From Acidimicrobiia bacterium (lineage in GTDB: Bacteria; Actinomycetota; Acidimicrobiia; Spongiisociales; JAHEDJ01), in NCBI GenBank assembly GCA_029210695.1, contig JARGFH010000001.1, positions 1 through 64,000 on the forward strand: a DNA stretch of 64,000 nt. The letters are read 5' to 3'. Below, piece by piece: positions 1-64,000 of this stretch. The translations under genes and the position numbers were made by a program. The number at the start of each line of letters is the position of its first letter. Within the stretch, counting starts at the first letter, position 1. Below the pieces are notes generated by a model. The model saw nothing but the letters and a program-made list of their open reading frames with translations, was not told where the DNA came from and searched no databases.

Positions 1-1
1 G

Positions 2-448
2 AGCCCTCCTCTACGCCGGAAAACCCAACTGGAATCTACTCGCCACCATCACACCCCGCTGAAATCCGATGAGCCGGATAACGGACCAGAGATGAAAGCC
101 GGCGACACCCGCACCTTCATGGCGCTGATGGCGATCACCCAACATCATGGACGGCCCCACACTCCCACCGACCAGGCACCGATCGAGTCGTTCTTCGGCC
201 ACCTCAAAGGCGACTGGCCCCACCTGACCAGGATCACCGATCCTGCCGTCCTCGACGTCGAGCTCGACAGGATTCGAGTCGAATACAACACCGTCCGGCT
301 ACATGAAGGGATCGGGTATGTCACCCCCGATGACGAGCACTCCGGCAGAGGAGCCGCCATCCGACGGCAACGATCAACCGGGATGAAGAAGGCACGCAAA
401 GATCGGATCGACTACAACAGAAACAACCCGCCCCGGACCCGACCATGA
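2..448 (+). CDS. IS transposase, DDE integrase-core C-terminal part (5' end outside window)
   Basis: This is the C-terminal part of a DDE (rve-type) transposase that would cut and join the ends of its insertion sequence. Visible are the second catalytic Asp in DNGPEM and the catalytic Glu in APIESFFGHLKGDWPHL, followed by the EYNTVRLHEGIGYVTPDDEH segment usual in IS3-like actinobacterial elements. The frame is open to the window edge, but the residues before DNGP do not look like integrase sequence, so the element may already be degenerate. The first ATG in frame is at 92. The stop at 446-448 is followed within about 40 bases by the broken end of an IS21-type gene, so one element probably landed in or recombined with the other. 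The IS family is a judgement from the motif, not a search. Confidence 0.7.
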   Translation, partial: SPPLRRKTQLESTRHHHTPLKSDEPDNGPEMKAGDTRTFMALMAITQHHGRPHTPTDQAPIESFFGHLKGDWPHLTRITDPAVLDVELDRIRVEYNTVRLHEGIGYVTPDDEHSGRGAAIRRQRSTGMKKARKDRIDYNRNNPPRTRP

Positions 449-483
449 ATTGGGTTAGGAACCCGGCGACCTATATCAAAGAG

Positions 484-1287
484 TCAGATACACCTCAGAT
501 CCAGAGACGCCTGCGCCTCAGCCAGCGACGTCGCCTGGAGGGTTCGCCACCAGCGTTGAGTCAGATAGTGGATCTGTTTCTCCACGACGCCTTTGCGGTT
601 CCCCCGCCTCGGCGGACACGGCACCACTCTGACTCCGTAATGCTTCGCCACCGGTGCGAACGACGCCTGGATCTTCCCGGTCTGTGGGTTGATCACCGTC
701 GCCATCCGATCCACCCTCCACACCCGTGCGGTGCCACCAAAACGGCGCAGCACCGCGTCGATGCCCTCAACCAGATACGGCTGATCGGTCGAATAGGCCA
801 GCCACGCCCGACTCTTGGACGAATACGACAAGGCTCCGACCAGCATCGACACCTCCACGGTCCGATCCCACGGACACGTCCCGAGTTCGTCCCAGTCCCA
901 CTGGAGCTCCTCACCGGATGGATGCTCAATGATGACCGTGGGGCGGCCCTTCACCCCCGAACAGGCTTCGCAATGCGGACGCAGATTCCGTTCGCGTATC
1001 TTGCGGGTGAACGTCGGATACGAACGGTCATACCCCAACGCCTGGACCTCATCGAACAAGGTTGTTGCCCACACACCATGATCATCGACCAGACGCTGCC
1101 GCACATACGCCTCGACGTGGTCGAACGGATCTTCCTCGACCACCGCCCGAACGCCTGGTTGGCGGACACCAGCCAGATACGCCCGGATCGTCTTTCGGTC
1201 TCTTCCCGTGTGGCGGGCGATCTCCGAGATCGTCCAACCCTGCTTCCTCAATGCATGAACTTCCACGTCTTCCTCCTGTGTCAACAT
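484..1287 (-). pseudogene. istA: Truncated IS21-family transposase (IstA)
   Basis: The first 267 residues match an IstA transposase. An N-terminal helix-turn-helix (QGWTISEIARHTGRDRKTIR, about residues 16-35) is followed by a DDE core that starts at QWDWDELG. The gene carries on through PPRRGNRKGVVEKQIHYL and then stops abruptly after AQASLD. Full IstA proteins are roughly 400-500 residues, so the C-terminal part is missing. No istB helper ATPase follows, because the sequence runs straight into the other transposase remnant. The gene is therefore a non-autonomous fragment. The start ATG at 1287 lies about 100 bases inside the IS21-type terminal repeats. Confidence 0.8.
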
Positions 1288-1379
1288 CAGGCAGGGGTTC
1301 CTCTCCTCGCCGGCGGGTCGTTGCTGACAGCCAGCTTGGAGAGGGCCCCACCCAACAGTGGGTATTCCCTCTCAGGAGG

Positions 1380-1420
1380 TGGGGAATTTCAGTGAGCAGG
1401 TCTGGGGAGTTTCAATGAGC
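1380..1420 (+). repeat. IS21-type terminal direct repeats (two copies)
   Basis: Two 18-base copies lie at 1380-1397 and 1403-1420: TGGGGAATTTCAGTGAGC and TGGGGAGTTTCAATGAGC. They are 16/18 identical and 5 bases apart. Closely spaced multiple repeats of this kind at the termini are the usual transposase-binding sites of IS21 elements. They sit upstream of the truncated istA and mark its end of the element. Confidence 0.75.
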
Positions 1421-2566
1421 GTGGTCAGGACCGCCGGCATAGATCAGGTATCCGCCCACGGCATCGTCGTGAAAAGCCGGGCCGTTGGCCAGGTAGTCCA
1501 GTGCTGCCACCGGAAACGTCTGGTCGTCGATTTCGACCGGACCTCGAAAGGCGGCAAATGGGAGGGCCAGTATGAGTCCTGCCGCGATCAACACCACAAT
1601 CGGCGAAGCTGAACCATTAGATCGCTCACGAGACCGGATCGCCGGCACCATCCACGGCACCAACACAATCATTGCCGGAAATAGCGCCCGCAGTGATGTC
1701 AACCCAAACAGAAGGAATGGACCGATGATCCATAGATCTCCGACAGGAACCCTGCCCTTGATCGCTTGATAGATAAGGGCGATGATGCCGGCGAAAAACG
1801 GAAGGGCCCCAATGGACAGCGGATCGGGAGCAGCCCACTCGGAGATGAAATCCAAAGCTCCTCGATTCGATACAAATCGCCACAGGATCTCCCAAGCATG
1901 CCACCCATGCGCCGTAAGGGACACCACTATGCTCGCCAGTGTCAGCGGACGCACGATCCGCCGATCCCGCTGAGCGACGGCATACAGCGCCACGTATCCA
2001 ATCCCGAGAACGAAAGAACCATGGCTCGATGCCCACACCCAGAGAAGGACCGGGATCGACCATCTCATTCCGGGCATCTCCGTGACGAGTATCAACAAAG
2101 CCAAAAGGGCAAACGATGCCACTACCGGCCGCGGAACGAAGTACATACCTCCCAGCCACGTCAGCCCGATCATCCCAGCGGATATGCGAGTCGCATTGAA
2201 CCCGAGGCGGTACATGCGGATCCCGGTCGCTCCGACAGTCAGCAAGGCGCAGCCGGCAATCCATGCAGGTACGAACCTTAGTTCGAACCTGCCGTCGAGC
2301 CATCCGTACATGAGTTCGATCAACCAACTCTGGGTCCGCCATGGTGCGCCGCCGGACGTGAACGAGAAGGGATCGCTTCGGATCACCTCACCTGCACCGA
2401 GCTGAAGGTCGCCTGCCCGGAGATGCCAGAGAAACGAGTTGTCCCTGATGGGCTGAAATGCCGCGATGCCGATGGCGACCCAGGGAATGAGCATAAACAG
2501 ACTCCGGATGGACCATCTAGTCGACGGAGACCGCGACGCAGGCGAATGGCGGGAGGGTCCTACCAA
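1412..2566 (-). pseudogene. Polytopic membrane protein gene truncated by an IS21 element
   Basis: This 384-residue hydrophobic protein has about nine or ten predicted membrane segments, seen as repeated runs of Leu/Ile/Val/Ala. Near the N-terminus is the stretch NSFLWHLRAGDLQL followed by DPFSFTSGG, a pattern I know from uncharacterised bacterial glycosyltransferase-like membrane proteins; no function is assigned. Such proteins usually continue after the GGYLIYAG segment with a further conserved region. Here the frame ends five codons later inside the IS21 terminal repeat, so the C-terminus is lost. It lies 7 bp downstream of tadC on the same strand and probably belonged to the Tad operon. 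The first start codon is TTG at 2566; the true start is uncertain. Confidence 0.65.
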
Positions 2567-2573
2567 TGAATCC

Positions 2574-3494
2574 TCAGAGATTGATGAAGTTGTCCCAGAT
2601 CTGGAGTGCTGCCGGGCCTAGCAGGACGATGAATAGAGATGGGAAGATACAGAAAACCAGCGGGAACACCAGCTTGACTGGAGCGGCGAACGCTTTTTCT
2701 TGAGCCCGCTGCCTCCGCTTGACGCGCATCTCATCTGCCTGCACTCGCAGCACCCGGGAGATCGTCACACCGAAGGCCTCGGCCTGCATCATCGAGAGGA
2801 TGAACGACCGAAGCTCGTCGAGGTCGGTCCTGTCCGTCAAGTGCCGCATCGCATCGCGGCGGGTGACGCCAACGCGAGTCTCCTGAAGCATGCGGAAGAA
2901 CTCCTCAGACAGCGGGCCTGGGACCGTTGCCACCACCCTCGACAGGGCGGAATCGAAGCCGAGTCCGGCCTCAACGCTGATGACGAGCAGGTCCAAGACA
3001 TCAGGTAGAGCGCGCTGCATCAGTGCGCGCCGCTCATCGATCTTGCGGGTCAGCCAGGCGTCTGGCCCGAAGAAACCGAGAATGAGCGCAAACGCAAGCA
3101 TGAGCAGCGTCATCCCAATTGTGAGATCAACCGTCGATACAGCCAGGAAGAACAGTCCGAGGCCGGCGGCGACGCCCAACAGTTTGATCACGGCCCAGGC
3201 GTTGGCATCGAGAGTTCCGGGGCTGCCGGCAAAGATCAACCGCTTCTGCGTGCGTTTCAGCCAGCCCACCGGTGTAAAACGTGCAAGACCGCGACCGAGT
3301 CCGATGAAGATCGGGGCGATCGCCCGTTCGGAGACCGGCTTGGACAGCGTTTCCTCGCGCAGCGCGTTCCGCCCGTACATGGCCAACCGGTCGGTCGCCG
3401 CCTCGCGCACACGTACTACACCAAGTCCCACCCAGAAGGCAAAGGCAAATAGGACCAGAAATACAGAACCAGCGGCAAGGAGTAGTTGATCCAT
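2574..3494 (-). CDS. tadC: TadC-like type II secretion F-domain membrane protein
   Basis: A 306-residue inner-membrane platform protein of the Tad/Flp pilus or secretion machine, predicted to work with TadB and the TadA ATPase. An N-terminal membrane segment (LLAAGSVFLVLFAFAFWVGL) and a helical pair near residues 105-145 are followed by the F domain (LPDVLDLLVISVEAGLGFDS; later EAFGVTISRVLRVQADEMR) and a C-terminal membrane segment. I chose ATG 3494 because it shares one base with the stop of the preceding tadB (TGATG). A longer frame back to 3575 overlaps tadB and adds a non-matching Arg-rich tail. Confidence 0.85.
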   Translation of the reverse strand: MDQLLLAAGSVFLVLFAFAFWVGLGVVRVREAATDRLAMYGRNALREETLSKPVSERAIAPIFIGLGRGLARFTPVGWLKRTQKRLIFAGSPGTLDANAWAVIKLLGVAAGLGLFFLAVSTVDLTIGMTLLMLAFALILGFFGPDAWLTRKIDERRALMQRALPDVLDLLVISVEAGLGFDSALSRVVATVPGPLSEEFFRMLQETRVGVTRRDAMRHLTDRTDLDELRSFILSMMQAEAFGVTISRVLRVQADEMRVKRRQRAQEKAFAAPVKLVFPLVFCIFPSLFIVLLGPAALQIWDNFINL

Positions 3495-5440
3495 CAGATC
3501 TCGATATCCACGATCTTCTTCAACCAGAATCCGCCCAAGCCCATGAGCAGCAATCCGACGCCGATTGCGGACCATCCTCTGATATCGGCGGTGAGCGGGC
3601 TCAGGTAGTCGGGGTTGGTCGTGAACAGAAACAAGCCGAGAAGGAAGGGCATTGCGGCCAGGATCAAGGCCGATATACGGCCCTCCGCGGTCAGCGCACG
3701 AATCTCGCCTCGGAGCCGATTTCGCTGCAACATCGTGTCTGCCACAGTCTGCAGCACTTCAGCGAGGTTACCGCCGACCTCACGCTGGATTTCGATGGCC
3801 ATGACTGCCCAGTTCCAGTCCTCAGACCGCATGCGGGCGGTGATTCCGTGTAGAGCATCGACAACGGGACGTCCCAATCGTGTCTCGGCAATCACCCTTC
3901 CGAACTCCCGAGCGGTCGGCTGCGGCGCCTCAGAAACGACGGCCTCGACAGCCTGCAGCAGCGATAACCCTGCGCGCAAAGACGTTGAAACAAGGATCAG
4001 TGTATCGGGCAACTGCTCTTCGAACTTGGTTTTCTCGCGTTGGCCCACCCGTTGGATGAGCGCAAACAGCAGGAGCAGCATCACAGCCAGAGCCGCGATC
4101 CCGAAGAGGGCATTTCGGGTCACAGCCCAGACAACCACACCAATTATGATGCTGAGGCCCAACCCTGCCGCAATAGCTTCGCCCGCCCGAAGAGGAATGT
4201 TGCCCTGCTCGAGAACACTGTTGAGAGCGTTGAGAATCCCGCGTTGCCGGGCGGCCTCCTCGGCTTGTTCGGTGAAGCGGCCGAGGAATGGGATGCGGGC
4301 CAGGATTCCCTTCTTCTCTTCAACGGCCTCCCGGCCTCCGCGCCCGTATGCTTGGAGGCGATTGCGGAAGGAGTCTGCCCCCTCGTCTTGCTCCCGCCCG
4401 AAGAGAATATAGAGCAGCATTACCAGAGAAAGACCAACGGCCAGGGATCCGATCAGAAGCAAGGTGCCGGGAGGAGCCGGGGCATTGGAGATAACGGTGT
4501 ATTGCTCCGCCTGCGGAAAGGTCACGGTTGTCGTCGACCGGGGCTCGGTGGTTCGCGTTACGAAACCGGGAACGGCGACTGAGGTTGAAGCAACCAATGC
4601 GCCATACTCGACCGCGAAGGCAACATCCTCCGGGCTCTTGGTTGAGGCGTTGAATCGCAGGACGAGTTTGTTGTCGAGTTCGCGCTGAATCTGGTCGTAG
4701 AGCGTCGCCAACTCCGCCGGATCCGAGGTTGCGAGATAGAGACCATCGGTAGCCGATGAGAAGCTCTGGAGGGGGCCAGGATCGAAGGTTGCCGACTCGA
4801 GCCCGATGCCGAACACCCGCGGGGCACTTCCAGAGTCCAAGACTGCGAGCACGTCATCGACCGTCGCCTCGGAGCCATCATCTGCGCCGTCGGTGAGGAT
4901 GATCATGTGTGGTTGGAGTTCGGCTGCCTCGCCTTGATACATACCAACCGAACGAATGACCGCGTCGTAGAGGGCGGTGTCGCCCCCAGATTCGAGCGTG
5001 CTGATCAGCCGGAGCAGTTCAGCCGAATCATTCCGGAAGGCCGAGAGAACATTGACCTCGTCGCCAAACGTGACGAGCGCAATCCAGTCTTGATCCCGTT
5101 TGGTGCGCACGAAACTGGCGGCGGCCGCCTTGGCCTGCTCAATAGGATCGCCCACCATGCTGCCGCTGACGTCGATGACAAGGACAACGCCCACCCTGAC
5201 TGTCGACTCCGCAATGGACTCGACCTCAATCGACTCCAGGGGCACACCATTCTCGGTGACCACTATCTCGTCAGTGTTGAGACCAACGATGTTGCGGAAC
5301 TCGACCACCATTGTGACACGACCATCGTCCTCGTACCGTCCAATGTTGACATCGAGGATGTCGAGAGAGGCCGTTTCGCTCTGGGCAAGCGCCGGTAGAC
5401 CGGCAGAGACCAGAAGCATGACGACAAGCCCGAGGAGCAA
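3494..5440 (-). CDS. tadB: VWA domain-TadB fusion protein
   Basis: A 648-residue fusion. Residues 1-20 are a signal peptide. About 82-255 form a von Willebrand A domain with an apparently complete metal site: DVSGS at 90-94, Thr155 in GGDTALYDA and Asp184 in LTDGADDG. A membrane segment follows at about 325-347. The rest (about 400-648) is a TadB F domain with EEQLPDTLILVSTSLRAGLS and EIQREVGGNLAEVLQTVADT. The predicted topology puts the VWA domain outside the membrane and the TadB part in the inner-membrane platform. The start is TTG at 5440; the preceding codons read ATC-AAG-CGC-CTC, as if a normal MKRL signal-peptide start had an ATC codon. The gene lies 14 bp after tadA and overlaps tadC. 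Confidence 0.85.
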   Translation of the reverse strand: MLLGLVVMLLVSAGLPALAQSETASLDILDVNIGRYEDDGRVTMVVEFRNIVGLNTDEIVVTENGVPLESIEVESIAESTVRVGVVLVIDVSGSMVGDPIEQAKAAAASFVRTKRDQDWIALVTFGDEVNVLSAFRNDSAELLRLISTLESGGDTALYDAVIRSVGMYQGEAAELQPHMIILTDGADDGSEATVDDVLAVLDSGSAPRVFGIGLESATFDPGPLQSFSSATDGLYLATSDPAELATLYDQIQRELDNKLVLRFNASTKSPEDVAFAVEYGALVASTSVAVPGFVTRTTEPRSTTTVTFPQAEQYTVISNAPAPPGTLLLIGSLAVGLSLVMLLYILFGREQDEGADSFRNRLQAYGRGGREAVEEKKGILARIPFLGRFTEQAEEAARQRGILNALNSVLEQGNIPLRAGEAIAAGLGLSIIIGVVVWAVTRNALFGIAALAVMLLLLFALIQRVGQREKTKFEEQLPDTLILVSTSLRAGLSLLQAVEAVVSEAPQPTAREFGRVIAETRLGRPVVDALHGITARMRSEDWNWAVMAIEIQREVGGNLAEVLQTVADTMLQRNRLRGEIRALTAEGRISALILAAMPFLLGLFLFTTNPDYLSPLTADIRGWSAIGVGLLLMGLGGFWLKKIVDIEI

Positions 5441-5454
5441 GAGGCGCTTGATGG

Positions 5455-6831
5455 CTACCGTCCCATCGTGTAGGAATCAGACCGGCGAGCGAACGGTTCG
5501 GGATCGAAGAGATCGCCCGGCAGGCGAATGCCGATGTCCGATAGCTGATCGCTGAAGCTCGGCCGGATGCCGGTGGCTTTCAGCCGACCAAGGTACTTGC
5601 CGTCCTCGTCGACACCCATCCCGAAGTCGAACAGGAACAGATCCTGCAGGGTGATGATGTCGCCCTCCATGCCCTCCACCTCGGTTACGTGCGTTACACG
5701 GCGGGTGCCATCCCGCAACCGGCCGATGTGGACGATGAGATCGACGGCCGACGAGATCTGCTCACGGATGGCCCGGACCGGGAGGTCAAACCCGGCCATG
5801 AGCACCATGGTCTCGACGCGGGACAGTGTGTCCCGTGGCGAGTTCGAGTGCACGGTGGTCAACGACCCATCGTGACCGGTATTCATCGCCTGCAGCATGT
5901 CGAGGGCCTCACCACCACGAACCTCACCGACGACGATCCGGTCGGGCCGCATACGCAGGGTGTTGCGAACCAGGTCGCGAATCGTGATCTGACCTTTGCC
6001 CTCGAGGTTCGGCGGCCGGGACTCGAGGCTGAGCAGATGCTCTTGATGGAGCTGCAATTCGGCTGCATCCTCAATCGTCACGATTCGCTCGGTCTCGGGA
6101 ATGTAGGAAGACGCCACATTGAGGGTGGTGGTCTTGCCGGAGCCGGTTCCACCGCTAATGAAGATGTTGAGCCGGCCCTCGACACATGCCCGCAGGAAGT
6201 CGGCCACTTTCTGGCTCATCGAGCCAAACCGGACCAGATCCTCCTCCTGCAATGGGTCGACGGAGAACTTACGAATAGTCAGGAACGGGCCACCGATGGC
6301 CAATGGATGAATGACCGCGTTGACGCGGGAACCGTCGGGAAGCCGTGCATCGACCAGCGGAGTGGCCTCGTCGACGCGCCTGCCGACCTGACCGACGATC
6401 TTGTCGATGATGCGTCGCAGATGGACATCATCGACGAACCTGACGTCGGTCCTGGCCAGCTTGCCGTCGCGCTCGACATAGATGCTGTGCGGTCCGTTGA
6501 CCATTACTTCGGTCACCTCAGGGTCGTTGAGAAGCGGATCGATCGGGCCGTATCCGAGAACGTCCGAGGCGATCTCATTGAGGAGTTGTGATCGGTCGGC
6601 GCTCGACAGGGGGACGCTCTCCTCCTGGTCGACTGCCCATTCGAGCATCTCCATCACCCGTAAACGCAGTTCGGCGTCACTCATCTGGCGGTCGTAGAGC
6701 GTCGGACCGAGTTCCTCGACGACCCGGAAATGGAGCTTGCCGCGCAGGTCGCGGAACGTCTTCTCGCGCTGCGAGTCGAACGTCACGCCCGACTGTTTGG
6801 CGGCGGCCACTCTCTCAGACAGCGATGCCAT
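5455..6831 (-). CDS. tadA: TadA/CpaF secretion ATPase
   Basis: A 458-residue hexameric type II/IV secretion ATPase that would power pilin assembly at the cytoplasmic face. Clear motifs are Walker A GGTGSGKT (227-234), the Asp box VTIEDAAEL (from 251), Walker B-like [12 protein letters not shown] (from 299) and the His box [14 protein letters not shown] (from 318). The N-terminal third (residues 1-110) is the usual CpaF-type helical domain. The ATG at 6831 is preceded by a strong ribosome-binding site, GAAGGAGGG. It lies between tadZ and the VWA-tadB fusion on the same strand. Confidence 0.93.
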
Positions 6832-6869
6832 GGTTCAGTCCCTCCTTCGGGGTGCGCGTCGACCAGTAC

Positions 6870-8066
6870 CTATAACCATCGGCGCTTGGACTCCCGACTT
6901 GACTCGGTTGTCTCCCCAACGACGAGTCTATATACGGACTCAAATCCTTTGGCAACCTTCGATTTGGGAGCACTCTCGACGACCGGCCGGCCTTCGTTGA
7001 CCGAAGCCGGTACCAGCCCGTCGGACGGAACAGATGCCGAAATCTTCATCTTTAGAGACTTCTCGATCTCCTTCTCGTCCAGCCGCGCCTTGGCGTTCGA
7101 ACGGTTGAGCACCAGCTGGATCTTGGAAGAGGGGAACTTCAGCAAGCGCAACGTCTCGAGGGCCAGCTTGGCGTTCTTGACGCTGGGCAGATCCATGTCG
7201 ACGATGACCAGTACGTCATCGGCACGTTCCAGCAGCGACAGCAGCAACTCATCGAGCAGCGAAGCCGTGTCGACGACCACGAAGTCGAACATGCCTCGCA
7301 GCTTGCCGAGGATCTCGATCATGGCGGCGGTGGAGATCTCGTCGGCGAAGGCCGGCTCGAGCGGGGCGGCGAGAACACTCAATCCGGTTGGGTGCTTGGT
7401 CAACAATGAATCGAGCAGGGACTCGTCCAGACGATGGATCTCATGGGCGGCGTTGACGACGGTCAGCTTCGGCTCAAGTTGCAGTACGAGGCAGACGTCG
7501 CCGAACTGCAGGTCGGCATCGACCACGACGACCCGCTTGGGGTCATGGTGTTGCGCCAGCATCATGGCCAGGTTGGTCGCCATGACCGTCTTGCCGCTTC
7601 CACCCTTGGCCGACATGACGGTGATGATGCGGCCCTCACGGGGAGCAGCGGGCGCATACGGCTCCGACGGTGGGGCGGCCAGTTTTCGTTCGGCACGCTT
7701 CCCGACGTCACCAAGTATCTCTGCCAGCTTGGCGGGAGAGACGGGTGCTTCGATCACATCACGAAGACCGCCCCGGAGCGCCGCCCTCAGGAGTGGAGCG
7801 GTGATCGTGCCTGCGACCAGGACGAGAGAGAGGTCGGGATCGAACTCCTGCAGCATCGTGGCGTCCTTGATACCGGCCTCGTGGGCGTGGGATGGTCCAA
7901 GCAACACCAAACGGATATCGCCCGCCTCGACGGCGCGCTGCGCATCGGCGAGCGTGCGCGCGGTCGGAACGCGTCCGTCGAAGGCACGCTTTGCCTCGTC
8001 GAGGAACTCGTCATCGTCATCGACGATGATGATTCCGTATTGGTCCCAGTCGTATTCGGTCGTCAT
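6870..8066 (-). CDS. tadZ: TadZ/CpaE pilus-localisation ATPase with pseudo-receiver domain
   Basis: A 398-residue MinD/ParA-like protein thought to place the Tad machine in the cell. Residues 8-120 resemble a response-regulator receiver (IIIVDDDDEF acidic pocket), but the strand that should end in the phospho-acceptor Asp reads RLVLLGPS, so it is a pseudo-receiver. The ATPase domain starts at about 147, with the deviant P-loop SAKGGSGKT (152-160) and switch-like VVVDADLQFGD and FDFVVVDTAS. The start ATG overlaps the cpaB stop by 4 bp. Confidence 0.88.
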   Translation of the reverse strand: MTTEYDWDQYGIIIVDDDDEFLDEAKRAFDGRVPTARTLADAQRAVEAGDIRLVLLGPSHAHEAGIKDATMLQEFDPDLSLVLVAGTITAPLLRAALRGGLRDVIEAPVSPAKLAEILGDVGKRAERKLAAPPSEPYAPAAPREGRIITVMSAKGGSGKTVMATNLAMMLAQHHDPKRVVVVDADLQFGDVCLVLQLEPKLTVVNAAHEIHRLDESLLDSLLTKHPTGLSVLAAPLEPAFADEISTAAMIEILGKLRGMFDFVVVDTASLLDELLLSLLERADDVLVIVDMDLPSVKNAKLALETLRLLKFPSSKIQLVLNRSNAKARLDEKEIEKSLKMKISASVPSDGLVPASVNEGRPVVESAPKSKVAKGFESVYRLVVGETTESSRESKRRWL

Positions 8067-9013
8067 TCTTCGAGGAGCAACGCTTCCAGGTCGGCAAGGA
8101 ACGGGAACAACTTGGTTAGGTAGCCAAACTCGGGTCCGTACAGGGCTTCCACGGTCACACCCTCGGTCGGCTGATCGGATACGGCAACGAATCCGGGAGG
8201 TACGAGCGTCAACCAGGTCGAGCCGTTCTCACGGCCGAACACGAGTTTCTCGGCCTGGTCGGGAGAAACCTCGAGGGTAAGAACGACGACGCTGCTCTCT
8301 TCTTCTGGGACCGTCACCGCCCCGTCTTCGGTGGTCTGAGGAACGACGACCTCCGCAGGAGCGTCTTCTTCCGGCTTGACGTCTTTGCCAACTGCGAGGA
8401 CAGGAACGCCTTGCAGCGTATAGCGGGTGAAGGCTTTGGTGATGGTATTGGTCTCTACCGGCTGTCCATCGGCAGGAGCGGGCTCTTCTGGCTGCACGTC
8501 TCCGATGATGACTTCTTCTCCGATCGGCACGTCGATCTCGAGTTCCATGGAAACGATCACATTCACCCTGTCACCGGGCTCGATGAACCCGTTGACACCC
8601 TGTTCAAGTGCGACTGAAACGGTGATGGCTTCCTTGCCGTCGGCAATCCGACCGGCCAGCGGCGCGATTTCTGTCGTGATCGCCACCCACTGATCGGTCG
8701 TCAAGACCTGCCCGCCGGAGATCGGACCGGCGGCTACCCGGCCGGCCAGCGTCGCTTCGAGTTTCTCGATCGAGTCGATGGCGTTCTGCGGAACGAGGCG
8801 GGCTTCTTCTTCGCTCTCCACATAGCGGAACTGCTCGATCACGGCCGCACCGGTGGTGCCCTCCGGGAGAACCTCGAGGGCGCGGTAAACGACCTGATAG
8901 GTGCGGTCCTTGGCGGCCTCTTCTTCGACTCCGGAGAGGAAGTTGTACACAGCAAACGTGGCGATGGCCGCCAGCAGCAGCGCAACCACCAGGACGAGTG
9001 TCCGCCTACCCAT
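8063..9013 (-). CDS. cpaB: CpaB/RcpC Flp pilus assembly protein
   Basis: A 316-residue membrane-anchored periplasmic protein with an N-terminal membrane segment (LVLVVALLLAAIATFAVYNF, residues 6-25), a SAF-like region (AGPISGGQVLTTDQW) and a CpaB/RcpC core (ITVSVALEQGVNGFIEPGDR). An acidic linker (about 220-250) separates it from a final domain. It is the first gene of the tad operon, with ATG at 9013 behind a strong AAGGAG ribosome-binding site. The relatives in Gram-negatives help gate the secretin; no secretin gene is seen here. Confidence 0.85.
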   Translation of the reverse strand: MGRRTLVLVVALLLAAIATFAVYNFLSGVEEEAAKDRTYQVVYRALEVLPEGTTGAAVIEQFRYVESEEEARLVPQNAIDSIEKLEATLAGRVAAGPISGGQVLTTDQWVAITTEIAPLAGRIADGKEAITVSVALEQGVNGFIEPGDRVNVIVSMELEIDVPIGEEVIIGDVQPEEPAPADGQPVETNTITKAFTRYTLQGVPVLAVGKDVKPEEDAPAEVVVPQTTEDGAVTVPEEESSVVVLTLEVSPDQAEKLVFGRENGSTWLTLVPPGFVAVSDQPTEGVTVEALYGPEFGYLTKLFPFLADLEALLLEE

Positions 9014-9231
9014 TGAGTCTCCTTAAATCATGAGGGCCGCATTCGAACGGCATCAAAACCCCAAAGTACCAGTTTGTTGCGGGGGCGCGCACAGCAGCGC
9101 GGTCGGTGAAAGCCCAACCGTTACCGTACACAAAACCCCCCTGTTGTCGCAGAGTCATCGTTATTCAGTCTCCCCGGCCCTGCCACCAGCACCGAGGCTG
9201 CCACAGATCGTGAAATTGTCAAGCCGCGTTC
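9014..9231 (-). promoter_or_regulatory. Intergenic region with probable promoter and leader of the tad operon
   Basis: These 218 bases separate the rpsA stop from cpaB. On the minus strand the region holds a TTGACA hexamer close to the end of rpsA without a convincing -10 at standard spacing, a GC-rich dyad (CGCGC-TGCTGT-GCGCG) and the cpaB ribosome-binding site. I looked for a GEMM-type cyclic-di-GMP riboswitch, as is found before some pilus genes, and did not see its conserved bases. Confidence 0.35.
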
Positions 9232-10893
9232 TCAGCGCCGGCCAATCCCGCGTTCTTTGAGTTCTTGCAGGATAGCCTCGAGACTCGAATCTACGTTGAA
9301 TGAACGCTCTTCTGTTGTCTCCGGCTCCTTCTCGAATTCCCGGCGCTCGGGCGGACGGCGACGCGGCTCACGCGGCGCGGAAGTTGCGCCCGCCGAAGGC
9401 GGCGCCGGCCGGTCCTGCCAATCAGGAGAAGCCTGCTTGATCGAAAGGCTCACCCGGCGGCGACCTTCGTCCATCTCGGTGACCTTGACTTTGACCGGCT
9501 GCCCGATCGAAAGCTCGAGTTCCGGTGACTCCACCCGATGAGCGGCAATCTCCGAAACATGCACAAGACCCTCGACGCCGTCGCCGACGGAGACGAATGC
9601 TCCGAACGGGACCGTCTTCGTCACGGTGCCGTCCACAACCGAGCCCACGTCATGCACACTCGAGAAGGCTTCCCAGGGGTCTTCCATGGTCTGTTTGATC
9701 GAGAGGGAGATCCGTTCGCGATCGAGATCGACCTCGAGCACCTTGATCATCACTTCGTCTCCGACCTTCACGACCTCTGAAGGATGGTTGACGTGTTGAA
9801 AGGAGAGTTCGGACACGTGCACGAGTCCGTCCATGCCACCCAGGTCCACAAATGCACCGAAGTTCACCACCGAGGAAACCACCCCCGGGCGAATCTCGCC
9901 CACTGCCAAATCGTCGAGGAAGGCTTGACGTTGCTCGGCCTGAGCCTCTTCGAGGAACGCCCGCCGTGACAACACGACGTTGTTGCGATTGCGATCGAGT
10001 TCGATGACCTTGGCTTCGATGTCCTGACCGACGTACTGGTCGAGATCGCGCACCCTGCGCAACTCAACGAGCGATGCAGGTAGGAATCCACGCAGGCCGA
10101 TGTCGACGATGAGGCCGCCCTTGACGACCTCGATGACGGGGCCCGTCACCGTGCCACCCTCATGGGTGATAGTCTCGATCCGGCCCCAAGCGCGCTCGTA
10201 CTGCGCACGTTTCTTCGAGAGGATGAGACGACCCTCGTCGTCTTCCTTGTCCAGGACCACCGCCTCGATGCGCTCACCGGGGGACACGACGTCGGCCGGA
10301 TTCACGTTGTTGCGAATGGACAGCTCAGAAGCCGGGATCACACCCTCGGATTTGTAACCGATGTCAACGAGGACCTCGTTCTGATCGATACCGACGACGG
10401 TACCTTCGACGATGTCGCCTTCGGAGAACTCGAGGACCGTGTGAGCGAGCGCGGCTTCGAAGTCATCGGCGATATCGTCCGGCAGGTCGGCGAGTGTCTT
10501 GACGACGATCGGCTTCGGGGGCTGGCGAACCACTGCCTCAACCGGAGCCGCCTCAGGGGCTTCCTCCGCGGGCGCTTCGGAAACGGCTTCCTCCGCTTCG
10601 GAGACGGCCTCAGCCTGTTCTCCGGGAGCCGGTTCGGCGGGCACTTCAGAGACTTCTGCAGCGGGCGCTTCGGCAATGACCGCGGCCGCCGATTCTTCAG
10701 CGACCTCCCCGGCGACGGGTGTGACCGTCTCCTCGGGTGCGTCTTCGACTAACTCTGCGACCGCTTCCGCCACTACGGCTTCGTCGGTCGTTTCGGTCTG
10801 ATCAGTTTCGGCCGCCGGAGTTTCCGGTTCGAGGTCGGCCACCGCATCGCTCGCCTCATCGGCGATAGGCGCGGATTCGTTTTCGGTCGTCAT
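9232..10893 (-). CDS. rpsA: 30S ribosomal protein S1 with long acidic N-terminal extension
   Basis: A 553-residue RNA-binding ribosomal protein with four S1 domains at about 157-228, 244-312, 330-400 and 415-487. The third and fourth carry the typical VVNFGAFVDLGGMDGLVHVS and GAFVSVGDGVEGLVHVSE patterns. The first 130 residues form an unusual low-complexity tail made almost only of Ala, Glu, Val, Pro, Thr and Asp. A basic Pro/Arg linker and a short conserved tail (SSLEAILQELKERG) close the protein. An upstream 6-bp dyad (CGAGAG-AGATG-CTCTCG on the plus strand, about 10911-10927) could belong to its leader. It is transcribed after polA. Confidence 0.92.
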   Translation of the reverse strand: MTTENESAPIADEASDAVADLEPETPAAETDQTETTDEAVVAEAVAELVEDAPEETVTPVAGEVAEESAAAVIAEAPAAEVSEVPAEPAPGEQAEAVSEAEEAVSEAPAEEAPEAAPVEAVVRQPPKPIVVKTLADLPDDIADDFEAALAHTVLEFSEGDIVEGTVVGIDQNEVLVDIGYKSEGVIPASELSIRNNVNPADVVSPGERIEAVVLDKEDDEGRLILSKKRAQYERAWGRIETITHEGGTVTGPVIEVVKGGLIVDIGLRGFLPASLVELRRVRDLDQYVGQDIEAKVIELDRNRNNVVLSRRAFLEEAQAEQRQAFLDDLAVGEIRPGVVSSVVNFGAFVDLGGMDGLVHVSELSFQHVNHPSEVVKVGDEVMIKVLEVDLDRERISLSIKQTMEDPWEAFSSVHDVGSVVDGTVTKTVPFGAFVSVGDGVEGLVHVSEIAAHRVESPELELSIGQPVKVKVTEMDEGRRRVSLSIKQASPDWQDRPAPPSAGATSAPREPRRRPPERREFEKEPETTEERSFNVDSSLEAILQELKERGIGRR

Positions 10894-11032
10894 GGGTGGT
10901 TGTGTTTCCTCCGAGAGAGATGCTCTCGCGACGGAACGTCACGAGGCGGAAAGAGTGTATCACGGAACAGCATCCGGCCTCCAGTCGAAACCCGGCGAGC
11001 TTGCAGATCATCCCAGGTGTCTGGGAGTCGGA

Positions 11033-13651
11033 TTAACCCTTGCACTCGGCCAGGTTGGCGCCATTCGAGACATCGACTCGCAGCGGCACCGAGAGCTCGA
11101 CCACGCTCTCCATTGTGGACACCAGTAGTCCGGTCGCTTCCGTCATCTCGTCGGGGGGAACTTCGAGCACCAGTTCATCGTGGATCTGGAGCAGCATCCT
11201 CGACTCGAGGCCGGCCAGGCGGGTGTCGAGTTCGACCATCGCCTTCTTGATGATGTCCGCCGCCGCTCCCTGAATCGGAGCATTCAGCGCCATCCGCTCC
11301 CCCATTTGACGGATGCGGAAGTTGTCGCTCTTCAGTTCGGGAAGGTACCGGCGCCGGCCGAACAACGTCTCCGTGTATCCCAACCGCTTGGCGTCCACGA
11401 CCACGGAATCCATGAACGCCCGCACATCGGGGAACTGGGCGAAGTAGGCGTCGATGTGCTCGGTCGCTTCCTCGCGGGTGATCTCCAGCCGGTCGGCCAG
11501 GCCGAACGCCTCCATCCCGTACAGCAGTCCGAAGTTGATGGCCTTCGCCCTTCTCCGCAACTCGACGGGAACGTCATCGAGATCCCTGCCGAACACCCGG
11601 GCGGCGGTGGCGGTGTGGATGTCCTGATCATTCTTGAAGGCCTCGAGCAGCCCGGGGTCGCCGCTGAGGTGGGCGAGGATCCGGAGTTCGATCTGCGAAT
11701 AGTCGGCGACCACGAACGTCCACCCGGCCTCCGGAACGAAGGCCCGCCGGATCAGGCGGCCCGTCTCCGACCGCACCGGGATGTTCTGCAGATTCGGATT
11801 GTCTGAAGAGAGCCGTCCCGTCGAGGCAGCGATCTGGTTGAACGAAGTGTGAATCCGTCCGTCCGCCGCGATCAAGGGCAGATAGCCGTCCACATAGGTT
11901 GACCGCAGCTTCTCGAGTTCGCGGTACCGAAGCAGGTGCTCGACGATCGGGTGGGCGTCCCCCAGCTTCTTCAACACTGAGGCGTCGGTCGACGGAGCCC
12001 CCTTCGAGGTTTTCTTGAGAACAGGGAGGTCGAGCCGGTCGTAGAGCACCTCACGCAACTGGAGCGTTGAGTTGATGTTGAAAGGTCCGCCCGCAGCCTC
12101 ATGAATCAGCACTTCGAGATCGGCCAGCTGAGCCCTCAGGTCGTCGCCGAGCCCTTCGAGGTACTTCCGATCAATACCGACGCCCCGTACCTCCATCCGG
12201 GCCAGGACACCGAGCAGAGGGATCTCGACCTCGTCGAACAAGGGCCGCTCGCTGCGCGTGTCGAGTTCATCCATCAGTGCCCCGGAAAGCCGGCGGAGCA
12301 CAACGGCCCGCCGGCCTGCCGCTTCGAGATCAGGTCCACCGGAGAAATCGAACGCCCCCTGGCTGCCACCGGACGCCTCTGTGTCGGGTGACTCGACCTC
12401 GAGACCCAGGTAGCGGTCCGCCAGATCGCGCAACTCGAATGACCGGGCGGCCGGGTCGATGAGGTAGGCAGCCAGGGCCGTATCGAGATCGAGTCCATGG
12501 ACCTCGAGGTTCCTGGCCAGCATCTCGCGGACAAAGCCCTTGGCATCGTGAGCAGTCTTGGGGACCCCCTCATCCGTGAAGAAGGGACTCCATTCATCGA
12601 TCCGGTCGATAGGCAAGAAGGCGGCCGTCTCATCGTCGACGGCGATGACCACCCCGACCAGCTCACCTCCTTCATGGAGCGGGTCGAACGCGATTCGATC
12701 CATCCGGGACAGCAGTTCGTTCATCTCTTGGCCGGGCGGGATCACGACTTCGACGTCGAGTGCTTCCACCTCCGGGGCGCCGTCCGGATGCACCGCCATC
12801 AGTTCATCGAACAGCGAATGGAACTCGAGGCTCTGGAACAGGACCTTCATCCGGTCGAGATCCCAGTTTGTCCAGGTCAGCTCATCCACCACGGCACCGG
12901 TGTCGAGATCGAGAATCAGCTGCATCAGATGCCGGTTGAGGAACGCTTGGGCACTCGCAGCCTCGAGGTTCTCGCGCAGCTTGGGCGTCATCTCATCGAG
13001 ATGCTCGTAGATGCTCTCGAGTGTGCCGTAGGAGGCGACCAGCCGCGCCGCCGTCTTCTCCCCGACGCCGGGCACGCCGGGCAGATTGTCCGACGTGTCG
13101 CCGCGCAATGCTGCGTAGTCGACGTACTGCGCAGGGCTGATGCCGTAGCGCTCAGTCACCCACGGCTCATCGGCCATGACGATGTCGGAAATGCCGCGGC
13201 GCGTGTAGACCACCTTCACCCTGTCATTCACCAACTGGAACGCGTCGCGATCACCCGTCACGATCAGCACATCCCAACCCTCATCGGAGGCACTCGTAGC
13301 AAGGCTGCCGATGATGTCGTCTGCCTCGTACCCCTCCATGCGGAACTGGGTGATCCCCAGCGAGTCGAGCACCTCATCGATCAGTGGCAGTTGACTCCGG
13401 AAGGTGTCGGGAGCTTTCTCTCGCTGTGCCTTGTACTCGGGGTATTCATCGGTGCGGAACGTCCTCCGCCCTACGTCCCAGGCCACAGCCAGGCCGTCGA
13501 CGGGGTGATCCTTGAGGAGACGGATCAGCATTCTGGCGAACCCATACACCGAATTGGTGACTTGCCCCGATTGAGTGGCGAGATCTTCCGGGAGCGCGTA
13601 GAACGCGCGGTAAGCCAGGCTATGGCCGTCGAGCAGGGCGAGAGTGGGCAT
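11033..13651 (-). CDS. polA: DNA polymerase I
   Basis: An 872-residue repair and primer-removal polymerase. The 5' nuclease domain fills residues 1 to about 290 (LLDGHSLAYRAFYALP; GVPGVGEKTAARLVASYG). The middle domain keeps the exonuclease fold but not its metal ligands: the usual FDTET motif reads AFDPLHEG, so proofreading should be lost. The polymerase domain has motif A (VADYSQIELRILAHLSGD), motif B (RRRAKAINFGLLYGMEAFGL) and motif C (LQIHDELVLEVP). The length is normal for the family. The start at 13651 is 10 bp from the coiled-coil gene upstream, so the two are probably co-transcribed. Confidence 0.95.
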   Translation of the reverse strand: MPTLALLDGHSLAYRAFYALPEDLATQSGQVTNSVYGFARMLIRLLKDHPVDGLAVAWDVGRRTFRTDEYPEYKAQREKAPDTFRSQLPLIDEVLDSLGITQFRMEGYEADDIIGSLATSASDEGWDVLIVTGDRDAFQLVNDRVKVVYTRRGISDIVMADEPWVTERYGISPAQYVDYAALRGDTSDNLPGVPGVGEKTAARLVASYGTLESIYEHLDEMTPKLRENLEAASAQAFLNRHLMQLILDLDTGAVVDELTWTNWDLDRMKVLFQSLEFHSLFDELMAVHPDGAPEVEALDVEVVIPPGQEMNELLSRMDRIAFDPLHEGGELVGVVIAVDDETAAFLPIDRIDEWSPFFTDEGVPKTAHDAKGFVREMLARNLEVHGLDLDTALAAYLIDPAARSFELRDLADRYLGLEVESPDTEASGGSQGAFDFSGGPDLEAAGRRAVVLRRLSGALMDELDTRSERPLFDEVEIPLLGVLARMEVRGVGIDRKYLEGLGDDLRAQLADLEVLIHEAAGGPFNINSTLQLREVLYDRLDLPVLKKTSKGAPSTDASVLKKLGDAHPIVEHLLRYRELEKLRSTYVDGYLPLIAADGRIHTSFNQIAASTGRLSSDNPNLQNIPVRSETGRLIRRAFVPEAGWTFVVADYSQIELRILAHLSGDPGLLEAFKNDQDIHTATAARVFGRDLDDVPVELRRRAKAINFGLLYGMEAFGLADRLEITREEATEHIDAYFAQFPDVRAFMDSVVVDAKRLGYTETLFGRRRYLPELKSDNFRIRQMGERMALNAPIQGAAADIIKKAMVELDTRLAGLESRMLLQIHDELVLEVPPDEMTEATGLLVSTMESVVELSVPLRVDVSNGANLAECKG

Positions 13652-13660
13652 GAACCGTGA

Positions 13661-13942
13661 TCATAGGTCCCGGAGTCGATCGAGGAGCTTGCCTCGCTTC
13701 TCCTCGAGCCTAAGGCGGCGTGCTTGCACTTCGGCGACCGCCCGTTCGAACCTGGCGACATCTGCGGCAGTCTGGCGGGCGCCGGCCCGATCCTCCGGGT
13801 GATCTGAAACCGCGGCATCGCGCTGGGCGTCGTCGTTGAGGTGACGGTGGAACTGAAGCTCCTCGAACACCTGCGCTTCTTCGCGCTCGAGTTCGGCGAG
13901 GCGCTCGTTCATCTGGAAGATACGTCGTTCTGTGCGGGACAT
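13661..13942 (-). CDS. Small coiled-coil protein of unknown function
   Basis: This 93-residue, highly charged protein (MSRTERRIFQMNERLAELER; later VQARRLRLEEKRGKLL) is predicted to be almost wholly helical, with two coiled-coil stretches around a short His/Asp/Arg-rich middle. I do not recognise a family. The frame stays open back to 14152, but that extension translates tRNA-Leu (it gives the telltale GWRNWQTR). I therefore start at ATG 13942, which has GGAG seven bases upstream; ATG 13963 is an alternative. It directly precedes polA. Confidence 0.6.
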   Translation of the reverse strand: MSRTERRIFQMNERLAELEREEAQVFEELQFHRHLNDDAQRDAAVSDHPEDRAGARQTAADVARFERAVAEVQARRLRLEEKRGKLLDRLRDL

Positions 13943-13967
13943 CAGACTCCGGGTGGCGGGCATGTAG

Positions 13968-14051
13968 TGCCGGGGGCGGGACTTGAACCCGCACGGACCA
14001 AGGTCCAATGGATTTTGAGTCCATCGCGTCTGCCAATTTCGCCACCCCGGC
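13968..14051 (-). tRNA. tRNA-Leu (anticodon CAA)
   Basis: On the minus strand the sequence folds into a class II tRNA of 84 nt. The acceptor stem pairs GCCGGGG with CCCCGGC, with A as discriminator and no encoded CCA. The D-loop region is GCGAAATTGGCAGACGC and the anticodon arm is ATGGA-CTCAAAA-TCCAT, with CAA in positions 34-36. A long variable arm and a T arm with GGTTCAAGTCC complete it. It reads UUG codons. Immediately downstream on the same strand is the coiled-coil gene and polA. Confidence 0.95.
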
Positions 14052-14148
14052 TCGGCGAGAAGTGTAGAGCATACGGAGGAGGCGGTCGCCACGCCTCGCC
14101 ATCCTCTCAAAGCCCACCGCAAATCCTGATGAGGAGTATTCTTGAGGT

Positions 14149-14244
14149 GCAACGGTCACTCGAAATCTGGATCGCTCTTCGCCGCATCCCCCCACTCCCC
14201 ACTCCCGGCTGGAACGGTCCGAGTTTCATACGGGTGACCGTTGC
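14149..14244. repeat. Inverted repeat bounding a 96-bp gene-free segment near tRNA-Leu
   Basis: GCAACGGTCAC at 14149-14159 and its exact complement GTGACCGTTGC at 14234-14244 bracket 74 bases that I could not assign. Up to three more inner pairs, one of them a G-T wobble, extend the arms. It could be a small non-autonomous insertion or an RNA hairpin; no target-site duplication is obvious. Confidence 0.45.
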
Positions 14245-14251
14245 CTTGAAG

Positions 14252-14323
14252 AGGTTCTAGGTCAATAGGTTCTAGGTTGTGGCGCGTCAGAACCTAAGAC
14301 CCAAAACTTAGAACCTAGAACTT
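14252..14323. repeat. 7-bp-unit tandem repeat forming an inverted pair (AGGTTCT family)
   Basis: The forward arm is AGGTTCT (14252), an 8-base AGGTCAAT variant, AGGTTCT (14267) and AGGTTGT (14274). The reverse arm, in exact 7-bp register, is AGAACCT (14289), AAGACCC, AAAACTT, AGAACCT (14310) and AGAACTT. The arms are complementary and could form a long hairpin just downstream of the trpA stop. It is one of several 7-bp repeat loci in the window, all between genes. Confidence 0.7.
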
Positions 14324-14330
14324 CCTCTTT

Positions 14331-15128
14331 TCATAATGCCGCGCGAAACTCCCTCACGCCGGTGGCTACCGACGAGATTGCGTCCGCTGGTGTCCTCGCC
14401 TCGAGGACCCGGCGCACCAATGCCGAGCCGACTATCACTCCGTCGGCCGATGCTGCGACGGCAGCTGCTTGCTCGGGGGTCGAAATGCCCACTCCCAGCA
14501 CCAGGGGAATATCGGTCAGCGCCCGGATCCTGCCGGCGAGTTCCCCGGCCCGACTGCTGGCAACCTTGCGTTCGCCTGTGACCCCCAGATCGGCGACCCC
14601 GTAGATGAAGACCGGTTCTGCGTCGACGATCCGGCGCAGTCGTGCCTCCGTTGTCGTCGGGGCTGCGAACAGAACCATGCCGAGTCCGGCCCGTTCGACG
14701 GCCTCCTGGATGGGACCGGCTTCCTCGAGGGGGAGATCGGCAACGATCACCCCGCTGACGCCGTGATCGGCTGCCCGGCGGGCGAATTCATCCGGTCCGG
14801 CCTGCACGACGACGTTCGCGTAGGTCATGACGAGAGCCGGCAAGCCGGTCCGGGCGACCACCCGACCGGCGATTTCGAGCCCTTCCTCGAGGCCAACGCC
14901 GGTAGCCAGGGCTCGCGCCCCGCCTTCCTGAATGATGGGCCCATCCATCAGCGGATCCGAGTAGGGGATCCCCACCTCGAATCCGTCGGCGCCGGCCCCG
15001 GCCATCGCCTCGAACATCTCGACCGCATGTCCGGGGTCGGGCAATCCGGCCGTCATGAACGGCAAGAGCGCGGTGGAATTGCCGGCGCGGCGAGCCGCGA
15101 ACATAGACGTGAGTCGTTCGGCGCTCAC
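14331..15128 (-). CDS. trpA: Tryptophan synthase alpha subunit
   Basis: A 265-residue TIM-barrel that cleaves indole-3-glycerol phosphate to indole and glyceraldehyde 3-phosphate and passes indole to TrpB. The catalytic signature region [18 protein letters not shown] (about 47-64) supplies the expected Glu and Asp, and the phosphate-binding end reads [20 protein letters not shown]. The length matches the family. Its ATG overlaps the trpB stop by 4 bp. The gene ends the trp run and is followed by the AGGTTCT-family hairpin repeat. Confidence 0.96.
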
Positions 15129-16294
15129 GAGCGGGCCTCGGCGATCTGCTGAACGTCTTTGTCGCCCCGACCGGAGAGATTGACGAGTACGGTCTTGCCC
15201 TGGAGTTCCCCGGCGGCCTTGGCGATCCAGGAGATCGCATGAGCAGATTCGAGGGCAGGAATGATGCCTTCGGTCCTGGCCAGCAAACTGACTCCTTCGA
15301 GCGATTCGTCGTCTGTGATCGACACGTAGCGAGCGAGACCGAGGTCCTGGAAGTAGGCGTGTTCCGGGCCGACTCCCGGATAGTCGAGTCCTGCCGAAAT
15401 GGAATGCGCCTCCTGCACCTGGCCGTCGGCGTTCTGCAAGAGGTAGGTTCGGGTTCCATGGAGAATTCCGGGCGAGCCCTCACCCAGTGAGGCACCATGC
15501 CGGCCGGTCTCGATGCCCTCTCCGGCCGCTTCGACTCCGACCAGATCAATGCCCAGACCGGCGAACGGATAGAAGATCCCGATGGCGTTCGACCCACCGC
15601 CAACACACGCCACCACGACATCCGGCAGATCCTCGCCCAGTTGCTCGAGTGACTCATCTCCGATCACCCGCTGGAATTCACGCACCATCCAGGGGAAGGG
15701 ATGCGGACCGACCACCGAACCGATCACATAGTGAGTGGTCTCGACGGTACCAACCCAATCTCGCATGGCTTCGTTTACCGCGTCCTTCAGCGTCCCGGCC
15801 CCACTCGTGACCGGGATGACGCGGGTGCCGAGCATCTGCATGCGGTACACGTTGAGCGACTGCCGCTCGATGTCCTTCTCCCCCATGAACACCTCGCACT
15901 CGAGGCCGAGCAGGGCGGCGGCCGTCGCAGTGGCGACGCCGTGCTGTCCGGCTCCGGTCTCTGCGATCACGCGCGGTTTGCCCATACGGCGGGCGAGAAG
16001 AACCTGGCCGATGGCGTTGTTGATCTTGTGGGCGCCGGTATGAGCGAGATCTTCTCGCTTGAGCAACACCCGGAACCCGAGCTGAGCACTCAAGCGTTCG
16101 GCCTCGAAGATCGGGGTGGGGCGGCCGACGAAATCCTTCAGCAGGCGGTCGAGCTCGGCGCGGAACCCGGGGTCCACCCAGGCGGCCTCAAAGGCGTGCT
16201 CGAGCTCTTCGAGTGCAGGCATCAAGGTCTCGGGAGCGAACCGCCCTCCGAACTCGCCGAAGCGGCCTCGTGAATCGGGTCGTTCCAGTTTCAT
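15125..16294 (-). CDS. trpB: Tryptophan synthase beta subunit
   Basis: A 389-residue pyridoxal-phosphate enzyme joining indole and serine to make tryptophan. The PLP lysine lies in [15 protein letters not shown], the phosphate loop in [12 protein letters not shown], and the COMM-domain region in [19 protein letters not shown]. The ATG at 16294 overlaps the trpF stop by 4 bp; the open frame extends upstream to 16387 but that part is the trpF gene in another frame. It is coupled to trpA downstream. Confidence 0.97.
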
Positions 16295-16887
16295 TGGTTC
16301 TTGGCCTCCCTCACAAACGCCCTGATGCGTTCGGGATCTTTCACTCCGGCGGCAGACTCTAGGCCGGTGGAGGCGTCGACCCCCCACGGGCGAACCCGGG
16401 TGATCGCCGCCGCCACATTGTCAGGGCCCAGTCCTCCGGCCAGCACGAAGTCGCGCTGCACTCCTTCGGTCAGACTCCAGTCGAACGGCGTACCGGTTCC
16501 ACCCGACCGGGTCGGCTGAGAGTTGTCGAGCAACGGAATGCGATCGGCCGGGATCTCGGCAGGGTCGACGGCCGCGTCCATGGCCACGGGGTGGAGCACG
16601 AGCAATCCCCTCGCGACCGCCGCGTCGCCTGCGGCCTGAGCGTAGCGACCATGAGGTTGGACACCGCTTGCACCGGTGTCATCAACCCAGCGCATCAGCT
16701 GCTCGGGTTCTGTATCAACAGTGACGAGCACCGTTTGGATGGAGAGGTCGGCACCAAGGGAACGGGCGATATCGGGTGACACGCGGCGGGGCGAATCGGC
16801 CAGAACGAATCCGACCGCGTCGGCTCCGGCTTCGACCGCCGCCTCGACGTCCCGGCGCAGTCGCAATCCACACACCTTCACCCACAT
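16291..16887 (-). CDS. trpF: Phosphoribosylanthranilate isomerase
   Basis: A 198-residue TIM-barrel catalysing the Amadori rearrangement in tryptophan synthesis. The catalytic Cys is in VKVCGLR at the N-terminus and the general-acid Asp is in the late [15 protein letters not shown] segment, which also holds the phosphate site. The central LLDN segment fits the family. Its start overlaps trpC by 10 bp and its end overlaps trpB by 4 bp. Confidence 0.93.
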
Positions 16888-17651
16888 CGGGCACCGGCCG
16901 CCACGAACCGCCCGACGAGCTCCGACGGGTCCTCTGCCCGGACCAGACTCTCCCCCACCAGCACCGCGTCGTATCCGGCTGCCGCCATCCTGGCGACATC
17001 TTCGGGCGAGTGGATTCCGCTCTCGGCAACACGCTGCACACCGGCACCGAGGAGCGGCGCCAGTTGCTCGGCGGTAGTTAGGTCGACCTCGAACGTGCGC
17101 AGGTTTCGATTGTTCACGCCGATGATCTTCGCCCCAACGCCTTGCGCCCGGGCAACCTCCTCTGCAGAGTGGACCTCTACGAGTGCCGGCAGGCCTGCTC
17201 CGGTTGCTTCAGTCAAGAGGCTGAGCAGCATCGCGTCGTCGAGGATCGCCACGATCAGCAGGATGGCATCTGCGCCCATCGCCGCCGACTCCCAGACCTG
17301 GGAGGGATGGATGATGAAGTCCTTCCGGAGAACGGGAACCCCGACAACGCCCCGGACCAGGCGAAGATCATCCGGGGAGCCGCCGAAGTGGTCGTGCTCG
17401 GTCAGAACCGAAATCGCAGCCGCCCCTCCCTGCTCATAAAGGGCAGCCTGTCCGGCCGGATCCAGATCGGCGTTGAGCGTCCCCCGCGATGGCGAACGCC
17501 GCTTCACTTCGGCAATGATCGAAACGCCGGGGCCGGACAGGGCTGCAGCGAACGACCGGTCCGTGACGCCGGCCGCGGAGCGGTACTCGTCGTAGCGGGC
17601 AACAACTGCGGGGAGTCGCGCCTCGACGGCGGCGACGATTGTGTCGAGCAT
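16878..17651 (-). CDS. trpC: Indole-3-glycerol-phosphate synthase
   Basis: A 257-residue TIM-barrel forming the indole ring. Family motifs are IAEVKRRSPSRGTL (catalytic Lys), AISVLTEHDHFGGSPDDLR, VLRKDFIIHPSQV (catalytic Lys) and IIGVNNRNLRTFEVDL. The C-terminal GESLVRAEDPSELV is typical. The start ATG lies only 6 bp after the stop of the histidine kinase gene, so the kinase and the trp genes are very likely on one transcript. Confidence 0.96.
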   Translation of the reverse strand: MLDTIVAAVEARLPAVVARYDEYRSAAGVTDRSFAAALSGPGVSIIAEVKRRSPSRGTLNADLDPAGQAALYEQGGAAAISVLTEHDHFGGSPDDLRLVRGVVGVPVLRKDFIIHPSQVWESAAMGADAILLIVAILDDAMLLSLLTEATGAGLPALVEVHSAEEVARAQGVGAKIIGVNNRNLRTFEVDLTTAEQLAPLLGAGVQRVAESGIHSPEDVARMAAAGYDAVLVGESLVRAEDPSELVGRFVAAGARCG

Positions 17652-17657
17652 GAGGGC

Positions 17658-19112
17658 CTACATCGTAGGGGCAGGGGATTCTTTGGTGGGCAGGACCACC
17701 GTGATGATCGTTCCCGGGTGATCCAGGTTCGATCGGGCCTCGATGGTGCCTCCCATCGCGGTAACGATTTCGTGCACGATCGACAAGCCGAGCCCCGAAC
17801 CCTCGGGACGCACACGCCGGTACTTCCTGGCGACGTAGAACTTCTCGAACACGTGCGGGAGGTCATCGGCCGAGATGCCAGGTCCGGTGTCGATGACTTC
17901 GAGACGGACGGACCCGGGACCTACCGCCAGCCTGACGGTGACGGTGCCTGCCTCGGGCGTGTAGCGGAGCGCGTTCTCGATCAGGTTGCCGGCGATCTGA
18001 TCGAGCCGGTCCGGGTCGATCGCCACCGTGCCACCGCCGGCTGGCTCAAACCGGAGGGTGATGTGGGCGGCTTCGGCCCGCCCCCGGTAAGCCTCAATGG
18101 TCTCTCCCAGATGGGCGGAGACCTCGACCGGTTCCGCCCGAATCGAGAATTCGTTCGACTCGAGCCGGGCGAGCAGCATCAAGTCTTCTATCAACCTCTT
18201 GAGACGGCCCGTCTCCCGTTCGAGCACCCCGGCGATCCGGCTGAGTTCGGGCCCGTCGAGGTTTCCCTCTTGGAGAATCTCGACATATCCGGAGACCGTC
18301 GTGAGCGGGGTCCGGAGGTCATGTCCAACACTCATGAGGAACTCGCGTTCGCGCTGTCGGGCTGCGTCCAGTTCGTCCGCCATCTCATTGAAGGACCCGG
18401 CCACAGCCGCAATCTCGTCCGATCCTTCGACGGCGGCTCGGGCCTCATGATTGCCGGCGGCCAGTTCGCTCGCCGCCTCCCGGAGGTGCGCCAAACGCTT
18501 GACGAACCATTTCGATAGCCTCCCTGCGACGACGGCTGCCACCAACGCCGCCACCAGAAGCGGAAACACCATCTGTCTGATGATCGAACGGAATTCGAGC
18601 ACATCCGACTGGCGGATCAGCACTGCCGCCAGCACCGTGCCCGTCCTCCCGATCTCCGCCACCGGCTCGGCGACGACCTCGACGACTGCTCCGCCTTCGA
18701 GGTCCGCGACCCGTCTGGCCATGGTTTCGCCGGACAGGATCGCGGCGAAGTCGAACGCCCGTACTACCGCGACCGGAAGCTCACCGCCCACGATTCGTTC
18801 ACCGGACGTCACCGCCACCAGGCGAACCTGCGCTTCGGGTCCGGCCACCCTGCCGGCTTCGAGAAGGGTCCGCCGCACCGTCGGCGCCGAGTTCTCGGCC
18901 AGTAGATCGCGGGCACCGGCGCCGTCGAGGTCGACACCGTCGGTCACGAACGCGTCCTGGATCAACCCGACGATCTGTCCGACCTGGCGTTGCATCTCCT
19001 GACGAGTCTGGGCCCGAACGAGCGAGAGGGTCACCAATGCTCCGAGGGCGGTCACGATGAGGAGGGTGGCGGCCATCGCACCGAGTAGCGACCAGAAGAA
19101 CCGGCGTCTCAT
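17658..19112 (-). CDS. Two-component sensor histidine kinase
   Basis: A 484-residue membrane kinase. Membrane segments at about 8-32 and 181-199 frame an external sensor domain of roughly 145 residues with no family I recognise. A HAMP linker (198-250) is followed by the HisKA box SVGHDLRTPLTTVSGYVEIL (phospho-accepting His264). The ATPase has the N box NLIENALRYTP, the G1 box DTGPGIS, the F box and the G2 box GSGLGLS. I chose ATG 19112 because it shares one base with the response-regulator stop; the longer frame upstream is antisense to a good gene. It sits between the regulator and trpC. Confidence 0.9.
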   Translation of the reverse strand: MRRRFFWSLLGAMAATLLIVTALGALVTLSLVRAQTRQEMQRQVGQIVGLIQDAFVTDGVDLDGAGARDLLAENSAPTVRRTLLEAGRVAGPEAQVRLVAVTSGERIVGGELPVAVVRAFDFAAILSGETMARRVADLEGGAVVEVVAEPVAEIGRTGTVLAAVLIRQSDVLEFRSIIRQMVFPLLVAALVAAVVAGRLSKWFVKRLAHLREAASELAAGNHEARAAVEGSDEIAAVAGSFNEMADELDAARQREREFLMSVGHDLRTPLTTVSGYVEILQEGNLDGPELSRIAGVLERETGRLKRLIEDLMLLARLESNEFSIRAEPVEVSAHLGETIEAYRGRAEAAHITLRFEPAGGGTVAIDPDRLDQIAGNLIENALRYTPEAGTVTVRLAVGPGSVRLEVIDTGPGISADDLPHVFEKFYVARKYRRVRPEGSGLGLSIVHEIVTAMGGTIEARSNLDHPGTIITVVLPTKESPAPTM

Positions 19113-19786
19113 CAGATCACTTCGATCCGGTAGCCAACGCCCCAGACCGTCTCGATGGGAATACCTTCGAGCTTCTTGCGGAGCTGCCGGATGTGCACGT
19201 CGACCGTGCGGGTTTCCCCGAAGTAGTCGTATCCCCAGACTGCTTCGAGGATCTGCGCTCGGGACAGCACCATTCCCTTGTGATCGGAGAGGTACCAGAG
19301 AAGATCGAACTCCTTGGCGGTTGGACGAATGGGATCTCCGTGTGGAGGCTTGACCTCCCGTCTTCCACTGTCGATCGTCCATCCACCCACTTCGATGAAG
19401 CGCCGATCGGTGGGACGATCCTGGGATCGTCGTAGGACGGCTTTGACTCGTGCAACGAGTTCCCGAGCCGAGAACGGTTTCGTCACGTAGTCGTCTGCGC
19501 CGATCTCGAGCCCGATGATCTTGTCGATCTCGGTGTCCCGGGCCGTCAGCATGATTACGGGAACATCGGATTTCGACCTGATCCGCTTGCACACCTCAAC
19601 GCCGTCCATACCGGGCAGATTCAGATCGAGGAGCACAACCAGCGGTTCGGTACGGGCAAGACGGCGAAGCCCGTCCTCACCGGTCAGTTCGTGAACGAGC
19701 CGAAGGCCTTCTCGCTCGAACACGGTCGAGAGCATCTCGCCGATGCTCTCCTCGTCTTCGATCAGCAGGATCGAACCTTTGTTCAT
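19112..19786 (-). CDS. OmpR-family response regulator
   Basis: A 224-residue DNA-binding regulator. The receiver domain has the acidic pair in LLIEDEES, the phospho-accepting Asp in VVLLDLNLPGMDG, Thr in MLTARD and Lys in VTKPFSARELVARV. The C-terminal winged helix (about 130-224) carries RTVDVHIRQLRKKLEG and VWGVGYRI. It is co-transcribed with the histidine kinase. Its target is unknown; its place inside the trp genes suggests the trp genes or neighbours, but that is inference. Confidence 0.93.
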   Translation of the reverse strand: MNKGSILLIEDEESIGEMLSTVFEREGLRLVHELTGEDGLRRLARTEPLVVLLDLNLPGMDGVEVCKRIRSKSDVPVIMLTARDTEIDKIIGLEIGADDYVTKPFSARELVARVKAVLRRSQDRPTDRRFIEVGGWTIDSGRREVKPPHGDPIRPTAKEFDLLWYLSDHKGMVLSRAQILEAVWGYDYFGETRTVDVHIRQLRKKLEGIPIETVWGVGYRIEVI

Positions 19787-19874
19787 GGCGCTCCATCATC
19801 GTACCGGTCGCCTGGTATTGCTCTGGTGACGGGGGGTCACAGCACCATCGTCGCCGGACATTGTTCGAAAACGA

Positions 19875-20828
19875 TCAATCCTCGGTGAAATCGTCGAGTG
19901 GAAGGTTCCCGGCGGTGGCGCCGACCGAGCCTCCCTCCCACCTGATCTCGACGGCTGCACCGATTTCGACTTCGCGCCTCACCAGGGCCAGGGCGACGGG
20001 GGCGCGCAGCGTCAGCGACTCGGCGACCGACCCGACCAGGCCGACCTCCCGGTCGCCGGAGAACACCGCTGCTCCCCGGGGTGGGAGCAGGTTCTCTTCT
20101 ACCACCAGGCCGCGCAGGCGGCGGTTGACATGACCGCGGCTGTCGATCCGGGCGACGAGCTCCTGGCCGAGATAGCACCCCTTCGTGAAGGAGACAGCCT
20201 CGGGAACCAGCCCGGATTCCTGCGGGATGGTCGACTCGTCGACGTCTGCGCCCATGACCGGTTCGCCTGCTTCGATCCGTACCGCCGTGGCAGCCTGCTG
20301 CCCACACCGGACGGCTCCGGCGGTGAGGAGTCGGGCCGGATCAACGCCGGTCAGCAGGTAACGGTCGAGTCCGGCAAGTCCGGCTCGCGCCACCCATCCA
20401 CCGGTGAAAGGCCGCCAACCGCCGGGAGCGGAGATGCCTGCCCTCTCGAGGACTCCTGCCGACGCAGGGCCCCACAGCTCGAGGACGGGGCTCCTCTCGC
20501 GTTCGATCTCCACGTCGACCCGGATGCGATACCGCCCGAGATCAGAGGCCACCGTCTCACCTGAACCGGCATCGGCGATGAGGACAACCTCGCCCTCGCC
20601 GATCAGAGCCCAGAGCAGGGCCCGTAGCTTGCCCTGCGGCGTGAGGAGCAGTGAACGCACCACCGTCCCGGCCGGTCCGCTGAGATCCTGGCTGAGCAAT
20701 CCCTGCAGGAAGGAGATCGCATCCGGCCCCACCACTCGCACCGCCTCATGGCTGCCGGACACCAGACCGGCCCCCCGCCGGATGGCGAGGTATTCGGCGG
20801 TGACATCTCCGAACGAGGCATCAGACAT
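19875..20828 (-). CDS. ygfZ: YgfZ/GcvT-like folate-binding protein
   Basis: A 317-residue GcvT-fold protein of the YgfZ type, a family linked to folate-dependent Fe-S cluster repair and tRNA modification. The hallmark K-G-C-Y-x-G-Q-E motif is intact in SFTKGCYLGQELVARID, and residues such as SFLQGLLSQDLSG near the N-terminus fit the family. Its start overlaps the trpE stop by 8 bp, so translation is probably coupled. An 88-bp gap with a small GTGAC dyad separates it from the response regulator downstream. Confidence 0.9.
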   Translation of the reverse strand: MSDASFGDVTAEYLAIRRGAGLVSGSHEAVRVVGPDAISFLQGLLSQDLSGPAGTVVRSLLLTPQGKLRALLWALIGEGEVVLIADAGSGETVASDLGRYRIRVDVEIERERSPVLELWGPASAGVLERAGISAPGGWRPFTGGWVARAGLAGLDRYLLTGVDPARLLTAGAVRCGQQAATAVRIEAGEPVMGADVDESTIPQESGLVPEAVSFTKGCYLGQELVARIDSRGHVNRRLRGLVVEENLLPPRGAAVFSGDREVGLVGSVAESLTLRAPVALALVRREVEIGAAVEIRWEGGSVGATAGNLPLDDFTED

Positions 20829-22281
20829 GGTCGGCTCCCGCGATTGCCGCCAGGGCGGCGGCGGCTTTGTTCATGGTCTCGTCATATTCTGCAGACGGTT
20901 CGCTGTCGGCCACGAGCCCGGCGCCGGCCTGGACCCACGCCTTGCCGGCGGCCGCCACCACCGTGCGCAAGCAGATGGCGGTATCGATGTTGCCCGAGAA
21001 GTCGATGTACCCGACCGCGCCGGCGTAGGGGCCGCGCGCCACGGGTTCCAGTTCGTCGATGATCTCCATCGCCCGCACTTTGGGAGCACCCGACACCGTG
21101 CCGTGCGGGAACGTGGCGCGCACCACCTCAACCGGCCCGATGCCGGACCGTAGTTTCCCGGAAACCCCGGAAACGATGTGCATGACGTGTGAATAGCGTT
21201 CAATCACCATCAGATCGTCCACAGCCACTGTGCCGTACTCACACACGCGGCCGATGTCGTTGCGAGCGAGATCTACGAGCATCACATGCTCTGCCCGCTC
21301 CTTGGGGTCGGCGAGGAGTTCCTCAGCGAGTCGCTCGTCCTCCCCGAGAGTTGCTCCTCGCGGCCGGGTGCCGGCAATCGGTCGGGAGTAAACGACTCCC
21401 CCTCGCACCCTCGTCATCAGCTCCGGAGAGGATCCGATAACCGTCACTTCAGGATGCCGGTGATAGAAGAGGTAGGGCGAAGGGTTGATCATCCGCAGGG
21501 CTCGATAGACGGCGAAGGTGTCGCCGTCGAAGGGAACTTCGAGACGCTGGCTGATGACGATCTGAAAAGCGTCGCCCTTGACGATGTATTCCTTAGCGCG
21601 GCGGACGGCAGCCTCGAACGGCTCCCGGTCGAGCGTTGAGCGGGCGACCGGAGGGGCCGACTCCCAGTCGGCCCTTCTGACGGTGTAGCCGGACGGTTCG
21701 CCGAGCCGGGCGGCAGCTTCCTGGAGATCGGCGATCGCCCGTTCGTACTGAGCTTCAGGGTCATCGCCGACGAACACATTGCGCACCAGAGTGATTCGCT
21801 GCGCCATCCGATCGAAAGCGGCCAGCGAACCGACGAACTGCCAGACCATCTCAGGAAGGCCCCGGTCGTCCGGAGGGCTGTCGGGGAGATGCTCCACATA
21901 TCGAACGGCGTCGTAGCCGAGCCAGCCGACCGCTCCCGTGTGAAGCGGAGGAAGCCCGTCGTACTGAGCCGCCGACAACCCGGAGATGAGGCTCTCGAGG
22001 ACTTCGAGAGGGTTACCGGGAGGAAGCTCGATTTCCGGACGGTCGATTTTCGACACACCCCCGCGCGCCGACAGCGTGTATTCGGGATTCCAACCGACGA
22101 ACGACCAACGGGCCCATCGCTCGCCACCTTCGACGGACTCCAGCAGGAATCCCGGCTCGTCTCCCACCAGTTTCTCGTAGGCAGTAACGGCGGTCTCCCG
22201 GTCGGCGAGAACCTGCATCGACACCGGAACAACCGCATACTGCCCGGCGAGTTCCAGGAAGGTGGAGCGATCAGGGGTCAT
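20821..22281 (-). CDS. trpE: Anthranilate synthase component I
   Basis: A 486-residue chorismate-using enzyme that, with a glutamine amidotransferase partner (TrpG), makes anthranilate. The N-terminal tryptophan-binding LLES motif is present (FLLESVEGGERWARWSF, Leu46-Ser49), so feedback inhibition is expected. The catalytic half has IAGTRPRGATLGEDERL, DLARNDIGRVCEYGTV and FPHGTVSGAPKVRAMEIID. TrpG and TrpD are not in the window, so the pathway needs genes elsewhere. Upstream is the AGTCGCG hairpin repeat and ccdA. Confidence 0.96.
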   Translation of the reverse strand: MTPDRSTFLELAGQYAVVPVSMQVLADRETAVTAYEKLVGDEPGFLLESVEGGERWARWSFVGWNPEYTLSARGGVSKIDRPEIELPPGNPLEVLESLISGLSAAQYDGLPPLHTGAVGWLGYDAVRYVEHLPDSPPDDRGLPEMVWQFVGSLAAFDRMAQRITLVRNVFVGDDPEAQYERAIADLQEAAARLGEPSGYTVRRADWESAPPVARSTLDREPFEAAVRRAKEYIVKGDAFQIVISQRLEVPFDGDTFAVYRALRMINPSPYLFYHRHPEVTVIGSSPELMTRVRGGVVYSRPIAGTRPRGATLGEDERLAEELLADPKERAEHVMLVDLARNDIGRVCEYGTVAVDDLMVIERYSHVMHIVSGVSGKLRSGIGPVEVVRATFPHGTVSGAPKVRAMEIIDELEPVARGPYAGAVGYIDFSGNIDTAICLRTVVAAAGKAWVQAGAGLVADSEPSAEYDETMNKAAAALAAIAGADHV

Positions 22282-22291
22282 GCGCGGAGCG

Positions 22292-22341
22292 TAGTCGCGA
22301 GTCGCGGGTTGCTAGTCGCGGGTACTCGCGACTCGCGACTA
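22292..22341. repeat. Perfect 15-bp inverted repeat built of AGTCGCG heptamers
   Basis: TAGTCGCGAGTCGCG at 22292-22306 is exactly complementary to CGCGACTCGCGACTA at 22327-22341, with a 20-base loop that contains a third AGTCGCG (22314-22320). The arm at 22341 overlaps the ccdA stop codon, and the element ends about 10 bases before the trpE start. It could terminate or attenuate transcription from ccdA into trpE; there is no U-tract. Confidence 0.75.
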
Positions 22342-23148
22342 GGTGGACTCGTTGATGAAGTTGCCGATGGGGGTGTCGCCGAACACGTCGAGCATCCACG
22401 AGGCAATGCGCGTCAGGTTGCCGGTGATCATCACCACACCGAACCCGACCAGGAGCAACCCCGATGCGACATTGATCGGTCGCAGGTATTTCCGCATGAA
22501 GGTCATAGCCTTGAACGTGGCGCTCATCCCCACTCCGGCAATGACGAAGGGGACGCCGAGGCCCATCGCATAGACGAACAACAGCACCATGCCTTGCGCC
22601 ACCGTTTCCTGGGCTGAAGCGACCAGGAGGATTCCGCCGAGGATCGGCCCGATACACGGTGTCCAGGCAAACCCGAAAGCGACCCCCATGATCGGCGGGC
22701 CGAGCAAGCCCATCTTTCCGGTGTTCACGTGCATTCGGCGCTCGCGCATCATCCACGACGTCAGCCTCCCGCCCTTCTGCAGCGCGGTCAGCATGATCAA
22801 AATGCCGAACGCCAGGACCATCCATCCGGCTACCTTCGACAGGCCGACACTGTTGCGCTGGAGCCATCCGCCGATGCTGGTAGCACCCGCTCCGAGCGCT
22901 ACGAACACAACGGTGAATCCGAGGACGAACAGGCTGGTGACGCCCAGCATTCTCTTCCAGGATGCTGAGTTGTCCTGGAGGTCGGCAACCGAGTACCCCG
23001 ACATCAGGCTCAAGTAGCCCGGCAGCAACGGCAGGACACACGGTGAAACGAATGAGAAGAGTCCGGCGACGAACGCGCCGACAAGCGTGATTTCCATATG
23101 CGACAACCAACCGGTTTGTGTGCTGAGATCTTCCCAGATCCTCGACAT
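22339..23148 (-). CDS. ccdA: CcdA-type cytochrome c biogenesis / disulfide reductant transporter
   Basis: A 269-residue polytopic protein (about six membrane segments) that moves reducing equivalents from cytoplasmic thioredoxin to extracytoplasmic partners. The paired catalytic Cys lie in SFVSPCVLPLLPGYLS and AWTPCIGPILGG, in the usual places. A thioredoxin-like partner (ResA) or ResB/C is not seen next to it. The start is either ATG 23148 or ATG 23097 (MEITLVGAF); neither has a strong ribosome-binding site, and the shorter form matches the usual N-terminus better. Confidence 0.88.
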   Translation of the reverse strand: MSRIWEDLSTQTGWLSHMEITLVGAFVAGLFSFVSPCVLPLLPGYLSLMSGYSVADLQDNSASWKRMLGVTSLFVLGFTVVFVALGAGATSIGGWLQRNSVGLSKVAGWMVLAFGILIMLTALQKGGRLTSWMMRERRMHVNTGKMGLLGPPIMGVAFGFAWTPCIGPILGGILLVASAQETVAQGMVLLFVYAMGLGVPFVIAGVGMSATFKAMTFMRKYLRPINVASGLLLVGFGVVMITGNLTRIASWMLDVFGDTPIGNFINEST

Positions 23149-23244
23149 GTTTCGAAGCCGTTAAGGTTCGGCCACCGATCGGCGCCCGGCCGTAACGGGC
23201 CAGGAAGGCCGGTCGCGCTCATCCGGATCTGGCTCCGGCATCGA

Positions 23245-23338
23245 GCAATTGGCAGTTGCTGATTGGCCGAGCACCGCCCCTGCCACCATCGCAACGCGCC
23301 AGAACCCACAACCTATGACCTATAACCGATAACCTCGG
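23245..23338. repeat. Two 7-bp tandem repeat tracts (GCAATTG type and ACCTATA type)
   Basis: In the 234-bp gap between nth and ccdA, GCAATTG, GCAGTTG and CTGATTG run in 7-bp register at 23245-23265. A second tract follows at 23304-23338: ACCCACA, ACCTATG, ACCTATA, ACCGATA, ACCTCGG. The rest of the gap shows nothing I can assign. The GCAATTG word recurs at 24096, 28078 and 40219. Confidence 0.65.
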
Positions 23339-23382
23339 CAGACGAGAACCGCGCTCCCCCGTCGGTTGATCCCGAATGCCGG

Positions 23383-24066
23383 CTACTCACTCATCCGCTT
23401 GTCCGGATATGGACAAATATCGACGAGGCCGCACTCGAAACACCGGGGTTTGCGAGCATCGCAGATGTCACGGCCGTACTGGATCATCTGCATGGACAAG
23501 TTCAGCCACCTGCTCTTGGGAAACAACGCTTTGAGGTCGGCCTCGATCTTGGCCGGATCGGAAGCCGTGGTCAGCCCGAGCCGGTTCGAGAGGCGCTTCA
23601 CATGGGTATCGACGGCGATGGCAGGCACCCCGAATGCCTCTGCCAGGACCACGCTGGCCGTTTTGCGGCCGACTCCTCGCAGCGTGGTGAGCTCATCGAT
23701 ATCGATCGGCACCTCGCCCTCATACTTTTCAACGAGATCGGAGGCGAGCGCAATGATCGACTTCGTCTTCTGCCGGTAGAAGCCGGTCGAGAATACGATC
23801 GCTTCAACGGCTTCCGGATCGGCGCCGGCCAGATCGTCGGCCGTCGGATAGCGGTTAAACAACACGGGAAGGACCTTGTTCACGTTCTCGTCCGTCGTCT
23901 GGGCCGACAGCACCGTCGCCACCAGGAGCTGCCACGGGCTGCCGTAGTCGAGTGCTGTGCCGATCACCGGATAACGGCGGGAGAGCCGGTCACCGATCTT
24001 GCGAGCGTGGGCCCTCTCGACCTGGGTGGGAGTAGTGCCGTCTGCTCGTTCGTGACCGCGTGCCAT
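23383..24066 (-). CDS. nth: Endonuclease III
   Basis: A 227-residue DNA glycosylase/AP lyase that removes oxidised pyrimidines. The helix-hairpin-helix with catalytic Lys135 is LTTLRGVGRKTASVVLAEAF, and the catalytic Asp153 is in AVDTHVKRLSNRLG. Four cysteines spaced C-x6-C-x2-C-x5-C (202, 209, 212, 218) bind the 4Fe-4S cluster. ATG 24066 is preferred over the upstream TTG 24099, which adds 11 non-conserved residues and runs into a repeat-like GCAATTG word. Confidence 0.95.
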   Translation of the reverse strand: MARGHERADGTTPTQVERAHARKIGDRLSRRYPVIGTALDYGSPWQLLVATVLSAQTTDENVNKVLPVLFNRYPTADDLAGADPEAVEAIVFSTGFYRQKTKSIIALASDLVEKYEGEVPIDIDELTTLRGVGRKTASVVLAEAFGVPAIAVDTHVKRLSNRLGLTTASDPAKIEADLKALFPKSRWLNLSMQMIQYGRDICDARKPRCFECGLVDICPYPDKRMSE

Positions 24067-24158
24067 GCGGCGGGAGGCTAGCGCTCGGGTAATGGGCAAT
24101 TGGCGAAACCGCTTTGCGCGCAGCTACCCGTCACCCGACACTTGTTACTCTTCCGCCC

Positions 24159-24722
24159 GTGAACCTGCGCGAAGCCATCGCTCGGTACGGAGAGGTCAAG
24201 GGCGACCTCCTCATGGTGGATCGTTTCCTCAACCACCGCGTCGACCCCGAGGTGATGGCGGCGGTCGGCCTCGACATCGCCGCCTGGCTGACCGACAAGA
24301 ACCCGGACCTGATTCTCACCGCAGAGGCCAGCGGCATTCCCCCCGCACTGGCAGCCAGCCGGGAGATGGGCATCCCGATGGTGTACGCCAAGAAGTATCT
24401 CGGCCCCGGCGAGCGCTACACGTTCTCACGGGAGGTCTCCTCTCCGACCAAAGGCGCCGAATACCGGGTCGAGGTCGCCCGCCGCGTCCTCGAGCCGGGC
24501 CTCCGGGTGGCCATCGTCGATGACTTCCTGGCCGGCGGCAGAACCGCTACCTCGCTGGGTGAGATCGCCGAGGAAGCAGGTTGCGAAGTTGTTGGGGCCA
24601 TTTTCGCCATCGAAAAGACGTTTGCGGGAGGGCGCGAACTCCTCGAGTCCCACGGGTGGGATGTACACGCACTGGTTGGCATCACCTCGCTCGACGGTGG
24701 CGGTGTCGAGATTGCCGGCTGA
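24159..24722 (+). CDS. xpt: Xanthine phosphoribosyltransferase
   Basis: A 187-residue purine-salvage enzyme that joins xanthine to PRPP. It matches the B. subtilis Xpt pattern: VDRFLNHRVDPEVM near the N-terminus, TAEASGIPPALAASREMGIP, and the PRPP-binding loop VAIVDDFLAGGRTATSL. I start at GTG 24159, where similarity begins (VNLREAIARY); the open frame reaches back to 24114. No purine riboswitch was recognised in the short upstream region. The 3' end overlaps the thioesterase gene. Confidence 0.88.
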   Translation: MNLREAIARYGEVKGDLLMVDRFLNHRVDPEVMAAVGLDIAAWLTDKNPDLILTAEASGIPPALAASREMGIPMVYAKKYLGPGERYTFSREVSSPTKGAEYRVEVARRVLEPGLRVAIVDDFLAGGRTATSLGEIAEEAGCEVVGAIFAIEKTFAGGRELLESHGWDVHALVGITSLDGGGVEIAG

Positions 24723-25173
24723 CCTCACAGATCTCGCCGATCGCATCAGGAAGCATTTCGACGATGGTTGCTACGCCTGCGGCCGCGCCAATCCGCTCGG
24801 ACTCGGCGTGGACGGCTTCCGACTCGATGGCGAATATCTCGTAGCCGAATTCACCCCACGTATCGAGCATGGCGGCGGCCCCGGCGTCCTCCACGGAGGC
24901 ATCGCCGCCGCCGCCCTCGATGAAATCCTCGCCTGGACCGGTATGGTCGGCGAGCAGGTGTTCATCGTCACGGCCACCCTGGAAGTCCGGTATCGAAAAC
25001 CGGTCGCAATCGACGGTTCCGCTTTGCGTCTGCGCGGACGCCTCGACGATCGGCGCGGCCGGAAACTCAGGTTGTCGGGATCCCTGGAAGCCAACGGAAG
25101 CGAGGCGGCTACCGCCTACGGCCTCTATGTCGTTGTGCACGAACTCGACGGCATGTTCGACGGGGATACCTAA
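24703..25173 (+). CDS. PaaI-type hotdog thioesterase
   Basis: A 156-residue single-hotdog protein. CYACGRANPLGLGV and the helix motif PGVLHGGIAAAALDEILAW, with the HGG triplet, are typical of PaaI-like acyl-CoA thioesterases; the substrate cannot be read from the sequence. The start is probably GTG 24703, which overlaps the end of xpt by 20 bp; TTG 24712 is possible. The overlap suggests translational coupling with xpt, though no functional link is known to me. Confidence 0.8.
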   Translation: MSRLPADLTDLADRIRKHFDDGCYACGRANPLGLGVDGFRLDGEYLVAEFTPRIEHGGGPGVLHGGIAAAALDEILAWTGMVGEQVFIVTATLEVRYRKPVAIDGSALRLRGRLDDRRGRKLRLSGSLEANGSEAATAYGLYVVVHELDGMFDGDT

Positions 25174-25184
25174 CCTCTCTATCC

Positions 25185-26066
25185 ATGCGCCGTCCCCCTA
25201 TCGCCTATCTCGCGCTCGCCGTCGCCGCCCTCTTGTTCGGGGCGACCTTCGTCGTGATCAAAGAGGCCATCGCCTCACTCCCTCCCCTCGCCTTCGTCGG
25301 GTGGCGTTTCCTGATCAGCGCCCTCGCATTGCTGTTGCTGGCCTGGCCGCGCGGAAGCCGGATCTGGAAGGACGGGCTCCTGGCCGGCGTCCTGCTGTTT
25401 GCCGGGTTCGCACTTCAAACCTGGGGGCTCTCCCTTACGTCCGCCTCGAACTCGGGACTCATCACCGGCCTGTATGTCGTGCTCACCCCTCTCCTGGCGG
25501 CTGCCGTCACCCGGCGGAGACCGGGCGTCTGGACCACGATCGGTGCCGGTGTGGCGATTGCCGGATTGGCATTGCTGACAATCGACGAGTCCTTCCGCCT
25601 CCAGAGCGGGGACCTGATGACGGTCGGATGTGCCGTGGCCTTTGCCGGGCACATCGTGGTGATGTCGCGAGTCGCCTATCGCCACCCGGTTGTGCCGTTT
25701 GCGGCGGTGCAGTTGCTCTTCACCGCCGTTGCGGCACTGGCGGTATCGGCCGTCTTCGAGGGACTCCCCTTCCCGACCTCGTCGGATCTTCCGGCTCTCC
25801 TGCTCACCGGCCTGGCCGTGAGCGGCGGCGCCTTCATCCTGCAGGTGTGGGCTCAGACTGTGGTGGGGCCGGCTCGTACCGCCATGTTGCTGGCGCTCGA
25901 ACCCGTTTTTGCGGTCGTGTTTGCGGCCTGGTTGCTGAGCGAGCGGCTCACGGCCCGCGGATGGATCGGCTCGATCCTCATCCTCGGTGCGATCTACGTG
26001 GTGCTGACCACCACAAAGGACACCGACGAGATCCCGGCGGCCGAGGCCGTCAGCCCCGCCCACTGA
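25185..26066 (+). CDS. EamA/DMT-superfamily transporter
   Basis: A 293-residue membrane protein with about ten predicted membrane segments in two EamA repeats. The first runs from LALAVAALLFGATFVVIKEA and the second from MTVGCAVAFAGHIVVMS to WIGSILILGAIYVVLT. The conserved ALEPVFAVVFAAWLL of the second repeat is clear. Substrates of this superfamily vary (amino acids, metabolites), so none is assigned. It starts 11 bp after the thioesterase gene, in the same direction. Confidence 0.85.
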   Translation: MRRPPIAYLALAVAALLFGATFVVIKEAIASLPPLAFVGWRFLISALALLLLAWPRGSRIWKDGLLAGVLLFAGFALQTWGLSLTSASNSGLITGLYVVLTPLLAAAVTRRRPGVWTTIGAGVAIAGLALLTIDESFRLQSGDLMTVGCAVAFAGHIVVMSRVAYRHPVVPFAAVQLLFTAVAALAVSAVFEGLPFPTSSDLPALLLTGLAVSGGAFILQVWAQTVVGPARTAMLLALEPVFAVVFAAWLLSERLTARGWIGSILILGAIYVVLTTTKDTDEIPAAEAVSPAH

Positions 26067-26069
26067 TGA

Positions 26070-26372
26070 TCAGCGCGGCGCCGCCAGCCTCCTGGTCGCC
26101 TCGGCGATCTCCTTGCGACGCTCTGCGCGACGAACAATCCTCATCATCACTCGCAACGTTGCGGTGAGCCCGAACAGCAATAACGCCAGCCCGATCGCCA
26201 GCTCAGGTCCGGACGCATAGCCGGTCGCACATCCGGACAAACCATCGCCACACAGACCGTATCCGGTACCGCCCGAGGCAAGGTCGAGCAGTACCAGGAG
26301 CGGCACAGCCGCAACGGCTACCACGGCCAGCAACAACGCGGCGATGACGAATCTCAACCAGAACACGCTCAT
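26070..26372 (-). CDS. Small two-span membrane protein, unknown function
   Basis: This 100-residue protein has two membrane segments (about 6-32 and 58-76), an outside loop with two Cys (YGLCGDGLSGCATGY) that could form a disulfide, and a basic C-terminal tail (RRAERRKEIAEATRR). I do not recognise a family. It converges with the EamA gene and diverges from the ThyX-like gene with 52 bp between starts. Confidence 0.6.
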   Translation of the reverse strand: MSVFWLRFVIAALLLAVVAVAAVPLLVLLDLASGGTGYGLCGDGLSGCATGYASGPELAIGLALLLFGLTATLRVMMRIVRRAERRKEIAEATRRLAAPR

Positions 26373-26424
26373 AGCAACGGCAGGCTACCCCGTCTTGGTT
26401 CCCTCTCCGGTACTATCGCGCTCC

Positions 26425-28044
26425 GTGAGCGCCTACTACGAAGAGCCATTCACCCCGGCGGAGGCCGCCATACTGGGTCGATTCTTCACCAACACCGACC
26501 GACCGGTCTTCGGCCTCATCAATCTTCCCGAGGTCGTCAAGGGCGCGTTGTTCGCCAGATACTCACGAACCCACAAGTCCGTCCGCAGGTTGTTCCTCGA
26601 CGAATTCGTCGCCAATGCCGACCTCGGCATCGAGGCCATTGCTGCCACGCTCCAGAACGAAGACTCCATCATCAAGTTCCGGCGGGCGGAGGAGCTCTAC
26701 GATCGAGTGTTCTTCGAATACGGCGACGACTCTGTAGCCCAGCTGGGCGGCGTGCACCTCGCCTGCGAACAAGCCTCCAACGTGCTCACGAAAGTGCTCG
26801 AGTGGGGCAGAATCGCCGCCTATCTCGAACAAAGCACCCGCTATATCGCCTACGACCGTCCGCTTGGAGAGCGCTACCGATATTTCATCCCCGACGAGAT
26901 CAAGGATGCCGGACTGGGAGACTCCTTCACGGAATACATGGAGCAGATCTTCACCTTCTATTCGAAGGCGGTTGAACGGCTCGTAGATCACTTCGCCGCC
27001 ATCTACCCGCAGCAGACCGCCGATAGCGACTTCGTCTGGCGCTCAACGATCCGTGCCAAGGCATACGACACGGTCCGCGGGATCCTGCCGGCTGCCACGC
27101 AGTCCAACGTTGGCATCTACGGCACGGGCCAGGCCTACGAAATGGCCCTCGTGAGAATGCAGGCCCATCCACTCACCGAGGTGCGCACATACGGGGCAAT
27201 GATGCTCGACGAGCTCCGCAAACAAATACCGGCCTTCATGAAACGGGTAGATCTTCCCGAGCGGGGTATTGCCTGGAGCAACTACCTCGCCGCCTCGGCC
27301 GGCGCAATGGCAGACATCGCCGGCTCACTCGACGAGCAGCCGGAGGAAACCGATGAAGTCACCCTCGTCGATTGGGATCAAGACGCAGAGCTCAAGATCG
27401 CCGCCGCCGCCCTCTACGCCTCCACCGGACTGCCGGATGCGCAGCTCCTGAGACACGTCGAGCGGCTCCCGATTGAGGAACGGGCGCGCATTCTCCGAGC
27501 CTATGTCGGCGATCGCAGCAACCGGCGGCACAAACCGGGTCGGGCCATGGAACGCGTCTCCTACCGATTCGACATCCTGTCCGACTACGGCGCCTTCCGA
27601 GATCTTCAGCGGCACCGGATGCTCACCATTGAGTGGCAGCGGTTGACCACCCGATTCGGCTACGACACGCCGGTGGAGGTCGCCGAGGCAGGACTACTCG
27701 ATGAGTGGGACGCGCTCATGCAGCGCGCTTCCGTTCTCTCCGAGCAGGTGCGCGCCGCCTCAAACGCGGACGTTGCTCAGTACGTAGTCCCGTTCGCCTT
27801 CCGCATCCGCTACATGATCGAGATGAACGCCAGGGAGGCGTTCCACCTCCTCGAGCTGCGCACGCAACCGGCGGGACATCCCAGCTACCGGCGCGTCTGT
27901 CAGGAGATGCATCGCCAGATCAGGGACGTTGCCGGACATGAGATCATCGCCGACGCCATGCAGTTCGTCGACTACTCGGACCCCGGCCTCGAACGCCTCA
28001 ACGAAGAACGCCGGCTAGAGGCAAAACGAGCAACCAGGGAGTAG
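26425..28044 (+). CDS. Double-length ThyX-like FAD-dependent thymidylate synthase family protein
   Basis: A 539-residue protein about twice the length of ThyX (roughly 220-270). Each half resembles ThyX but carries only part of the signature RHRxxSxNxxSxRY. The first half (residues 127-140) reads WGRIAAYLEQSTRY: it keeps the SxRY end and lacks RH. The second half (from 396) reads RHRMLTIEWQRLTTRF: it keeps RHR and lacks the rest. The first half also has RGILPAATQS and the second FHLLELRTQPAGHPSYR, both ThyX-like. Whether it makes dTMP is uncertain. I start at GTG 26425, where conservation begins; the frame is open back to 26344. Confidence 0.75.
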   Translation: MSAYYEEPFTPAEAAILGRFFTNTDRPVFGLINLPEVVKGALFARYSRTHKSVRRLFLDEFVANADLGIEAIAATLQNEDSIIKFRRAEELYDRVFFEYGDDSVAQLGGVHLACEQASNVLTKVLEWGRIAAYLEQSTRYIAYDRPLGERYRYFIPDEIKDAGLGDSFTEYMEQIFTFYSKAVERLVDHFAAIYPQQTADSDFVWRSTIRAKAYDTVRGILPAATQSNVGIYGTGQAYEMALVRMQAHPLTEVRTYGAMMLDELRKQIPAFMKRVDLPERGIAWSNYLAASAGAMADIAGSLDEQPEETDEVTLVDWDQDAELKIAAAALYASTGLPDAQLLRHVERLPIEERARILRAYVGDRSNRRHKPGRAMERVSYRFDILSDYGAFRDLQRHRMLTIEWQRLTTRFGYDTPVEVAEAGLLDEWDALMQRASVLSEQVRAASNADVAQYVVPFAFRIRYMIEMNAREAFHLLELRTQPAGHPSYRRVCQEMHRQIRDVAGHEIIADAMQFVDYSDPGLERLNEERRLEAKRATRE

Positions 28045-28077
28045 CGCTCTCTGCCGAAGTGCGGATACAACACAGGG

Positions 28078-28112
28078 CCAATTGCCAATTGCCAATTGCC
28101 AATTGCCGATTG
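28078..28112. repeat. Tandem CCAATTG heptamer repeat (five units)
   Basis: Four perfect CCAATTG units at 28078-28105 are followed by one CCGATTG (28106-28112), between the ends of the ThyX-like gene and the small gene at 28121. It is the longest perfect 7-bp tract in the window; the same word appears as GCAATTG at 23245 and 24096 and as GAATTGC at 40219. Confidence 0.85.
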
Positions 28113-28120
28113 CCAGGTAC

Positions 28121-28336
28121 CTACTCGCCTCCCAGGGGGATCCGAAACACCAGCTTCCCCTCCTCAACCGCCCAAGAAGCCTTGGCAACCAGCGAGAAGT
28201 CCATGAAGTCGGCCTCGGCCTGATCGATGAGGCGCTGGCGCTCGGGACCGGCGACCGGTGGGAGGTTTCGGTCCTTCACGGCATCGGCCCGGGCCTTGAA
28301 GCGGGCGATGAACTGGTCGACGTCAAACTCTGCCAT
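28121..28336 (-). CDS. Small conserved-looking protein, unknown function
   Basis: A 71-residue soluble protein, MAEFDVDQFIARFKARADAV at the start and a C-terminal KLVFRIPLGGE. It is probably helical over the first two thirds with a short beta end. No family is recognised. ATG 28336 has GGAG about nine bases upstream, better than ATG 28354. It is transcribed away from the ArsA-like pair. Confidence 0.6.
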   Translation of the reverse strand: MAEFDVDQFIARFKARADAVKDRNLPPVAGPERQRLIDQAEADFMDFSLVAKASWAVEEGKLVFRIPLGGE

Positions 28337-28433
28337 GAGGTGAACTCCATCCACTTGCGTCCCCTCAGGCTATCGCGTCGACGGTTCGTTCGATCGGTCT
28401 GAGGGGTGGCCCGGCACCACTACCCTGACCCCG

Positions 28434-29288
28434 ATGGATTCGTTGCGGCTCGTCGTAGTCACCGGAAAGGGAGGGGTAGGCCGGTCGGCTGTGGCAGCAG
28501 CCATCGCACTGCGCGCGGTAAGGGCCGGACGCAGGACCCTGGCCATTTCCATGACCGAATCAGGCGGCCTGGGCGAGCACCTGGGCGTCGAGACCCTTGG
28601 ACCGAACGCCCACGAGATTCGCAGCGGCCTGTCGGCGCTGCAGGTCGAGCGCCCGGCCGCCCTCGATGAATACCTGCGCCTCCAGGTCGGCATCCCCAAA
28701 TTCGCCAGACTGGGTCCGCTGGCCAGCGCCTTCGATGCGCTCGCCTCAGCCGCCCCCGGCATCCGCGAGATTGTCACGATGGGCAAGGTGCTCTATGAGG
28801 TGCGTCGCGGGGACACCTGGGATCTCGTCGTGGCAGACGGCCCACCGATCGGCCAAATCGGTTCGCATCTGCGCGCCCCTCGCACGGTTTCGGATCTGGT
28901 GCCAACCGGCCGGATTCGCGACCAGGCGGCCTGGATGGCCGACATCCTCGCCGATCCGGCCCGATCTGCCCTGGTGCTGGTCACGCTTGCCGAAGAACTG
29001 CCGGCCCTGGAAACGGCCGAGGCGATGATCTGGCTTCAGAATTCGAAGCTGATCACCACGAAGTCGGTCATCACGAATCGTGTCCTGGAACCGATGGGAG
29101 TTCCTGTGTCGACCGGCCCCTCGCAGGGAGCCGTGCACGAAGCGGCGGTGCTCCACCACGGCCTGGTCGAGGAACAAACGAAGTGGCTCAAACAAACACC
29201 GGATGGACCCCGGTTGCCGTATTTGTTCGGAGTAACCGGGCCGGCCGAGGTGGCCGAGCGACTCGCCGATCTGTTGGGGTCGCTGTGA
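28434..29288 (+). CDS. ArsA/Get3-like ATPase, subunit A (altered P-loop)
   Basis: A 284-residue ArsA/Get3-family protein. The deviant P-loop reads GKGGVGRSA (residues 11-19): the signature Lys12 is kept, but the P-loop Lys is Arg17 and the following Thr is lost. The switch I Asp is also missing (ISMTESGGLG where DPA is expected). Switch II-like VVADGPPIGQIG is present. This subunit should therefore not hydrolyse ATP by itself. It is followed, with a GTGA overlap, by a second ArsA-like gene with the opposite lesion, so the two probably form a heterodimer. The pair resembles mycobacterial Rv3679-Rv3680. No arsenic gene is nearby. Confidence 0.85.
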   Translation: MDSLRLVVVTGKGGVGRSAVAAAIALRAVRAGRRTLAISMTESGGLGEHLGVETLGPNAHEIRSGLSALQVERPAALDEYLRLQVGIPKFARLGPLASAFDALASAAPGIREIVTMGKVLYEVRRGDTWDLVVADGPPIGQIGSHLRAPRTVSDLVPTGRIRDQAAWMADILADPARSALVLVTLAEELPALETAEAMIWLQNSKLITTKSVITNRVLEPMGVPVSTGPSQGAVHEAAVLHHGLVEEQTKWLKQTPDGPRLPYLFGVTGPAEVAERLADLLGSL

Positions 29289-30310
29289 CCAGGGCAATTC
29301 TCGTCACCGGAGCGGGCGGCGTCGGCAAGACCACGCTGTCGGCTGCCATCGCCGTCCGGGCCGCCCGGTCGGGAAGACGCACACTCGCCCTCACCGTAGA
29401 CCCGGCCCGGCGTCTGGCAGACGCGCTTGGTGTCGGAACGCTCGGAGCGGTTCCAACCGCCAATGCGGAACTCGACCTTCTCTGGGGGGCAATGCTCGAC
29501 GCCGAGCATTCGTGGGATGCGGTTGCACGACGCCATGCCGATCCGGAGGTAGCCGAACGGCTCGTATCCTCCGAGTTCTTCCGGGTGGCCGCCAGACATT
29601 TCCCGGCCAGCCAGTCGTATGCCGCCGCTGAACGGATGGCCGACCATCTGGAGAGCGGCGAGTGGGATGTGGTGGTCGTGGATACTCCACCGGCGGCCGG
29701 CGGCATCGAGTTTTTCACTGCGCCGGCGGAGACCCGCGATCTCGTCGGTGGACGCCTCATCCGCTGGATCACCGGTGGCCCGCTTCCGGGTCGACGCAGC
29801 TTGTTCCGAATCGCCGGACGTCCGGCCCTTCGGATGGCGAGCGCAGTGCTCGGCTCCGATCTACTCGAAAGAGTGGCCGAGTTCCTGTTTGATCTCCGCA
29901 CAACCCACGACAGTGTTTCCCGGCGAGCGGCCGCCATCGAGCGGCACTTCCGGCAGGCATCGACTCTCGTCGTGACGACCGCAGATCCGGCGCCCTTGCG
30001 AGAAGCGGAGCGATTCTTCCGTGAGCTCCCCAAGGTCGCCAGCCGCCCGGAACTGGTTGTGTTCAATCGATCGCTCCCAGACTCCTGGATGACGGGGCGG
30101 GCACCGGCAGACACGCCTCCGGTTCTGGCCGACAATCTGCGCAGATGGTCGTCTGAAGCAATACGACAAGCGGCGCATCGCGGAGAGTTCGCAGCCCACC
30201 ACAAGACGGCCCTGGCAACGGTCCCCTGGCAACCAGAGAGCCCGACCAGCCTTCACGCGCTGGACGAGTTGTTCATCAGGTCTGAGGGCCTGGAAGTCCT
30301 GGGGTTCTGA
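29285..30310 (+). CDS. ArsA/Get3-like ATPase, subunit B (catalytic P-loop, signature Lys absent)
   Basis: A 341-residue ArsA/Get3-family protein. The P-loop GAGGVGKTT (9-17) has the catalytic Lys15 but Ala10 in place of the signature Lys. Switch I keeps DPARRLADALGV and switch II is VVVDTPPAAGGIEFF. GTG 29285 overlaps the stop of subunit A as GTGA, which implies coupled translation and equal amounts. The partner keeps exactly the residue this one lacks. The cargo or target is unknown; Get3 relatives handle tail-anchored proteins, and the mycobacterial pair has been linked to glycerol metabolism. Confidence 0.87.
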   Translation: MTRAILVTGAGGVGKTTLSAAIAVRAARSGRRTLALTVDPARRLADALGVGTLGAVPTANAELDLLWGAMLDAEHSWDAVARRHADPEVAERLVSSEFFRVAARHFPASQSYAAAERMADHLESGEWDVVVVDTPPAAGGIEFFTAPAETRDLVGGRLIRWITGGPLPGRRSLFRIAGRPALRMASAVLGSDLLERVAEFLFDLRTTHDSVSRRAAAIERHFRQASTLVVTTADPAPLREAERFFRELPKVASRPELVVFNRSLPDSWMTGRAPADTPPVLADNLRRWSSEAIRQAAHRGEFAAHHKTALATVPWQPESPTSLHALDELFIRSEGLEVLGF

Positions 30311-30324
30311 AGGAGCCTGCGGCT

Positions 30325-33300
30325 CTAGAGTATCGATTTCTGTCCGAAGAGCTCGCGCAGCTCCGCATAGAGGTCGCTGCGCGGCTCGACGCGGTGGTCG
30401 TCGCCCAGCTTCAACACCTTGTGGCCGGTGTCCGTCGTCATGTGGAGATACACGGGGGCTTGACCCGGATGGTTGATCAACACATCCTTCAATTGCTTGA
30501 CCCGCTCGGGTGAGAGCAAGCGGGCGGGAATCTCGAGCGTCACCGCGCCGTCGGGATCGAGTTGCGGTTCCTCGATGCCGTAGGCCATGACCTTGACATC
30601 ATCTCCACGATGGTCGAGGCGACCCTTCACCAGCAGAATTGCATCCTCGCGAATCAGCGGTCCGCACTCGTTGACGGTGCGCGGGAATGCAACGACTTCG
30701 ACGGAACCGGCCAGATCCTCAATGGTGAAGTAGATCATCTGATCACCGTTACGGGTGAAGCGGCGATTGATGCCCGAAACCAGACCACCAACCGTGATAG
30801 ACGCCCCGTCGGTGAGTTCCATCAGATCCGGAATACCGCAGGTGACGACACGTCGCAACAGCCCCTCGACACCGAGCAACGGATGGTCGGAGATGAACAG
30901 GCCCAGCATCTCCTTCTCGAATCCGAGTTTCGTCCGTTTGTCCCACTCGTCATCCGGAATCTCGACGACGTCGGAGAAGACCTCTTGCTCGCCGCCGAAG
31001 AGGCTGAACTGACCGAGATCCTCTTTGCGTCTGCGGGCAATCGTTGATTCGAGTATCTGCTCGAACGTCAGGATCAGTCCCTTCCGAGCCAATCCGAGCG
31101 CATCGAACGCGCCGGCCTTGATGAGCGATTCCACGGTCCGGCGGTTGAGCGCGGAGACGTCGACGCGGTCCACGAAGTCCTGGAAATCGATGAACGGCCC
31201 TCCCAAAGTCCGCGCCTCGATGATCCTCTCCACAACGCCTTCCCCCACGTTGCGTATCGCCGAGAGACCGAACCGGATCTTGCCGGAGCGCACTGTGAAA
31301 TCAACCTCGGATTCGTTCACATCCGGCACCAGCACGCCCGAACCCATGTTCCGGCATTCGCCCAAGTAAAGGGCGGTTCGGTCTTTGTCCTTTTTGGTCG
31401 AGGTGAGGATGGCCGCCATGTATTCGGCCGGATGGTGAGCCTTGAGGTAGGCCGTCTGAAATGCGATATAGGCGTAACAGGCGCTGTGCGGGATGTTGAA
31501 GCCGTAGCCGGCGAACGGTTCGATGGCATCCCACAGCTCCCGACCGAGATTCACCGGGTGACCCTGCGCCGCGCACCCCTCCGCGAATTTCTGCTTCTCG
31601 GCATTCATCACCGATTTGATCTTCTTACCCATCGCCTTGCGGAGGTTGTCGGCTTCGGCCATCGAGTAGCCGGCCAGGTCGCGGGCGACCTGCATGACCT
31701 GTTCCTGGTAGACGATTATCCCGTACGTAGATTCGAGGAACGGTTTGGTGGCGGGATGCGGGTACTCAACCGGCTTTCGGTTGTTCTTGCGCTCTGCGTA
31801 TTCGTAGTGCATGTTCTGACCCATGGGACCGGGACGAAACAATGCGTTGGTGGCAACGATGTGATCGAATGTTTCCGGTTGAAGCGAGCGGATCAGCGAC
31901 CGCATCGCAGAGCCCTCCAACTGGAAAACACCAACGGTGTCTGTGTTTCGGATCAACTCGAAGGTCTCCGGATCGTCCAGCGGGACACTGTCTATGTCGA
32001 TGATCCCGCCACCGGATGCCTCGATCAACTCCAGCGTCCGCTCAATGATCGCCAGTGTGCGAAGACCGAGGAAGTCCATCTTGAGCAGGCCGAGGTCGGC
32101 AATTCCGTGCATCTCGTACTGCGTGACGATCTCGGCGCCTTCGCCCTTCTGCTGGATGGGCACGAGTCCGGTCAGGGGCTCCGGAGCAATGACGACTGCC
32201 GCCGCATGGATTGAATCCTGCCTGCGAAGTCCTTCGAGGCCTTTGGCGGCATCGACCACCTGACGGACTTCTGCCTCGGCCTCATAGGCCTCCCGCAAGC
32301 CCGCCGCATTGGAAAACCAGTCTTTGACGGTGACGTCGGCCTCCAACGCCGGGGGCGTCAGACACTGCTCCAGCGAAGGCTCTTTGCCGAGAATCGCCGG
32401 AGGCATCAGCTTGGCAACCCGGTCCCCGAGGCCGTATGGATGTCCCAGGACCCGGGCGGCGTCGCGAATGGCCTGCTTCCCCTTGATGGTGGAGAAGGTG
32501 ATGATCTGAGCAACGTGGTCGGACCCGTATTTCTCTGCTGCGTATCGAATCATTTCGCCGCGATAGCGTTCATCGAAGTCCATGTCGATGTCGGGCATCT
32601 CCCGGCGGCCGGGATTGAGGAACCGCTCGAAGATCATGCCGTACTGGAGCGGATCGAGGTCGGTGATCCGCAGGCAATACGAAACGATGGAACCGGCCGC
32701 ACTACCGCGACCAGGTCCAACGCGGATCCGCTGCTGGCGGGCATAGCGAATGAGATCCCACACGATGAGGAAGTAGGCGGGAAAACCCATGTCGTCGATG
32801 ATGCGTAGTTCGTGTTCGATTCGCTCCCGAGCATCATCCGGCACCGGATCGCCGTACCGGACCCTGGCCCCCTCCTCGACCAGCTCTCGAAGGAATGACT
32901 GCTCTGTGTGCGCCTCTGGAACGGGGAATACCGGCAACAGGAAGTTGCCGAACTCCAGCTCCACGTTGGCCCGCTCGGCGACCCACAACGTGTTGGTGAG
33001 AGCACCGGGGAAGCGCTCCTCCGGGAACAGGGATCGCATCTCCGCCGCGGTTTTCACGTAGAGGCCGGATCCCTCGAATCGAAATCGATTCTGATCGTCG
33101 AGTGTCGAACCGGTCTGAATGCACAGGAGCACATCGTGGGCGGCCGCATCCTCGGCGGTGATGTAGTGAGAGTCGTTGGCAGCCAGCAGCGGAGCGCCGA
33201 GCTTGCGCGAGATATCCGCGAGATCGGGCAGAATTCGTCGCTGCGCCTCGATCCCATGATCCCCCAGCTCGATGAAGAAGTTGTCGCGGCCGAAGATGTC

Positions 33301-33831
33301 CTGATACATCGCGGCAGCCTCGACGGCGCCGTCGAAATCCCTGCTCAGCTGCGTGTTGCCCTCTTCCCGCGAGGCGTCCGGAGCTAGCAGGCTCGGCACG
33401 TGGCCGCCGAGGCAGCCGGAGGTGGCGATGATGCCCTCGGAGTAACGGCTGAGCAGTTCGACATCCATCCGTGGCTTGTAGTAGTAGCCCTCGAGGTACG
33501 ACTTGCTGACGAGTTGCATGAGATTGCGGTAGCCGGTCTGGTTCTCTGCGAGCAACGTCATGTGATGCCGGATATTCTCGGCGCGGGCGGGCCGATCGAA
33601 CCTGCTGCCCGGTGTCACATAGGCTTCGACCCCGATGATCGGCTTGATGCCGGCGCCGGTCGCAGCCTTGTAGAAGTCGACGACGCCGTACATGACACCG
33701 TGATCCGTGATCGCAACCGCCGGTTGCCCGTCGGCTTTCACGGCGGCTACCAGATCCTTGACCCGCGCCGCACCGTCGAGCATCGAGAACTCTGTGTGAA
33801 CGTGGAGGTTAGCGAAGCTATCGCGGTCCAT
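30325..33831 (-). CDS. dnaE: DNA polymerase III alpha subunit (DnaE1 type)
   Basis: A 1168-residue replicative polymerase. The N-terminal PHP domain looks metal-competent: HVH at 10-12, Asp19, DHG (His44), GVEAY (Glu69), Cys140, and NDSH (Asp220, His222), so built-in 3'-5' proofreading is plausible, as in mycobacterial DnaE1. The polymerase core has GRGSAAGS (375-382) and the catalytic PDIDMDF (413-419). A clamp-binding QFSLF follows the HhH region, then an OB fold (ITVGGLVSGINRRFTRNG) and the C-terminal domain. It converges on the ArsA-like pair with only 14 bp between. Confidence 0.96.
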   Translation of the reverse strand: MDRDSFANLHVHTEFSMLDGAARVKDLVAAVKADGQPAVAITDHGVMYGVVDFYKAATGAGIKPIIGVEAYVTPGSRFDRPARAENIRHHMTLLAENQTGYRNLMQLVSKSYLEGYYYKPRMDVELLSRYSEGIIATSGCLGGHVPSLLAPDASREEGNTQLSRDFDGAVEAAAMYQDIFGRDNFFIELGDHGIEAQRRILPDLADISRKLGAPLLAANDSHYITAEDAAAHDVLLCIQTGSTLDDQNRFRFEGSGLYVKTAAEMRSLFPEERFPGALTNTLWVAERANVELEFGNFLLPVFPVPEAHTEQSFLRELVEEGARVRYGDPVPDDARERIEHELRIIDDMGFPAYFLIVWDLIRYARQQRIRVGPGRGSAAGSIVSYCLRITDLDPLQYGMIFERFLNPGRREMPDIDMDFDERYRGEMIRYAAEKYGSDHVAQIITFSTIKGKQAIRDAARVLGHPYGLGDRVAKLMPPAILGKEPSLEQCLTPPALEADVTVKDWFSNAAGLREAYEAEAEVRQVVDAAKGLEGLRRQDSIHAAAVVIAPEPLTGLVPIQQKGEGAEIVTQYEMHGIADLGLLKMDFLGLRTLAIIERTLELIEASGGGIIDIDSVPLDDPETFELIRNTDTVGVFQLEGSAMRSLIRSLQPETFDHIVATNALFRPGPMGQNMHYEYAERKNNRKPVEYPHPATKPFLESTYGIIVYQEQVMQVARDLAGYSMAEADNLRKAMGKKIKSVMNAEKQKFAEGCAAQGHPVNLGRELWDAIEPFAGYGFNIPHSACYAYIAFQTAYLKAHHPAEYMAAILTSTKKDKDRTALYLGECRNMGSGVLVPDVNESEVDFTVRSGKIRFGLSAIRNVGEGVVERIIEARTLGGPFIDFQDFVDRVDVSALNRRTVESLIKAGAFDALGLARKGLILTFEQILESTIARRRKEDLGQFSLFGGEQEVFSDVVEIPDDEWDKRTKLGFEKEMLGLFISDHPLLGVEGLLRRVVTCGIPDLMELTDGASITVGGLVSGINRRFTRNGDQMIYFTIEDLAGSVEVVAFPRTVNECGPLIREDAILLVKGRLDHRGDDVKVMAYGIEEPQLDPDGAVTLEIPARLLSPERVKQLKDVLINHPGQAPVYLHMTTDTGHKVLKLGDDHRVEPRSDLYAELRELFGQKSIL

Positions 33832-33935
33832 GGGTCCGAACTACATCAGTGGGATTCCCGACTGTAGCAGTTGGCCCGGTCCCTGAATCGCGAGGCGAGA
33901 GGTTCATTTCGCGTCTCCAGTCGCCCCGACCTCCA

Positions 33936-34763
33936 TCAGACGAAGATGACCAGGAACAAAGCTACGAGTCCGATCGCGGCGGCGATGGCCGTCCGGTTCA
34001 TCGTCGTCTTTTTCGGGACCAGGCCCCACAGATAACCGATGACGAGGCCGGCCAGGAATCCGCCCAGGTGGCCCTGCCAGGAGATCCGCGGTACGACGAA
34101 CGAGAACACCGCGTTGATGCCCAGCAGGATGACGAGCTGACGGTAGAGGGCGGCGCCTGCTCGTGTATGCCGCACCCGCCAGGACCCGACCAGCCAAACT
34201 CCGAATAGCCCGAAAATGGCCCCGGAGGCGCCGACGAGCACCGTGAACTCGGCGCTGAGGAAATACGCGGCCGCTCCCCCGGCGGCGGCCGTCGACAGGT
34301 ACAGGACCGCGAACGTAGACGAGCCGATCTGTCGTTCGAGTTCGGGCCCAAACACGTACAACGCCCACATATTGAACAGAAGGTGAGTCGAACTCCCGTG
34401 CAGAAACGCGGCGGTGAGGACTCGCCACCACTCTCCGTCCGCGACCAGCCAGTTGGCCTGGGCGGCGTTCTGTTCGATCAGGTCCCGTGCCCATTGCACC
34501 GTCGGTTCGGCCAGACCCGGCACGACCCGAGGCGCCAGGAACAGCACGACCGCCACTCCGATCAATCCGAACGACACAGGAGTTGGTCGGTTGAGCAGTT
34601 GTCTGGCCGTGACCTGCCGGGCGGCCGGGCGGGCGCATTCGAAACACTTCTGACCTGCTGGGGTGTCGACGGCACACTCGATGCAGATCGGCTTGCCGCA
34701 CGTAGCGCAGCCCAGGAGGGTCTCTCGATCTGGATGGCGATAGCAGACGGTACCCGTTTCCAT
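33936..34763 (-). CDS. Rhomboid intramembrane serine protease with N-terminal zinc-binding module
   Basis: A 275-residue protein. Residues 1-45 hold a B-box-like zinc module (C7, H10, C19, C22, C27, C30, C40, C43). Six or seven membrane segments follow, with HLLFNMWALYVFGPELE, the catalytic Ser180 in LVGASGAIFG and the catalytic His232 in SWQGHLGGFLAG. The substrate is unknown. ATG 34763 (METGTVCYRHPDRE) fits the zinc module; the upstream in-frame start at 34805 does not. Divergent from the DUF2090 gene. Confidence 0.9.
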   Translation of the reverse strand: METGTVCYRHPDRETLLGCATCGKPICIECAVDTPAGQKCFECARPAARQVTARQLLNRPTPVSFGLIGVAVVLFLAPRVVPGLAEPTVQWARDLIEQNAAQANWLVADGEWWRVLTAAFLHGSSTHLLFNMWALYVFGPELERQIGSSTFAVLYLSTAAAGGAAAYFLSAEFTVLVGASGAIFGLFGVWLVGSWRVRHTRAGAALYRQLVILLGINAVFSFVVPRISWQGHLGGFLAGLVIGYLWGLVPKKTTMNRTAIAAAIGLVALFLVIFV

Positions 34764-34860
34764 GGTCGACCACGCTAATCGAACAGCGGACATGCGTATC
34801 CTCACTCATAGGCGCGGCCACTACAGTTGTTGTCGTCCAAAGCCTCAAGGGAGAAACCAA

Positions 34861-35754
34861 ATGAGTGACGAGTTGTTCATCCTCGCCTTCGATCACCGGG
34901 GAAGTTTCAAGTCGAAGATGTTCGGGATCAGCGGTCGCGATGCCACCGCCGACGAGCAAGCGGCCCTCCAGGACGCCAAGCGTCTCGTATACGAAGGCGC
35001 CCTCAAGGCAGTCGACGACGGGCTCTCCCCGGACCTCGTCGGTGTGCTCGTCGATGAGGAGATGGGTGCCGATGTGGCCCGCGATGCCAAGCAGAGGGGC
35101 ATCAAGCTGGCGATGCCGGTCGAGTCGTCCGGCCAACCTCTCTTCGATTTCGAGTACGGCGACGAGTTCGGAGACCACATTGAGCGCTTCGACCCTGAGT
35201 TCTCGAAGGTGCTCGTCCGCTGGAACCCGGACGATGCTCCGGAGGACAACCGCATCCAGGGCGAGCGCCTGAAGCGACTAGGCGACTGGTTACGCGACAA
35301 GGGACGTACCTACCTCTTCGAGTTGCTGGTGCCGCCGACCGACCAACAACTTGCTCTCGTCGGGTCGGCTGCCGACTACGACTCGGAGGCCCGCCCGTAT
35401 CTCACCCTCCAAGCGATCCGACAGATCCTCGATGCCGGCGTGGAGCCTGATATCTGGAAGATCGAAGGTCTCGACCGCCGGCGCAACTGTGAGCTGCTGT
35501 CCGATCTCGTCAGATCCGGTGGACGCGATGACGTCATCGCCGTCGTCCTCGGCCGTGGTGCAGACGATGCCAAGGTCGACCACTGGCTGCGGATGGGATC
35601 CGGCGTGCCCGGCTACGCAGGATTTGCCATCGGCCGGTCGATCTGGTGGGCAGGCGTCGAGGGCTACAAGGATGGAAAGATGAGCCGCGCAGAGGCCGTC
35701 GATTCGATCTCCGCCAACTACCGTCGCTTCGTCGACGTCTACCAGGCTGGATGA
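34861..35754 (+). CDS. DUF2090 (IolC C-terminal-like) aldolase-type protein
   Basis: A 297-residue TIM-barrel-like protein of the DUF2090 family, which occurs alone or as the C-terminal half of bifunctional IolC proteins, where an aldolase role towards 2-deoxy-5-keto-gluconate 6-phosphate has been proposed. Visible markers are ILAFDHRGSFKSKMFG, GVLVDEEMGADVARDA and the C-terminal GFAIGRSIWWAGVEGY. ATG 34861 follows a good AAGGGAG. The next two genes encode phosphofructokinases, so a sugar-phosphate role fits, but no inositol genes are present. Confidence 0.82.
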   Translation: MSDELFILAFDHRGSFKSKMFGISGRDATADEQAALQDAKRLVYEGALKAVDDGLSPDLVGVLVDEEMGADVARDAKQRGIKLAMPVESSGQPLFDFEYGDEFGDHIERFDPEFSKVLVRWNPDDAPEDNRIQGERLKRLGDWLRDKGRTYLFELLVPPTDQQLALVGSAADYDSEARPYLTLQAIRQILDAGVEPDIWKIEGLDRRRNCELLSDLVRSGGRDDVIAVVLGRGADDAKVDHWLRMGSGVPGYAGFAIGRSIWWAGVEGYKDGKMSRAEAVDSISANYRRFVDVYQAG

Positions 35755-35779
35755 TCTGGTCGCGCAAACGCGACCAGAT
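35754..35779 (+). promoter_or_regulatory. Perfect 11-bp hairpin between the DUF2090 and phosphofructokinase genes
   Basis: ATCTGGTCGCG, loop CAAA, CGCGACCAGAT. It begins at the last base of the DUF2090 stop codon and ends about 40 bases before the pfk start. There is no T-run after it, so it is more likely an mRNA-processing or stability hairpin, or a weak attenuator, than a classical terminator. Confidence 0.7.
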
Positions 35780-35820
35780 GACTCAGAACCACACGACAGA
35801 AGGCACAATCGGAGTTCACC

Positions 35821-36969
35821 ATGCGTATCGGCATTCTGACCGGAGGAGGCGACGTCCCCGGCCTCAACCCATGCATAAAGGCGGTGGTCAACCGCGTGGC
35901 CGAGCAGGGCCATGAGGTTATCGGCATCCGGCGCGGCTGGGGCGGGGTGCTGGAACACAATCCGGCGGATCCCGACTCGGCTGCCCGGCATTACCTGACA
36001 TTGAGCCCGGATGTCGTGAGAACGATCGACCGCACCGGCGGCACCATGTTGCACACGTCACGCACGAACCCCCAGCGGGTCCGCACCAAGGATGTTCCCG
36101 ACTTCCTCCAGGACCAGATCAGCGGTGAAGGACCCCACGACTTCACCAACCACGCTCTGCGGGTGCTGGAGGACCAGAAACTCGACGTCCTCATCCCGAT
36201 CGGCGGCGATGACACCCTGTCGTTCGGTCAGCGCCTCCACGAAGAAGGCTTCCCGGTCATCGCCATCCCCAAGACGATGGACAACGACGTGCACGGGACC
36301 GAGTACTGCATCGGGTTCTCCACTGCAGTCACCCGCGGCGTGCAGTTCATCACGAACCTGCGTACCGCCACCGGATCCCACGAGCGGATCGCCGTCGTCG
36401 AGTTGTTCGGACGCAACAGCGGCGAGACCTCGCTCGTCACGGCCTACCTCTCCGGCGTGGATCGGGCCGTCATCTCAGAGGTTCCGTTCGACATCGATCG
36501 TTTGTGCAACTTCCTGGTTGAAGACCGGGCCAAGAACCCGAGCAACTACGCGATATTGACGATCTCCGAAGGAGCCCAGTTGATCGGTGGCGACATCGTT
36601 GAACGAGGTGAGGCCGATGCGTTTGGACATCGCAAGCTCGGAGGTATCGGAGATATCACCGCACAGTTGATCAAGGAACGGACCGGTATCTCGATCATCG
36701 AGCAGCGCCTCGCCTACTTGATGCGCTCGGGAAGCCCCGATTCGCTGGACCTGATGGTGGCGATCAACTACGCGGTAATGGCGGCGGACCTGGCCATGGA
36801 GGGAGCAACCGGACGGATGGTTGCGCTGCGCGGCGGAACCTATACGAGCGTACCGATTTCAGTCACCACCGAAGGCTTGAAACGAGTGGACATCGACGAG
36901 CTCTACGACCGGGACGAGTACCGACCCAAAGTCCGTCATGTCAGCGGCAAACCGATGTTCCTGTACTGA
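35821..36969 (+). CDS. Phosphofructokinase with PPi-type donor site
   Basis: A 382-residue PfkA-fold enzyme phosphorylating fructose 6-phosphate. The donor-site motif is GGDD (128-131) and the following catalytic motif is PKTMDND (150-156). In this family Asp in the fourth position of GGDx together with Lys before TxDND marks use of pyrophosphate, while Gly there marks ATP. The substrate side has the GRNSG loop. It is about 40 residues longer than the next gene. ATG 35821 follows a weak ribosome-binding site, and the stop shares a base with the next start. Confidence 0.88.
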
Positions 36970-37997
36970 TGAGCGGGGTCATCGGCGTTCTCACGGCCGG
37001 AGGGGATTGCCCCGGGCTCAACGCGGTTATTCGAGCGGTAGTCAGCCGTGCAACCGAACACCACGACGCCGAGGTAGTCGGCGTGCTCAACGGATGGGAA
37101 GGGTTGATGGAAGGCCGTACGCGCCCGCTCGACCGCGATGACGTGCGCGGCATCCTCCAGCGTGGTGGGACCATCCTCGGCACCTCCCGCAAGGATCCCT
37201 ACGTGCACGGCGACGGATATGAGAGCGTGCGCGGAACGATCGAACGAAACGGCATCGAATCTTTGATCGTCATCGGCGGTGACGGCACCCTCCGCACTGC
37301 ATTGAAGCTGTCGGAAGACGGCCTTCAGGTCATCGGCGTCCCGAAGACGATCGACAACGACATCGCCGCCACCGACTACACCTTCGGCTTCGACACCGCG
37401 CTGAGCATCGCCACCGATGCCGTGGATCGGATCGCCACGACGGCAGAATCACACAACCGGATCATGCTCGTCGAGGTGATGGGAAGGACGAAGGGGTGGA
37501 TCGCCACCTACGCGGCCATCGCCGGAGGAGCCGACGCTCTGCTCATCCCGGAAGTCCCGTACGACCTCGACGACATCGCCGGCATGATCAAGAAACGGCA
37601 CCGCCGCGGGCGCACATACTCGGTGGTGGTCGTAGCAGAGGGCGTTCCTCCTCCTGCCGGGCGTGAAGTGAACCTGTCGATCGATGCGTTCGGGTTCGAA
37701 CGTCTCGGTGGTGTTGCCTACCAGATCGCTCCGGAATTGGAGCAACGGACTGGTTTCGAGACGAGAGTGACGGTTCTCGGCCATCTCCAGAGGGGCGGAA
37801 CCCCGACGGCCTTCGACAGGGTGTTGGGGACCCGGTTCGGGGCGGCTGCCGTCGACCTGGCCATGGCCGGCGAGACCCGGGTCATGGTTGCCGTGCGAGG
37901 CGACAAGATGACGGCGATACCGCTCGGTGAGGCCTGCGAGAGCATCCGGGGAGTAGATCCGGACCTCTACGATCTCGCCGCCACGTTTTTCAACTAG
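36969..37997 (+). CDS. pfkA: ATP-type 6-phosphofructokinase
   Basis: A 342-residue PfkA-fold enzyme. The donor motif is GGDGT (103-107), the ATP form, with PKTIDND (125-131) and the substrate loop MGRTKG. GGDGT plus PKTIDND is the combination seen in ATP-dependent actinobacterial (group III) enzymes. VLGHLQRGGTPTAFDRVLGTR is the family C-terminal signature. It starts on the last base of the preceding pfk stop codon (TGATG), so the two isozymes are co-translated. Confidence 0.93.
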   Translation: MSGVIGVLTAGGDCPGLNAVIRAVVSRATEHHDAEVVGVLNGWEGLMEGRTRPLDRDDVRGILQRGGTILGTSRKDPYVHGDGYESVRGTIERNGIESLIVIGGDGTLRTALKLSEDGLQVIGVPKTIDNDIAATDYTFGFDTALSIATDAVDRIATTAESHNRIMLVEVMGRTKGWIATYAAIAGGADALLIPEVPYDLDDIAGMIKKRHRRGRTYSVVVVAEGVPPPAGREVNLSIDAFGFERLGGVAYQIAPELEQRTGFETRVTVLGHLQRGGTPTAFDRVLGTRFGAAAVDLAMAGETRVMVAVRGDKMTAIPLGEACESIRGVDPDLYDLAATFFN

Positions 37998-38024
37998 GGA
38001 GCTCGAAAGGCCGGGGTCTCTTCG

Positions 38025-39026
38025 TCAGCCGTGGATTGACCCGTAGTCGGGTTCGCCGAGCGTTTCGAGTGACCGTGCCAGGTCATCCGGGCGCGGGGCG
38101 TCGACCTCCAGGCGGGCGCCGGTCAGCGGATGATCTAACTCCAGGTGGTGTGCATGCAGCCACAGCCGCCCGGCTCCCGACCGCGGTCCACCCTTGCCGT
38201 ACACGCGATCATCGAACACGGGATGGCCGATCGAGCTGAGGTGAACCCGGATCTGATGTGTTCGTCCCGTCTCGAGCGCCAGATCCAGCAGCGAAGCCCT
38301 CTCTCCCCAGGCAGCCCGCACGGTGTAGTGAGTGCGGGCCGGCCGGCCTTCCGCCACCACGGCCATCCGGGTCGCCCGATCCGGGTCGCGCGCGATGGGC
38401 GCATCGATCGTACCCGTGTTCATGTGAAGTCGACCGTGCACGAGAGCGAGGTAATCCCGGGAAACCGTTCGAGCGCCGATGGCCGCCTGTAGCGCCGTGA
38501 GCGCCTCGACGGTCTTGGCGACCAGCAGCAAACCGGACGTCTCGCGGTCGAGACGGTGCACGATGCCCCACCTACCCTCCTCGCCGACCCCCCGGATTTC
38601 GGGCCAGCGGGCCAGGAGGCCGCCGGCCAGCGTCCCCAAATCCCGGCCGGCGCCTGGATGCACGACGATCCCGGCAGGTTTGTCCACGACGGCGATCCAC
38701 TCGTCCTCGTATCGCACCGTGAACGGAACTGTGGCATCCGGTGGCAGAGGGGCATCGGCAACGGGCGCCGGAAAGCAGACGACCACCCCGACCGCCAGCC
38801 GCTCGCTGGCGGCGACCGGTCTGCCGTCTGCTTCAACCTCACCCCCACCGACCAGGCGGGTGGCGGCCGACCGGCTTATCCCGGCGAGGACGGCGATGAC
38901 CTTATCCAGCCGCTCTCCGGCCAGTTCCGGCGGTACTACGTGCGTCAGCGGCGGCGGAAGGTCGCCAGGATCAGCAGCACCGCCCCCACCGAGATCGCGC
39001 TGTCTGCGATATTGAAGTTTGGCCAT
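38025..39026 (-). CDS. rluD: RluD-family 23S rRNA pseudouridine synthase
   Basis: A 333-residue enzyme with an S4-like RNA-binding domain (about 34-80, LAGERLDKVIAVLAGISRSA) and the catalytic HRLDRETSG motif (Asp160). The downstream LLDLALETGRTHQIRVHL is the family's RNA-uridine site. It probably modifies 23S rRNA helix 69, as in E. coli RluD, but the target is inferred. The only usual start codon upstream of the S4 domain is ATG 39026, which overlaps lspA by 82 bp; a later non-standard start is possible. Confidence 0.88.
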   Translation of the reverse strand: MAKLQYRRQRDLGGGGAADPGDLPPPLTHVVPPELAGERLDKVIAVLAGISRSAATRLVGGGEVEADGRPVAASERLAVGVVVCFPAPVADAPLPPDATVPFTVRYEDEWIAVVDKPAGIVVHPGAGRDLGTLAGGLLARWPEIRGVGEEGRWGIVHRLDRETSGLLLVAKTVEALTALQAAIGARTVSRDYLALVHGRLHMNTGTIDAPIARDPDRATRMAVVAEGRPARTHYTVRAAWGERASLLDLALETGRTHQIRVHLSSIGHPVFDDRVYGKGGPRSGAGRLWLHAHHLELDHPLTGARLEVDAPRPDDLARSLETLGEPDYGSIHG

Positions 39027-39454
39027 AGCGGTGTTCCGATCCAGTCGACGACGGCACCGTCAAACCAGCCTGGTCCCCGAGCGATGCGATCAATCAGGTT
39101 ACCAAGCGCTCCTCCCATGATCGCACCAAGGGTGATCGCCTCATACCGCTTCTCGACCGAGCGTAGGGCGTAGATGATCAATCCGGTGGCGACGAGGGCG
39201 GCCACGGCGATGAGACTCCCGCCCCCTTTGAACAGCCCGTAGGCGGCGCCGGTATTGAACGAGAGCTGGAACTCGAGCACTCCGTCGAGGACGACGATCC
39301 GACCATCTGCCAGCGCATTGAGCGCCCAAAGCTTGGTCAGCCGGTCGGCCAGAATGACGACGGCCGCGGTACCCCCGGCGAGCGCAAGTGCACGTCGCTC
39401 TATGGGATTCGATTCAGCGTCTGTCTCTGGCACAGTCAACGCAGAGCGTGACAT
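38945..39454 (-). CDS. lspA: Lipoprotein signal peptidase II
   Basis: A 169-residue membrane protease with four membrane segments that cleaves lipoprotein signal peptides. The catalytic Asp pair is Asp122 (GNLIDRIARG) and Asp151 (NFNIADSAIS), and FNTGAAYG is the conserved N-terminal motif. ATG 39454 (MSRSALTVPETD) is preferred; it overlaps the dksA-like gene by 41 bp. The open frame extends upstream only through the other gene. Confidence 0.94.
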   Translation of the reverse strand: MSRSALTVPETDAESNPIERRALALAGGTAAVVILADRLTKLWALNALADGRIVVLDGVLEFQLSFNTGAAYGLFKGGGSLIAVAALVATGLIIYALRSVEKRYEAITLGAIMGGALGNLIDRIARGPGWFDGAVVDWIGTPLWPNFNIADSAISVGAVLLILATFRRR

Positions 39455-39788
39455 AGGGAAGGGCCTCCAACCGGGCAACCGGTACGGAAGTGCCACATGA
39501 CTCGCAAATGCCGTACTCGCCTCGCTCGAGTCGACCGAGCGCATACTCGACCTTGATCAGAAGATCGGCGGCGTTCTGATCGATCGAGAGTTCCTTCTCG
39601 TACTCAAAGGCCATGGATCCGCCCTCAGCCGTCATCGGGTCCGGGCTGCGTTCTGACGCCGTCTCAGCAAGGCGTGCTTCTTCACGCTCCTGCTCATGTT
39701 CGGCGAGCAGACGCGCCAGGCTCTCGCGCTCCTCTTCGAGCTTCTGGCGGAGCCGATTGAGGGTCCCTGCTGAGAGTTGACGAGCCAT
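39414..39788 (-). CDS. DksA/TraR-type zinc-finger protein
   Basis: A 124-residue protein with an N-terminal coiled coil (LNRLRQKLEEERESLARLLA) and a C4 zinc finger at the C-terminus (CESC and CVDC). This is the layout of DksA/TraR proteins that enter the RNA polymerase secondary channel. The acidic tip residues at the turn of the coiled coil cannot be judged without a model. It is the first gene of the lspA-rluD run, with strong overlap with lspA. Confidence 0.87.
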   Translation of the reverse strand: MARQLSAGTLNRLRQKLEEERESLARLLAEHEQEREEARLAETASERSPDPMTAEGGSMAFEYEKELSIDQNAADLLIKVEYALGRLERGEYGICESCGTSVPVARLEALPYVTLCVDCARDRR

Positions 39789-39864
39789 GTTCCTCCTCTT
39801 GGCGGGAGAACCTAGCAGGATGTGAGCCGCGGGCCGATCGTCTGTGTGCGATCTGAGGTCCCGC

Positions 39865-40191
39865 CTATGGCGACTTCGGATGCCCGGTCAGATGCTCGAG
39901 CAGGGCGTCGGCGATCACTGCCGGCGTGCGGCCGGCCACGCGCACGCGTTTTCGTCTCGAGGCGGCCCCCCGGGCGAGGCTGGTCCTGGCTCCAACGAGC
40001 TCCTCGATCAACTTCAGAACGGCCTGGTTGGCCTTGCCCCCTTCTGCGGGCGCCGACACCCGCACCCGCACCGCGCCGTCGTGCAGGCCGGTGATGCCGG
40101 CCGTACGGGCCCCCGGCACCACCCACACATCGATGAGAGTGTCGGCGCCGGACGCCTGGAGAGCTCGCGCGATATCCGGCCGGCTGATCAT
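39865..40191 (-). CDS. yggU: YggU/DUF167 family protein
   Basis: A 108-residue conserved protein of unknown function. The family signature is clear: RVRVSAPAEGGKANQAVLKL, with VWVVPGARTAGI before it. It starts at ATG 40191 (MISRPDIARAL), with ATG 40200 as an alternative. It diverges from ileS; the 155-bp gap contains the GAATTGC repeats. Confidence 0.85.
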   Translation of the reverse strand: MISRPDIARALQASGADTLIDVWVVPGARTAGITGLHDGAVRVRVSAPAEGGKANQAVLKLIEELVGARTSLARGAASRRKRVRVAGRTPAVIADALLEHLTGHPKSP

Positions 40192-40218
40192 TGGCAGCAT
40201 GCTCGGAGCCTGCCGCGA

Positions 40219-40239
40219 GAATTGCGAATTGCCAGTTGG
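40219..40239. repeat. Short tandem heptamer tract (GAATTGC, GAATTGC, CAGTTGG)
   Basis: Three 7-bp units lie in register in the divergent gap between yggU and ileS. The word is the same as the GCAATTG/CCAATTG tracts at 23245, 24096 and 28078. A GGGTCC-TCCCGC-GGGACC dyad follows it. A TACGAT hexamer at 40311-40316 is a possible -10 for ileS. Confidence 0.6.
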
Positions 40240-40346
40240 GTCCTCCCGCGGGACCACTGAATGTTGGCCGAGCGGCGAAATGGCGGCGGGGCGGGTGTCC
40301 GATCCCACTACGATGGCTGGTCCGAAACACGAGGAGCAGGGGCCTG

Positions 40347-43300
40347 ATGGAAGGGTTTCGCCGAGTCGCATCGAACGTCGACCTACCCGCGCTCGACGGG
40401 CGAATTCTGCAACTCTGGGATGATATCGGAGCATTCGAGAAGTCGATCGAGCAACGGCCCGAGGACCAGAGCTTCACGTTCTACGACGGCCCTCCGTTCG
40501 CAACCGGCAGCCCGCACTACGGGCACATCCTCGTTGGCGTGATCAAGGACATCGTCCCCCGCTACTGGACCATGAAGGGGCACCGCATCGAGCGCCGGTT
40601 CGGTTGGGATACCCACGGACTACCCGTCGAAATGGAAGTTGAAAAGCAGCTCGGGATCTCGGGACCAAAAGAGATTCTCGAATACGGGGTCGATCGCTAC
40701 AACGAAGCCTGCCGGTTGCTGGTTAACCAGACCACTGAAGAGTGGGAGGACATCACCAAACGGATCGGCCGGTGGATCGATTTCGAGAACGACTACAAGA
40801 CGATGGACCCCGAGTTCATGGAATCCGTCTGGTGGGTGTTCAAGCAACTCTGGGACAAGGGTCTCATCTACCGGGATTTCAAGGTCCTGCCGTACTCGTG
40901 GGGAGCCACGACCCCCCTCTCGAACTTCGAAGCCAACATGGATTACCGGGATGTCGACGATCCGGCGATCACCGTTCGCCTGAAGGCCGTGGAAGGGGTT
41001 GGCGGTGTCCGGCCCGGTGACTGGCTCTTGATATGGACAACCACACCGTGGACCCTTCCCGGCAACCTCGCAATCGCGGTCGGCCCCGGCATCGATTACG
41101 TCTGCGTGCGGGACGGCCACGATCAGTACTGGATTGCCGAGGCACTCGTCGAAACACTCTGGCCCGACGGTGGGGACATAATTGCCAGAGCCAAGGGCCG
41201 CGACATGCTCGGCACCACCTACGAGCCTCCATTCGAATACTTCGGGGAAGAACGCGACCACGGGGCCTTCCGCGTGATCTCGTCAGAAGAGACCAGCACA
41301 GAAGAAGGCACAGGTCTCGTACACATGGCGCCCGCCTACGGCGAAGTCGACTTCTACGCACTCCAGGCCGCCGGCCTGGATGTCCTCGTTGACCCCGTTG
41401 ATGCCGAAGCCAAGTTCACGAGCGACGTTCCGGATGTGGCCGGCATGTACGTCAAGGACGCAGACGCCAGGCTGATCGACCTGCTCAAGGTCAAGGGCCT
41501 ACTGGTCAAGCGTGACCAGATCAGACACCCGTATCCCTTCTGCTGGCGAACGGAGACGCCCCTCATCTACAAGGCGATCCCGACCTGGTTCGTGGGCGTC
41601 GAACAATTCAAAGATCGTATGGTCGAACTGAATCGGAACATCCACTGGGTGCCGGCTCATGTCGGCGAGAAGCGGTTCGGCAACTGGCTGGAAGGAGCGA
41701 GAGACTGGGCCATCAGCCGGAATCGCTACTGGGGATCCTGCATACCGGTCTGGGAGTGCCCGAACGGCCACACGACCTGCATCGGATCGATCGATGAGTT
41801 GGAGGCCCTCTCCGGGATCCGGGTCGCAGATCTGCACAAACACATCGTTGATCCGGTCACGTTCCCTTGCCCGGAGTGTGAGACAACCGCCACCCGGGTC
41901 CCCGAAGTTCTCGATTGCTGGTTCGAGTCCGGGTCGATGCCGTACGCGCAGCCCCACTTTCCGTTCGAGAACAGCGAGTGGTTTGCATCCAATTTCCCTG
42001 CCAACTTCATCAACGAGAGCCTGGATCAGACCCGCGGGTGGTTCTACACACTGGTCGTGCTCGCCGCCGCTCTGTTTGATCGGGAGCCGTTTCAGAACTG
42101 CATCGTGTCCGGCATGATCCTGGCCGAGGATGGCCGCAAGATGTCCAAAAGCCTCAAGAATTATCCGGATCCGAGCCACATCCTCGACACCTTCGGTGCA
42201 GATGCACTGCGCGCCTATCTGATCGACTCTCCTTTGATGCGCGCCGAGTCTCTCCGGTTCTCTGAAGCCGGGGTGCGCGAGGTTGTACGGACTGTGTTGC
42301 TGCCGCTCTGGAACGCCTTCTCGTTCTTCACGACCTACGCAGAAGCCGACGGCATCACAATCGCCGACCTGCGGTCCGCCCCACTGGTGGCCGACCGACC
42401 CGAGCTGGATCGGTGGCTGTTGAGTGTCCTCCAGAGTCTGATCGTCCGGGTGAACGATGAGATGGAGGGCTACTACCTCTACAACGTGGTTGGACCGACC
42501 CTGTCGTTCATTGACGACCTCACGAACTGGTATATCCGCCGTTCACGCCGGCGCTTCTGGCGGACGCGACAAGCGGATGACTCCGACAAGTTGTCTGCGT
42601 TCGCAACCCTGTATGAGGCGCTCGTCATGTTCTCAAAGGTGCTGGCGCCGGTGCTGCCGTTCGTGACAGAGCACCTTCATCAGGAGCTCGTGGTTGCGCA
42701 CGACCCCGATGCACCCGAATCGGTGCACCTCGCCGACTACCCGACCGCCGACCGCTCCCTCATCGACGAGGAACTCGAAACGTCGATGGCGGCCATCCGG
42801 ACGGTGGTTCGGCTCGGACACAACATTCGCAAACAGCATGCCTTGCGCGTTCGTCAGCCACTCGCCTCAGCCACCATCATCACCAGGGATGCGGACGTCC
42901 AGAAGGCCGTGACCTCGCATGTGGACCTCATTGCCGAGGAGCTGAATGTGAAGCTCGTCACCACTAGCACCGACGAAGGGGATCTCATCGACCTGTCCGC
43001 ACGGGCCAACTTCAAAACGCTCGGCCCCCGCCTCGGCCGCGCGGTCAAGGAAGTCGACGCGGCATTGGGAGCAGTTGCACAAGAAGACCTGCACCGGATC
43101 CAGCAGGGGGCGACTATCAGCGTCGAAGGGCACGAACTCAGTCTCGATGACATTCTCCTCCAGCGGACACCGAAGCCCGGCGTCGTAGTGGCCACTGAAG
43201 GCACGATCTCGGTGGCAATAGATGTCGAGCCAACCGACGAACTGATCGTCGAAGGATTCGCCAGGGAGATCGTCAACCGTATCCAGATGATTCGCCGGGA

Positions 43301-43505
43301 TCTCGACCTGGATGTGACCGACCGGGTGGCGGTGTGGTGGTCGAGCGCGGATGCAAGAATATCGGCCGCCTTCGATCAATACCTGGACCTCATTGCCGAT
43401 GAGGTCCTGGCGACGGCGATCCAACCAGCCGAACTCGCAGAGACGATTGACCTGGCAGGAACTCCACTCGGTTTGCGGGTGGAGAAAGGAACCGTCGAAA
43501 GCTAG
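40347..43505 (+). CDS. ileS: Isoleucyl-tRNA synthetase, eukaryote-like (type 2)
   Basis: A 1052-residue class I synthetase. The HIGH motif reads GSPHYGHI (residues 54-61, HYGH at 57-60) and the KMSKS motif is at 598-602 in GRKMSKSLKNYPDPSHILD. These spellings and the length match the eukaryote-like type 2 enzymes, which tend to resist mupirocin, rather than the common bacterial type 1. The editing domain and the C-terminal anticodon-binding region are present. ATG 40347 has GAGGAG upstream. A T-box leader was not found. It converges on divIVA. Confidence 0.95.
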   Translation: MEGFRRVASNVDLPALDGRILQLWDDIGAFEKSIEQRPEDQSFTFYDGPPFATGSPHYGHILVGVIKDIVPRYWTMKGHRIERRFGWDTHGLPVEMEVEKQLGISGPKEILEYGVDRYNEACRLLVNQTTEEWEDITKRIGRWIDFENDYKTMDPEFMESVWWVFKQLWDKGLIYRDFKVLPYSWGATTPLSNFEANMDYRDVDDPAITVRLKAVEGVGGVRPGDWLLIWTTTPWTLPGNLAIAVGPGIDYVCVRDGHDQYWIAEALVETLWPDGGDIIARAKGRDMLGTTYEPPFEYFGEERDHGAFRVISSEETSTEEGTGLVHMAPAYGEVDFYALQAAGLDVLVDPVDAEAKFTSDVPDVAGMYVKDADARLIDLLKVKGLLVKRDQIRHPYPFCWRTETPLIYKAIPTWFVGVEQFKDRMVELNRNIHWVPAHVGEKRFGNWLEGARDWAISRNRYWGSCIPVWECPNGHTTCIGSIDELEALSGIRVADLHKHIVDPVTFPCPECETTATRVPEVLDCWFESGSMPYAQPHFPFENSEWFASNFPANFINESLDQTRGWFYTLVVLAAALFDREPFQNCIVSGMILAEDGRKMSKSLKNYPDPSHILDTFGADALRAYLIDSPLMRAESLRFSEAGVREVVRTVLLPLWNAFSFFTTYAEADGITIADLRSAPLVADRPELDRWLLSVLQSLIVRVNDEMEGYYLYNVVGPTLSFIDDLTNWYIRRSRRRFWRTRQADDSDKLSAFATLYEALVMFSKVLAPVLPFVTEHLHQELVVAHDPDAPESVHLADYPTADRSLIDEELETSMAAIRTVVRLGHNIRKQHALRVRQPLASATIITRDADVQKAVTSHVDLIAEELNVKLVTTSTDEGDLIDLSARANFKTLGPRLGRAVKEVDAALGAVAQEDLHRIQQGATISVEGHELSLDDILLQRTPKPGVVVATEGTISVAIDVEPTDELIVEGFAREIVNRIQMIRRDLDLDVTDRVAVWWSSADARISAAFDQYLDLIADEVLATAIQPAELAETIDLAGTPLGLRVEKGTVES

Positions 43506-43519
43506 GACAAAGGCCCCGT

Positions 43520-44368
43520 TCAGCGGTCGTCCCGCTCCCACGGTCGGCGAAACTCACGTTGCGGCTCCGGGGAGTCCGAGTCATCACGGGTCATCCAGTC
43601 GGGCACCTTGGCGACTTCAACGTCCCGGTCTTCGTCCTCGTCCTCGTCCTCGTCCTCGTGCTCGAAGCCTTCAGCGGGGCGCTCGACATCCTCAACAGCA
43701 ACTTCATCGTCGGCGCTCTCGACGTCGCTCCCATCCCGATCTTCGTTTTCGTCTTCGAGTTCTTCGATCCCGGCGTCCCAGCGGTCATCGGCGCCCTCAT
43801 CACCCGACCTGGAGGCCTCCGGCTCATAGGGGGGTTTCATGGGCTCACGGGTGGTCTCGCGTTCAATCTCTCTCAGATCCTGGACGGGAGCCGCGGTGGC
43901 GGCGATCCGATCGGCGGTTGCGTCGACGTCCAGCTCATCGAGTCGTTCGAGCGTCCCACCGGCGAGATCGGCCAGTGAAGCCCGCAATCCATGGACTCGA
44001 TCGCGCAGGAGGGCGGTCTCGGCTAGCAGATGCGCCTTCTCCTCAGTCTGCCCGAGCATCACGCGTTCGACCTCACCGTGGGCGTCGGCCATCAGACGCT
44101 CGGACTCGGACTTGGCCTCTTCCACAATTGCATCGGCCGTGCGCTGTGCAGCCAGGAAAGTACGACGCATGGCGTCTTCAGTCTCTCGATTGGCCGACAG
44201 TTGCTCTTCGAGGACCGCAACTCGCTCCTGTGCGTCACGCAGGCGTTGCTCGTAGTCCCGCAGTGAGATCACGACCTCGTCGAGGAACTCATCTACTTCG
44301 TCTTCGGCGTAGCCCCGCAGGGCGACCTTGAAGGTTTGCTGTTGTACGTCGATAGGGCTCAGTGGCAT
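43520..44368 (-). CDS. divIVA: DivIVA/Wag31 polar growth protein
   Basis: A 282-residue protein that marks curved membrane at poles and septa. The N-terminal lipid-binding domain reads MPLSPIDVQQQTFKVALRGY and is followed by a coiled coil to about residue 145. The C-terminal half is low-complexity and acidic, with a (GluAsp)n stretch encoded by a 6-bp repeat near 43634-43660, and ends with a basic Arg-rich tail. It is the last gene of the dcw run. Confidence 0.92.
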   Translation of the reverse strand: MPLSPIDVQQQTFKVALRGYAEDEVDEFLDEVVISLRDYEQRLRDAQERVAVLEEQLSANRETEDAMRRTFLAAQRTADAIVEEAKSESERLMADAHGEVERVMLGQTEEKAHLLAETALLRDRVHGLRASLADLAGGTLERLDELDVDATADRIAATAAPVQDLREIERETTREPMKPPYEPEASRSGDEGADDRWDAGIEELEDENEDRDGSDVESADDEVAVEDVERPAEGFEHEDEDEDEDEDRDVEVAKVPDWMTRDDSDSPEPQREFRRPWERDDR

Positions 44369-44442
44369 GGCTCCGGATCCTCGTGACGGTCGGGATGGGG
44401 TGAGCTTAGTCCGAACTGACGGCGGAGAATGACCTCATCCGC

Positions 44443-44691
44443 CTATAAGAGGTTGCGGAGCAGGCTCAGTGCAAACAGAACAACCAGGGGAGAGAGATCG
44501 AGCGCAGCCGCCCCCATGCGCACCGGAGGGATAAGCCGCCGCAACGGGATCAGCACGGGGTCGGTGAGGGAGGCCAGAATCGATCTGATCCTCGCCACTG
44601 CATGGTCGGATGGAACCTCGAAGAAGCTGAGAATGATCCGCCCGAAGAGAACGAGTATGTACAGATCGATGAGAGCGCGTACGAAACTCAC
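44443..44691 (-). CDS. yggT: YggT family membrane protein
   Basis: An 82-residue, two-span membrane protein of the YggT family, usually encoded between sepF and divIVA in actinobacteria and Firmicutes. The signature is DPVLIPLRRLIPP. I start at GTG 44691 (VSFVRALIDLYILVL), 7 bp after the sepF stop; a longer frame overlaps sepF. Its role in division or osmotic balance is not settled. Confidence 0.87.
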   Translation of the reverse strand: MSFVRALIDLYILVLFGRIILSFFEVPSDHAVARIRSILASLTDPVLIPLRRLIPPVRMGAAALDLSPLVVLFALSLLRNLL

Positions 44692-44698
44692 GGGGCGA

Positions 44699-45232
44699 TC
44701 ACGTCTGTTCGTCTCCGAGCCCGTACAAGCCGAGATCGGCGAGGCGGCGTTTTTCTTCCCGCCCAAGAGAAACTCTGGGCGGCAAGACGAGAATCACGCC
44801 TTCGTCGATCTTCCGCATCGATCCGTCGAGCGCGTAGGTGAGTCCCGTGCAGAAATCGACGAGACGGCGCACCATCTCCGGCTCTGTGTTTCGCATGTTC
44901 AGGACAACCGGAACCCTGTCACGGATGCGATCGGCAAGGAGTTTGGCATCGTCGAAATGTCCCGGCTCGATGATGTCGGTTTGCGCCTCGATGGTCGGTA
45001 CGGGTCGTACTCCCCCGGTCGATCGGGCGGTCGTTGGTGGATGTGAACGCCTCGTAATCGGCGGTGGTTCGACGCGACGTCCTGCCACGCGTTCCTGGCG
45101 CCCCTGCGGTTCGACGGTTCTCACCGCATTCCGATTTCGTACCGGCGCGGCGACCGGTTCAGGCTCCTGATCGACTCGATCTTCATCGACGAGTCCCAGA
45201 TACATCAGTGCCTTCTGCCACAGCGAAGCCAT
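44699..45232 (-). CDS. sepF: SepF cell-division protein
   Basis: A 177-residue protein that bundles FtsZ and ties it to the membrane; in actinobacteria it substitutes for FtsA, which is absent here. The N-terminal amphipathic helix (MASLWQKALMYLGLVDEDR), a disordered Arg/Pro linker and the SepF core (PVVLNMRNTEPEMVRRLVDF; GLTYALDGSMRKI) are clear. It lies 15 bp after yggS and 7 bp before yggT. Confidence 0.93.
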   Translation of the reverse strand: MASLWQKALMYLGLVDEDRVDQEPEPVAAPVRNRNAVRTVEPQGRQERVAGRRVEPPPITRRSHPPTTARSTGGVRPVPTIEAQTDIIEPGHFDDAKLLADRIRDRVPVVLNMRNTEPEMVRRLVDFCTGLTYALDGSMRKIDEGVILVLPPRVSLGREEKRRLADLGLYGLGDEQT

Positions 45233-45247
45233 GTGCTCCTCGTTGTC

Positions 45248-45913
45248 CTAGCGAATTCTCGGCCCAAAGATAGCCCGTCCGACGCGGACGAGCGTCGCTC
45301 CCTCCTCAACGGCCACTTCGAAGTCGTCGGTCATCCCCATCGACAACTCCCGGACCTGCGGGTAGACGACCTGCAGGCGGCGGCCCAGGCCGGCCAGCTT
45401 CTGGAAGTACGGACGGGCGGCTTCGGGTTGCTCCACGCGCGGAGGCACGGTCATGATGCCTCGCACATCGACGCCGAGTTCGATGAGCTCGCCGATGACG
45501 CCGGACGCTTGATCCGGGGCTACTCCCGCCTTCTGTGGTTCTTCACCGATGTTGACTTCGAGGAGAACCGGCGGCGGTGAGCCCGGACCCTTGAGCCACG
45601 CCTCACCCAGCGACAGCCGGTCCATCGAGTGGAGAAGCACGACGGCCGGCCGAACCAGACGTACCTTGTTCCGCTGAAGCGGCCCCACGAAATGCCAGCG
45701 CACATCCGCCGGCAGCGCGGCTGCCTTCAGGGTGAGTTCCTGCGCCCGGTTCTCACCGAAGTCGCGGTGACCTGCCTGGTAGGCCTCCATGAGTACCTCG
45801 GGAGGAAAAGTCTTGCCAACTGCGACAAGCACGACGTCCTCCGGCTGACGGCCGGACCGCAGAGCGGCGGCAGCCACCCGCTCGATCGTCTCGGTGAGCT
45901 TCAACAGATCCAT
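45248..45913 (-). CDS. yggS: YggS/PLPBP family pyridoxal-phosphate homeostasis protein
   Basis: A 221-residue alanine-racemase-fold protein that carries pyridoxal phosphate. The PLP lysine is in VLVAVGKTFP; HFVGPLQRNK, IMTVPP and ELSMGMTDDFEVAVEEG are family landmarks. ATG 45913 ([13 protein letters not shown]) overlaps the pgeF stop by 13 bp. Its place between pgeF and sepF is the standard arrangement in actinobacterial dcw clusters. Confidence 0.93.
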   Translation of the reverse strand: MDLLKLTETIERVAAAALRSGRQPEDVVLVAVGKTFPPEVLMEAYQAGHRDFGENRAQELTLKAAALPADVRWHFVGPLQRNKVRLVRPAVVLLHSMDRLSLGEAWLKGPGSPPPVLLEVNIGEEPQKAGVAPDQASGVIGELIELGVDVRGIMTVPPRVEQPEAARPYFQKLAGLGRRLQVVYPQVRELSMGMTDDFEVAVEEGATLVRVGRAIFGPRIR

Positions 45914-46524
45914 GCGATAGTTGCCATTCTTGCCGGTGTGGAGTCGGCGCGATGGGAATGAAGGCCGGTCGAGCATCTAGTGCACATGCCGGCCTCCCAA
46001 ACCTCGAGATCCTCGAGTTGGGTACGCACCGCGCCGGGAAGGTCCACGCTCCTCGTTCCCCAGGTCGTCTCGGCGCCGTGGCTCGGGAAGTACCGCTCAA
46101 CGTCGGAGCCGACCTCGTAGCAGCAGGGGCCGATTCCGGGGCCGACGGCTGCTCGCACCGGCGGGAATCCCACCGCGCTCATCGCCCCGGCCAGCGCAGG
46201 AATGACGCCCGCCACGATGCCACGCCAGCCTGCATGGGCTACGCCCACCGCGCCATCTGCTACGAGAGCCACCCCGAAACAGTCGGCAGTGAAGACCGCC
46301 ACTGGAAAACCGATCTGAGAGGTGAACAGCGCATCCCCGCCACCCTGGTCGCCGGGGGTCGTCGCACGGGCCACGTGCGAACCGTGAACCTGGTGAACGA
46401 AGGCCCAGTCGCGGCCGATGCCGAGCCGGTCGGAGACCATCTCCCGGTCGGCGGGGTTGCCGCGCGGGTCGCCGTCGGCGGCCGTCGTGAAGGCGACACC
46501 CGGATACCCGGGTGAGACGATCAT
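45901..46524 (-). CDS. pgeF: PgeF/YfiH family multicopper-type peptidoglycan or purine enzyme
   Basis: A 207-residue DUF152/YfiH protein. Metal-binding motifs are [19 protein letters not shown] and [10 protein letters not shown]. Family members have been reported to remove L-Ser wrongly placed in peptidoglycan precursors, and others act on purine nucleosides; this sequence cannot tell which. Its position right after ftsZ (4-bp overlap) favours the cell-wall role. Confidence 0.9.
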
Positions 46525-47573
46525 CCCTGGACGAAACTCGGAATGTCGAGGTCTTCGTCCCGGTGGTTGGAGGTACCGCCGGACATGGTGCCGGAGGCGA
46601 ACCCTCGCGGGCGCCGCTGGTCGAATCCGGCTGCAATCACCGTGACGCGAATCTCCTCACCGAGTGAATCGTCGACCACTGCGCCGAAGATGATGTCGGC
46701 ATCGGCGTCACAGTGTTCGGCGACCGCAGTGGCGGCCGCATTCACCTCGTATAGCGACATGCTGTTCGGACCCGCCACCGAGAGCAGCACACCGCGGGCG
46801 CCGTCCATCGACGTCTCGAGCAGCGGGCTGGCGATCGCCCGATTGGCGGCCTGCGTGGCCCTATCCTCTCCGGAGCCGCGGCCGATGCCCATCACTGCCG
46901 TCCCGGCGTCCTGCATAACCGTCTTGACATCGGCGAAATCGACATTGATCAAGCCGGGAGTCGTGATGAGATCAGTTATCCCCGCTACGCCGTTGGTGAG
47001 TACCTCATCGGCCATGCGGAACGCCTCGATGATCGGCGTCTTCTCCTCGGCGATCTCGAGCAGACGATTGTTCGGGATCACAATCAGTGTGTCGACCGCT
47101 TCGCGCAGATCCTGAATCCCCTGCTCGGCCTGCAGCGAGCGGCGCCGGCCTTCAAAGCCGAACGGACGGGTCACCACTCCAACGGTCAAGGCCCCGAGGT
47201 TGCGGGCTACCTCCGCAACTACGGGAGCGCCTCCGGTACCCGTTCCTCCACCCTCGCCGGCTGTAACGAACACCATGTCGGCGCCCTTGAGCACCTCCTC
47301 CAGCTCCTCTCGATGCTCCTCCGAGGCGGCGCGGCCTACCTCGGGATTCGCTCCCGCGCCGAGCCCGCGCGTGATATCACGTCCGAGGTCGAGTTTGATG
47401 TCGGCATCCGACATGAGGAGCGCCTGGGCGTCGGTGTTCATCGCAATGAACTCCACGCCCCTGACCCCCGAAGCGATCATGCGGTTGACGGCGTTGACAC
47501 CGCCGCCACCGACACCGACGACTTTGATCACGGCTAGATAGTGTTGCGGCGTGGAAAAGTTCTTGTTGGCCAT
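46521..47573 (-). CDS. ftsZ: FtsZ cell-division GTPase
   Basis: A 350-residue tubulin homologue forming the division ring. The GTP-binding signature is [13 protein letters not shown], the T7 loop is [14 protein letters not shown], and the C-terminal partner-binding peptide [10 protein letters not shown] is intact. The linker is short (about 25 residues). ATG 47573 (MANKNF) is preferred to 47588. It is followed by pgeF with ATGA overlap and preceded by a 117-bp gap that may hold its own promoter. Confidence 0.97.
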
Positions 47574-47649
47574 AGCGCGTAGCTCCAAGCAGGAGGGGTT
47601 CAGGTTGAACTTTACCTTGAATTGTGAGGGGAATCCATACTAGTTTCCT

Positions 47650-47674
47650 AACCCTCTACATCATCTTGAGGGTT
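47650..47674 (-). other. Hairpin in the ftsQ-ftsZ gap
   Basis: AACCCTC and GAGGGTT form a 7-bp stem around an 11-base loop in the 117-bp gap between the ftsQ stop and the ftsZ start, next to a run of nine G on the plus strand. There is no U-run in the minus-strand direction, so a terminator is unlikely. A TAGTAT hexamer downstream of it on the minus strand could be a -10 for ftsZ. An RNA role (processing, separate ftsZ dosage) is guesswork. Confidence 0.4.
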
Positions 47675-47690
47675 GGGGGGGGGTGGTTGG

Positions 47691-48425
47691 CTAGGGCGTC
47701 ACCGCGGGACGGGTAGGGGCGATCAGGTTGATGGATGATCCGGCGGGGACCTCGTCGGCCAGGACGGCGATCAGGGCCGCCGCCTTGGCCGGCATGTCGA
47801 CCGGGCGTCCAAGCCGGACCTCATGGCCGTCAACCATCCCCCACACCTCCCCCACCTCTTCACGCAACTCGAAGCCCGGAAGCGAACCGTCGAGGGTCGC
47901 GAAGAATTGCAGGCCGCCCAGGACGAGAGGGTCGGAGTGGATCTCTCCCGGTTCCAGGCGCCTGGTAGCGAACTGCAGAACCGGGGCGCCTTCTGCGAGC
48001 GTGGATACATACTCGAGCACGACACCCTCAACATCGAGAGCGGCAAAGGAACCCGACGTCCAGAGCCAGGCAACGGCATCGCGCTGGTCGATGGCGATCT
48101 CAACGCGATCTGGGAAAAACCGCTGAACCGACGCCGACCGAACCCACGGCAGGGCCTCGAGTTCTGCCTCGACCTCCTCCGTCCGCACCAGGACCAGCGG
48201 AGTGCCTTCCTCGAGTCCGGCGGTCGAGATCGCTTCTCGCACGTCCGGACGGTTGCTTCCGGTCAAGACGATCTCATGCACGGACAGCCAGGGTGACTGC
48301 AGGACCCAGATGAGTGCTGCCACGAGGCTGACCCCGGCCAGCAGGGCGATGGCCCGACGGACCCCTCTCCTCGCCCCGCTCTCTATGACTGTTCTCCGGC
48401 GTTCGGCAATCCGAGGATCGATCAT
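47691..48425 (-). CDS. ftsQ: FtsQ/DivIB cell-division protein
   Basis: A 244-residue bitopic protein: short basic N-terminus, one membrane segment (about 25-45), a POTRA domain (LSVHEIVLTGSNRPDVREAI to LPWVRSASVQRFFPDRVEIA) and a beta domain. It joins FtsL/FtsB at the septum. Its start overlaps the murB stop by 4 bp. The protein contains no Cys. Confidence 0.9.
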   Translation of the reverse strand: MIDPRIAERRRTVIESGARRGVRRAIALLAGVSLVAALIWVLQSPWLSVHEIVLTGSNRPDVREAISTAGLEEGTPLVLVRTEEVEAELEALPWVRSASVQRFFPDRVEIAIDQRDAVAWLWTSGSFAALDVEGVVLEYVSTLAEGAPVLQFATRRLEPGEIHSDPLVLGGLQFFATLDGSLPGFELREEVGEVWGMVDGHEVRLGRPVDMPAKAAALIAVLADEVPAGSSINLIAPTRPAVTP

Positions 48426-49354
48426 CCGTCTTCGGCTCCAGACCCGCCGGGGATCTCACCGAAGTCGCCGACGAACCGGATCTCCGGAACGAGATCGACG
48501 CCGGCCCGGCGACGGACGAGGTCTTGGACGGACAGCACCAGATCATGTACTTCTCGAGCCGTTGCCTTCTGCTCGGCCACTATGAAGTTCGCGTGCTTCT
48601 CCGATACCGAAACGGCTCCGATCGAGTATCCCTTGAGGCCACACTGATCGATGATGCGGCCTGCCGCATCGCCGGGGGGATTCTTGAAAACGCTTCCTGC
48701 GTTGAGCGTGCCGCCCGGTTGGTACTGGCGCCGCCATCTACTCACCTCACGCATCGTCTCCTCTGCGGTATCCGGATCGACGGGATCGGTCCGGTAGGTG
48801 GCTGCAACGACGATATCGGTATCAGCCAGGTTCGAGTGCCGGTACGAGAGCTCGAGGGCGGCCGGTGACAGTTCCGCCCGCGATCCGTCGCAGAGATCGA
48901 ATACTTCGGCCACTTTGAGAACCTCTGCCGTCTCAGAGCCGTGACACCCGGCATTCATGCGTACCGCACCGCCGACGGACCCCGGTATCCCGACATAGAA
49001 CTCGAGACCACCCTGGCCGGCTTTCCCCGCACTTCTCGCCAGTTGCGGAAGAGGAGTCGCCCCGCCTGCAGACACCAAACCCGGTTGCCACCGCACCCAG
49101 GCGAATCCGGCGGTCAGGCGCACGACGACCCCGTCGAAGCCACCATCCGCGATCAAAACATTGCTGCCTCTCCCGAGGACGAGGACCGGGAGTGGCGTTT
49201 CCTCGAGCCCGGCTGCCAGCGATTCCAGGTCGGCTCCGTCGTCCACATCCACCAGGAGGCGCGCCGGCCCGCCGAGCTTGTACGTCGTCAGGGGCCCGAG
49301 TGGCACATGGGTCCTCAGCCGACCCCGGTCGGCCAGATCTCTCCATGCGTTCAT
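48422..49354 (-). CDS. murB: UDP-N-acetylenolpyruvylglucosamine reductase
   Basis: A 310-residue FAD enzyme reducing UDP-GlcNAc-enolpyruvate to UDP-MurNAc. FAD-binding motifs are LVLGRGSNVLIADGG and GIPGSVGGAVRMNAGCHG; the catalytic Ser/Glu region is GGTLNAGSVFKNPPGDAAG with GYSIGAVSVSEKHANFIV. The start shares a base with the murC stop (TGATG). Its place between murC and ftsQ is typical of actinobacteria. Confidence 0.95.
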   Translation of the reverse strand: MNAWRDLADRGRLRTHVPLGPLTTYKLGGPARLLVDVDDGADLESLAAGLEETPLPVLVLGRGSNVLIADGGFDGVVVRLTAGFAWVRWQPGLVSAGGATPLPQLARSAGKAGQGGLEFYVGIPGSVGGAVRMNAGCHGSETAEVLKVAEVFDLCDGSRAELSPAALELSYRHSNLADTDIVVAATYRTDPVDPDTAEETMREVSRWRRQYQPGGTLNAGSVFKNPPGDAAGRIIDQCGLKGYSIGAVSVSEKHANFIVAEQKATAREVHDLVLSVQDLVRRRAGVDLVPEIRFVGDFGEIPGGSGAEDG

Positions 49355-50724
49355 CAGCCGTTGCCCTGCGAGAGCAGTTCGGCCAGCTCATCCGGAAGCA
49401 GCGTGATGTCACCGGCGCCCATTGTCAGGACGAGGTCACCGGGGCCGACCAAACCGACCAGGAACCCGGCTAGATCCACCCGATGTGCAACGTAGTGAAC
49501 TTCGGCGTCGGTGAGAGTCCTGGCGGCGTCTGCCACGAGCGCTCCGGTCACGCCGGGTCTTGGTACCTCACGGGCACCGAACACGTCGGTGACCACGATG
49601 TGATCGCACCCGGACATCGCCAACCCGAACTCACGCTGAAATGTTTCGGTCCTGCTGTAGAGGTGCGGCTGAAAGACGGCCAGTACCCGGTCCCACCCAC
49701 CCTTGAGCGCCGTACGGACGGTTGCTGCCACCTCGGTCGGATGATGGGCATAATCGTCGATGATGGTGACTCCCCCGATCGTCGCCCGCACCTCGTAGCG
49801 CCGTCTGATACCGGCGAACTCGCTGAGCGCGCGCGCCGCCTCGCTCGCATCAAATCCGAGTTCGGAAGTGAGAGCAATTGCGCCGGCAGCATTTCGAGCG
49901 GTGTGCAAACCAGGTCGCGACACGGCAACCGTTTCATCGAAACCGGGTCCCGACAGCCGGAACGCCACCGACATCGCGTTCTCCTCAACGCCGGTGATCC
50001 GCCAGGTCGACTCCGCAGCTGTGCCGTAAGTGGGTCTGCCGGTGCGGTCGGCAAGCCGTCTGCCTCCCGCGTCGTCGATACCGACGATCACCGGCCCATC
50101 GACCCGCCGCACGACCCCGGCAAAGGCGTCTTCCATCTCGAAGACGGATCCGAAGTGACTGAGGTGCTCCGGTTCGACATTGGTGACGACGAGGCCGCGC
50201 AGGTGGAGTGACTCGAATGTACGGAACGCTTCGTCGGCTTCGATCACAAACGGATGCGACCTTCCGAGGTGGGCATTTGTGCGGAGATCAACGAGCTCAC
50301 CGCCAACGAGGAAAGAAGGATCCGTATCAATCGAACGCAGCATCGCGATCAACATCGCCGTCGTGGTTGTCTTCCCATGTGTACCCGTTGCCCCGATGGC
50401 GGGCATGGAACTGGTCAGTGCCTCCAGCAGCCGAGGGCGGCGCCACACGGCGATACCGCTCTCGCCCGCCGCCACGTACTCCGGGTCGTGATCGGGGACA
50501 GCCGATGAAGCCACCACGAGTTGGGTATCTGCCAGCTCGGCAGGCCGGCTGCCGGTCCACGTACGAACCCCGACACTATCCAGATTGTCGAGGGTTGGTC
50601 CGGCTTTGAGGTCTGATCCGGAGACATCGTGTCCGAGTTGAGCAAGTAGTTTGGCGAGTGCGCTCATCCCCGCCCCGGCTACGCCGATGATGTGAATCCG
50701 CTTTGGAGTATCTAGATCAACCAT
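49354..50724 (-). CDS. murC: UDP-N-acetylmuramate-L-alanine ligase
   Basis: A 456-residue ATP-dependent ligase adding L-Ala to UDP-MurNAc. It has the N-terminal nucleotide-binding IIGVAGAGMSALAKLL, the P-loop IGATGTHGKTTTTAML, and the DDYAHHPTEVAATV motif specific to MurC. ATG 50724 overlaps the murG 3' end by 8 bp; an earlier frame extends to 50868 through murG. Confidence 0.95.
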   Translation of the reverse strand: MVDLDTPKRIHIIGVAGAGMSALAKLLAQLGHDVSGSDLKAGPTLDNLDSVGVRTWTGSRPAELADTQLVVASSAVPDHDPEYVAAGESGIAVWRRPRLLEALTSSMPAIGATGTHGKTTTTAMLIAMLRSIDTDPSFLVGGELVDLRTNAHLGRSHPFVIEADEAFRTFESLHLRGLVVTNVEPEHLSHFGSVFEMEDAFAGVVRRVDGPVIVGIDDAGGRRLADRTGRPTYGTAAESTWRITGVEENAMSVAFRLSGPGFDETVAVSRPGLHTARNAAGAIALTSELGFDASEAARALSEFAGIRRRYEVRATIGGVTIIDDYAHHPTEVAATVRTALKGGWDRVLAVFQPHLYSRTETFQREFGLAMSGCDHIVVTDVFGAREVPRPGVTGALVADAARTLTDAEVHYVAHRVDLAGFLVGLVGPGDLVLTMGAGDITLLPDELAELLSQGNG

Positions 50725-51796
50725 GTGCCCGCCTGAGTTCATCAGCGATTGTGGCAGCTGCGGCCGGCCTGGCGATGTCACGCGCCGCACTCGACATTCC
50801 CCGCCGCCCGGCCGGATCCCCGGCCAGCTGCGCGATGGCTTCAGCCAGACGCTCGACATGATCCTCATCTATGGCAATCGCTGCACCTGCTTGCTCCAGT
50901 GCGGCAGCATTGGCGTCCTGGTGGCCTCCGGATCCGAAACCTCCCGGGATCAAGATGGCCGGAGTGCCCGTTGCCGTGATCTCAGCCACCATTCCCCCTG
51001 CGCGCGCCACCACCAGATCTGCAGCTGCGAAGAAGAACTGCATCTCGGGCTCGAAGTCCAGCACTACCCACGGTGAGTGCGAAGCGGCGGCTGCCGCCCG
51101 GACCTCTTCGACATGATCCCGACCGGCTATATGCACCAGCTGAATCGGCGGACCATCCCAGGTGACGACGGCCTCGATCACTGCCCGGTTCACGGCTCGC
51201 GCTCCGAGACTGCCCCCGACGATACCGACCGTCACCCTGCCGGGTTCGAGCCCGTAGCGTTCGAAGGAGGCATGTCTCAGGTCGGCGCGATTGAAGGCGG
51301 CTAGATCAGCCCGGATTGGATTGCCAACATGTTCCGCTCGAATCGCGCCCTCAGTTTGTTCGAATGACGTGAACGTTGTGACCGCCATCCGACCCATCAT
51401 CCGGTTGGCGAGCCCTGCGTGAGCGTTCTGCTCGTGCAGATACAGAGGAATCTGCCTGCGCCTGGCGGCCAAGCCGACCGGAACAGACGTATAGCTCCCC
51501 ATGCCGAGGACCACTCGCACCCGGCGGCTATCGAACTCTGCGGCGGCTCTCCGGCTCGCCCGAACGACAACGGCCGGAAGTGCCAGGTTCTTTGGGCTGA
51601 GACTGCGGCGAAGCCCTTGTACCTCGAGTTGCAGGTACGGGAATCCTGCTTCCGGAAACACTTTGACGGCCAGGCGGTCACCGCCTACGTAGAGGATGTC
51701 CGAACGCGGCACGCCGTCCGCAACGAGCTGTTCTCCAACCGCCAGCCCGGGGAATACATGACCACCCGTCCCCGCCGCCGCGATCGCAAAGGTCAT
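50717..51796 (-). CDS. murG: UDP-GlcNAc lipid I glycosyltransferase
   Basis: A 359-residue GT-B enzyme converting lipid I to lipid II on the inner membrane. Motifs are AAAGTGGHVFPGLAVGEQL (N-terminal glycine loop), LHEQNAHAGLANR, VGIVGGSLGARAVNRAV and VVARAGGMVAEITATGTPAI. ATG 51796 overlaps the ftsW stop by 4 bp (ATGA). The longer open frame upstream to 52453 is a shadow of ftsW. Confidence 0.95.
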   Translation of the reverse strand: MTFAIAAAGTGGHVFPGLAVGEQLVADGVPRSDILYVGGDRLAVKVFPEAGFPYLQLEVQGLRRSLSPKNLALPAVVVRASRRAAAEFDSRRVRVVLGMGSYTSVPVGLAARRRQIPLYLHEQNAHAGLANRMMGRMAVTTFTSFEQTEGAIRAEHVGNPIRADLAAFNRADLRHASFERYGLEPGRVTVGIVGGSLGARAVNRAVIEAVVTWDGPPIQLVHIAGRDHVEEVRAAAAASHSPWVVLDFEPEMQFFFAAADLVVARAGGMVAEITATGTPAILIPGGFGSGGHQDANAAALEQAGAAIAIDEDHVERLAEAIAQLAGDPAGRRGMSSAARDIARPAAAATIADELRRAHG

Positions 51797-52968
51797 CTGG
51801 CGCCGCTTCGCCGGTTGGAGACGCCGCTTCTTGCCACGCTGATGAGAACACCGGCCGCACCCATCGCCATCACCAGGGCCGTCCCTCCGAAGGAGATGAA
51901 TGGAAGCGGCATCCCGGTGATCGGCAGCGCCTGAACAACGCCTCCGATATTCACAACAGCCTGTGCGGTGATCCAGACCGTGATACCAACCGCCAGGAGC
52001 CGGCCGAATCGGTCCGGAGCTCGAAAGGCGATGATCAACCCGAGGACGGCAACGAGGGTGAAGAGTGCGATGATGACGAGGCCGCCGGCAAATCCGATTT
52101 CCTCTCCGATGATGGCGAAGATGAAGTCTGTGTGGGCGTTGGGGACCCATCCCCATCGGGTGCGGCTGGCGCCCAGGCCGACCCCGAAGGATCCGCCCGT
52201 CCCAAGGGCTCCGAGGCCCTGCAGCACCTGATAACCCTTTCCGAGTTCGTCGGCGTACGGGTCCAGGAAGGCTGTCACCCGGGCGACCCGGTAGTCGGCG
52301 GCGTACGCGAGAATCGAAGCACCGACGGCTCCGCCCAGCCCGGTTGCGATCACATACCGCAGCGGTGAAGACGACACTGCCAGGACGCCGAACGAGGCCG
52401 CCGCCACGATGAGCGTTGTCCCGAGGTCGGGCTCCAACATGATCAGCAAGCACGTCGTTCCAACGATGGTGATGACCGGGATCACGAAGTGCCAGAGGTC
52501 GTGGAGCACACGCTCCTTCTTCGCCATCACGGCGGCCAGCGCCACGATTGTGGCGAACTTGGCAAACTCCGAAGGTTGGAATTCGGTGAAGCCGAGATCG
52601 ATCCAGCGCTGGCTGCCGTTGTCACGGTCGCCGACCAATAGGACGGCGAGGAGCCCGGCGATCGAGAGTACGAATATCGGTGCCGCCGCCTTCCGGTACC
52701 AGGCGTATGGAACCCGGGCGGCCACAATCATCGCCACTGCACCGACACCCATCGCCACCAATTGCCTGGTGAAGAACGCCCATCCGTTGCCTTCGAGCTC
52801 GAGGCCGACGACGGATGAAGCGCTACGCATGGCGCCGAGTCCGATCACAAGCAGCAGACCAACCGCCAGGCTGCACAGAACGGCAAGCCGGGTGTTGACT
52901 TCGGCGGTCACCGCGTAGCGGCGGGCGGCCGAGCGAGCTCCGGCAATGGATGTGACCTTCGTGGTCAT
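51793..52968 (-). CDS. ftsW: FtsW septal peptidoglycan polymerase
   Basis: A 391-residue SEDS polymerase with about ten membrane segments that polymerises lipid II at the septum with FtsI. The conserved WIDLGFTEFQPSEFAKFATI, LIMLEPDLGTTLIVAA and the late PITGMPLPFISFGGTALV are all present, including the catalytic Asp position. Its start overlaps the murD stop by 4 bp. Confidence 0.95.
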   Translation of the reverse strand: MTTKVTSIAGARSAARRYAVTAEVNTRLAVLCSLAVGLLLVIGLGAMRSASSVVGLELEGNGWAFFTRQLVAMGVGAVAMIVAARVPYAWYRKAAAPIFVLSIAGLLAVLLVGDRDNGSQRWIDLGFTEFQPSEFAKFATIVALAAVMAKKERVLHDLWHFVIPVITIVGTTCLLIMLEPDLGTTLIVAAASFGVLAVSSSPLRYVIATGLGGAVGASILAYAADYRVARVTAFLDPYADELGKGYQVLQGLGALGTGGSFGVGLGASRTRWGWVPNAHTDFIFAIIGEEIGFAGGLVIIALFTLVAVLGLIIAFRAPDRFGRLLAVGITVWITAQAVVNIGGVVQALPITGMPLPFISFGGTALVMAMGAAGVLISVARSGVSNRRSGAR

Positions 52969-54254
52969 TCCCCCTCCTCGAGGTTGAGAACTGCTTGTCT
53001 AAACACGTCACCGCGCTGCCCGTATGAATCAAACATGTCGAAGCTGGCGCACCCGGGGGCGAGGAGCACCGTGTCTCCTGATTCGGCCATGGTTCTGGCA
53101 ACGGCAACCGCCTCGACCATCGAACCGGCCGCTCTCGAAGGAATGTGTTCGGTTGCCGCGAGAAGCTCCGGTCCTGCTTCACCGATGGCAACCACAGCCC
53201 GCACGTGGGGGTGACGGACGATCGGCTCGAGGTCGAGGCCCTTGTTTCGACCACCTGCTATCAGCACGACCGACGGATATGCGGCCACCGCGGCCAGCGC
53301 TGAATGCGGGTTCGTGGCTTTTGAGTCGTTGACCCAGGTGACCCCGCGCCATGTACCGATGGCGGTACGGCGGTGAGTGGTGGGTTCAAACGACTGGATG
53401 GTCTCGATTACTGCATTCGGGGCGGCTCCGGCCGCCAGGGCGGCACTTCCTGCTGCGGCCAGGTCGAGGAGAAAGGCGGGGTCGTGAACCGGCAGGCTAT
53501 CCAGAGGCAAGTCGATGCCACTGAGAACGAAACGCTTGCCGTCGACCCCCCACCCTGCGCCGGTGCGCTGTCTCCCGCTGACGGGAACAGGCGTTGTGGC
53601 CGCCCTCGCGGCAACGGCAGCAGCCTCTGTGTCATCTGCGTCGAAGATGAGCGGCACATCGGGCCCGGCATTCCGGACGAGGTTTGCTTTGGCGTCCCGG
53701 TATGCCGCAAAGGTCTGGTGCCAGTCGAGGTGATCAGGAGCGATGTTAAGCAGGACGGCCACACCCGGTGCGAACTGTTCGATGAAACGAAGCTGAAAAC
53801 TCGATGCCTCGACCACTATGACATCCGGGGAACTGCCGACGATGTCCGTCAGAGCGGTTCCGATGTTGCCGGCGGCAACAGCCTGGAGCCCGGAGAACTC
53901 GAGCATGTCGGCGATCAGGCTCGTAACGGTTGTCTTGCCGTTGGTTCCCGTGACCGCCACGATCGGGGCAGTCAAATGCCGGGCGGCAAATTCGAGTTCT
54001 CCCCAGACCGGCAGGCCGGCCTGCAGCGCGCCCACAATCGGCGCAGCATGCTCCGGAATTCCGGGACTGGTAACGACGACGTCGACATTTTCCAGCCACT
54101 CCGGCCGCCAGTCGCCGTGGAATCTTTCGATATCCACCAGATCCTCGATCGCCTCTCGATTGCCGTCGTAGACGGCGAGCACGTGACCCAGGCGGGTGGC
54201 CAGGCGGATTGCCCCTCGACCAGACACACCTCCGCCGAGAACGAGGAGTCGCAT
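52965..54254 (-). CDS. murD: UDP-N-acetylmuramoyl-L-alanine-D-glutamate ligase
   Basis: A 429-residue ligase adding D-Glu. The nucleotide loop is LVLGGGVSGRGAIRLA, the P-loop is VAVTGTNGKTTVTSLIADML, and WVNDSKATNPHSALAA is the family's catalytic region. ATG 54254 shares one base with the mraY stop (TGATG). The long open frame upstream to 54926 is antisense-frame translation of mraY. Confidence 0.95.
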   Translation of the reverse strand: MRLLVLGGGVSGRGAIRLATRLGHVLAVYDGNREAIEDLVDIERFHGDWRPEWLENVDVVVTSPGIPEHAAPIVGALQAGLPVWGELEFAARHLTAPIVAVTGTNGKTTVTSLIADMLEFSGLQAVAAGNIGTALTDIVGSSPDVIVVEASSFQLRFIEQFAPGVAVLLNIAPDHLDWHQTFAAYRDAKANLVRNAGPDVPLIFDADDTEAAAVAARAATTPVPVSGRQRTGAGWGVDGKRFVLSGIDLPLDSLPVHDPAFLLDLAAAGSAALAAGAAPNAVIETIQSFEPTTHRRTAIGTWRGVTWVNDSKATNPHSALAAVAAYPSVVLIAGGRNKGLDLEPIVRHPHVRAVVAIGEAGPELLAATEHIPSRAAGSMVEAVAVARTMAESGDTVLLAPGCASFDMFDSYGQRGDVFRQAVLNLEEGE

Positions 54255-55336
54255 CAGATAACCCCGCGTACCGCATCGACGCCGCCGTTGGTGATGAAAT
54301 CTCCGTAGAAGGCACCCAGCGCCAGTGCGACGCCGAGTGCCGCCAGGATCCAGAAACGAACGATGATGGTTGTCTCCGGCCAGCCGACCAGCTCGAAGTG
54401 GTGATGGATCGGTGTCATCCGGAACAGGCGGCGACCGAAGCCCCGGAAGCTGATGATTTGGATGATCACCGTAACGGTCTCCATCACATAGAGACCACCG
54501 AGCAGGAGCAATAACAGGTCGGTATTCGAGATCAGGGCGAGGGCGGCGAGGGCTCCGCCGATGGATTGCGAACCAACGTCCCCCATGAATATCTTGGCCG
54601 GTGCGGTGTTCCACCAAAGGAAGCCGAGGAGGGCTCCGAACAGGGAAGCCGCGAAAATGGCGAGCTCGAGAGCGCTCAACTCGGTGGCGAGAAAGCGACC
54701 GTAGAACGAGTCGTTGCGAAATATCCAGAACAGGATGATTGTGTAGGCGCCGAACACCAGCGCCCCGGAGCCGGCCACCAGGCCGTCGAGACCATCCGTG
54801 ATGTTCACTGCGTTGGCCGTGGCGGTCAGCATCAGCAAGACCCAGATGAAATAGGCGATGCCGAGATTGATGCCGAGCGATCTTGTGAAACCCACCTCGG
54901 TAGCGACTCCTGCTTCGACGGCCCACCAGGCGAATCCGCCGGCGATTGCCAGTTGCCCACCGAACTTGGCCGCCTTTCCGATGCCGAGGTTCCGCTCCCG
55001 GGTGTACTTGCGATAGTCATCGATGAAACCGATCAACCCCATACCCACGAAGGCAAAGACCATCAGTAGTCCTCCGGCCTTGAACCCCCGGACGTTTAGA
55101 CCCAGCCCACCCTCCTGACTCCAGAACGACACGTGCGAAAAGACGTAGGCGATGAGGACGGCCCCAACGATCACCACACCGCCCATCGTCGGAGTACCGC
55201 GTTTGTGGGAATGGCCCTCGACCTCTTCCTGAATGAACTGCCCGATACTCCGTTTCCGCAGGAATCGAATCGCGTACGGAGTGCCCAATATCGACACTCC
55301 GAAGGCGACCGCAGCAGCGCTCAACAGGGCGAGCAT
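54254..55336 (-). CDS. mraY: Phospho-N-acetylmuramoyl-pentapeptide transferase
   Basis: A 360-residue membrane enzyme with about ten spans making lipid I from UDP-MurNAc-pentapeptide and undecaprenyl phosphate. Catalytic Asp residues lie in GLIGFIDDYRK and NAVNITDGLDGLVAGS; the MPIHHHFEL-type loop reads MTPIHHHFELVGWPE. Its ATG overlaps the murE stop (TAATG). In most dcw clusters murF would sit between murE and mraY; here nothing does. Confidence 0.96.
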   Translation of the reverse strand: MLALLSAAAVAFGVSILGTPYAIRFLRKRSIGQFIQEEVEGHSHKRGTPTMGGVVIVGAVLIAYVFSHVSFWSQEGGLGLNVRGFKAGGLLMVFAFVGMGLIGFIDDYRKYTRERNLGIGKAAKFGGQLAIAGGFAWWAVEAGVATEVGFTRSLGINLGIAYFIWVLLMLTATANAVNITDGLDGLVAGSGALVFGAYTIILFWIFRNDSFYGRFLATELSALELAIFAASLFGALLGFLWWNTAPAKIFMGDVGSQSIGGALAALALISNTDLLLLLLGGLYVMETVTVIIQIISFRGFGRRLFRMTPIHHHFELVGWPETTIIVRFWILAALGVALALGAFYGDFITNGGVDAVRGVI

Positions 55337-56790
55337 TAGGCGTTCTCCAAATCTGCGAGCTCCTCGGAGACGACCTTTCGATCGTCGAATTCAATGACTC
55401 GACCCGCGACTTCCTGCCCCAGCTCGTGGCCCTTGCCAAGCACCAGCACCGTGTCCCCCGGCTCGGCCATCGCCAGAGCACGGTGGATCGCCAGTCGGCG
55501 ATCGGGCTCGACGATCAACTCGACCGCGTCGGCTTCGACACCAGCGCGCACCGCCTCGATGATCACTCCCGGTGACTCGGACCTCGGATTGTCGGAGGTC
55601 AGGATGAATCGGTCGGCAGCCGAGGCGGCTCTCCCCATTGCCGGGCGCTTGGATCTGTCCCGATCGCCTCCGGCGCCCAGCACCACGGTTACTCCGCCGG
55701 AACTCACCGCCCGAGCAGCCTCAATGACCGTCTCGACGCCGTCCGGAGTGTGTGCGTAGTCGACGGCCACGGTGAACCCTCTGGCGGTAGGCACGATCTC
55801 ATAACGTCCCGGGATCTGACCCACCGACTCGAGGCCGGCGACGATCGTGTCCACACCGATGCCGAGCTCGAGTGCACAAGCCGCGGCTATCAGCGCATTG
55901 GACACGTTGAAGGCACCGGCCAGGGGCAAGGACACAATCGCAGTTCCGAGTGGCGTCACCAATCGGAAACGAGTCCCGGTCGCCGCTAGTTCCAACTCGG
56001 ATGCCCTGACCTCCCGCCCGACCGCCAGCACGGGCACATCGACCGCTCCGGCCAGCGATTCGCCGCGCGCGTCATCCACATTGATGACGGCTCGCTCCGT
56101 CCGGCCTCTGTCGAACAACCCGGCCTTCGCCGCGAAATAGGACTCCATGTCACCGTGGAAGTCGAGGTGGTCCTGAGAGAGGTTCGTGAAAGCCGCCACC
56201 GCGAACGACACTGCGTCGACCCGGCCCAGCGCCATGGCATGTGATGAGACCTCGGCGGCCACGACGTCAACGCCCGCATCGACCATGTCGGCTAGAAGCC
56301 GCTGGAAGTCCGACGCTTCGGGAGTGGTCCTGGGCAGCGGTACGGAACGCCCACCGATCGACGCACCCGTCGTCCCGATGCGTCCCGCGGTCAAGCCGCC
56401 TGCGGTAACGATGGACTCGAGCAGATACGTCACGGTGGTCTTGCCGTTGGTGCCGGTGATGCCCACGACCCGCAGCCGTGACGACGGCCGGCCGTGCACT
56501 TCTGCGGCCAGCCTGCCGAGAACCGCTCTCGAATTCTCGACGAGGATCTGCGGAACAGGACATGCATCAGCCAAATCCTCTACACACACCGCAGAGGCGC
56601 CTCTTCCCACCGCCTGGTCGACGAAGCGGTGTCCGTCGGTGGTGAATCCGCGCACGGCGACGAACAGCGCACCGGGTGCTGCATCCCTACTGTCGTGCAC
56701 GACGTCCGTGATCGTGGTGTCGGAATGACCGACCAGAGCGCCTTCGACGAGCTCGGTGAGCCGGACCACACTCACTCCGGCGTCACTCAT
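55336..56790 (-). CDS. murE: UDP-MurNAc-tripeptide ligase (meso-diaminopimelate type)
   Basis: A 484-residue ligase adding the third stem-peptide residue. The P-loop is ITGTNGKTTVTYLLE (from 111) and the amino-acid selectivity motif reads SDNPRSE; DNPR is the form that recognises meso-diaminopimelate. TTPEASDFQRLL contacts the UDP-peptide. ATG 56790 overlaps the ftsI stop by 8 bp. The stop overlaps the mraY start by one base. Confidence 0.95.
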   Translation of the reverse strand: MSDAGVSVVRLTELVEGALVGHSDTTITDVVHDSRDAAPGALFVAVRGFTTDGHRFVDQAVGRGASAVCVEDLADACPVPQILVENSRAVLGRLAAEVHGRPSSRLRVVGITGTNGKTTVTYLLESIVTAGGLTAGRIGTTGASIGGRSVPLPRTTPEASDFQRLLADMVDAGVDVVAAEVSSHAMALGRVDAVSFAVAAFTNLSQDHLDFHGDMESYFAAKAGLFDRGRTERAVINVDDARGESLAGAVDVPVLAVGREVRASELELAATGTRFRLVTPLGTAIVSLPLAGAFNVSNALIAAACALELGIGVDTIVAGLESVGQIPGRYEIVPTARGFTVAVDYAHTPDGVETVIEAARAVSSGGVTVVLGAGGDRDRSKRPAMGRAASAADRFILTSDNPRSESPGVIIEAVRAGVEADAVELIVEPDRRLAIHRALAMAEPGDTVLVLGKGHELGQEVAGRVIEFDDRKVVSEELADLENA

Positions 56791-58522
56791 CGGACGGCAC
56801 TCCCAGCTGATGCAGTGCATGCTCCATGACTTCTGCGAAGGCAGGAGCTGCCGCATCTCCACCGTAGTGGCCGTTCACAGGCGAGTCGATGACGACCGCC
56901 ACCACCAGCCGCGGGTCGTCGATCGGAGCCATGCCGATGAAGCTGGCTATCCAGGCGGTCTCCGAATACGAGCCCCCTTCCCACTTCCGGCTCGTTCCCG
57001 TCTTCCCGCCGACCTCATAGCCGGCCACCCTGGCATTACCACCGGTGCCGTTGTCGGCCTCGACGACAGATTGGAGCAACAGCCGCATGACCCGGGCGGT
57101 GTCCTCAGAAACAATGCGGTGCTCATCCAGCTCGACGGCCTGACGAACCCCGTCACCATCGACGATGCTACTGACGAGATGCGGCTGAACCCATACCCCA
57201 TCGTTTGCGATCGTCGCAAACACGGACGCCATCTGGAGCGGGGTCACCGAGACGCTGTAGCCGATCGCCGCCGAGGCGGTACAGGGGCCACAGGTGATGT
57301 CGACTTCGGCGACACCTACCGCCTCCCCGGAGAAGTCAACGCCCGTCCGGGTACCGAACCCCCAGCGCTCGAGATAATCGCGGTGGGCAACATCCCCGAG
57401 CTCACGCTGAATCAGGATCGTTCCAGTGTTCGATGACTGGGTGAAGATCTCTTTGACGGTCAGATCGAGATCCGGATGGACGTAGGCATCGTGGTAACAG
57501 CCGAACACGTCTTGACCCTTGCTGCAAGCTCCCTCGACGACCTCGAGTTGATAAGGCACACCCCGGAACAGGGTGCTCCACTCGACGACGCCCTCTTCGA
57601 TGGCCGAGGCAACCGTCACGAGTTTCTGTGTTGATCCGGGCTCATAAGTCATGCGAACGGCCGCGTTCTGGAGGAGCGAAGGATCAGCCGAACGAACATC
57701 GTTCGGGTCGAAACTCGGATAGTTCACCATGGCGAGAACCTCACCGGTCGTAGGATCCAGGACCACGATCGTGCATCGCATGGCGTCCGTACGGGCGACG
57801 GTTTCCTGGCACGCCTGGGAGGCGGCGAACTGAATGTCGAGATCGATGGTCGAGACGAGGTCGGACCCGGGAACGGCCGGCACGACGTCGCTGGTAGCAA
57901 AGGGAATCGGAGTCCCCCCGATGGCGCGCTCCCACTCCGCATAGCCGGGAGTACCCGACAGGGCACTCTCGTAGTAGTACTCCAAACCCTCTAGACCTTC
58001 ATTGTCCCATCCGACGAACCCGACAATAGAGGCGGTGAACTGGCCGGCCGGGTACACGCGCTTCGGTTCGTTGACGAAATACAGACCGGGAAGCTCCAAC
58101 TCCTTGAGCCGATTGGCATCGACCGGTTCCAGCTGACGGAGCAGGGTCACCCAACCCGTTTCCTTTGATTCGAGGCGGGTCTTGAGTTCGTCTCTGTCGC
58201 CTCCCACGGCCGCCGCCACCAGGGATGCCGCAACCGTGACGTCGTCGATCTCCGCCAGATTGGCAGAAACCGTCACTCCGTCGATTGTGACCGCCAGTAG
58301 TTGTCCCTGGCGATCGAAGATCGTTCCACGTGCTGCAGCTAGATCCTGCCTGATCGTCCGCTGGGCGCGACTCCGCTCTTCATAGACGGTTCCGTTGACG
58401 ACCTGAATCTGGAAGAGACGAACTCCCAGGCCGCTCCAGGCGATCAGCAGAACTACCCCGACCGCGACGAGCCGGAGGTCGGCGCGAACGAATCGCCTGC
58501 GGGCGCGTGTGCGCCCGCTCAC
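56783..58522 (-). CDS. ftsI: FtsI-type septal penicillin-binding protein (class B)
   Basis: A 579-residue transpeptidase with one N-terminal membrane segment, a pedestal domain (RGTIFDRQGQLLAVTIDG) and a transpeptidase domain with SxxK at 297-300 (EPGSTQK), SxN at 363-365 (TQSSN) and KTGT at 507-510. Unusually, the extracytoplasmic part has several Cys, including C333/C342 and a CGPC motif (411-414), possible disulfides. GTG 58522 has a strong GGAGGAA. It is followed directly by murE. Confidence 0.95.
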   Translation of the reverse strand: MSGRTRARRRFVRADLRLVAVGVVLLIAWSGLGVRLFQIQVVNGTVYEERSRAQRTIRQDLAAARGTIFDRQGQLLAVTIDGVTVSANLAEIDDVTVAASLVAAAVGGDRDELKTRLESKETGWVTLLRQLEPVDANRLKELELPGLYFVNEPKRVYPAGQFTASIVGFVGWDNEGLEGLEYYYESALSGTPGYAEWERAIGGTPIPFATSDVVPAVPGSDLVSTIDLDIQFAASQACQETVARTDAMRCTIVVLDPTTGEVLAMVNYPSFDPNDVRSADPSLLQNAAVRMTYEPGSTQKLVTVASAIEEGVVEWSTLFRGVPYQLEVVEGACSKGQDVFGCYHDAYVHPDLDLTVKEIFTQSSNTGTILIQRELGDVAHRDYLERWGFGTRTGVDFSGEAVGVAEVDITCGPCTASAAIGYSVSVTPLQMASVFATIANDGVWVQPHLVSSIVDGDGVRQAVELDEHRIVSEDTARVMRLLLQSVVEADNGTGGNARVAGYEVGGKTGTSRKWEGGSYSETAWIASFIGMAPIDDPRLVVAVVIDSPVNGHYGGDAAAPAFAEVMEHALHQLGVPSDE

Positions 58523-58604
58523 GCCTATTCCTCCGGCCGAACCCGGCGGGCGACCTCAAACGGGTCACCAACAAGGTATCGGCACCCAGCGCCAGGTCCG
58601 ACCG

Positions 58605-59012
58605 TCATGGTGATGCACTCAATATCGATTTGATCTCGGTCCACCGGTCATCATCTCGGCCTGCGACGACGACGCCGGGAGCCATCACGGTGCGAATGTC
58701 GGCCGGATCCGGATACACCAAGCCCAATTCCTCTGCCATCGGCTGAATCCGTTCTGGTGAACGCAGCCTGGCGACTTCGAGCCGGAGCTGGTCGAACCGG
58801 CCCTGCTCGGCCACAATCCCCTGCCGAAGCTCTTCGAGCTCGAAGGCCGAGCGGTCGAGAGCAGTGTTGGCAATGATCAGGCCGAAGAACACGGCAACCG
58901 CCAGGGTCGCCATCAACATCCACCCCCATGCTTTCGGACGGGCGAACCGCTTCCCCTGGATGATCCGAAGCCGGGCCGCTTGGGAAGTAACCCTGACAGG
59001 ACGAGCGGTCAT
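58605..59012 (-). CDS. ftsL: FtsL-like bitopic division protein
   Basis: A 135-residue protein with a basic N-terminus, one membrane segment (about 29-49), and an extracytoplasmic coiled coil (FELEELRQGIVAEQGRFDQL) ending in the RSPERIQPMAEELGLVYP motif typical of FtsL-type proteins. A further 30-residue tail (GVVVAGRDDDRWTEIKSI) follows. Identity rests on position between rsmH and ftsI and on layout, since FtsL sequences vary. The start overlaps the rsmH stop by 4 bp. Confidence 0.82.
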   Translation of the reverse strand: MTARPVRVTSQAARLRIIQGKRFARPKAWGWMLMATLAVAVFFGLIIANTALDRSAFELEELRQGIVAEQGRFDQLRLEVARLRSPERIQPMAEELGLVYPDPADIRTVMAPGVVVAGRDDDRWTEIKSILSASP

Positions 59013-59935
59013 GCTGCCACCTTTTCTGCAGCTCGTACCCTGGCGCTGCGCGCCCGCGGGTTGATCGCGACTTCTTCCTCCGTCGGACGCAGCGGCTTGC
59101 GGGTGAGAAGCCGCAGCGTCGGGGTTCTCTCACATCGACACTCCGGGATTTCCGGCGGACAAACGCATCCCTGGGCACGCTCGCCGAATGTGCGCTTCAC
59201 GATGCGGTCCTCGAGTGAGTGGTACGACATGACCACACAGCGACCGCCGGGGGCCAGTCGGTCGAGTGCGGCTGTCAGCGCCGTCTCGATCTCGGTGAGT
59301 TCGTCATTGGCTGCGATCCGAATCGCCTGGAAGGAGCGCCGGGCGGGATGCCCACCCGTGCGTCTCGTGGCCGCCGGGATGGCGTTGCGGACGATTTCTG
59401 CCAGTTGCGCGGTATCGGCGACGGGCCGGGCGGCGACGATGGCAGCTGCGATCCGGGCGGCGAACCGCTCCTCGCCGTACATCTGGATGATCCTGCGGAG
59501 ATCCTCCCGAGACCATTCGTTGACGATCTCCGCGGCAGAGGCCGGGCTGTCCGGTCCCATTCGCATGTCGAGCGGACCAGCCTCCCGGTAGGAGAAACCT
59601 CTCACCGGCGTGTCCAGTTGATGACCGGAGACACCGAGGTCGAACAACACGCCGTCGACGGTTTCGATCGAGAGCTCATCGAGCAACACCGCGATCTCAG
59701 AAAATGCGCGCTGGTACACCCGCGCTCCGGCGGGCACAGGACGGGAGGTCGCAGCTTCATCACGATCGATTCCGATGATCTCGAGATCGGGATATGCGGC
59801 AAGCAGAGCGCGAGTATGGCCGCCACCACCGTAGGTGGCATCTACCAACAGCCCGCCGTCGATTTGCTCGAACAACTCCACGATCTCCCTCGTCATGACC
59901 GGTTGGTGGTACGTCCGTTTCGGGTCTTGATCCAT
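59009..59935 (-). CDS. rsmH: 16S rRNA (cytosine-1402 N4)-methyltransferase
   Basis: A 308-residue SAM-dependent RNA methyltransferase. SAM-binding motifs are VDATYGGGGHTRALLAAYP and IGIDRDEAA; GVLFDLGVSGHQLD and the C-terminal VMSYHSLEDRIVKRTF and INPRARSARVRAAEK complete the family pattern. The ATG at 59935 (MDQDPKRTYHQPVM) fits; a longer frame to 60079 crosses the intergenic inverted repeat. mraZ lies upstream. Confidence 0.95.
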   Translation of the reverse strand: MDQDPKRTYHQPVMTREIVELFEQIDGGLLVDATYGGGGHTRALLAAYPDLEIIGIDRDEAATSRPVPAGARVYQRAFSEIAVLLDELSIETVDGVLFDLGVSGHQLDTPVRGFSYREAGPLDMRMGPDSPASAAEIVNEWSREDLRRIIQMYGEERFAARIAAAIVAARPVADTAQLAEIVRNAIPAATRRTGGHPARRSFQAIRIAANDELTEIETALTAALDRLAPGGRCVVMSYHSLEDRIVKRTFGERAQGCVCPPEIPECRCERTPTLRLLTRKPLRPTEEEVAINPRARSARVRAAEKVAA

Positions 59936-59936
59936 G

Positions 59937-60011
59937 GCCAGCCCCCCGGGCGCTGGCACCAAAGGAAGCGGGCGGAGAAAGGGGCCTTCCGTTGGTAACC
60001 GGGGGGCTGGC
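59937..60011. promoter_or_regulatory. 13-bp perfect inverted repeat spanning the mraZ-rsmH gap
   Basis: GCCAGCCCCCCGG at 59937-59949 is exactly complementary to CCGGGGGGCTGGC at 59999-60011, with 49 bases between. It fills the 103-bp mraZ-rsmH gap and ends 2 bases from the rsmH start codon, so when folded in mRNA it would occlude the rsmH ribosome-binding region. It may set the amount of rsmH and later genes relative to mraZ. Confidence 0.65.
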
Positions 60012-60038
60012 GATGGACCAGACGGTCCGGCCGGCCGA

Positions 60039-60473
60039 TCAAGCTCGTTGGTCGGGGAAGTCCTCCTCAATGTGGGCAAACATCTGATCGGCTTCTACCG
60101 AAACCTGGCGCCACCGCTCGGCATCCCAGATCTCGATCCGCTCGGCGACTCCGACAACGGCGAGATCCTTCTCGAGGGCGGCAAACGAACGAAAGTTCTG
60201 CGGAATGGTGATCCGGCCCTGAGCATCGAGACTCTGAGGCTCGGAACCGGTGAAGAACGACCTCTTGAAGGCTCGAGTACGGCTGTTGGTGTCGGGAAGT
60301 CGCTTCATGCGTTCCGCTTCTTCCTTCCAATCGCCCGTGGGCCAGATGAAGACACACTCGTCCTGACCCTTGGTGAGGACACAGCCGTCCTTTTCAAGCG
60401 CCTTGCGGAAGCGGGCGGGCAACACGACCCGGCCCTTTCCGTCCATTGTGTGCTGATACTCACCGACGAACAC
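60039..60473 (-). CDS. mraZ: MraZ transcriptional regulator of the dcw cluster
   Basis: A 144-residue regulator with two AbrB-like repeats (GEYQHTMDGKGRVVLPARFR; SLDAQGRITIPQNFRSF), each holding the DxxGR motif. GTG 60473 matches the usual family start (FVGEYQHTMD); the open frame back to 60542 runs into the operator. It heads the dcw run and is expected to repress it through the TGGG boxes just upstream. Confidence 0.93.
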   Translation of the reverse strand: MFVGEYQHTMDGKGRVVLPARFRKALEKDGCVLTKGQDECVFIWPTGDWKEEAERMKRLPDTNSRTRAFKRSFFTGSEPQSLDAQGRITIPQNFRSFAALEKDLAVVGVAERIEIWDAERWRQVSVEADQMFAHIEEDFPDQRA

Positions 60474-60517
60474 TCCACACTCGCCCTCGTAGTCACCGGC
60501 CTGGTTCTCCTGTTCGA

Positions 60518-60549
60518 CCCACTTTGCCCCATTCCCCCCCACTTGTCAA
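60518..60549 (-). promoter_or_regulatory. MraZ operator (three TGGG boxes, 10-bp period) with -35 TTGACA
   Basis: On the minus strand TGGG occurs at 60541-60538, 60531-60528 and 60521-60518, exactly 10 bp apart, which is the spacing of known MraZ sites (TGGGN repeats). A consensus -35 TTGACA lies at 60549-60544 and, 17 bp on, a weak -10 CAAAGT at 60526-60521, so the boxes lie within the promoter. This supports autoregulation of mraZ and the dcw genes. The position is about 45 bp before GTG 60473. Confidence 0.8.
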
Positions 60550-60699
60550 CCCTTTCGTGCCACTTTCTCACCAAATGCCCCCAAATGTGCCCTGGACACC
60601 CCACAAGGAGCCCGACCCGTCTGGCAGGCGCGGCGGGGATCAGCCCCAGGAACGGCGTTCTGCCGGTATGGTGGCGCCGACCGACAAAGGGAGCATTCG

Positions 60700-61221
60700 A
60701 TGAAAGTTCTGATCGCCACCGACGGCACCCTCGATCCGATCGCGGCGGCGGAGGCGTCGGCGCGCCTCGCCGGCCAGGATGGCGAAGTCACCGTCTTTAC
60801 AGTCGTTGAAATACCCAGGAGACTGCTGACCGATCTCCGCGAGGTCTATGGGGAGTCATCGACCCCGCCGCCGATCTTCGACCTGTCGATCGAGACGGCC
60901 GGTCACCCAACCCCCCGCCCCCACCTCAGCTCGGACTGGCCCGGCGACGACACCTTCATCCGCCGCTACGTCGATGACCAGAAGACCAGCCGGACGGAGC
61001 CTCTCGTGGCTGCGCTGGCCGACCGCGGTATCACTACACACCCGATCGCCGTTGAGAGCGAGGACCCGGTGGCTGAGATACTGAAGATGTCGGCCGACGG
61101 CAACTACGACGTCATCTGCGTTGGTTCCCGCGGTCAGGGTCGATTCGACGGGTTCCTGGGCTCGACTTCGACAAAGATCATCCGCAGAGCTCCGCGGGCG
61201 GTTTTGACCATCCGTTCCTGA
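60700..61221 (+). CDS. Universal stress protein (UspA family)
   Basis: A 173-residue single-domain protein. The ATP-binding signature G-x2-G-x9-G(S) is visible in GSRGQGRFDGFLGSTSTKI near the C-terminus, and MKVLIATDG starts the fold. A middle insert rich in Pro (about 50-80, TPPPIFD, HPTPRPH) is longer than usual. ATG 60700 follows AAAGGGAG. It diverges from mraZ, with 226 bp between them holding the mraZ operator. Confidence 0.88.
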   Translation: MKVLIATDGTLDPIAAAEASARLAGQDGEVTVFTVVEIPRRLLTDLREVYGESSTPPPIFDLSIETAGHPTPRPHLSSDWPGDDTFIRRYVDDQKTSRTEPLVAALADRGITTHPIAVESEDPVAEILKMSADGNYDVICVGSRGQGRFDGFLGSTSTKIIRRAPRAVLTIRS

Positions 61222-61268
61222 CTCGCAACACGACGCCACACTATGGCCGTCGTTTTATCCGAATAACT

Positions 61269-61300
61269 CTCTTGTAACTACACGTTTGTAGTTCAAAGAG
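61269..61300. promoter_or_regulatory. Imperfect palindrome upstream of the secreted-protein gene
   Basis: AACTACA-CGTT-TGTAGTT (61276-61293) forms a perfect 7-bp dyad and can be lengthened by six further pairs (CTCTTG with CAA-GAG) with single-base bulges on each side. The AT-rich composition stands out from its surroundings. It may be an operator for the gene starting at 61387 or a terminator hairpin for the stress-protein gene, but no T-run follows. Confidence 0.5.
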
Positions 61301-61386
61301 TTTGGCGAGAAAACCCTCAATAGAGGTCAGAATGCTCCCGAAGTCTGAGTTAAGTACAAATGCTCAGCAAAAGGGAGACGCGACGC

Positions 61387-62628
61387 ATGGTGCGGAAAGT
61401 TATGCTCTTGGCAGCAGTATTGCTGCTCATAATGACCGGAGTAGCGTCCGCGCGTCCCGGCGCAGTCAATCTGGCCGGTTTGCAGGATTCCGCCGCGGAA
61501 GACGAAGCCGGCACTGCCCTACCGGTCGAATCGCTGCTACTGGGGGAACGCTATTCCAACGGCCTCTTCGATCTGGAGGTTCAGGATGCGTTCGCCGTCG
61601 ACTCACCTCTCTACCCCGGATACGACGAGGTTCGCCTCTCCGTGGCGTTCCGGCACAACACAGATGTATCGTGGCTGCCGTCCGCCTACGCGTTCACAGG
61701 CGAGTACGGATACCCGGTCCTCCAACTCGTGGACGGCGCCGGTGAGGTGCACGATATTCCGACCAACGTGTTGCCACTTCGGGTCGATGTTGTCGACGAG
61801 GAGTCAGACACCACGACGACGGTGCAGTTGGGCGAGTTCAGCTACCAGGTAGGCGGTTATGCATTGACGATGCAACCGCGCGGAGTCCCCGCTCGCTGGA
61901 CGGTCGGCTTCCGTGTGCCTTCGGTGTCCGACTTCGACCTCATCGTCCAAGCGTCGTTCGGCGGACTGGTCGTAGCCGAGTGGGATCTCGAATCCAATGC
62001 AGTCCGGCCGACCGGCTGGGATCGACCGGAAGGATTCGACTTTGCCGAGCTCGGCGATGCCATCGTCTGGGGTGACTCACTTCTCGTCGAACCGAAAGCC
62101 GTTGCGACGGCCGTTTGCGCCGATCCCCGGTTCGGACATGTGACCGTCGATGCTTCGGTGCTGCTCGGTGTCTCCAGCATCGTCAACGAAGACACCCTCT
62201 GGCCCGCAGTCGAGTATCCAGAAATGGTGGCGATCGCCATCTGGGACGACGGCACCTCGGCCAGGTACTCGGACGGGTCGGCTGCGTTCTACGACGACGA
62301 CAGCGACGACATGCTCTTTGACCGTTTCGTTCTTCCGTACGGCGAGCACGTTGTGATTCCCCCGCAAACGGACCACGATCGGTTCATGGAGTTCCTGGCA
62401 CCGCGGGACTCACGGTTCTCCGATGTGACCGGGAACCCGGTCGCGCTCGTCCTCTACCCACCGGATGGCCCGGCGGTGTGGGTCGACCTCGTCACCGACC
62501 CGTCGGGAAGCATCAACGAGTTCGATTGCGCAGTTCCGAGCTTCCACCTGTTCTCGGTGGATAGGCAGGGCACCGCCCCCGAGCCTCCCCCGCCAACACT
62601 CGATCCGGACACGATCTTCGACGCATAG
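61387..62628 (+). CDS. Secreted protein of unknown function
   Basis: A 413-residue protein with a clear signal peptide (MVRKVMLLAAVLLLIMTGVASA). The mature part has many short beta-like stretches and aromatic residues, is acidic, and has two Cys (in VCADPRFG and EFDCAVPSF) that may form a disulfide. A DUF4352-like beta-sandwich is possible but I cannot assert it. ATG 61387 has a good AAGGGAG 10 bases upstream; ATG 61360 would lengthen the signal peptide. The C-terminus is Pro-rich (PEPPPPTLDP). Confidence 0.65.
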   Translation: MVRKVMLLAAVLLLIMTGVASARPGAVNLAGLQDSAAEDEAGTALPVESLLLGERYSNGLFDLEVQDAFAVDSPLYPGYDEVRLSVAFRHNTDVSWLPSAYAFTGEYGYPVLQLVDGAGEVHDIPTNVLPLRVDVVDEESDTTTTVQLGEFSYQVGGYALTMQPRGVPARWTVGFRVPSVSDFDLIVQASFGGLVVAEWDLESNAVRPTGWDRPEGFDFAELGDAIVWGDSLLVEPKAVATAVCADPRFGHVTVDASVLLGVSSIVNEDTLWPAVEYPEMVAIAIWDDGTSARYSDGSAAFYDDDSDDMLFDRFVLPYGEHVVIPPQTDHDRFMEFLAPRDSRFSDVTGNPVALVLYPPDGPAVWVDLVTDPSGSINEFDCAVPSFHLFSVDRQGTAPEPPPPTLDPDTIFDA

Positions 62629-62653
62629 CCGGGGCTGGTCCGAGCGGTCGACC

Positions 62654-63154
62654 TCAGGCCGATACACCCAAGAACTGCAGCCAGTGCGGGTCCACCGAAG
62701 GGCCCGCACTTGCGTAGACCCATCCGAACCGCCACGGCGGTTTCGGCGACCGGGAGAGGTTGAGCCCGATCTCGTGAGGCAACCGATCCGCCTTGCGCAG
62801 ATTGCAGCGCCGGCAACTTGCCACCACGTTCTCCCATTCATGCGCACCTCCCCGCGAGCGAGGCAACACATGGTCGATGCTCTCAGCAGGGGCGTCGCAG
62901 TACTGACACAGGTGCCCGTCGCGAGCGAGTATCGCTCGCCTGGTCGGTGGAACTCGCCGGTGATGCGGAACCTTCACGTACCGGATGAGCCGCACCACGG
63001 ATGGGACCTCTATCGACCTCCGCTCCGAGCGCAGGCAATTCTCGCCGGACGCTACGACGGAGGCCTTGTTGTTCAAGACGAGCACAACGGCCCGCCGTGC
63101 ACTGACAACAGAGACGGGTTCATAGGTACTGTTCAACACGAGTGCACTGGGCAC
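62654..63154 (-). CDS. HNH endonuclease
   Basis: A 166-residue protein with a basic N-terminal domain (VVLVLNNKASVVASGE) and an HNH module: CQYCD, then SIDHVLPRSRGG, WENVVASCRRCNLRK. The two Cys pairs bind structural zinc, and the His in SIDHV plus the Asn/His of the second half form the nuclease site. Such proteins are common in actinobacterial chromosomes with unknown roles, not clearly mobile. GTG 63154 has a perfect AGGAGG 5 bases upstream and is preferred to ATG 63178. It converges on the secreted-protein gene. Confidence 0.87.
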   Translation of the reverse strand: MPSALVLNSTYEPVSVVSARRAVVLVLNNKASVVASGENCLRSERRSIEVPSVVRLIRYVKVPHHRRVPPTRRAILARDGHLCQYCDAPAESIDHVLPRSRGGAHEWENVVASCRRCNLRKADRLPHEIGLNLSRSPKPPWRFGWVYASAGPSVDPHWLQFLGVSA

Positions 63155-63249
63155 CCGGACCTCCTGCAAAAGATGCATCAGAATACCAGCGAGGGAAGGC
63201 TGACCCGGAACCTCTTCTTTGAGTCCTTGACCTCACTGATTGTGAGAGC

Positions 63250-63819
63250 TTGACTACCGGTGAAACCCAGACCGGAGACCGCTTGAACGTTGTCGGATAC
63301 ATACGCGAGCCTTCGAACGCTGAATCGGGAGACACGATGTTTGCCCAGTCTGAGCGCGTTCGGCGATGGGTGGCGCGCAACGGGTACCACCTGGTGGCGC
63401 TCTTTCAGGACACCGCCGGCACCCGAAGGAACCTCGACGGTCTACGGGCGTTGATCGGCATCGCCTCGCGCGGGCAAGCTGATCTCGTGGTTCTTCCCGG
63501 CCTGGCCGCGCTGTCCCCGGACAAGGTCATCCAAGAACTGATGCTCCGGAAGCTTCGCTCCCACGGGCTGGCGGTGGCCTCAACGGAAGAACCGGATCAC
63601 GCCGATCTCTCCGAACCGGCGGTCGATCCCGCCCGAATGCTGATCCGCGATGTATTGCAGCGCGCCGACGAGTTCAACGATCTCCTGACCTCGACCGAAG
63701 CTGCGCCGACCCTGAAGGTGGCCCGGCCCGTGCCCGTCCCCCGACCGGATCGTTCAGAGGCGGACGCCGACGTGCTCATCGAATTCGTAGAGATCATCAA
63801 CGCGGCCAACGCCTCATAG
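63250..63819 (+). CDS. Serine-recombinase-fold protein lacking catalytic residues
   Basis: A 189-residue protein. The first 115 residues resemble the catalytic domain of resolvases (VVGYIREPSNAESGDTMFAQ; later LVVLPGLAALSPDKVIQEL), but the usual RVSTxxQ is REPSNAE, and the LDRLSRD segment reads PGLAALSPD. A serine near the right place exists, but the arginine partners look lost, so recombination is doubtful. A DNA-binding domain is not evident in the rest. The start is probably TTG 63250 (or TTG 63283), 95 bp from the divergent HNH gene. Confidence 0.6.
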   Translation: MTTGETQTGDRLNVVGYIREPSNAESGDTMFAQSERVRRWVARNGYHLVALFQDTAGTRRNLDGLRALIGIASRGQADLVVLPGLAALSPDKVIQELMLRKLRSHGLAVASTEEPDHADLSEPAVDPARMLIRDVLQRADEFNDLLTSTEAAPTLKVARPVPVPRPDRSEADADVLIEFVEIINAANAS

Positions 63820-63852
63820 ATCGCAATCGGCAAGCTGCCACGTGCCCGTTGT

Positions 63853-64000
63853 CTAATCGGTGAGCGCAGCCCAGACTGCCCGGCCAAATGCGAACTCCCA
63901 GCCGACCGTCACAAAGGCTGCGCCGACTGCCAGGTCTCCGGCTCCCCTATCGAGCACGACGGTGATGATTTCCCGACTCCCCTCGGAGGCTCGATGGATT
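63853..64000 (-). CDS. C-terminal end of an unidentified protein (start outside window)
   Basis: Reading the minus strand from the window edge gives an open frame of about 48 codons ending at TAG (63853-63855). It encodes IITVVLDRGAGDLAVGAAFV and TVGWEFAFGRAVWAALTD at the end. The composition is Ala/Gly/Val-rich and could be a membrane or small-domain C-terminus. Too little is present to name it; it converges with the recombinase-like gene. Confidence 0.4.
   Translation of the reverse strand, partial: IHRASEGSREIITVVLDRGAGDLAVGAAFVTVGWEFAFGRAVWAALTD

Follow-up and report, generated by a model that had tools for sequence, protein, structure and literature searches.

The usual picture of Get3 and ArsA gives each of these machines two equivalent or near-equivalent sites. 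The window analysed here, a stretch of 64,000 nucleotides from an acidimicrobial genome, carries an adjacent pair of ArsA-like genes whose products share the catalytic residues unevenly, raising the question of how many working ATPase sites the pair would form and whether the asymmetry is local or belongs to the whole family. The first-pass annotation had recorded, in subunit A, a signature lysine (K12), an arginine at the P-loop lysine position (R17) and no switch I aspartate, and, in subunit B, an alanine at the signature position (A10), a P-loop lysine (K15) and a DPARRL motif, with a GTGA overlap joining the genes. Re-reading the DNA confirmed all of these features (Table 1), the P-loops being GKGGVGRS in A and GAGGVGKT in B; the equal synthesis of A and B suggested from the overlap is plausible. 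An ORF lister opens gene B at an upstream GTG (29183), and we took 29285 instead because this start fits the position of the P-loop and the overlap found in relatives.

Table 1. Coordinates and residues of the A-B gene pair in the window.
Feature	Coordinates	Strand	Details
Gene A, BagA-like subunit	28434..29288	+	284 aa, stop included in coordinates; best profile match NF053622 (BagA), 120 bits; PDB 6bs3_A (Rv3679), E 2.5e-22
A Lys12 codon, signature (trans) lysine	28467..28469	+	Lys in 201/202 A rows
A Arg17 codon (CGG), P-loop Lys position	28482..28484	+	A rows: Lys 179, Arg 21, Ser 2
A Thr41 codon, switch I Asp position	28554..28556	+	A rows mixed; B rows Asp 199/199
Gene B, BagB-like subunit, GTG start	29285..30310	+	341 aa; best profile match NF053621 (BagB), 175 bits; PDB 6bs3_B, E 1.9e-40
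GTGA stop/start overlap of A and B	29285..29288	+	4-base overlap in 93/191 related pairs
B Ala10 codon, signature Lys position	29312..29314	+	Never Lys in 199 B rows
B Lys15 codon (AAG), P-loop lysine	29327..29329	+	Lys in 199/199 B rows
B Asp39 codon (GAC), switch I DPARRL	29399..29401	+	Asp 199/199, Arg43 198/199 B rows

The resemblance to the mycobacterial Rv3679-Rv3680 pair that had been proposed for these genes is well founded. The best profile and PDB match of each subunit is its counterpart in BagA/BagB of Mycobacterium tuberculosis (Mtb; Rv3679/Rv3680, PDB 6BS3-6BS5), and the two systems share the A-then-B gene order, a signature lysine in A only, and a P-loop lysine with DPA[KR]RL in B. 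Both proteins exceed the cut-off of the ArsA_ATPase Pfam domain (A 72.5 and B 95.1 bits, against 24.3), fall below that of the Get3 profile TIGR00345 (82.3 and 82.4 bits, against 135), and miss the NCBIfam equivalog cut-offs for BagA (120.1 against 400) and BagB (175.5 against 521), both of which are exceeded by a pair from the same phylum (L190). An AlphaFold2 model of A (pLDDT 91.6) matches Get3 and Mtb 6bs3_A (TMq 0.78 for the latter). Judged by these matches, the window's A and B are orthologous to mycobacterial BagA and BagB respectively, and are better classed as BagAB-type orthologues than as NCBIfam equivalogs. Gene order around the locus supports orthology and gives no clue to function: nth (endonuclease III) precedes bagAB by about 4 kb in the window's genome, and in another actinobacterial genome (L221) it lies a few kb upstream of bagAB, which is followed by whiB and a gene for a PASTA penicillin-binding protein, an arrangement known from Mycobacterium. 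The window's A differs from Mtb BagA at the two positions of interest, Mtb BagA having GKGGTGKS, with the P-loop lysine, and Glu at switch I where the window has Arg and Thr.

Within the genus, purifying selection acts on A (dN/dS about 0.08-0.14) as well as on B (0.05-0.10), so that A is not a decaying pseudogene. Together with the fact that both residues follow phylum-wide patterns, this argues that the distribution of residues between A and B is not due to chance. We followed these patterns first in 59 relatives and then in wider sets drawn from the class (296 genomes) and the phylum (397 genomes), which yielded the pair from about 200 loci; after removal of strays, the final set held 202 A rows (182 distinct) and 199 B rows (178 distinct).

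Subunit B proved uniform. Its signature position is never lysine (0/199; Ala 80, Ser 78, Gly 21, Pro 19, Thr 1), while the P-loop lysine, the threonine that follows it and the DPA of switch I are each present in all 199 rows. Arg43 of the switch I motif is found in all rows except one; this residue, which in the window lies within DPARRL (29399-29413) and is not present in canonical Get3, could be a finger pointing toward the A site. Subunit A keeps the signature lysine in all except one row, the switch II aspartate in 202/202, and Ser/Thr18, Asp135 and Asn215 almost invariably. Its P-loop lysine position is occupied by Lys in 179 rows, Arg in 21 and Ser in 2, and its switch I position is variable (Asp 67, Glu 37, Thr 33, Gly 30, the rest mixed). 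Loss of the P-loop lysine is thus seen in A only, never in B. In terms of residues, essentially no pair is missing any part of a composite site made of the B P-loop, B switch I and the A signature lysine, whereas the trans-lysine of the reciprocal site is absent from every pair. The composite site proposed for this pair thus applies more widely than first claimed.

A few loci depart from the common pattern. The single A whose signature lysine is replaced (L067, G259) has Gln instead (SAQGGVGKS) and, if read right, its composite site would be broken. The two Ser rows are second bagAB copies from other orders of the class (L207, G091; L208, G059), with GKGGVGSS in A. At L163 (G349), two tandem A genes precede a single B. 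No CXXC zinc motif occurs in 197 A or 199 B proteins, and the window's A and B contain no cysteine at all, which excludes the standard zinc-bridged dimer of Get3.

The claim that fared less well is that A and B carry complementary P-loop lesions arising as a pair. On trees built from A plus B with the trait columns omitted, the P-loop Lys/Arg state of A changed at least six times, all within the window's order, to which the Arg is confined (21/21 Arg rows). Mtb BagA and most relatives keep the lysine, and with outgroups bearing Lys the simplest reading is a change from Lys to Arg. The switch I aspartate of A is present in most members of the other orders of the class, is replaced by Glu, Ala or Ser or kept elsewhere in the phylum, and in the window's order mostly gives way to Thr, Gly, Val, Ala or Leu. 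Two carriers of the P-loop Arg (L117, L068) have Asp at switch I, so the two changes in A are not strictly coupled. A compensatory link between Arg17 and Thr/Asp41 was considered and rejected: the raw association (14/14 against 13/59) comes down to 4 independent supported pairs and is not significant. The alignments therefore do not show the two lesions always occurring together, as the first-pass annotation had supposed they might. Independent variation, which it had held would refute the idea, is thus found by half, since the lesions are nested: an old loss in B that all pairs share, and within it late and partial changes in A.

The heterodimer as such is already known and crystallised: shared crystal entries contain Rv3679 as chain A and Rv3680 as chain B, 6BS3 being entitled 'ADP-bound bacterial Get3-like A and B in Mycobacterium tuberculosis'. 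Of the 202 A genes surveyed, 198 have B as the next gene downstream. Among the other four, three sit at contig ends and one (L201) is a real exception, with no B near A; the commonest spacing is the 4-base overlap seen in the window. In three genera of another family than the window's (L173, L214, L215), A and B are fused in one reading frame with a linker. A further fused-looking frame of 769 aa (L160) was left out of this count, its middle resembling an out-of-frame stretch. We modelled one natural single-chain fusion as a proxy for the window's heterodimer, using an alignment (A4) that excluded B-only rows, since a mixed alignment (A2) drew A rows onto the B half. The AlphaFold2 model (pTM 0.82 over 729 residues) aligns as a whole chain to ArsA, best to the closed form 9nbo (TMt 0.70), and its halves match 6bs3_A (TMt 0.83) and 6bs3_B (TMt 0.85). 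From the shared crystal entries and the natural fusions we infer, by homology, a physical heterodimer in the window's organism, as the first-pass annotation had predicted.

The roles of these residues have been described for Get3: the signature lysine crosses the dimer and stabilises the transition state, the Walker A lysine acts within its own chain, where it binds the beta-phosphate, and switch I contributes the aspartate that aligns the water (PMC10248533). Transferred to the pair, these roles imply that the B site should hydrolyse with the help of A Lys12 and that the A site should not. The reading that we prefer, and to which we assign a probability of roughly 0.7, is that A and B are obligate partners in a Get3/ArsA-like heterodimer, of the BagA/BagB type, that has a single catalytic site. 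This site would consist of the B P-loop (Lys15/Thr16), B switch I Asp39, B switch II Asp133 and, in trans, A Lys12. The opposite site, in the P-loop of A, would have been without a trans-lysine from the family's common ancestor onwards and so would hydrolyse poorly or not at all; with Ser18, Asp135 and Asn215 in place it may still bind a nucleotide, in a structural or regulatory role. Freed of catalytic constraint, the A site would then have lost its switch I aspartate in most of the window's order and exchanged its P-loop lysine for arginine in several lineages, the window's included. The trans geometry, single-site hydrolysis and the occupancy of the A site are all things that we infer from residues. 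A broader statement, which we regard as evenly balanced, is that BagAB proteins are natural single-site Get3-type ATPases throughout the phylum, with the trans-lysine lost once in B and an idle A site that erodes stepwise in parallel lineages (switch I aspartate, then P-loop lysine) while remaining folded and possibly nucleotide-bound. Counting against a single site, most A proteins outside the window's order keep the P-loop lysine, and many have Asp or Glu at switch I.

How idle the A site would be depends partly on what an arginine does at the P-loop position. In Get3d of Nostoc, Arg replaces the Walker A lysine and Glu occupies the switch I position, yet the protein hydrolyses ATP with a kcat of 0.28 per min and a KM of 353 uM; its plant relative, which has the Lys, shows a KM of 351 uM (PMC10248533). 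Arg17 alone is thus no proof of a dead site, and the missing trans-lysine is the stronger argument for an idle one. Calling the A site dead, as had been done for this pair, was too strong in view of Nostoc Get3d, which is active with the same Arg, and of the Ser18, Asp135 and Asn215 that A keeps. Both sites might even hydrolyse, the A site using Arg17 in place of Lys and a B finger such as Arg43 of DPARRL replacing the missing trans-lysine: Arg43 is nearly universal in B and absent from canonical Get3 (STDPAHSL), SIMIBI proteins are able to use an Arg finger (PMC9599734), and the switch II aspartate of A is invariant. We nevertheless find two active sites unlikely, given that the water-aligning switch I aspartate of A is mostly gone in the window's order and that loss of the P-loop lysine has recurred in A but is never seen in B, while the Nostoc precedent is a homodimer that keeps its trans-lysine.

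A milder alternative concerns the role of Arg17 only and is otherwise compatible with a single catalytic site. Arg17 may be a maintained variant that keeps a nucleotide in the A site, making A a regulatory nucleotide sensor. Every substitution seen inside the order gives Arg, in 21/21 rows and through the repeated changes on the tree described above, the surrounding P-loop stays along with Ser18, Asp135 and Asn215, and dN/dS is low. We hold this possibility tentatively, at somewhat less than even odds, because the P-loop glycines could be kept merely because Lys12 sits among them and must be positioned for the B site, because Ser appears instead in the second copies of other orders, and because the link of Arg17 to residue 41 has so few independent pairs behind it. 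A much less probable arrangement has A and B acting as separate homodimers, or B pairing with the canonical Get3 of the genome. Such a protein exists, a third and complete Get3-like gene encoded at contig position 94415-95320 with a C-terminal HSP20-like domain, the motifs GKGGVGKT and STDPAHSL and a TIGR00345 score of 256 bits, above the cut-off, and L201 does have an A without a nearby B. However, a B homodimer would have no signature lysine, a homodimer of the window's A neither P-loop lysine nor switch I aspartate, and the two genes sit side by side almost without exception, form fusions in three genera and encode proteins that crystallise together in Mtb, so that we consider separate partners very improbable. 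In one family of the window's order (f6, 8 genomes) there is no match to A, not even the weak one that a canonical Get3 gives elsewhere, and by this measure bagAB and Get3 both seem absent.

Comparison with known systems helps to place the proposed single-site heterodimer. With Get3/TRC40 the pair shares the ArsA_ATPase fold and a deviant Walker A with a trans-acting lysine; Get3 is a homodimer, whereas here there are two distinct subunits, of which B has Ala10 for the signature lysine, and the CXXC zinc motif is missing. ArsA is a single-chain pseudo-dimer, its two ArsA domains likewise being unequal and working together as a dimer, and the A-B fusions align to it over both halves, although the window has two separate genes, the B half is without the signature lysine, and no sequence evidence links BagAB to arsenite. 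Nostoc Get3d resembles the window's A in having Arg for the Walker A lysine and a residue other than Asp at switch I (Glu in Get3d; PMC10248533), and differs in being a homodimer with the signature lysine on both chains and measurable activity. The signal recognition particle and its receptor (SRP/SR; Ffh/FtsY) form a SIMIBI pseudo-homodimer in which a single site hydrolyses (PMC9599734); as GTPases of a different family that use Arg fingers, they offer an analogy of working only.

What appears to be new here is the quantified one-sidedness of the pair across the phylum, the repeated Lys to Arg change in A in the window's order and the A-B fusions. If a heterodimer with one working site is indeed kept phylum-wide, a single hydrolysis per cycle would be enough for Get3-type cargo work, and the stepwise losses in A would provide a series of natural intermediates for testing this and for exploring what Get3-like machines gain from a second hydrolysing site. 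For the tuberculosis pair, the same reasoning predicts that the BagB site is catalytic and is served by the signature lysine of BagA.

Loss of bagAB in mycobacteria reportedly alters survival in the presence of glycerol and nitric oxide, citrate and streptomycin (PMC10597346; PMC12216072; title of Whitaker 2020), which points to a link with glycerol and nitric oxide stress. Conserved neighbours were considered as a further clue to function and set aside: of the 20 larger regions fetched (L221-L240), 12 have a whiB gene close to bagAB, mostly outside the window's order, and among these 20 regions none from the window's order has whiB beside bagAB. Where it occurs, the proximity of whiB makes a redox-linked role possible. 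Upstream of bagAB in the window, a 566-aa ThyX-like protein (26344-28044, + strand) has two stretches matching Pfam Thy1, its C-terminal half with RHR and its N-terminal half with EQSTRY and without RHR. This neighbour likewise looks like a two-domain enzyme with uneven motifs, and it stays beside bagAB in the order.
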